From a virus, in the IMG/VR virus record IMGVR_UViG_3300036835_000191, positions 1 through 21,703 of that record: a stretch of 21,703 nt of DNA; one strand, given 5' to 3'. Made by a program: the position numbers and the translations under genes. The notes beneath the pieces were generated by a model. The model was not told the origin of the DNA, did no database searches, and saw nothing but the letters and a program-made list of their open reading frames with translations. Shown here one piece after another: positions 1 to 21,703 of this stretch (within the stretch, counting starts at the first letter, position 1; the number at the start of each line of letters is the position of its first letter).

Positions 1-127
1 ACAAAACCGGGGTCTCTTTCGCCAAGGTCGCCGAGGCGATCGGCTCCGCCTACGTCACCAAAAAAGTCATCGACTTCGGCAAAGCCACCGTCGACGCCGC
101 CTCCGAAGCCCACGTCGCCAACGCCCG
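1..127. repeat. Terminal direct repeat, left copy (circular join)
   Basis: These 127 bases are identical to the last 127 bases of the window. They lie inside the tape measure reading frame, which continues correctly across the join. An exact 127-base end overlap is what a k-mer assembler leaves on a closed circular contig, so the repeat is most likely an assembly overlap and not a biological terminal repeat. Confidence 0.97.
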
Positions 128-1784
128 GTTGACCCAGGCGTTCAAGGACGCCGGCGACGCCTCCGGGGCGGCGGCGAAGCACGCCATCGAGTTCGCCGAC
201 TCCCTCGGCCGCCAGATCGGTGTCATGCCGGACGTGATCGAAAACGCCCAGGCGATCCTCACCACCTTCAAGAACGTGTCCTCGGCGACCGCCCTCCAAA
301 ACGGGATATTCGATCGGGCCACCAAGGCCGCCGCCGATCTCGCCGCGGCCGGGTTCGGCAACCTCGAGTCGAACGCCAAGACCCTCGGAAAAGCGCTCAA
401 CGACCCGGTCAAATACATGGGCGCCCTCGGCCGGGCCGGGATCGCGCTCACCAAAACCCAGCAAGACCAGATCAAAGCGATGGTCGCCCAGGGCAACCTC
501 CTCGGCGCCCAAAAGACGCTGCTGTCCGACGTCGAAGGCCGGGTCGGGGGGATGGCCGCCGCGACCGCCACCGCCGGGTCGAAAATGTCGGTCGCCTGGC
601 ACGAAGTCCAGGTGGCGATCGGCAACCAGCTGATACCGATCGTCAAAACGTTGGTCAACACCTTCGCCGGCCTGTTCACCTGGATCCAAGGTCACGCCTC
701 CTGGCTGATCCCCGTCGCCGCCGGCCTCATCGTCCTCACCGCCGCGGTGTTCGGCATCTCGGCCGCGGTGTCCGCGTTCACCGTCGTGTGGGGGCTGATC
801 AACGCCGCGTTCATCGCCTCCCCGATCGGCTGGATCGTCCTCGGCATCGTCGCCGCCATCGCCGCCCTCATCGCCATCGGCTACGTCCTCTACACCAACT
901 GGACGACCATCTGGAACGGGATCAAAGCGGTCGCCATGGCGGTGTGGAACTGGATCGTCCAGAACTGGCCGCTGCTCCTCGGGATCCTGGCCGGGCCGAT
1001 CGGCATCGCCGTCGTCGAGATCGTCCAGCACTTCTCCACCATCATGTCCTGGGCCCGCACCGCCTGGAGCTTCATCGTCTCCCTGTTCTCCACCATCGGC
1101 TCCGCCATCGCCGCCCCGTTCATCTGGTTCGCCGGCGCCGTCGCCTCCGCCTTCTCCACCGTCATGGGCTGGGCCCGCACCGCCTGGACGTTCATCGTGT
1201 CGATCTTCTCCACTGTCGGCCACGCCATCGCCGCCCCCTTCCAGGCCGCCGCGGCGATCGTCGCCGGCGCGTTCAACTCCATCGTCGGGTTCGCCCGCTC
1301 CGCCTTCTCCACCATCGCCTCCATCTGGTCGGGGATCGCCGGCGTGTTCTCCGGGGTCGTCGGCGCCATCGAACGAGCTTTCTCCGGCGTCTACCACGCG
1401 CTCGTCGGCCCCTTCCAGGACGCTTGGAATTTCATCAACTCCAAGATCATCAGCCCCCTCCGAAGCGTGTGGAACCATGTGGCCGGCGTCCTGAACTCGA
1501 TCCACATCGAGACGCCCGGCGTCAAAATCCTCGGCCACACCATCGTCCCGAGCTTCAGCTGGACCCCGCCGTGGCATGTCCCCACCCTCGCCCAAGGCGG
1601 CCTCCTCACCCGCTCCGGGCTCGTCTACGCCCACGCCGGCGAAGTCATCTCCCCCGCCCCCGCGTCGGCAACCCGCCCGGCCGGCCCGCTCGTCAACATC
1701 GAAACCGTCAACGCCGCCGCCGACGTCGACCTGGATCTGTTCGCCCGCCGCCTCGCCTGGCAACTCCGCACCCGGGGGATCTGA
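3..1784 (+). CDS. Tail tape measure protein, main part (N-terminus at 21474)
   Basis: This is the main part of the tape measure protein, which sets tail length and is packed inside the tail tube. The gene begins at GTG 21474 and crosses the circular join; joined, it is 1,887 nt and 628 residues. It has an alpha-helical Ala-rich N-terminal third, long hydrophobic membrane-like segments in the middle (around 685-920 of the window) and an imperfect 40-residue tandem repeat (nt 1031-1150 and 1151-1270, with a WARTAW motif in each, and a partial third copy). The C-terminus is short and ends in a basic segment. No peptidase or lysozyme domain is evident. At about 0.15 nm per residue, a family rule of thumb, the tail would be near 95 nm. 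It follows the G/T chaperone genes and precedes the distal tail gene, the standard siphovirus order. The stop is 4 bases before the next ATG. Confidence 0.93.
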   Translation, partial: KTGVSFAKVAEAIGSAYVTKKVIDFGKATVDAASEAHVANARLTQAFKDAGDASGAAAKHAIEFADSLGRQIGVMPDVIENAQAILTTFKNVSSATALQNGIFDRATKAAADLAAAGFGNLESNAKTLGKALNDPVKYMGALGRAGIALTKTQQDQIKAMVAQGNLLGAQKTLLSDVEGRVGGMAAATATAGSKMSVAWHEVQVAIGNQLIPIVKTLVNTFAGLFTWIQGHASWLIPVAAGLIVLTAAVFGISAAVSAFTVVWGLINAAFIASPIGWIVLGIVAAIAALIAIGYVLYTNWTTIWNGIKAVAMAVWNWIVQNWPLLLGILAGPIGIAVVEIVQHFSTIMSWARTAWSFIVSLFSTIGSAIAAPFIWFAGAVASAFSTVMGWARTAWTFIVSIFSTVGHAIAAPFQAAAAIVAGAFNSIVGFARSAFSTIASIWSGIAGVFSGVVGAIERAFSGVYHALVGPFQDAWNFINSKIISPLRSVWNHVAGVLNSIHIETPGVKILGHTIVPSFSWTPPWHVPTLAQGGLLTRSGLVYAHAGEVISPAPASATRPAGPLVNIETVNAAADVDLDLFARRLAWQLRTRGI

Positions 1785-1787
1785 CCG

Positions 1788-2693
1788 ATGGCCGACTGTG
1801 TCCGCCGGGCCTGGCTCACCCTCGGCACCCTCACCCAGCCGCTCGAGGACGCGGACGCCGGCTACTACTGCACCAAACTCGACCTCGGCTACCCCGACGT
1901 CCGCGACGTCGTCAACAACAAACCGGACATGGACGGCGTCGACGATCGCACCCAGTTCTGGGGTTCCCGGGCGGTGACCGCCGACATCACCGCCCGTCCC
2001 GCGCCCGGCTCGCCCGGCATCGACGCCGTCGCCGCGAGCTTCGCCCCCTACATGGTCCCCAACGTCCGCCCCGTCCTCCACTGGGTGCTCGACCGCCCCG
2101 GCACCCCAGAGCGGATATTGACGGTGCGGGCGTCCGACTATTCGTGGCCGATCGACGGGACTAAGAGCCGCGCCATTCAGCTGGCGTGGGTGGCCGCAGA
2201 CCCGGTCGCCCGCGACCCGACCGTCCACACCGTGGTCGCGATGGCCGGCAGTTCGACCACCGCCGGCCGCACCTACAACCTCACGTTCCCCCGCACCTAC
2301 CCGCCGGGCGGCGGGTCGCCGACCACCGGGATCATCTTCTCACCCGGCGACACCATCGTCCGGCCGCTCATCCGGGTGTACGGGCCGATCACCGCCGCCT
2401 GGGTGTGGGGCGAAGGCGGCAGCTCCACCACCGGCAACTACTACCACTGGGATTGGCATTTCAACACCGGGTTCGTGATCGACGCCGGCCACTGGGTGGA
2501 CATCGACGCCGCCCGCCGAACCGTGTACCGCGACAGCGACCCCGCCCAATCCGTCTACAGCTCGGTCAACTGGTCGACGACGACGTGGCCGGTATTCCTG
2601 CCGCAAATGACCGCCTGGCTGTACGTGCGGGGCACGACGACCACCGGCGTCACCCAAGCCCAGGCCATCTGGCAGGACGGCTACCTCTCATGA
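1788..2693 (+). CDS. Distal tail protein (Dit-like minor tail protein)
   Basis: This 301-residue protein lies directly after the tape measure gene and overlaps the next start by ATGA. Position and size match the Dit/minor tail protein of siphoviruses of Gram-positive hosts, which forms the ring joining the tail tube to the tip. The N-terminal half carries the usual pattern of an early strand, a central stretch about replaced angles or values (PMVPNVRPVLHWVLDRPG) and a beta-rich second half with many Gly, Thr and Trp residues. The second half (around residues 150-301) resembles a carbohydrate-binding-type beta sandwich extension, but I cannot assign a family. The function comes mainly from gene order; the family is less certain than the role. 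Confidence 0.75.
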   Translation: MADCVRRAWLTLGTLTQPLEDADAGYYCTKLDLGYPDVRDVVNNKPDMDGVDDRTQFWGSRAVTADITARPAPGSPGIDAVAASFAPYMVPNVRPVLHWVLDRPGTPERILTVRASDYSWPIDGTKSRAIQLAWVAADPVARDPTVHTVVAMAGSSTTAGRTYNLTFPRTYPPGGGSPTTGIIFSPGDTIVRPLIRVYGPITAAWVWGEGGSSTTGNYYHWDWHFNTGFVIDAGHWVDIDAARRTVYRDSDPAQSVYSSVNWSTTTWPVFLPQMTAWLYVRGTTTTGVTQAQAIWQDGYLS

Positions 2694-3952
2694 CCGACAC
2701 CCTGGCCGCCCCGCTCGGCACGCCGATACCGCCCGGGCGGGGCCGGTGGCGGATGACCCTCGCCAGCCGGGCGTTCGGGAACGTCAACGCCCCAGCCATG
2801 TTCGTCGCCGACATCGCCGACGCCCGCTCCCGGAAACTCGACCAGGCCTGGAACAAACCGGCCGTGCTCACCTTCACCGTCGACGGGCATTCGCCGACCG
2901 CCGCCCTCCTCGCCGAGCTCACCCAGGAGGTGATCGTGTGGCGCTGGGACGAACAGACCGGCAAAGACCAACCGGTGTTCAGAGGTGTCATCTGCCAGAC
3001 GGAGGACGTCATCTCGGAGCAGTCCGCGACCCTCAATGTCACCTGTCACGACTATTCGGATGTCCTGAACCGCCGAATTTTGACCACGACGATGACCGCG
3101 ACGCAGATCGAGCAGGACACCATCGTGGCCAACCTGCTCCAGCGGGCCGGGCCGCTCGCGGCGAGCTCGTCGGGGGTGCCGTTCTCGCCTGGCAACAACG
3201 TCGGCCTCTCGCTCAACCCGGTGGACCCGTCCGGGGCTAGCCGCAACCCGTCCGGCCAGCTCCGCGACCGCACCTATCTCCCGAATCAGAACATCGGCGC
3301 CGCTATCGGCGATTTGGCCGCAGTGATCAACGGGTTCGATTTCGACGTCCGCCCCCAGGACCCCAACCTCACCACCATCGACCTGTTCCGGGTGTTCTAC
3401 CCCAACCAGGGTGTCCTCCGCCCCGACGTCCTCCTCATGTACGGAACCACCATCGGGTCACTGACAAGATCGGTCAATTCCGCGGATTTTTCGAATTACA
3501 TTCGACTTTTGGGGAACAACGGGTCTTCGGACCCGAACGCGGCCCAATTGTTCGCCGAGGCCTGGACGCCCGACGCCGGGTCGGGGACGACCGGCGCGGT
3601 CGGCCTGTGGATGACCGCCGACAACGCCGCCGACGTCACCATCCAAGCCACCCTCAACGACCAGGTACAAGGTTCGTTGGCCCTCGCTAGCGTCCTGCAG
3701 CCCACCTATTCGCTGGTGTTCCGGCCCGGCGGCTACACGTGGGGTAACCCCAACATGGGCGACACGTGCCCGCTGGTGATCCGGGCCGGCCGCTTGAACG
3801 TCAACACGAATGTTCGGGTATTGGGGATCACCTACGACATCGGCGACGACGGCCAAGAAGACGTGAGTCTCACCGTCGGCCGCCCCGACATCACCTTCGC
3901 CGATCTGCTCACCGGCAAGAACCGCGACATCGACGCCCTCGCCCGGAGGTAA
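2690..3952 (+). CDS. Tail hub / tail-associated protein (Gp37- or Tal-like)
   Basis: 420 residues from the ATG that overlaps the preceding stop. The open frame extends further upstream, but that part is a shadow of the distal tail gene. The beta-rich body has an N-terminal strand set (WRMTLASRAFGNV), a VIVWRWDEQTGKDQPVFRGV strand pair typical of tail-hub proteins that resemble T4 gp27, and a C-terminal segment (LGITYDIGDDGQEDVSLTVG) like the end of siphovirus ReqiPepy6 Gp37-like proteins. It probably forms the trimeric hub capping the tail tube below Dit. No peptidoglycan-cutting domain is visible. The gene ends with TAA overlapping a GGAGG ribosome binding site for the next gene. Confidence 0.78.
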   Translation: MTDTLAAPLGTPIPPGRGRWRMTLASRAFGNVNAPAMFVADIADARSRKLDQAWNKPAVLTFTVDGHSPTAALLAELTQEVIVWRWDEQTGKDQPVFRGVICQTEDVISEQSATLNVTCHDYSDVLNRRILTTTMTATQIEQDTIVANLLQRAGPLAASSSGVPFSPGNNVGLSLNPVDPSGASRNPSGQLRDRTYLPNQNIGAAIGDLAAVINGFDFDVRPQDPNLTTIDLFRVFYPNQGVLRPDVLLMYGTTIGSLTRSVNSADFSNYIRLLGNNGSSDPNAAQLFAEAWTPDAGSGTTGAVGLWMTADNAADVTIQATLNDQVQGSLALASVLQPTYSLVFRPGGYTWGNPNMGDTCPLVIRAGRLNVNTNVRVLGITYDIGDDGQEDVSLTVGRPDITFADLLTGKNRDIDALARR

Positions 3953-3956
3953 TCCC

Positions 3957-4904
3957 GTGACTCGCCACACCCCGAACTGGCTACAACAAGGCTCCTACAG
4001 CGGCGCCTACGACCGCGACGTCCTCGGCGCCCTGTGGCCCGCCCCCGCGTCGAGCGGGTGCGCGGTCACCACCTCGTCGGGGATGGTCCTGAACGTCGCC
4101 TCCGGCCGGGTCGCGGTGCCCACCCAGAACAACACCGGCAGCACCCTGTGCTCCTCCGACGCCGTCGAGCAGGTGACGATCACCGCCGCCCCGCCGTCCG
4201 GCCAAAACCGCTACGACCTCGTCATCTGCCGGCCGAGAGGCAACGACCTCGACGGCGGCACCAACAACGATTTCATCTTCGACGTGGTCGCCGGCACCCC
4301 GGCCGCCACCCCCACCATCCCCGCCACCCCCGCCGGCACCGTCGTCCTAGCCCAGGTCTACGTGCCCGGCGGCTCCGCGGCGGTCACCCAGGCCAACATC
4401 GCCGACGTCCGCCCCGGCGGCCTCACCCCCGGCGCGGCCTCCGTGGCCCGGGTGAACGGCCGGATACGCCAAACCGCCGCCACCACCTTGACGAACGCCA
4501 GCATCATCCCGATCACCAGCATGGCCGCCGACCCGGCCTGGCCGCTCAAAGGCGGCATGACCGTCAACAACAACGGCCTCCGCGTCCCCGTCGCCGGCCT
4601 CTACCACGTATCGTTCGGGCTCGGGTCGATCAACGGCACCTCGAACGCCACAATGGCCGGCGGCGGCCCGCACCGGGTCGGCCTCGCGGTGAACAACCCG
4701 AACGGCAACCCGCCCCGGGCCATGGCCACGTTCTTTGTCAACCCGGGCTGGCCGGCCGTGTCCGGCGCCGACAACATCGCTTTGAACGCCAACGACACCC
4801 TCTACCTGTGGGTACTCCAAACCACCGGCGGCGCCCTGTTCTGCGACCCGGCCGGCGGAAACCAGATCCCGTCCTACATCGCCGCCCACCTCATCGACCA
4901 ATAA
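3957..4904 (+). CDS. Tail-tip / receptor-binding candidate with C1q-like C-terminus
   Basis: 315 residues from GTG 3957, preceded by GGAGG at 3945-3949. The N-terminal ~165 residues resemble the attachment part of actinophage minor tail proteins that combine a short YSGAYDRDVLG start with a VASGRVAVP strand repeat and a NIADVRPGG end. The C-terminal ~140 residues have alternating strands with the LRVPVAGLYHVSFGLG motif and a late NDTLYLWV strand, the pattern of C1q/TNF-like jelly-roll domains used as trimeric receptor-binding heads. Position after the tail hub and before lysis genes fits adsorption. The receptor cannot be read from sequence. The C1q-like fold is my reading of the motif pattern. 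Confidence 0.7.
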   Translation: MTRHTPNWLQQGSYSGAYDRDVLGALWPAPASSGCAVTTSSGMVLNVASGRVAVPTQNNTGSTLCSSDAVEQVTITAAPPSGQNRYDLVICRPRGNDLDGGTNNDFIFDVVAGTPAATPTIPATPAGTVVLAQVYVPGGSAAVTQANIADVRPGGLTPGAASVARVNGRIRQTAATTLTNASIIPITSMAADPAWPLKGGMTVNNNGLRVPVAGLYHVSFGLGSINGTSNATMAGGGPHRVGLAVNNPNGNPPRAMATFFVNPGWPAVSGADNIALNANDTLYLWVLQTTGGALFCDPAGGNQIPSYIAAHLIDQ

Positions 4905-4916
4905 GGAGCAAACCCG

Positions 4917-5063
4917 ATGTCCGACACCCCCACCGAAACCGAAACCCCCGAGGTCGACTGGCCGGAGCCGGCCGACGACCCGGTCCGCGAACCCGACCAC
5001 CCCGACACCACCCCCGACCAGCCCGACGACGGGGACGAACCGAATGGCCCTGACGCGGGTTAG
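4917..5063 (+). CDS. Small acidic proline-rich protein
   Basis: A 48-residue frame from ATG 4917, preceded by TAAGGAG (stop of the tail-tip gene merged with a good ribosome binding site) and overlapping the endolysin start by 20 bases. It is made almost wholly of Asp, Glu, Pro and Thr with no hydrophobic core, so it is probably disordered. The strong ribosome binding site and tight packing suggest it is translated; it could mainly couple translation to the endolysin gene. I do not recognise a family. Confidence 0.6.
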   Translation: MSDTPTETETPEVDWPEPADDPVREPDHPDTTPDQPDDGDEPNGPDAG

Positions 5064-5814
5064 CATTCCCAGCCCGAACTACTCGAGCCGGGGCGGCCAG
5101 ACCGTCCGCCTGGTCGTCGTGCACACCGCCGAGGGGGCTACCACCTACCAGTCGCTCGGCTCGTATTTCGCCAACCCGGCGTCGCAGGTGTCGTCGCACA
5201 CCGGGATCGACGACACCCCCGGCGTCGTCGGCGAATACGTCCCCCGATCGGGTAAGGCGTGGACCCAGGCGAACGCCAACCCCTACTCGATCGCCACCGA
5301 GCTGTGCGCGTTCGCCGCCTGGCAAACTGCCGACTGGAACAGGCACCCGCAGATGCTCGCCAACTGCGCCGCCTGGATCGCCGAAGAATGCGCCGCCTTC
5401 GGGATACCGAACGTCAAACTGTCCGCCACCCAAGCCCAGGACGGCCGCACCCGCGGCGTCTGCGGCCACGTCGACCTCGGCGCCGCGGGCGGCGGCCACT
5501 GGGACCCCGGCCCCGCGTTCCCGTGGGCGAAAGTCATCGGCGGCGCCCAACCCACGCCCTCACCAGAACCCGAACCGGAGGACGACGACATGCCCGCTAT
5601 CCGCAACGTGCCCACCAAAAACAAAGGGCAGGTCGCCCAGGTGGTCACCGACGGGATGACGTTCCGGTGGCTGACGTCGTCATCGGACTACCAACTGAAC
5701 GTCGACCAGGGCGCGAAGCCGATCGCCGGCACCCTGCCGAACTGGGTGCCGTGCGGCGCCCCGGTGAACAAGCAGACCGCCGACCTGTTCGACATCGCCT
5801 GGCCGCCCAGCTAG
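5044..5814 (+). CDS. Endolysin, N-acetylmuramoyl-L-alanine amidase (PGRP/Amidase_2 fold)
   Basis: 256 residues. It cuts the amide bond between muramic acid and the stem peptide to release phage. The zinc ligands of the family are visible: His27 (LVVVHTAEG), His142 (VCGHVDLG) and Asp154 (HWDPGP). Glu86 lies in the usual TELCAF strand. The catalytic domain spans about residues 5-165. An acidic Pro/Glu/Asp linker (about 170-182) leads to a C-terminal domain of ~74 residues, likely cell-wall binding. There is no signal peptide, so it needs a holin. A GGAGG at 5577-5581 sits 8 bases before an in-frame ATG at 5590, exactly at the linker, so a second shorter product is likely. The start overlaps the small acidic gene upstream. 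Confidence 0.92.
   Translation: MALTRVSIPSPNYSSRGGQTVRLVVVHTAEGATTYQSLGSYFANPASQVSSHTGIDDTPGVVGEYVPRSGKAWTQANANPYSIATELCAFAAWQTADWNRHPQMLANCAAWIAEECAAFGIPNVKLSATQAQDGRTRGVCGHVDLGAAGGGHWDPGPAFPWAKVIGGAQPTPSPEPEPEDDDMPAIRNVPTKNKGQVAQVVTDGMTFRWLTSSSDYQLNVDQGAKPIAGTLPNWVPCGAPVNKQTADLFDIAWPPS
5577..5592 (+). promoter_or_regulatory. Internal ribosome binding site and start inside the endolysin
   Basis: GGAGG at 5577-5581, 8-base spacer, then ATG at 5590-5592 in the endolysin frame. Initiation here would give a 74-residue protein consisting only of the C-terminal domain. Several endolysins of Gram-positive phages make such a free binding domain that assembles with the full enzyme. Here it is inferred from spacing and domain position. 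Confidence 0.6.
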
Positions 5815-5835
5815 CTCTTCACCCCGCCGACCAGC

Positions 5836-5937
5836 GTGAACGACCGGCGGGGGATGCTCGCGATCTGGGCGCTCATCTTCGTGATCGCCGTGCTCGCCGC
5901 CGAGCTCGTCTACGTCTACGTCCGCCTGTTCGGGTAG
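5836..5937 (+). CDS. 33-residue single-span membrane peptide, possible lysis accessory
   Basis: GTG 5836 opens a 33-residue frame ending at TAG 5937. After a charged start (MNDRRG) come about 22 hydrophobic residues (LAIWALIFVIAVLAAELVYV) and a short basic tail (VRLFG), the layout of a one-pass membrane peptide with its N-terminus inside. It lies 21 bases after the endolysin stop, where holin or lysis-accessory genes are common. No strong ribosome binding site is seen. Function is inferred from position and topology only. Confidence 0.5.
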   Translation: MNDRRGMLAIWALIFVIAVLAAELVYVYVRLFG

Positions 5938-6051
5938 GCGCGTCGGCCGGGGTTCGGTGACGATAGAACCCCAACGAACCTTCGGCACCCTGGATGTGAG
6001 ACCCCGGCCGGCGCGCGTCCGCTCATCGTCGCGCGCCGCTCGATCCGGCCG
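5938..6051. other. Intergenic inverted-repeat region beside the recombinase (attP or terminator candidate)
   Basis: This gap lies between the converging ends of the lysis genes and the recombinase gene. A 16-base arm at 5938-5953 pairs with 6001-6016, perfectly in RNA if one G-U pair is allowed. Inside it a second, mutually exclusive hairpin is formed by GGGGTTC (5949-5955) and GAACCCC (5966-5972). There is no T-run, so a classical terminator is not obvious. The position next to the recombinase is where attP usually lies. No tRNA-like sequence was recognised. Confidence 0.45.
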
Positions 6052-6531
6052 CTACCCGGCGGCTTGTACTCCGAGCGCGGCCCGGACCCGATCGAGATCG
6101 GCCCGGGCCAGATAGCGGTCGGTGGTCGCCACGTTCTTATGACCTAGGAGTTGCTGGACCGCCTGCAGGTCCTTGGTCCGGCGGTACGCCTCGGTCGCGG
6201 CCCGATGCCTGAGCGCGTGCGCGCTCTTGCCGTCTCGGGCTTCGGATTTCAATCCGGCCTGTCTCATCCATTGCGACACCAGCTGAGACAGGCGGGCCGC
6301 GCCGATCCCGAAGATCGGTCCCCGGTCGCGGTCTCGCACGTGCGGGGCTAGCGCGGCGGCTACGTCGTCGGGTACGGGAACGGTACGGCGCCGCCCGCCT
6401 TTTCCCCAGACATATATCAGCCGCTCGGCACGATCCCAGTCGGCGACCTCTAAACGGGCCACCTCGACGCACCGCAACCCCATGCGTTCCATCACCGCCA
6501 CGATCGCCACCGCCCGCGGATCGGGGAGCAC
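6052..6531 (-). CDS. Tyrosine recombinase, catalytic domain only
   Basis: 159 residues from GTG 6531. All catalytic residues of the family are present: Arg20 (GLRCVEVARL), Lys44 (GKGGRRR), His105 and Arg108 (HALRH), His131 (LLGHKN) and the nucleophile Tyr140 (TTDRY). The usual N-terminal arm-binding and core-binding domains are missing. The frame is open only 22 codons further upstream to a TAG and has no ATG, GTG or TTG there. The protein could be a compact integrase, a Xer-like resolvase of a plasmid-form phage, or a 5'-truncated integrase. It is transcribed leftward, convergent with the lysis genes, and its start faces the DnaA-box region and the excisionase-like gene, a typical int/xis arrangement. 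Confidence 0.85.
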   Translation of the reverse strand: MLPDPRAVAIVAVMERMGLRCVEVARLEVADWDRAERLIYVWGKGGRRRTVPVPDDVAAALAPHVRDRDRGPIFGIGAARLSQLVSQWMRQAGLKSEARDGKSAHALRHRAATEAYRRTKDLQAVQQLLGHKNVATTDRYLARADLDRVRAALGVQAAG

Positions 6532-6678
6532 CAGGCGCAGGCGAGCAAATTCGGCGCGGTATCCACGTGACCGCGGCCATGCTCCACACTATGCCACATT
6601 ATCCACAGTGTCCACAAGGTCCTGTGGATAACTAGGCTAGTGGCGGAAAAGTTTGGAATAGTCTAGAGTCTGCTGGTT
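6532..6678. promoter_or_regulatory. Divergent intergenic control region between recombinase and HTH gene
   Basis: About 147 bases, clearly richer in A+T than its neighbours. It carries the DnaA boxes listed separately. Close to the rightward start there is a 5-base direct repeat AGTCT-AG-AGTCT (6660-6671), possibly an operator for the HTH protein encoded just downstream. Early promoters for both directions probably lie here. TAGAGT at 6664-6669 could be a rightward -10 element, but I see no convincing -35. Confidence 0.5.
6599..6631. other. Inverted pair of perfect DnaA boxes (replication origin candidate)
   Basis: TTATCCACA at 6599-6607 and its exact reverse complement at 6623-6631 are both perfect matches to the consensus DnaA box. 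Between them GTGTCCACA (6608-6616) differs by one base from the actinobacterial form TTGTCCACA. With the flanking G they form 10-base perfect arms around a 13-base spacer. The surrounding sequence is locally AT-richer. Confidence 0.65.
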
Positions 6679-6876
6679 ATGCCAGACGAACTGGTCTCCA
6701 CTCTCGTAGCCGCCCAGCTGCTGCAGGTCAGTGACGAAACCGTCCGCCGCTGGGCCGCCGACGGCCTCATCCGCCATATCCGCATGCCGTCCGGGCAGAT
6801 CAGATTCCGGCGGAGCGACCTCGAAGCCATCCTCCGACCGATCGAGCCCAACGACGACAGCCGCCGCGCCTCATGA
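6679..6876 (+). CDS. Excisionase / MerR-like helix-turn-helix DNA-binding protein
   Basis: 65 residues. The whole protein is one winged helix-turn-helix of the excisionase family (HTH_17 type): STLVAAQLLQVSDETVRRW is the HTH and IRHIRMPSGQIRFRRSDLEA is the basic hairpin and following helix. It faces the recombinase across the control region, so it may direct excision, or act as the early regulator binding the repeats just upstream. There is no obvious ribosome binding site. The stop overlaps the ATG of the RecT gene (ATGA), so the two are co-translated. Confidence 0.85.
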   Translation: MPDELVSTLVAAQLLQVSDETVRRWAADGLIRHIRMPSGQIRFRRSDLEAILRPIEPNDDSRRAS

Positions 6877-7778
6877 CCGATCTTGTTCCCCTCGATGAGC
6901 GCCGCCTGTCGCTGATCGAGCGGCAGGCGGCGGTAGCCGCGAGATCGGGTTTGGTCCCGACCGACAACCCGGACGCGGCCGCGTACATCATGCTCCGCGC
7001 CGCCGGGTTCGGTCTCGACCCCTTGACGGCGTTCGAACATTTCCATCTGATCGACACTAAGGCGGGGCCGAAGCTGATCGTCTCGTCGATGTTCCTGGGC
7101 GGGATGGCCCGCTCGAAAGGCGCCCGCATCGAATGGCTCGGCTCCGACCACCAGCAGGCCACCTGCCGTTTGCGCCGGCCCGGGGAGCAGACCTGGACGT
7201 CGCTCACCGTCACCATTGCCGATGCCAGAACGGCCGGGCTGGCCACCAAAGACGTGTGGCAGAAATACCCGGCCGCCATGCTCCGGGCGTGGTGCCAGCG
7301 CCAGCTCGTCCGTATGGCCATGCCCGACGTTCTGCTCGGCCTGCCCGCCGCGGACGACGTCGATCTTGAGGCCGAATTCGTCGACGAGCTGGCGAGCGAT
7401 GATGAGGGGGACGCCGAGCCGGAGGTCGTCGGGGAAGTCGACCCCGGCCCGGCGCCGCAAACGTGGCGGGCGCCGCCGGTAGACGACCGGGTCCGGGCCA
7501 TGCTGGTCGAGCGAGTCGCGCACCTCCCGGTGCCCGTCGCCGCCGCGGTGCGCGACATCGCCCGCAACGTCGGCATGCCCAAGTTGTCCGGCCCCCACTT
7601 CACCCGGGCCGACGGCGCCCTCCTCCACCGGCTGATCGACGAAGCCGAGCAAGAGCAGGACGCCATAGACACCGGGTTCCCGGTACCGGCCGAAGTCCAC
7701 GACAACCAGCCCGAAGCGAACCGAACCGAGGAGGGCAGCGAGAAATACGACCCGGCCGACGGGGAGCCGTTCCTGTGA
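6873..7778 (+). CDS. recT: RecT-family single-strand annealing recombinase
   Basis: 301 residues. It carries the RecT/Bet signature order: SGLVPTDNP (25-33), GFGLDPLTAFEHFHLID (45-61), KLIVSSMFLGGMARSKGARI (67-86), TIADARTAGLATK (115-127), KYPAAMLRAWCQRQLVR (131-147) and PDVLLG (151-156). The C-terminal third is acidic and then loosely conserved. RecT binds single strands and anneals complementary DNA during phage recombination and replication. Its usual partner, a YqaJ/RecE/lambda-exo type exonuclease, is not recognisable nearby. It overlaps both neighbours (ATGA upstream, GTGA downstream), so it is part of one early operon. Confidence 0.88.
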   Translation: MTDLVPLDERRLSLIERQAAVAARSGLVPTDNPDAAAYIMLRAAGFGLDPLTAFEHFHLIDTKAGPKLIVSSMFLGGMARSKGARIEWLGSDHQQATCRLRRPGEQTWTSLTVTIADARTAGLATKDVWQKYPAAMLRAWCQRQLVRMAMPDVLLGLPAADDVDLEAEFVDELASDDEGDAEPEVVGEVDPGPAPQTWRAPPVDDRVRAMLVERVAHLPVPVAAAVRDIARNVGMPKLSGPHFTRADGALLHRLIDEAEQEQDAIDTGFPVPAEVHDNQPEANRTEEGSEKYDPADGEPFL

Positions 7779-8323
7779 GCCCAGATTGGCGTGACGACGA
7801 CGACCTCGCCCTCATGAAGGCGAGGCGTGCGGCGGCCGCGCTGCGCCACCCGACGGGCGCCGACGACCGTCTGACCGCTGCCCCAGGTCCGGTCGTCGGC
7901 GCTCACCACAAAGGCGCCCTGGCCCTGGTGGATGTCGGCTGGACGGTATGGGCGCGCACCGACGGCAACATCCGCCACCTTCGCCTCAACGACCGCGGTG
8001 AAGCGAGAGGCGGGGTGATCATCGACATCACCACCCGGCGAAGCGCCAACCCCGACACCGGCGAAATCGTCACCGAACGAGCGTTCCGCTGCGCCGACCC
8101 CTACCGCGTCCCCCAACTCCACTGGACGACCCTCACCGAAGCCCAGGTCAACCCCGACGCCGTCGAAACCCCCGAACGGATGCGGCGCTGGCGGGTCATC
8201 TGCGCCCTGCTCGAAGCCGCCCGCCGCCCCGGCCGCCCCTTGGATTTGGTCCGCACCGAACATGAACGGCTCGAGGCCCTCGCCGACGCCTGGCGACTCG
8301 CCCGGGCAGGAGGCCCGCGGTGA
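7775..8323 (+). CDS. Unknown 182-residue early protein
   Basis: The start is GTG 7775, overlapping the RecT stop by GTGA; an open frame upstream of it is the RecT shadow. The N-terminus is charged (SPDWRDDDDLALMKARRAAA). A central part looks like a small beta-sheet domain (ALALVDVGWTVWARTDGNIRHL), and the C-terminal ~60 residues are helical and basic. No nuclease motif such as QxK or a D-ExK cluster is evident, so I cannot call it the RecT partner exonuclease, although its place in the operon would suit that. I do not recognise the family. Confidence 0.7.
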   Translation: MSPDWRDDDDLALMKARRAAAALRHPTGADDRLTAAPGPVVGAHHKGALALVDVGWTVWARTDGNIRHLRLNDRGEARGGVIIDITTRRSANPDTGEIVTERAFRCADPYRVPQLHWTTLTEAQVNPDAVETPERMRRWRVICALLEAARRPGRPLDLVRTEHERLEALADAWRLARAGGPR

Positions 8324-8541
8324 CCGACCGCCACAAATTCCACCAACGGACCCCGCGCTGCTGGTGGTGCCGGCGACCGTGGGCGCAGACGATGATCAAC
8401 CGCTCCAACGCCGTCGCCGAACGCCTCGACACCGCGGCGGGCGACCGGGGCGTCGCCCGCTCCTGGCTCGCCGACCGCCTCCTCGCCGAAGCCCTCGACC
8501 GCCTCGTGCCCCCCGAGAATTTCAGGCTCACCCGTGACTAG
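8320..8541 (+). CDS. Small ribbon-helix-helix-like protein with N-terminal CxxC
   Basis: 73 residues from GTG 8320 in a GTGA overlap. Residues ~30-65 (AVAERLDTAAGDRGVARSWL followed by a second amphipathic helix and RLVPPENF) follow the strand-helix-turn-helix spacing of Arc/CopG-type antitoxin and repressor proteins. A single CWWC pair sits at residues 14-17, so zinc binding would need dimerisation. Possible roles are transcription control or plasmid copy or partition control. No toxin-like partner is evident. It is the last gene of the RecT operon. Confidence 0.65.
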   Translation: MTDRHKFHQRTPRCWWCRRPWAQTMINRSNAVAERLDTAAGDRGVARSWLADRLLAEALDRLVPPENFRLTRD

Positions 8542-8551
8542 CGGAATGAGG

Positions 8552-8812
8552 TTATTTCCCGTAGCGCATATATGCCGCTTGGCCCGTTGTGCCGAGCGCT
8601 TCGCCTATGGCCCGCCAGGAGTACCCGTCGGCGCGCAGCCCGGCGATGCCGGTACGGATGGCGTCGTCGAGATCTTCGCGGATCGACACCAGCTCCCGGA
8701 GGTCTTCCACGTCGGCATCAGCGATGCGCCTACCGGCAGCCGCGACCATACGGCGAAGCATAGAGATGTAGTCGGACGTGAACGTGTACCGCTTCCTGCG
8801 CTGACCAGACAT
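8552..8812 (-). CDS. Small HTH protein, candidate repressor of the ParB-like gene
   Basis: 86 residues on the - strand. The first ~60 residues are helical and charged (ADVEDLRELVSIREDLDDAI). The end is a helix-turn-helix, GYSWRAIGEALGTTGQAAYM. This layout is common among small actinophage and actinobacterial HTH proteins. Its promoter is unusually clear: TTGAAT and TACACT 17 bases apart, ending 7 bases before the ATG, which implies a leaderless message. A palindrome covering that promoter suggests self-regulation. The gene is divergent from the ParB-like gene, so it may be a switch controlling it. Role inferred. Confidence 0.75.
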   Translation of the reverse strand: MSGQRRKRYTFTSDYISMLRRMVAAAGRRIADADVEDLRELVSIREDLDDAIRTGIAGLRADGYSWRAIGEALGTTGQAAYMRYGK

Positions 8813-8819
8813 AGAGTTC

Positions 8820-8848
8820 AGTGTAAGCTAGACTTACAGCGAATTCAA
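8820..8848 (-). promoter_or_regulatory. Leftward sigma70-type leaderless promoter
   Basis: Read on the - strand: -35 TTGAAT (8848-8843), 17-base spacer, -10 TACACT (8825-8820), then 7 bases to the ATG at 8812. The spacing places transcription start at or next to the start codon. A weaker rightward set, CAGACA (8806-8811) and TAGACT (8829-8834) with 17-base spacing, overlaps it. Confidence 0.65.
8822..8838. promoter_or_regulatory. 17-bp palindromic operator
   Basis: TGTAAGCTAGACTTACA has perfect 6-base arms around a 5-base centre. It overlaps the leftward -10 and spacer and the possible rightward -10. A dimeric HTH or RHH protein bound here would block both promoters. Confidence 0.6.
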
Positions 8849-8884
8849 GGTGTCCCGTCACCCGGCGGGCAGAACAGGAGACGA

Positions 8885-9673
8885 ATGGAACGACAACGAA
8901 AACTGGCACAACATCCGCTGTCAGCCTTGTTCCCACCCATGCCCGACGACGAGTACCAGGCGTTGGTGGAGGACATCCGACAGCACGGCGTGCTCGAACC
9001 GGTCACCGTGTACGAAGGCAAAGTGATGGACGGCTGGCACCGCTACCGGGCCGCCACCGAAGCCGGGGTGCAATGCCCGACCCGGGAATGGGCTAACCCG
9101 GACGGTCCTGAATCGGCCTTCGCGTACGTGTGGTCAAAGAACACACTGCGCCGTCACCTCACATCTGGTCAGCGGATCGCTGTTACCGCGAAGGGATATC
9201 CCGATCTCTGGGAGAAAGTAAACACCGCGAATCCAGGTCCAGCTAATCCAGGAGATAAGGAGGATATACTCCTTATCTCGCCAGCCGAGAAGTTGGCTTC
9301 TATTGCTGGGGTCCATCCGAGAAGCGTTCAAGATGCTAAAAGGATTGAACGGGATCGGCCTGATCTTTGGGAGCAGGTCGAAGGTGGCAGAAAGGCCCTC
9401 GGCGACGCTATTAACACCCGTCTATACGAGCAGGTTCTACGGGAGCAGACCGTCCAGCAGGCCCGCCGACAGGCCCAAGACGTCGACTGGCAGAACGACT
9501 ACGTCAAGGACCGGCTGACTGAGATCAACCGGCTGCAACAAATCAAACTGAATATCCATATCGGGCTGGAGGAGAAGAAGTTCGCTCCCGAAGCCAAGCC
9601 GTTCATTGTGCGGCGCATCAACCGGGCCATCGTGTGGCTCACCGAAGCAAAAAACGAACTGGAGGAATCATGA
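8885..9673 (+). CDS. ParB-like (ParB/Srx nuclease-fold) protein with HTH
   Basis: 262 residues from ATG 8885, chosen for AGGAG at 8876-8880; the longer open frame upstream overlaps the leftward gene. Residues ~8-60 form the ParB N-terminal domain (PLSALFPPMP, IRQHGVLEPVTV, and the DGWHRYRAATEAG box that binds or hydrolyses nucleotide). Residues 132-154 are a helix-turn-helix (AEKLASIAGVHPRSVQDAKR). The C-terminal ~80 residues are helical. Possible roles are DNA partition or centromere binding, or transcription control as in KorB-like proteins. No ParA is present. The stretch around 9180-9350 is AT-richer than the rest and holds a perfect hairpin. The stop overlaps the next ATG. Confidence 0.82.
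   Translation: MERQRKLAQHPLSALFPPMPDDEYQALVEDIRQHGVLEPVTVYEGKVMDGWHRYRAATEAGVQCPTREWANPDGPESAFAYVWSKNTLRRHLTSGQRIAVTAKGYPDLWEKVNTANPGPANPGDKEDILLISPAEKLASIAGVHPRSVQDAKRIERDRPDLWEQVEGGRKALGDAINTRLYEQVLREQTVQQARRQAQDVDWQNDYVKDRLTEINRLQQIKLNIHIGLEEKKFAPEAKPFIVRRINRAIVWLTEAKNELEES
9252..9279. repeat. Perfect 11-bp inverted repeat inside the ParB-like gene
   Basis: GAGATAAGGAG (9252-9262), loop GATATA, CTCCTTATCTC (9269-9279). It lies in the hinge between the ParB domain and the HTH, in an AT-rich patch unlike the surrounding GC-rich DNA. It could be a protein binding site (for instance a parS-like site) or an mRNA hairpin. Confidence 0.7.
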
Positions 9674-10179
9674 CCAATTTCACCGATCAAGTGGCTGCTG
9701 ACCAGGCAGCCAAAGCGGCCCAACGGGCCGAGGCCAAAGTCCAGCAGTCGGCCGCCCGGGCCAAGCTCGTGGCCGACGCCATCCTCGCTGTCGCCCAAGG
9801 CCAACAGTGGCCTGCCTACAACTCCCTCGACGAGATGTACCAGGCCGCGTACACCTACGACGGCATCGGCCAGGACCCGTGGTTCGGGGATGCCACGCCC
9901 AACAACAAGGGTGTGACGAAAGGGTTCGCCCGTTTCAAGAGCGCAGCCCGCTCCGCGCTTGGAGAGGCCGCGCTGGCCGACGACGGGGCGATCGTCTACA
10001 AAACCAAAGACGGCGCCGGCATCCCCGACCGCCAAACCCTGCAGAACTGGCACAACACCAGGGCGCAGAAACTGCAGCGTGACCTCGAAGCGGAGAACAC
10101 GAAACGAGAGCGTGTCAACGCCGTGTTCGGGCTGGAGATGCCCAAGCTTGATCTCCGCGAGCTGAACGCCGGCAGCTGA
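9670..10179 (+). CDS. Unknown 169-residue protein coupled to the ParB-like gene
   Basis: The start is ATG 9670, overlapping the ParB-like stop by ATGA and preceded by GGAGG at 9661-9665. The N-terminal ~50 residues are an Ala/Lys/Gln-rich helix likely to form a coiled coil (AAKAAQRAEAKVQQSAARAK). The middle has aromatic residues (AYTYDGIGQDPWFGD) and the C-terminus another charged helix (QRDLEAENTKRERV). The tight coupling suggests it works with the ParB-like protein, perhaps as a partition or DNA-organising partner. No family is recognised. Confidence 0.68.
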   Translation: MTNFTDQVAADQAAKAAQRAEAKVQQSAARAKLVADAILAVAQGQQWPAYNSLDEMYQAAYTYDGIGQDPWFGDATPNNKGVTKGFARFKSAARSALGEAALADDGAIVYKTKDGAGIPDRQTLQNWHNTRAQKLQRDLEAENTKRERVNAVFGLEMPKLDLRELNAGS

Positions 10180-10190
10180 AGTGACAGAGC

Positions 10191-10238
10191 GGGTCCGCGC
10201 TGAGGGTGGAGTGACGCCCTATCCCTCAACGCGGCCCC
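10191..10238. terminator. Hairpin between convergent genes, possible bidirectional terminator
   Basis: Arms 10191-10206 and 10223-10238 pair over 16 positions with two mismatches around a 16-base loop. It lies 11 bases after the stop of the 169-residue gene and before the end of the leftward HTH gene, so it could stop transcription from both sides. There is no T-run, which is common for hairpin terminators in GC-rich actinobacteria. Confidence 0.5.
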
Positions 10239-10300
10239 ACTCAGACTTTGTCAGGCGCCGCGAAACGGCTGGTGGCGATGCCTAGCGCGGATAGTCCCGT

Positions 10301-10549
10301 TTATGCGGACTTGACGATTTTGGCGATGGCGTTGTGCGACAGACCCGCGTCGTCAGCGATGTCACGCAAGGACACCCCTCTGCGGTGCAGAGCCCGGATG
10401 TACCAGTCCCGGACGGTTGCGGCCCGGTGGCGTTCCTCTGCCGCTGCTCGTTCCTTCTCGGCCTCGTATCGCAGGAACGCGCTCGCGACGCGCAGGCCGC
10501 GGGCGGCTCGACGCCGGCAATCGACGGTCTGCCAGCACACCCCGATCAC
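10301..10549 (-). CDS. Small HTH protein with coiled-coil N-terminal part
   Basis: 82 residues from GTG 10549. Residues ~25-50 are a charged helix (RYEAEKERAAAEERHRAATV), followed by a clear helix-turn-helix, ALHRRGVSLRDIADDAGLSH plus NAIAKIVKSA. It is probably a regulator, the second small leftward HTH gene in this region. The same frame stays open upstream and reads RCERCGVHV just before the chosen start, a zinc-ribbon-like Cys pair, but no start codon precedes it, so either the real start is unusual or the front is lost. A + strand frame covering the same DNA looks like a shadow. Confidence 0.65.
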   Translation of the reverse strand: MIGVCWQTVDCRRRAARGLRVASAFLRYEAEKERAAAEERHRAATVRDWYIRALHRRGVSLRDIADDAGLSHNAIAKIVKSA

Positions 10550-10607
10550 GTGTACGCCGCAACGCTCACAGCGCGATCTCGCGGAGGAGCGGAAGAGGCC
10601 GCTGGTC

Positions 10608-10796
10608 CTGACCGACTATCAGCGCGTCACGCTGTCAACCACGTTCGATCACTACGGGGACGGGATGCGCCGCCTGATCGAGGAGCGCGGCGAGGCCGGC
10701 TACCTGACCCGTGACCGGGCTGTGTGGATGGCCGACCAGGCCGACGCCTGGTACGAGCTGGCTGACGCCGTGAGATCGAAGCGGGCCATCCGATGA
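10608..10796 (+). CDS. Small unknown protein, start uncertain (CTG 10608 or ATG 10665)
   Basis: The open frame reads a protein-like helical sequence (DYQRVTLSTTFDHYGDGMRR ... AVWMADQADAWYELADAVRS) and overlaps the next gene by ATGA. The frame continues upstream, but there it is antisense to the HTH gene and looks like nonsense. CTG 10608 has GGAAGAGG 9 bases upstream and would give 62 residues; ATG 10665 gives 43. It begins a rightward run of small overlapping genes. Function unknown. Confidence 0.5.
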   Translation: MTDYQRVTLSTTFDHYGDGMRRLIEERGEAGYLTRDRAVWMADQADAWYELADAVRSKRAIR

Positions 10797-11020
10797 GTGC
10801 TCCCGCGGGCCCGAGGAAGCCCCTGTTCAACGATCGGGGGTCAGATCGAAGCACGACGTGCGAGAACTGCGGCGCGTCGCCCGTCCTCGGCGACTGCCCG
10901 TGTGGGTGCGGGCGGCCGGTCTGCCGTCGCTGCTTTCGGACTGTCACATCCAACCTGTCACGCGGATCGCGGCCGGGCTATCACGGTCCTGTCGGCCCGG
11001 AAAGTACGCCCGACCCGTGA
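10793..11020 (+). CDS. Small zinc-binding protein
   Basis: 75 residues. A Cys-rich core (CENCG ... CPCGCGRPVCRRCF, residues ~23-48) has enough Cys pairs for one or two zinc sites, like rubredoxin-type or zinc-ribbon knuckles. The tail is probably disordered. It overlaps the preceding stop (ATGA) and the following start (GTGA). Such small zinc ribbons are frequent in actinophage early regions; the role is unknown. Confidence 0.65.
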   Translation: MSAPAGPRKPLFNDRGSDRSTTCENCGASPVLGDCPCGCGRPVCRRCFRTVTSNLSRGSRPGYHGPVGPESTPDP

Positions 11021-11205
11021 CCCACCCGCGGGTGAGGCCGGGCCGCGTCCTCGACGCCTGGGTGGAGTGCCAGACCGCGGCCGAGCTCGCCCACCATCTG
11101 CACCGCCTGGCCGTGTACCCGCGCGCCTACCCGCCCCAGACCCGGGCCGCCCTGTTCCGCGAGATCGCCCGCCGCCTGCTCCAAACCGAGATCGGCCGGC
11201 GGTGA
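11017..11205 (+). CDS. Unknown 62-residue helical protein
   Basis: The start is GTG 11017, overlapping the zinc-protein stop by GTGA; the longer frame upstream is a shadow of that gene. The protein is mostly two amphipathic helices (AAELAHHLHRLAVYPRAYPP and TRAALFREIARRLLQTEIGR). No family is recognised. It sits just before the winged-helix gene, three bases apart. Confidence 0.6.
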   Translation: MTHPRVRPGRVLDAWVECQTAAELAHHLHRLAVYPRAYPPQTRAALFREIARRLLQTEIGRR

Positions 11206-11208
11206 CTT

Positions 11209-11937
11209 GTGAGCGGACGCGCGTTACATCGGGTCATCATGGCCGGGCCGGACGATCCCCGGCTCTACCGGGTGTTGACGGTGGTGGCTGATCGCATATT
11301 CGACGCCGATGGCGTGGCCCGGATCACCTCGGCGACGGTGGCCGAGCGAGCGCGTCTCAGTCGGTGGTACGCGCGGCAGCTGCTGGCCTGCGCGGTCGCG
11401 GACGGCTGGCTGGACATCGCGACACCAGGGTCGAGACGGCGCGCGACGTCCTACCGCCTCGGCCCGCTATTGGCGGACGCGAGCGCTGATACCGCCAATA
11501 ACCCGGACGGCGAGTTATCCACAGATGGCGCGAGCCCCGTACAAAACCGCCATCTGATGGCGCGCGGCCCGCACGAATCCGCCACCCACGTCTTTAACGG
11601 TATAAACAGCGCGGTGTGCGCGGCGTGCCAAGACATCGGCTGGGTATTCGTGGACAAGAACACAGTCGCCCGCTGCGTCTGTGTGAACAACCGCCTGCGG
11701 GGTAAAATCGCTGGTAGGAGCCTTGGACCATGCGCCGAAACCCCCGACGCCGCGCCTACTACTGCCGACCCGCGATCGATCCCGAGACGCGGCGACCCCA
11801 ACCCACCCGGTACATCGGCAACGACGCCAACGAACGAGCCCGCTGGTTCGCCCAGTTCCGCGCCCAGATCGGCGAGACACGCCAAGACGACGATCACCTG
11901 GGACCGCCCTCAGGCCAGATCGCCCTCGGCGGGATGA
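11209..11937 (+). CDS. Winged-helix protein with zinc motif, replication initiator candidate
   Basis: Up to 242 residues from GTG 11209; ATG 11239 is an alternative start. Residues ~18-85 form a winged helix (LYRVLTVVADRIF ... ITSATVAERARLSRWYARQL ... DGWLDI ... RRRATSYRL), the usual N-terminal domain of phage replication initiators. A variable linker (~86-130) is encoded by DNA with iteron-like repeats and a DnaA box. Residues 137-158 hold CX2C-X15-CXC around CAACQDIGWVFV, resembling zinc segments of phage replication or helicase-loader proteins. Beyond ~170 the sequence is low in complexity and is overlapped by another frame from 11730, so the true end may be an uninformative tail. Initiator function is inferred. 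Confidence 0.68.
   Translation: MSGRALHRVIMAGPDDPRLYRVLTVVADRIFDADGVARITSATVAERARLSRWYARQLLACAVADGWLDIATPGSRRRATSYRLGPLLADASADTANNPDGELSTDGASPVQNRHLMARGPHESATHVFNGINSAVCAACQDIGWVFVDKNTVARCVCVNNRLRGKIAGRSLGPCAETPDAAPTTADPRSIPRRGDPNPPGTSATTPTNEPAGSPSSAPRSARHAKTTITWDRPQARSPSAG
11469..11562. repeat. Iteron-like TGGCG repeats with inverted arms inside the winged-helix gene
   Basis: TGGCG in both orientations occurs at 11471, 11493 (inverted), 11526, 11548 (inverted) and 11558. Spacings are 22, 33, 22 and 10 bases, about whole helical turns. Two perfect 9-base inverted pairs result: TATTGGCGG (11468-11476) with 11492-11500, and CAGATGGCG (11522-11530) with 11548-11556. GATGGCGCG is also directly repeated at 11524 and 11556. 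Confidence 0.6.
11515..11523 (+). other. Perfect DnaA box inside the winged-helix gene
   Basis: TTATCCACA, identical to the two boxes at 6599 and 6623, lies in the middle of the iteron-like repeats. An AT-rich patch (CTTTAACGGTATAAACAG, near 11590-11610) follows and could serve for strand opening. Confidence 0.6.
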
Positions 11938-11948
11938 CCCGCACCTAG
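11730..11948 (+). CDS. Unknown 72-residue basic protein overlapping the winged-helix gene
   Basis: ATG 11730 is preceded by AGGAG about 10 bases upstream. The protein is Arg-rich at the start (MRRNPRRRAYYCRP), then reads plausibly (TRYIGNDANERARWFAQFRAQI). Codon third positions are mostly G or C in this frame, as in real genes of this genome. It shares 208 bases with the last part of the winged-helix frame in another phase, so one of the two is probably not conserved over that stretch. No family recognised. Confidence 0.55.
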   Translation: MRRNPRRRAYYCRPAIDPETRRPQPTRYIGNDANERARWFAQFRAQIGETRQDDDHLGPPSGQIALGGMTRT

Positions 11949-11957
11949 GCTGACGTC

Positions 11958-12311
11958 GTGGCCCTGACCGCGGCCCAGCGCAACGCCCTGCCCCGATCGG
12001 CGTTCGTGTACAACCGGGGACCGCGCTCGAGCTGGCGGTATCCGACGCCGACCCGGGCGCAGACCGCCGCCGCCAACCGGCGGCTGCCGGCCAGCCAGCG
12101 GATCAGCGAGACTCGCCGGGCCCGCACCCATCGGGCCGCCCTGTCCTACTCAGCCCGCCGGGACACCATGGGGTCACACCGCACTGTCCGCGCCCACGTC
12201 TCCCACCGACACCAGGGTGCGGTCACGTCGGTCGCCCGTGACCGGCGACCAGCCGCCCGACCCCGTTCATCCACCGTCCGGGGTCGGGCGGCGTCCACCC
12301 GCCGGCGGTGA
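11958..12311 (+). CDS. Small Arg-rich protein with LTAAQRNALP motif
   Basis: 117 residues from GTG 11958. It opens with ALTAAQRNALPRSAFVYNRG and then RYPTPTRAQTAAANRRLP. The LTA-x-R-x-x-LP-x-S-x-F pattern is shared with a recurring segment in many actinophage and actinobacterial proteins, there often followed by YP and an Ala/Arg-rich helix as here. The last ~50 residues are mostly Arg, Ser, Ala and His and may be disordered or bind nucleic acid. The stop overlaps the HNH start by GTGA. Function unknown. Confidence 0.6.
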   Translation: MALTAAQRNALPRSAFVYNRGPRSSWRYPTPTRAQTAAANRRLPASQRISETRRARTHRAALSYSARRDTMGSHRTVRAHVSHRHQGAVTSVARDRRPAARPRSSTVRGRAASTRRR

Positions 12312-12553
12312 GCAACCCGCACTGGTCTGGAACGTGGAAGCGGGTGAGACGGACCGTCCTGGCGCGCGACCGCTACGTCTGCCAGCTCGCCTACCCCGGA
12401 TGCCACGGCCGGGCCACCGAAGCCGACCACATCGTCCCCCGACTATTCGGCGGACCCGACACGCTCGACAACCTGCGCGCCGCGTGCGCCCACTGCAACC
12501 GCCGCCGCGGCGTCGGCCTCGACCCGCCCACGACGCCGGTGTCGGTGTGGTGA
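12308..12553 (+). CDS. HNH endonuclease
   Basis: 81 residues, a complete small HNH fold. W10 and RDRYVCQ (20-26) begin the motif; Asp40-His41 (EADHIVP) is the catalytic pair, Asn55 (LDNLRAAC) follows, and Asn64 ends it (CAHCN). Cys25, Cys32, Cys60 and Cys63 are the structural zinc ligands. Free-standing HNH proteins next to terminase genes commonly assist cleavage at cos during DNA packaging, for example in HK97-like phages. Here the terminase genes follow about 600 bases later. Overlaps both neighbours by four bases, so it is translated as part of the late-early operon. Confidence 0.9.
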   Translation: MSNPHWSGTWKRVRRTVLARDRYVCQLAYPGCHGRATEADHIVPRLFGGPDTLDNLRAACAHCNRRRGVGLDPPTTPVSVW

Positions 12554-12738
12554 CCGCCGTGGTCCGCGCCTACCTGCACCTCGTCGCCACCGGCATGGCC
12601 GCCATCATCCTCGGCCTGGTCGTCCTGGCCCACGACAACAGCGAAGACCTCGACCTACTCGCCTCGATCGGCGTGCTCGGCGGTATCGCCATCCTCATCA
12701 CCGTCGTCCTGCTCGCCGTCCGAGACCATGACGACTGA
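12550..12738 (+). CDS. Small two-span membrane protein, holin candidate
   Basis: 62 residues from GTG 12550 (GTGA overlap with the HNH stop); the longer upstream frame is a shadow. Two hydrophobic segments (LHLVATGMAAIILGLVVLA and LASIGVLGGIAILITVVLLA) are separated by an acidic loop (HDNSEDLD), and the tail is charged (VRDHDD). This is the topology of class II holins. It overlaps a second membrane protein gene by 11 bases. Holin or antiholin is inferred from topology and pairing. Confidence 0.6.
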   Translation: MTAVVRAYLHLVATGMAAIILGLVVLAHDNSEDLDLLASIGVLGGIAILITVVLLAVRDHDD

Positions 12739-12988
12739 CACCCACGGCATCGTCGCCCTGATCCTGTCGGTCGGTGTCGTCGCCGTGGTCATCATCCTGG
12801 CCATCGAGACCGTGCTGCACTCCGGTGCCATCAGCGAGTCCGAGGCGACAGTCCTGTCCACGCTGGTCGGCGCAATCGCCGGCATCCTGGGGTCATACAT
12901 CGGGGTCTCAGCACGCACACGACAGACCAACGGCGACAGCACGGGGGTGGACGACGCTGGCGGCGACAACGGGGGAGTAGATGACTGA
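12728..12988 (+). CDS. Small two-span membrane protein, holin candidate
   Basis: 86 residues from ATG 12728. Transmembrane segments at ~7-30 (IVALILSVGVVAVVIILAIE) and ~41-61 (TVLSTLVGAIAGILGSYIGV) are followed by a hydrophilic, Gly/Asp-rich tail of ~25 residues. This matches actinophage holins with two membrane spans and a polar tail. Being paired with the 62-residue membrane protein suggests holin plus antiholin or two-component holin. The endolysin is far away at 5044, so lysis genes are split. Confidence 0.68.
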   Translation: MTTDTHGIVALILSVGVVAVVIILAIETVLHSGAISESEATVLSTLVGAIAGILGSYIGVSARTRQTNGDSTGVDDAGGDNGGVDD

Positions 12989-13166
12989 ACGGACGGCACC
13001 GGGGGTGGCGCGCGGTGGCGGGGGGTTCCGCGCCGGCGGGGGAATTTCGCGTAGGACGGTCGATTTTTTCGCGGGCGGCGAAACGGTTGGTTGACTTCTC
13101 GGACAGTATTCCCCCCTCAGCCGCCCGTTTCGGCCCGATACCGCCATCAACCACCCTGAGTGCTCG
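12989..13166. other. Non-coding gap before terminase genes (packaging site candidate)
   Basis: 178 bases with strong strand asymmetry: a G-rich left side including a G6 run (13020-13025) and a C6 run (13111-13116). Two interlocking 8-base inverted pairs occur: GGGGGAAT (13038-13045) with 13108-13115, and CGAAACGG (13079-13086) with 13125-13132. A T6 run (13064-13069) lies between them. The position between the HNH/lysis genes and the small terminase is the usual place for cos or pac. A 37-codon frame (12981-13094) in this gap does not look like a protein. Confidence 0.5.
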
Positions 13167-13526
13167 ATGACCGATCCCGATCAGCCCGAACTGTTCCCGA
13201 GCGCTAACCCGAGCAAGCGCCGTGGGCGTCCCCCGATCGGTGTCGCCTCCGAGCGGCATCGGCCGGGCCGGGTCGAACGGGCACTCATGCCCGAGCTAAA
13301 AGACAGCGCCCTGCCCTACGCCGCCAAAGTCCACCTACGGGCCGCCGCCGGGTTCGTAGACCTCGCTGAGGCCGCCGAGGACGTCGCCACCGGAACCAAA
13401 GCGGTGATTGCCTACTTACAGCTCCGGCAAAGCTACGGGCTGGCCGGCGCCGCCACCGCGCCACTAGACCCCTTCGCCGCGTTCGTCGCCGGCATGGCGA
13501 CCGCCAGCCCCGACCGGCCGTCCTAA
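13167..13526 (+). CDS. terS: Terminase small subunit (DNA recognition)
   Basis: 119 residues. An N-terminal basic RRGRPP segment (18-23), resembling an AT-hook, is followed by helices (ALMPELKDSALPYAAKVHLR and DLAEAAEDVATGTKAVIAYL) of the sort that form the small-terminase oligomer. It binds the packaging site and hands DNA to the large subunit. The call rests on size, basic-helical make-up and place directly before the large terminase. There is no clear ribosome binding site. Confidence 0.7.
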   Translation: MTDPDQPELFPSANPSKRRGRPPIGVASERHRPGRVERALMPELKDSALPYAAKVHLRAAAGFVDLAEAAEDVATGTKAVIAYLQLRQSYGLAGAATAPLDPFAAFVAGMATASPDRPS

Positions 13527-13545
13527 CCGCCTTCTACACTCCGCC

Positions 13546-13800
13546 ATCCCCGACGACCAACTCGCGTTCGATCTGTCCCAGCCACCCGAACCCGAACCAG
13601 GGGACTGGAGACAGTGCGGCAATCCGAGCTGCCCGCGGGACGGCGCGCCATATAACCGCGCCGAAGGCGGCGGCACTCGGTACTGCTCTCCGGAGTGCCG
13701 AAACGAACGATCAGACCGCCGCCGTGCGAAACTCTCCGACGAGAGACGCCAAGCGTTCCACGTTTTCATTGGCCGGTTTGATGGGTTCGATCTGACACCG
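13546..13800 (+). other. Open in-frame zinc-finger extension upstream of the large terminase ATG
   Basis: The terminase frame is open leftward from ATG 13801 to a TAG at 13465 and reads a protein-like sequence with a CX4C-X17-CX3C zinc motif (CGNPSCPRDG ... RYCSPECRNE) and a basic helix (RRRAKLSDERRQAFHVF). No ATG, GTG or TTG is in this frame; ATC 13546 and CTG 13573 are the only near-starts. TACACT at 13535-13540 matches the -10 used by the leaderless gene at 8812. This may be a non-standard start, a frameshift product from the small terminase, or a decayed zinc-finger gene. Confidence 0.55.
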
Positions 13801-15240
13801 ATGGCCTGGCCTGAGATGCCACCACCCGCCTACGCCACGGCCCGCACCCCGGGCCGCCCGAGTTTCGGGCCGGCCGTGGTCGCCATGTCCGACGAGCTCG
13901 GATGGCCGCTCATGCCCTGGCAAAAGGTCGTCGCCGACATTGCCAACGAGATCGACCCGACCACCGGCCTGTTCGCCTACTCCACCGTGGTCATCACCGT
14001 CCCCCGCCAGTCCGGCAAGACCACCTTGACAGGCGCCAACGCCCAGCATCGCACCCTGTACCGGCCCCGCCAGCGAGTTTGGTACACCGCGCAGACCCGG
14101 GAGATCGCCCGCGACTGGCTACTCAACGAGCACGTACCCGGCCTTGAAACCTCCGTACTGAAACCGTACGCCAAGGTCCGCCGAGCCCAGGGCTCCGAAG
14201 GGATCACCTACCCCCACGGCAGCATGTTCCGGATCTTCGCCCCGCTGCCGGCCGCCCTCCACTCCAAACAGTCCGACCTCGTCATCGTCGACGAATGCTG
14301 GGCGCATGAGCTCGAGCGTGGCCGCCAGCTCGACCAGGCCATCGTCCCCACCCAGGCCACCCGCCCCGGCGCCCAGGTGTGGAAACTGTCCACCGCCGGC
14401 GACGAAACGTCCCTGTGGCTGTGGGAGCTCATACAGCGCGGCCGCGAAGCGGTCACCGAAGGCCGCCGCGACGGCATCGCCTACTTCGAATGGTCGTGCC
14501 CCGACGAGCTAGACCCCTGCTCGCCGTCCAGCTGGCCCGAATACCACCCGGCATACGGAATCAAAATCGGCGTGTCCCAAATGCGCGCCGCGTTGGATGA
14601 GCTCGGCCCAGCCGGATTCGCCCGCGCCTACGGCAACCGCTGGCCGGACGGCATGGGCGAAGCCGCCGCCCCCCGCATCCCGCCGGGTGCGTGGGCAGCC
14701 GCCCAAATCCCACCGATCCGAGAAGCCCCAAGCGGGATCCGTGTCGCCTTAGGATTCGACGCCCCAAGAGACCGAGCCACCGCCACCGTCGCCATCGCCT
14801 GGCACGACCACCGCGGCGACCGATGCGAACTCAGCGACGTCCGCCCCGGCACCGGCTGGCTGGCCGAACGGATCACCGACCTGGCTGCCCGCCGCCACCC
14901 CGTCGCGATCGGCTACCCCGCCGACACCCCGCTAGGCGACATCGCCGACCAGCTTGCCACCGCCGGCCTCCCCGTCCTCCCCATCCGCGGCCGCGACTGG
15001 CCCGCCGCCTGCGCGAGTTGGCTGGCCGCCATCACAGAACGCCGCATACTGTGCGGCGCTCACCCCGCTCTCGCCCGGGCCGCCGAAGTCGCCCCCGGCC
15101 GCGACTCCGGCGACGGCGGCTGGACCTGGTATCGCCGCGGCGCCATCGCGTCGATCGCCCCCGTCATCGCCTGCACCGCCGCCACCTGGGCGCTCGCCCA
15201 CCCCGCCGGCGCCGAACCCGCCGCCTGGACCGCGTTCTAG
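13801..15240 (+). CDS. terL: Terminase large subunit
   Basis: 479 residues from ATG 13801. It is the ATPase-nuclease motor that pumps DNA into the prohead and cuts it. Walker A is VPRQSGKTT (67-75), Walker B is DLVIVDE (159-165) with the catalytic Glu165. The nuclease part begins with the LGFDAPRD strand (Asp320), the first metal ligand of the RNase H-like fold; later acidic ligands are harder to place. Length is normal for HK97-like siphoviruses even without the zinc-finger extension described upstream. It precedes the portal with one unusual gene in between. Confidence 0.93.
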   Translation: MAWPEMPPPAYATARTPGRPSFGPAVVAMSDELGWPLMPWQKVVADIANEIDPTTGLFAYSTVVITVPRQSGKTTLTGANAQHRTLYRPRQRVWYTAQTREIARDWLLNEHVPGLETSVLKPYAKVRRAQGSEGITYPHGSMFRIFAPLPAALHSKQSDLVIVDECWAHELERGRQLDQAIVPTQATRPGAQVWKLSTAGDETSLWLWELIQRGREAVTEGRRDGIAYFEWSCPDELDPCSPSSWPEYHPAYGIKIGVSQMRAALDELGPAGFARAYGNRWPDGMGEAAAPRIPPGAWAAAQIPPIREAPSGIRVALGFDAPRDRATATVAIAWHDHRGDRCELSDVRPGTGWLAERITDLAARRHPVAIGYPADTPLGDIADQLATAGLPVLPIRGRDWPAACASWLAAITERRILCGAHPALARAAEVAPGRDSGDGGWTWYRRGAIASIAPVIACTAATWALAHPAGAEPAAWTAF

Positions 15241-15257
15241 GTAAACGTTCTACGCCC

Positions 15258-15325
15258 AACCGACGCCCCTAGGGAGTCGGTTGGAGCGCTCCAACCGACG
15301 CCCAACCGACGCCCAACCGACGCCC
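15258..15325. repeat. 11-bp direct repeats with a perfect 24-bp palindrome
   Basis: AACCGACGCCC occurs at 15258, 15293, 15304 and 15315, the last three in tandem with 11-base period. An inverted copy of its core (GTCGGTTGG, 15276-15284) creates a perfect 24-bp palindrome at 15276-15299 and an alternative 9-bp stem with 15256-15264. It begins 17 bases after the terminase stop. It could terminate transcription, bind an initiator, or both. Confidence 0.75.
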
Positions 15326-15778
15326 GGTGAGCGTGAGAAACGTCGCGCGTTAAGGGATAGGGATAGGGATAGGGAAAAACAACCCCCCTTAATCCCCCCG
15401 CGCGCGCCCGAACGGGTCCAAGTCGAGCTCCTGCCAGCGCCGGCGCCTAACGGCGCCAAGCCAGTCAAGGCGACGGTGGAGGCTTCCGGCTTCGGAGACT
15501 TCTGGGTCGCCTACCCGCGCAAGGTAGCTCGAGCCCGGGCCGAGGCCGCCTACCGCCAGGCTGTCCGCCGCGACGGCACCGACCTGATCGCGGGCGGTCT
15601 GGCCGTCTGGTGCGCCTTCTGGTCCAGCGAGCGCACCGAAGAGAAGTTCATCCCGCACCCGACCACGTTCCTGCACCAGGCCCGCTATCTGGACGGGCCT
15701 CCGGCGGCCCGGTCGCCCGAGCCGAAAGGCTTCGCGGGGCTGCGCGCCTACATGGACCACCAAGGCGACCACTCGTGA
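15281..15778 (+). CDS. Replication-protein C-terminal domain (FWxxYPRK type), displaced
   Basis: Up to 165 residues from TTG 15281; GTG near 15475 is another possible start. The first ~65 residues are low in complexity and partly encoded by DNA repeats. Residues ~69-140 match the C-terminal domain of many phage replication and DnaD-like proteins: FGDFWVAYPRKVARARAEAA, then DLIAGGLAVW, then the FIPHPTTFLHQARYLDG end. In most phages this domain follows a winged helix in one protein, and the gene lies in the early region. Here it stands alone between terminase and portal, while a winged-helix protein lies at 11209. The assignment comes from motif recognition; activity is unknown. Confidence 0.6.
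   Translation: MERSNRRPTDAQPTPGEREKRRALRDRDRDREKQPPLIPPRAPERVQVELLPAPAPNGAKPVKATVEASGFGDFWVAYPRKVARARAEAAYRQAVRRDGTDLIAGGLAVWCAFWSSERTEEKFIPHPTTFLHQARYLDGPPAARSPEPKGFAGLRAYMDHQGDHS
15353..15376 (+). repeat. AGGGAT hexamer tandem repeat
   Basis: Three copies of AGGGAT and a fourth AGGGAA follow each other exactly (15353-15376). In the putative replication gene they encode Arg-Asp three times, then Arg-Glu. They lie about 30 bases after the 11-bp repeats. Possibly a microsatellite-like expansion or part of an origin. Confidence 0.85.
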
Positions 15779-16251
15779 ACCGCGTCGAAGCGGCTCGCGT
15801 CGTCGCCGTGATCCAAGCCGCCTACCCGTCCACGTCGTGGCCGCTACGGTGGGAACTACAGTTAGCGCGTGCCACGCTGGCCCTGGTCGCGTCGACCCGA
15901 CGCGAGTTTGGGCGCGGGCGGACCGCAGGCGCTCGGCGCGATGGGTGGCGGCCTCGCGGGGATCACCGGCGACGTCCAGGGTGTCGCCGACATCGCCCGC
16001 CGCCAGTGGGAACAGTCGATGTTCGACGCCGGCTGGTGGGGGACAACGTGGGGTGCGTGGGCGCCGTTCGTGTCCGAATGGCAGGCCCGCGGCGTCCCCG
16101 CCCTCACCGCCTCCATGCGCCTCATCTCCGGCGTGGTCATGCAAATGCCGTTACGCCAAAAACGCGGCGACCTGGTGGTGGACCCGCCGGCGACGATCAT
16201 CCAGAACCCGGCGCCGGGCCCGAACCGCTGTCTCGCCGACTGGGTGGATGA
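15775..16251 (+). CDS. Small ORF after the replication-like gene, overlapped by portal (remnant?)
   Basis: GTG 15775 overlaps the preceding stop by GTGA. The first ~45 residues (MNRVEAARVVAVIQAAYPST and a following helix) look like the start of helicase-loader type proteins (G39P-like: a helix ending in AAYP). After that the frame runs out of phase through the portal gene and becomes Arg/Pro-rich nonsense until 16251. It may be a remnant cut short by the portal, or a short real protein with an accidental extension. Low confidence. Confidence 0.35.
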   Translation: MNRVEAARVVAVIQAAYPSTSWPLRWELQLARATLALVASTRREFGRGRTAGARRDGWRPRGDHRRRPGCRRHRPPPVGTVDVRRRLVGDNVGCVGAVRVRMAGPRRPRPHRLHAPHLRRGHANAVTPKTRRPGGGPAGDDHPEPGAGPEPLSRRLGG

Positions 16252-17185
16252 GTACGTGTCCGACATCCTCCTCTACGGCAACTACGCCGCCCTGATCGGC
16301 CCCTTGGATTCGACCGGCTGGCCCGCCTACCTCATCCCCCTGGACATCACCACCGTCGCCGTGGCCCGCGACCCGAACACGTGGCAGCCGATCTACTCCG
16401 TCGAAGGCATCGACGAGTACGTCGCCGCCGACCGCATCTTCCACGTCGCCCTCGACAAGCGGTCGGGAGAGCTCGCCGGCCGCGGCGTGCTCCCCACGCT
16501 GGCCGGGCCGATCAACGCCGCCCTGGCCGCAGACTCCTACGCCGGCCGGTACTTCACCGAGTCCGGCGTCCCGTCAGGGGTGATCACTGACACCCGCCCG
16601 AACCTCACCCAACCGCAGGCCGACGAGCTCAAGACGAAGTGGATGCAGGCGGTGTCGGGCGCCCGGGTGCCGATCGTCGTCCCCGCCTCCACCACCTTCC
16701 AACCGCTGGCCTCCGACGCCGACAAGGCGCAGCTGGTCCAGGCCCGCCAATGGGACGCCCAGGTGATCGCCATGTGCTTCGGCGTCCCCCCGTTCCTGCT
16801 CGGTATCGAGTCGATGCGCCAGACCTACACCAACGCCGAAACCGAGTTCGGCCGCTTTCTCAGCACCACGATCCTTAGGATCGTCCGCCCCCTAGAGCAA
16901 CAGCTCTCCCTCCAATGCCTGCCCCGGGGGAACAACGCCGAGTTCTGGACCGGCGCCCTGCTCCGGGCCGACACCGCCACCCGCACCGCCTCGGCGGTCT
17001 CGCTCTACCAGGCCGGGATCATCGAGAAAGACGAGGCCCGGGCCCTCGCCGGGTTCACCGCCGAAACCGGCTCCACCGGGTTCACCCAGCCCGCCCCCGC
17101 CGCCCCCGCCACGATCCCCGACACCGCCGGGACCGGCACCGAGGACCAACAGCAGTCCGCCGACCTCCACCTCGTAGGGAGATAA
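15869..17185 (+). CDS. Portal protein (HK97 family)
   Basis: 438 residues from GTG 15869. It forms the dodecameric ring at the head vertex through which DNA passes. Family signs: VPALTASMRLISGVVMQMPL near the N-terminus, DEYVSDILLYGNYAALI, VAADRIFHVALDK, AADSYAGRYFTESGVPSGVI, FGVPPFLLGIESMRQTYTNA and RIVRPLEQQLSLQCLP, in the order usual for HK97-type portals. The C-terminal ~40 residues are Ala/Pro/Thr-rich and probably disordered. The start lies inside the open frame of the small upstream ORF. The stop TAA is 4 bases before the protease ATG. Confidence 0.93.
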   Translation: MPRWPWSRRPDASLGAGGPQALGAMGGGLAGITGDVQGVADIARRQWEQSMFDAGWWGTTWGAWAPFVSEWQARGVPALTASMRLISGVVMQMPLRQKRGDLVVDPPATIIQNPAPGPNRCLADWVDEYVSDILLYGNYAALIGPLDSTGWPAYLIPLDITTVAVARDPNTWQPIYSVEGIDEYVAADRIFHVALDKRSGELAGRGVLPTLAGPINAALAADSYAGRYFTESGVPSGVITDTRPNLTQPQADELKTKWMQAVSGARVPIVVPASTTFQPLASDADKAQLVQARQWDAQVIAMCFGVPPFLLGIESMRQTYTNAETEFGRFLSTTILRIVRPLEQQLSLQCLPRGNNAEFWTGALLRADTATRTASAVSLYQAGIIEKDEARALAGFTAETGSTGFTQPAPAAPATIPDTAGTGTEDQQQSADLHLVGR

Positions 17186-17189
17186 CCCA

Positions 17190-17840
17190 ATGGCGCCGAC
17201 GCTCACCCCCGTCACCCGCACCCTCACCCACGTGTACGGGCTTGAGCTCCGCCACGACACCGGCGACAGCGACAGCGACGGCCGGAACCTGGTCGGCCTC
17301 GCCGTCCCCTACGACGTCGAGCTCGACGTGTCCGACTTCTGGGACGACTACACCGAGGTATTCCGGAAGGGCGCGTTCGCCAAAACGATCGTCGACCGCC
17401 GCCGCCCCCTCCAGCTGCTCGTCTCCCACGACCGGCGCGGCCTGCCGATTGGCCAGGCCACCGAGCTCGCCGAGGCCGACGACGGCCTGCACGCCACCTT
17501 CCATCTGGAGAACACCAGCTTCGCTGACGACGTCCTCAGTCTCGTAAAATCCGGCGCCCTGTCCGGCCTGTCCATCGGGTTCGAGCCGATTACCCACCGG
17601 GTCACGCCCGGCCCCCAGCGCCAGCCCGCCTCGGCCCGCGACCTCCACGAACGGACCGAAGTGAAGCTTCACGAAGTGTCGATCTGCAACTTCCCCGCCT
17701 ACGAAGATGCCGGCGTCAGGCGTGTCTGCGACGCCCAGGGCCGCCACCCGTCCGTCGCCGCCCTCGCCGCGGAGCGGGCCCGTCTCCACGAGTTGCGCAC
17801 TGTCGCTGTGGACCGGTTCGGCCGGGTCGAACGCCGCTGA
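17190..17840 (+). CDS. Prohead protease (HK97 type, peptidase U35/S78)
   Basis: 216 residues. It processes the scaffold part of the capsid protein during head maturation. The signature elements are GLAVPYDV (36-43), EVFRKGAFAKTI, the catalytic His80 in LLVSHD, Ser128 in GALSGLSIGFEP and Glu162 in KLHEVSICNFPAYEDA. The ATG follows a GGGAG ribosome binding site. Length is typical. The stop overlaps the next start by TGATG. Confidence 0.92.
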   Translation: MAPTLTPVTRTLTHVYGLELRHDTGDSDSDGRNLVGLAVPYDVELDVSDFWDDYTEVFRKGAFAKTIVDRRRPLQLLVSHDRRGLPIGQATELAEADDGLHATFHLENTSFADDVLSLVKSGALSGLSIGFEPITHRVTPGPQRQPASARDLHERTEVKLHEVSICNFPAYEDAGVRRVCDAQGRHPSVAALAAERARLHELRTVAVDRFGRVERR

Positions 17841-18037
17841 TGCGACCCTGCCCGGTCGACCTGAACCCGCTCGGCCCCGGCGACATCTGCCCGGTCTGTA
17901 ACCATCGGGTGATCGCCCACGACATCGACCAGGTGTGCTCATCCTGTGAGGTGCGCGAGGCCGGCGGCCTCACCGGCTGGTGGTCCACCGGCCCGGATCC
18001 GCCGTCATCCGCGGACCCGCCGATCTCGACCCGCTAA
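17840..18037 (+). CDS. Small zinc-ribbon protein between protease and capsid
   Basis: 65 residues from ATG 17840 (the A is shared with the protease stop). Cys pairs CPVC (17-20) and CSSC (33-36), with HRV and HD between, make a compact zinc ribbon. The C-terminal 25 residues are Pro/Ser-rich. A zinc-ribbon gene inside the head module is not standard; it may be a host-takeover or accessory protein expressed late, or a moron. Function unknown. Confidence 0.65.
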   Translation: MRPCPVDLNPLGPGDICPVCNHRVIAHDIDQVCSSCEVREAGGLTGWWSTGPDPPSSADPPISTR

Positions 18038-18128
18038 CATCCGCGAGCACATAGCACGGGCCGACCGCCAGCCGGGCCACCCACCCCCGATCGGGTAGGA
18101 GAGGACACCACTGGGAGCGAGAGCCACC

Positions 18129-18160
18129 CGTGAGGGCGAAGGTGAAGTCACTCCCTCACG
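18129..18160 (+). promoter_or_regulatory. mRNA hairpin in the capsid gene leader
   Basis: CGTGAGGG (18129-18136) pairs perfectly with CCCTCACG (18153-18160) around a 16-base loop; a further short GTGA/TCAC pair lies in the loop. It ends directly before the AAAGGA ribosome binding site of the capsid gene. It may protect or process the capsid mRNA, or regulate its translation. The rest of the 136-base gap (18038-18173) shows no gene. Confidence 0.5.
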
Positions 18161-18173
18161 AAAGGATCTCCGC

Positions 18174-19475
18174 GTGCCCATCACTCTCGTGGACGTGCTC
18201 AGACAGTCGATAGACGAGCTCCACGGCCGCATGAACGCGATCGAGGCCGGCGCCGTCGCCGACCAGCGCGACACCCTCACAGACATGGAACAGACAACCT
18301 GGGACGAGCTGCGGGCCGAGGCCGAAGCCAAAACCGGCCGGCTCGAGCTGCTCGTGGAACGGGCCGAGCTGGACGCCCACGCCGGCCAGCTGATGGGCCG
18401 GACGTCGCGCAGCGACCGCCCGGAACCGGGCGAAGCGCTCGCCGCCGCTACCAGCCCGTTCCCGTACCACACCCCGGGCGAATACGTCCAGGGTTATATG
18501 CGTTCCAAAAGAGGCGACGCGGCCGAGGCCGCTCGCTTCCAGCGGGCCCTCGCCGATGTCACCACCGCCCAAACCCCCGGGCTGGTACCGCCGCAGGTGA
18601 CCGGCGACGTGCTCGGCCAGTGGATGGCCCGCCGCCCCTCGGTGGACGCTATGTCGCATCCGACGCTCCCGCCGGTGGGGATGGAGGTGCAGCGGCCGCA
18701 CATCACCCAGCACACCGAGGTGGCCGAGCACACCGAGAAGCAGCCGATCGCCTCCCAGGCCTTCGAGCTCGACCTGCTCAAGATCCCGTTGAGCTCGTGG
18801 GCGGGCGGTGTGGACGTCTCCTGGGAACTCGCCAACCGCTCCTCGCCGGGCGCCTTGGACATCATCTTCCAGGACCTCGTCGCGGTGTACGCCCGCCGCT
18901 CCAACACGAACGCCTGGGCCAGTGTGGCCGCGCAGGTCACCCAGTCGGTGGCGTGGGACGGCACCGCCGGCGGGTTCGCGTCGGCGCTCGCGCAGGCCGC
19001 GATCGAAGTGGCGCAGAACTCGACTGACAACCAGTTCCCGAACACGGTGTGGATGGGGCTCACCACCTACGGGATGCTCGCCAGCCTGGTGGATGGCAAC
19101 GGCCGCCCGCTGTTTCCGTTCCTCGGCCCCACGAACGCCTACGGGACCGCGGACCTCAGCGGCGCCATCTCCACCCTCGGCGGCCTGCGCGCCGTCGTGG
19201 ACCCCAACATCCCGCCCGACACGTTCGTGGTCGGCGACGCCGACGCTGTCGAGTTCTACGAGACGCCCGGCGCCCCCGTCCAGCTCAGCGTGATCGACGT
19301 GGGGGTGGCCGGCTACAACATCGGCGTCATCGGCCTGTGGGCCGCGGCCGCAACCGACCCGAAGTCGTTTGTCACCATCACCTACACCGCGCCCGCCCCG
19401 GGCAACGGCAACGGCGCTAGCGGCACCTCCGCTAGCTCCGGTGGTGGTGGCGCCGCGGGAAGGTCGGCGAAGTAG
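18174..19475 (+). CDS. Major capsid protein (HK97 fold)
   Basis: 433 residues from GTG 18174, with AAAGGA 8-9 bases upstream. The first ~80 residues are a charged helix (QSIDELHGRMNAIEAG, DELRAEAEAKTGRLELLVER) acting as the delta/scaffold domain removed by the protease encoded upstream. From ~105 on come HK97-fold landmarks: GLVPPQVTGDVLGQW, the E-loop and axial-domain segments (IASQAFELDLLKIPLSSWAG, VDVSWELANRSSPGALDIIF), NTVWMGLTTYGMLASLVDGN and GLRAVVDPNIPPDTFVVGDA. A Gly/Ala/Ser-rich tail ends the protein. Longest intergenic leader of the head module, consistent with its high expression. Confidence 0.93.
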   Translation: MPITLVDVLRQSIDELHGRMNAIEAGAVADQRDTLTDMEQTTWDELRAEAEAKTGRLELLVERAELDAHAGQLMGRTSRSDRPEPGEALAAATSPFPYHTPGEYVQGYMRSKRGDAAEAARFQRALADVTTAQTPGLVPPQVTGDVLGQWMARRPSVDAMSHPTLPPVGMEVQRPHITQHTEVAEHTEKQPIASQAFELDLLKIPLSSWAGGVDVSWELANRSSPGALDIIFQDLVAVYARRSNTNAWASVAAQVTQSVAWDGTAGGFASALAQAAIEVAQNSTDNQFPNTVWMGLTTYGMLASLVDGNGRPLFPFLGPTNAYGTADLSGAISTLGGLRAVVDPNIPPDTFVVGDADAVEFYETPGAPVQLSVIDVGVAGYNIGVIGLWAAAATDPKSFVTITYTAPAPGNGNGASGTSASSGGGGAAGRSAK

Positions 19476-19844
19476 ATGAGCGACGGGGGCGCGTGGCCGG
19501 ACGGTTCGTGGTTGACCGCCGACGCCTATAAGGCGTGGGCCCGGATCGGCACCGCGGACACGACCGACGACGCCGCCATTCAAGAGGCTGTCGCCGCCGC
19601 CGCCGAAGCCCTCGAGCTGCGCGCCCCCGTCGCCTTCACCACCGACCCCGACACCGGCACCCCGCTGCCGGTACCCAACATGATCCACCAGGCCGGCCTT
19701 CTGCTCACCAACCGGCTGATGGCCCGCCGCAACTCGCCTGATGGTGTGGTCGGCGTCTCCGACATGGGGACGGCCACGATCCTGTCCTATGACGCCGACA
19801 TCACCCAGCTCGTCTCCCCGTGGACCGAAATGGTGATCGCGTGA
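19476..19844 (+). CDS. Head-tail connector (gp6-like)
   Basis: 122 residues, starting one base after the capsid stop. A helical N-terminal part (LTADAYKAWARIG, DAAIQEAVAAAAEALELRAP) and then PNMIHQAGLLLTNRLMARRN SPDGVVG follow the pattern of phage gp6/QLRG-type adaptors. It should form the first ring below the portal and gate the DNA channel. The stop overlaps the next GTG. Confidence 0.82.
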   Translation: MSDGGAWPDGSWLTADAYKAWARIGTADTTDDAAIQEAVAAAAEALELRAPVAFTTDPDTGTPLPVPNMIHQAGLLLTNRLMARRNSPDGVVGVSDMGTATILSYDADITQLVSPWTEMVIA

Positions 19845-20185
19845 GCACCGCCGACGCCGCCCTCCAGATTGTGGAGAAACTGGTCGCGGCCGGGATCCGG
19901 GCCACGACCGACCCGGGCGCTTTGAACCCGCCGGCCGTGCTCGTGGTCCCGCCCCGCCGGGACTACGACGTCGCCTGCGGGTACACGGCGGTGTGGAACG
20001 TGCACGCCATCGGCGCCGGCCCGACCGGCGGCGACCGCACCACCTGGGCCCAATTGGACGCCCTGATCGACGCGGTGGCCGCGACGTTCGCCATCCAGGT
20101 CGCCCAGCCCGGCGCCTACGTCCTCGGCCCGAACACCCACCCGTCCTACCAGATCACCTTCACCACCCCGGAAGGAGACCCATGA
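19841..20185 (+). CDS. Tail terminator / tail completion-like protein
   Basis: 114 residues from GTG 19841 (GTGA overlap). The pattern (LQIVEKLVAAGIRATTDPGA, PAVLVVPPRRDYDVACGYTA, WAQLDALIDAVAATFAI, HPSYQITFTTP) is that of small alpha-beta tail terminator or tail completion proteins (gpU- or gp17-like fold). Position between the connector and the major tail protein supports this. Good GAAGGAG ribosome binding site for the next gene lies at its end. Confidence 0.75.
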   Translation: MSTADAALQIVEKLVAAGIRATTDPGALNPPAVLVVPPRRDYDVACGYTAVWNVHAIGAGPTGGDRTTWAQLDALIDAVAATFAIQVAQPGAYVLGPNTHPSYQITFTTPEGDP

Positions 20186-20664
20186 CCCTGCACGACTCCC
20201 GGCTACGCCACGGGACGTTGAAGCTCGGCGACACCCCCACCCAGCTTGACTTCTCCTGCCAGATCACCAACTGCCGGATCACCACCGCCTACTCCGACGA
20301 CGGCGACCCCGTGACAACCCTGTGCGGGGACACGACGCCGGCGCCGAGAAAGTCGGACGGCCACAAGCTTGAAGGCACCCTGGTCCAGGACTTCGACCTG
20401 GACGAAGCGTCGGGCGGGGTGATCGCGTTCATCTGGTCCCACGACCTGGAGATCGTCGCCTACGAGTTCGTCCCCGACGACCAGGGCGCCCCGACCATCA
20501 CCGGCACCCTGCAAGTGGAGATCCCCACCGACACCTACGGCGGCGACGTCAACGCCCGGGTCACCTCCGATTTCGCCTGGAACCTCCAGCAGACCCCGAC
20601 CTTCGCGTGGGAGACCTCCGGCGCCTCCGCCTCCCAGGCGGCGAGCACGCCTGTCGCGGCCTGA
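20182..20664 (+). CDS. Major tail tube protein
   Basis: 160 residues from ATG 20182 (ATGA overlap, GGAG upstream). It is beta-rich with alternating strands (LKLGDTPTQLDFSCQITNCR, GHKLEGTLVQDFDLDEASGG, EIVAYEFVPDD, TITGTLQVEIP, RVTSDFAWNL) as in tube proteins of the gpV/gp17.1 fold. It polymerises into hexamer rings around the tape measure. A Ser/Ala-rich end is probably flexible. Placement after the terminator is slightly variable among phages but common in actinophages. Confidence 0.8.
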   Translation: MTLHDSRLRHGTLKLGDTPTQLDFSCQITNCRITTAYSDDGDPVTTLCGDTTPAPRKSDGHKLEGTLVQDFDLDEASGGVIAFIWSHDLEIVAYEFVPDDQGAPTITGTLQVEIPTDTYGGDVNARVTSDFAWNLQQTPTFAWETSGASASQAASTPVAA

Positions 20665-21032
20665 TGGCCGGCCAGCCCGGCGTCACCGTCGTCGGCGAAA
20701 CCGAGCTCCTGTCCACCATGGCCCGGGCCGAAAAAGCCCTCCCCGATTTGGACACCTCCGACGCCGCCACCGTCATCCTTCACGCCATCCCCGGCACCGC
20801 CCCCCGCCTGACCGGGCGGCTGGCGGGATCGTTCCGGACCGGCACCAAAGACAAGCGGGCCACCATCACCTCGCCGCTGGTGTACGCCGTCCCGATCCAC
20901 TGGGGGAGACCGGCGCACAACATCGACGCCAACCCGTTCGTCGTGCGGGCGATCAACCAGACCGAAACCGAATGGCTCCACGCCCTCGAAAAGTCGGGGC
21001 AGAAAATCTGTGACGGGGTGAAAGGTGCCTAG
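20664..21032 (+). CDS. HK97 gp10-like head-tail or tail-completion protein
   Basis: 122 residues from ATG 20664, sharing its A with the preceding stop. The TAPRLTGRLAGSFRTGTKDK motif with following VYAVPIHWG and the ANPFVVRAINQTE end are typical of HK97 gp10-family morphogenesis proteins, which join head and tail. These usually precede the major tail gene, so its place after it is a small rearrangement. It overlaps the next GTG start by 8 bases. Confidence 0.8.
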   Translation: MAGQPGVTVVGETELLSTMARAEKALPDLDTSDAATVILHAIPGTAPRLTGRLAGSFRTGTKDKRATITSPLVYAVPIHWGRPAHNIDANPFVVRAINQTETEWLHALEKSGQKICDGVKGA

Positions 21033-21345
21033 CTTCGTCCAGCGGGTCGATCTGATCTTCCCCGACGACCGCACCGTCCGGGTCGTCACGAACATGGCCG
21101 ACCAGCTCACCGCCGAGCGCGGCCTCGGCGGGCCGCTGGCCAACGCCGCCGCCGAGATGGGCGCGAGGGTGTGGTACTCCGCGCTCAAACGGCAACATCC
21201 TGACGACCCGGCCGCCCGCGATTTCCGCACCTTCGTCGACCAGATCCAGGGGGTCATCACCGACGACGAGCGGGCCGCCCAGAACGGCGCCGACGCCGAG
21301 GACAACGGCCTGGACCCTACCCGGCCGGCGGCTGGGGTCGACTAG
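21025..21345 (+). CDS. Tail assembly chaperone (G protein)
   Basis: 106 residues from GTG 21025. A short strand (VDLIFPDDRTVRVVTNMADQ) is followed by helices (NAAAEMGARVWYSALKRQ, ARDFRTFVDQIQGVITDDER), as in G-type chaperones that bind the tape measure and recruit tube protein. The next frame (T part) is open in the -1 phase over the last ~95 bases and beyond, so a minority G-T fusion is expected. Sits directly before the tape measure, as in nearly all siphoviruses. Confidence 0.8.
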   Translation: MPSFVQRVDLIFPDDRTVRVVTNMADQLTAERGLGGPLANAAAEMGARVWYSALKRQHPDDPAARDFRTFVDQIQGVITDDERAAQNGADAEDNGLDPTRPAAGVD

Positions 21346-21467
21346 CGGTGGAAGTCGCCGTCGCCACCGGCGTCCCCGTCCGCGAATGGTTGGACGACCC
21401 GACCGCGCTCGTCACCGCCGCCGAGGTGCTCGAAGAGATCGCCGAACGCACCCAAGCCCGGCGGTAA
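21249..21467 (+). CDS. Tail assembly chaperone T-part, made by -1 frameshift
   Basis: The -1 frame relative to G stays open through the G stop and ends at TAA 21467. From Trp at 21333 it reads WGRLAVEVAVATGVPVREWL and then a helix with EVLEEIAERTQ, the pattern of the T domain in actinophage chaperones, while the frame before ~21315 is Arg-rich and unlikely as protein. The slip should therefore occur near 21315-21330; C-CCU (21315-21318) allows re-pairing of the Pro tRNA and would give DP-YPAGGWGRL. G5 at 21249-21253 is a less likely site. GTG 21348 could start a separate 39-residue protein, but lacks the Trp-Gly-Arg-Leu part. Confidence 0.65.
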   Translation, partial: GGHHRRRAGRPERRRRRGQRPGPYPAGGWGRLAVEVAVATGVPVREWLDDPTALVTAAEVLEEIAERTQARR

Positions 21468-21473
21468 CACCAG

Positions 21474-21703
21474 GTGGCGGCCGAACTCCAATTCCAGCTG
21501 GTCGGCAACGCCACCTCCGCCGTCAACGCGTTCAAACAGACCTCCGACGCCTCCAAGTCCGCCTCCGGCGCGGCGGACAAAACCGGGGTCTCTTTCGCCA
21601 AGGTCGCCGAGGCGATCGGCTCCGCCTACGTCACCAAAAAAGTCATCGACTTCGGCAAAGCCACCGTCGACGCCGCCTCCGAAGCCCACGTCGCCAACGC
21701 CCG
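21474..21703 (+). CDS. Tail tape measure protein, N-terminal part (continues at base 3)
   Basis: GTG at 21474 opens MAAELQFQLVGNATSAVNAF, a typical tape measure N-terminus, and reads without interruption into the repeated end segment and then into the frame at base 3. The start lies 6 bases after the stop of the T-frame at 21467. The ribosome binding site is weak, which fits translational coupling to the chaperone genes just upstream. The split is only an artefact of where the circle was cut. Confidence 0.92.
   Translation, partial: MAAELQFQLVGNATSAVNAFKQTSDASKSASGAADKTGVSFAKVAEAIGSAYVTKKVIDFGKATVDAASEAHVANA
21577..21703. repeat. Terminal direct repeat, right copy (circular join)
   Basis: Exact second copy of bases 1-127. 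Joining the two copies gives a circle of 21,576 bp and restores one uninterrupted tape measure gene. Confidence 0.97.

Follow-up and report, generated by a model that had tools for sequence, protein, structure and literature searches.

A probable phage replication origin in the linker-coding part of an O-like initiator gene

The initiator gene and its embedded dyads

The window, a 21,703-nucleotide stretch of viral DNA (IMG/VR record IMGVR_UViG_3300036835_000191), begins and ends with the same 127 bases (1-127 and 21577-21703), which identifies it as a circular contig of some 21.6 kb. The gene content is siphovirus-like, with genes for tape measure, tail, endolysin, a short integrase, RecT, HNH, terminase, portal, protease and capsid proteins. 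The integrase open reading frame (6052-6531) encodes only 159 residues, essentially the catalytic domain, and the divergent integrase/excisionase-like intergenic region carries an inverted pair of perfect DnaA boxes (6599-6631; TTATCCACA-N15-TGTGGATAA) with a third GTGGATA nearby at 6560. A partition-site reading was set aside, the candidate gene at 9020 having no ParB match in Pfam. The gene of central interest here and the features within it are as follows.

11209-11937, plus strand: O-like replication initiator gene with a GTG start, encoding 242 residues (VSGR...), assigned from hhalign and weak PHROG matches
11209-11463, plus strand: part coding for the winged-helix DNA-binding domain, delimited by profile alignment to O-like initiators
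11471-11497, no strand assigned: dyad A, TGGCG-N17-CGCCA, with 9-bp arms at 11468-11476 and 11492-11500
11515-11523, plus strand: perfect DnaA box, TTATCCACA, recurring in the initiator regions of five of ten relatives
11526-11552, no strand assigned: dyad B, TGGCG-N17-CGCCA, with arms at 11522-11530 and 11548-11556
11558-11584, no strand assigned: dyad C, TGGCG-N17-CGCCA, matching dyad B at 83% identity across 29 nt
11586-11609, no strand assigned: AT-rich candidate unwinding element, the least stable stretch of the gene
11617-11682, plus strand: CxxC...CxC zinc-like motif of the initiator (codons TGC 11617, TGC 11626, TGC 11674 and TGT 11680)

Judged from its sequence, the open reading frame at 11209-11937 is a diverged lambda-O-like winged-helix initiator, in agreement with the first-pass annotation, which had called it a putative initiator. 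A profile of 18 O-like initiators, built with the window protein left out, aligned to residues 1-85 in hhalign with 91.7% probability (E 7.6e-7), and among all open reading frames of the window this was the sole significant match to the O-like profile (E 3e-5). PHROG comparisons gave weak matches to replication initiation families (E 0.0055 and 0.008), Pfam gave none, and the N-terminus, VSGRAL, resembles the VSGYAMEWA and VSGRAMEWA of relatives. No close homologue of the protein was found among IMG/VR viral contigs, INPHARED phages, 29 relatives identified through the terminase or GTDB genome contigs, so that the interpretation of the window's own dyads draws on statistics and analogy. No helicase loader was recognized next to the initiator, the downstream genes g11958 and HNH not being loaders by inspection. 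The first of these (11958-12308) encodes a conserved small basic protein that is present in approximately 80 viral contigs and lies on the opposite strand in two of the terminase relatives (L084 and L093); a search for prophages in genome contigs by way of this neighbor found none.

The linker-coding part between the winged helix and the zinc-like motif, correctly placed in the first-pass annotation, is occupied by TGGCG half-sites in alternating orientation. The annotation had listed five, spaced 22, 33, 22 and 10 bases; these motifs and spacings are present, but the full count is six, at 11471(+), 11493(-), 11526(+), 11548(-), 11558(+) and 11580(-), with a final start-to-start spacing of 22. 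All of these spacings approach whole helical turns, which would place bound proteins on one face of the DNA. The half-sites combine into three TGGCG-N17-CGCCA dyads, and this pattern occurs exactly three times in the genome, each time inside the initiator gene. In dyads A and B the 9-bp arms match perfectly (TATTGGCGG/CCGCCAATA and CAGATGGCG/CGCCATCTG, respectively). The perfect DnaA box that the annotation had noted among the motifs is indeed found, at 11515, as is the AT-rich patch after them: it begins at 11586, two bases past the last dyad, and as a 24-mer falls within the least stable 0.4% of the genome. Three dyads, a DnaA box and an adjoining unstable patch thus fit within a single 142-bp stretch. 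As single strands the dyads fold with energies of -7.8 to -13.9 kcal/mol; a reading as RNA hairpins or a terminator was set aside since a terminator would cut the initiator gene itself.

Dyads, DnaA box and base composition against chance

Because TGGCG is common throughout the window (136 observed versus 93 expected), five copies within 150 bases are not striking by themselves. The half-sites do, however, fall in different codon frames and are therefore neither a protein repeat nor imposed by the protein. We held the protein fixed and resampled codons from the phage's own usage. Under this null model at least three TGGCG-N17-CGCCA dyads arose in 67 of 100,000 trials, at least three dyads of any 5-mer at any one spacer in 3 of 5,000, and a perfect DnaA box within the initiator gene in 47 of 20,000. 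The notion that the dyads are a by-product of codon bias in a GC-rich gene draws on the general excess of TGGCG and on whole-genome Markov simulations, 3 of 60 of which produced a three-dyad cluster somewhere, a weaker result than the within-gene test. We regard this notion as extremely improbable, given the rarity of the dyads within the gene, the separate rarity of the DnaA box and the recurrence of the architecture in relatives. With the whole-genome search being less exceptional, the case rests on the combination of features together with the relatives.

The generic 7-mer count under codon resampling is insensitive to the window's short half-sites, and the dyad array lies outside the top clusters of a whole-genome repeat ranking because its exact repeats span only 5-9 bp. 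A scan of viral contigs for two TGGCG dyads returned 42 matches, a number in which chance matches are expected for so short a motif. The skew minimum that the first-pass annotation had proposed as a check does not point to the dyads, as the extremes of detrended GC skew lie at 5622 and 13110, away from the site.

Syntenic initiators, their arrays and a second array in the window

A terminase search yielded 29 viral contigs at 48-81% identity, of which the larger were read whole. Many of the contigs (L046-L064) have their ends upstream of the gene for the terminase large subunit, at a distance of a few hundred bases, which suggests defined genome ends there. Neither the window's initiator nor its dyad array is recognizable in any of the 29, the exact repeat occurring only as scattered single copies. 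The first-pass annotation had named absence of the repeats from close relatives as evidence against an origin, and this first apparent refutation was lifted when other repeats emerged at the same place. In ten of the terminase relatives an O-like initiator gene lies upstream of the HNH and terminase genes, the syntenic products matching replication initiation families strongly (best values phrog_391, E 4e-12; phrog_270, E 2e-14; phrog_1032, E 7e-16), and in nine of these ten a genome-specific iteron array is clear, situated in the linker or just past the initiator gene. The comparison of homologous genes that the annotation had called for favors its reading, as the array is kept at the same place while its repeat differs by lineage, with the qualification that no close relative of the window's initiator was found for alignment.

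Two whole-genome searches converge on this location. A search for dyad clusters (at least three copies of one 5-mer dyad with the same spacing inside 200 bp) points to the initiator gene in seven of the ten relatives, two of which have one further cluster elsewhere, and the top-scoring 7-mer repeat cluster of the genome lies in or beside the syntenic initiator in eight of ten (GGGCGCA, CCCCGGA, CCGCGCG, ATAGGGG, GCGCGAC, CCGCGAG and GTGACAC). The ninth relative, L086, has three copies of GTCCCAGGGAC at its initiator and nowhere else in the genome; in the tenth, L080, imperfect GTGGAC/GTCCAC repeats were recognized by eye. The array repeat is uniform within a genome and different between lineages (GGGGCGCA, CGGAC, CCGCGCG, AGGGGG, CGCGCGAC, GCGCGAC, CCGCGAG and GTGTCAC), and the N17 spacer of the window is longer than that of most relatives' dyads. 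In two relatives (L075 and L078) the array starts at the initiator stop codon rather than inside the gene; immediately past the iterons, the same two genomes share a conserved inverted repeat that is rich in AT (AAGAGAGCT...AGCTCTCTCTT).

The DnaA box and AT-rich patch recur alongside these arrays. Across eleven genomes there are eight perfect TTATCCACA boxes, six of which fall in the initiator regions, which account for 4.3% of the total length (P 1.6e-7). The remaining two are the inverted boxes noted above in the window's integrase/excisionase intergenic region. In five relatives (L077, L079, L084, L086 and L093) the box at the initiator region is the only perfect one in the genome, in L082 the region has a box with one mismatch only, and in the remaining four of ten it lacks any box within one mismatch. 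The AT peak of the gene region starts between -3 and +10 bp from the array end in nine of eleven genomes, a count that is descriptive because array ends were set by hand. These observations also bear on whether the dyads are merely operators through which the winged-helix protein represses its own gene, with replication beginning elsewhere. Winged-helix proteins often autoregulate through inverted repeats, and initiators often do both. We nonetheless judge a purely regulatory role very improbable: the array lies approximately 260 bp downstream of the start codon and not at a promoter, and the AT-rich patch directly after the array together with the frequent neighboring DnaA box fits an origin better.

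The relationship between repeat and protein can be followed in two viruses, L084 and L112, whose initiators are 72% identical. The former carries five dyads of the form CTCGCGG-CCACA-CCGCGAG, some of them imperfect, and the latter five of the form TGCGCGG-CCACA-CCGCGCA, such that two left-arm positions and their right-arm partners have changed in nearly all copies. As the reading frame is not the same for all dyad copies (RPHRE, RGHTA), selection on the encoded protein is no explanation for a symmetric change of both arms, whereas a protein that binds the dyad would explain it. Across related viruses the layout and its place stay the same and the repeat differs each time, so that origin and initiator appear to change in step.

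The plan extends to more distant phages. Among cultured phages, gp22 of Curtobacterium phage Root bears four dyads of 21 bp each (GGGTGACGCCCACGTCACCC) with an AT-rich patch after them, and distinct arrays occur in O-like genes of Rhodococcus phage Tonitrus (gp63) and Pseudomonas phage U2; all three arrays sit in helix-turn-helix or initiation genes. Root resembles the window in this order of dyads and AT-rich patch within a helix-turn-helix gene, there near the right end of a small genome, and differs in its unrelated repeat sequence and in that no DnaA box was seen in it. Six viral contigs reached through g11958 (L123, L143, L146, L148, L192 and L140) show repeats in or after the linker by eye, one of them (L123) with a perfect DnaA box just past the array.

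The window also contains a second array, located beyond the initiator.

15256-15322, no strand assigned: second iteron-like array of CAACCGACGCC repeats, lying where gene 15281-15775 starts, together with a perfect palindrome of 24 bp (15276-15299)
15281-15775, plus strand: gene whose product is similar to the C-terminal portion of phage replication initiators, possibly a partner subunit (phrog_270, primosomal, E 3e-15, profile positions 168-256 of 383)

The array's five copies of CAACCGA form the strongest exact-repeat cluster of the window (score 8.4), and this strength, the palindrome and the initiator-like match of the adjoining gene would favor it as the true origin, leaving the array at 11.5 kb minor or vestigial. 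Such an assignment seems very improbable, however, as the second array has no DnaA box, the gene at 15281-15775 has no recognized DNA-binding domain, the terL-portal interval of the relatives showed no comparable array, and the syntenic, conserved site is the one at 11.5 kb. The TGGCG-N17-CGCCA dyad is absent from the second array, which thus does not share the repeat of the initiator as an SPP1-like two-origin system would. Repeats found between terL and portal in L079 and L080 were rejected as iterons because they encode collagen-like GPP runs; in both genomes genes with such repeats are inserted in the head gene cluster.

A proposed origin and its relation to known systems

We consider it highly likely that 11468-11610 is a phage replication origin placed within its own initiator gene, in the segment that codes for the linker, in the manner of lambda, and equipped with a site for host DnaA. 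The lambda-like origin that the first-pass annotation had proposed inside the initiator gene is supported by the syntenic arrays, DnaA boxes and AT-rich patches of relatives. The sequences themselves show the layout of the site, its statistical significance inside the gene and the architecture that relatives conserve. From the presence of the same parts in the same order as in lambda, with a DnaA box added within the array, we infer the same mechanism with host DnaA helping. By analogy with this layout, the winged-helix domain would bind the three dyads, probably as dimers, while host DnaA would occupy the box that separates dyad A from dyad B; once assembled, the complex may bend the DNA and open the AT-rich patch at 11586-11609, where the helicase would be loaded.

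An origin within its own initiator gene is already known as a kind, and what these sequences make clear is the turnover of its repeats between lineages. A bolder extension, which we offer as speculative and rather unlikely in full, is that of an origin cassette whose plan is fixed (winged helix, DnaA box, dyads and AT-rich patch) and whose iterons are rewritten along with the winged helix so that each lineage's origin is private. On this reading the initiator of the window would in addition be divided between a DNA-binding protein (11209) and a primosomal one (15281), with one array each and two origins. To our knowledge, the lytic replication origins of actinobacterial-type phages are mostly unmapped. 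The layout described here provides a search rule for such origins (the linker of an O-like gene, a dyad array, then an AT-rich patch), a natural series of initiator and binding-site pairs from which the co-evolution of winged helix and target might be read, and a source of candidate origins for small shuttle plasmids.

In iteron plasmid origins, Rep-binding repeats, a DnaA box and an unwinding element lie side by side. The window differs from these in having inverted dyads in place of direct iterons and in carrying its array inside the initiator coding sequence; iteron plasmid origins are among the subjects of a review (PMC4980987). In eight temperate mycobacteriophages the regions searched were without repeats, and a possible origin upstream of or within repA was suggested (PMC7157519). 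A further parallel is oriL of the Bacillus phage SPP1, which lies within gene 38 for the origin-binding protein and combines repeats with an AT-rich unwinding element, as the window does, and the second SPP1 origin, oriR, interrupts the late gene region as does the window's second array (PMC6316719). SPP1 gp38 binds both origins, however, whereas the two arrays of the window are without a clear common motif, and the SPP1 origins use direct repeats, unlike the dyads.

In lambda, the O protein recognizes four inverted-repeat iterons midway through gene O, its dimers on adjacent iterons come together and wrap the DNA, and opening takes place in the AT-rich tract next to them (PMC7466680, PMC3985674). 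The window shares with lambda the position of the origin in mid-initiator gene and a series of imperfect inverted-repeat iterons, four of 19 bp in the case of lambda, ahead of an AT-rich tract (PMC7466680, PMC3985674). It differs in its long-spaced 27-bp dyads, in the C-terminal zinc-like motif of its initiator and in that no P-like gene was recognized adjoining it. Lambda has DnaA-box-like sites downstream of pO (PMC3985674), whereas in the window a perfect DnaA box lies inside the array itself.
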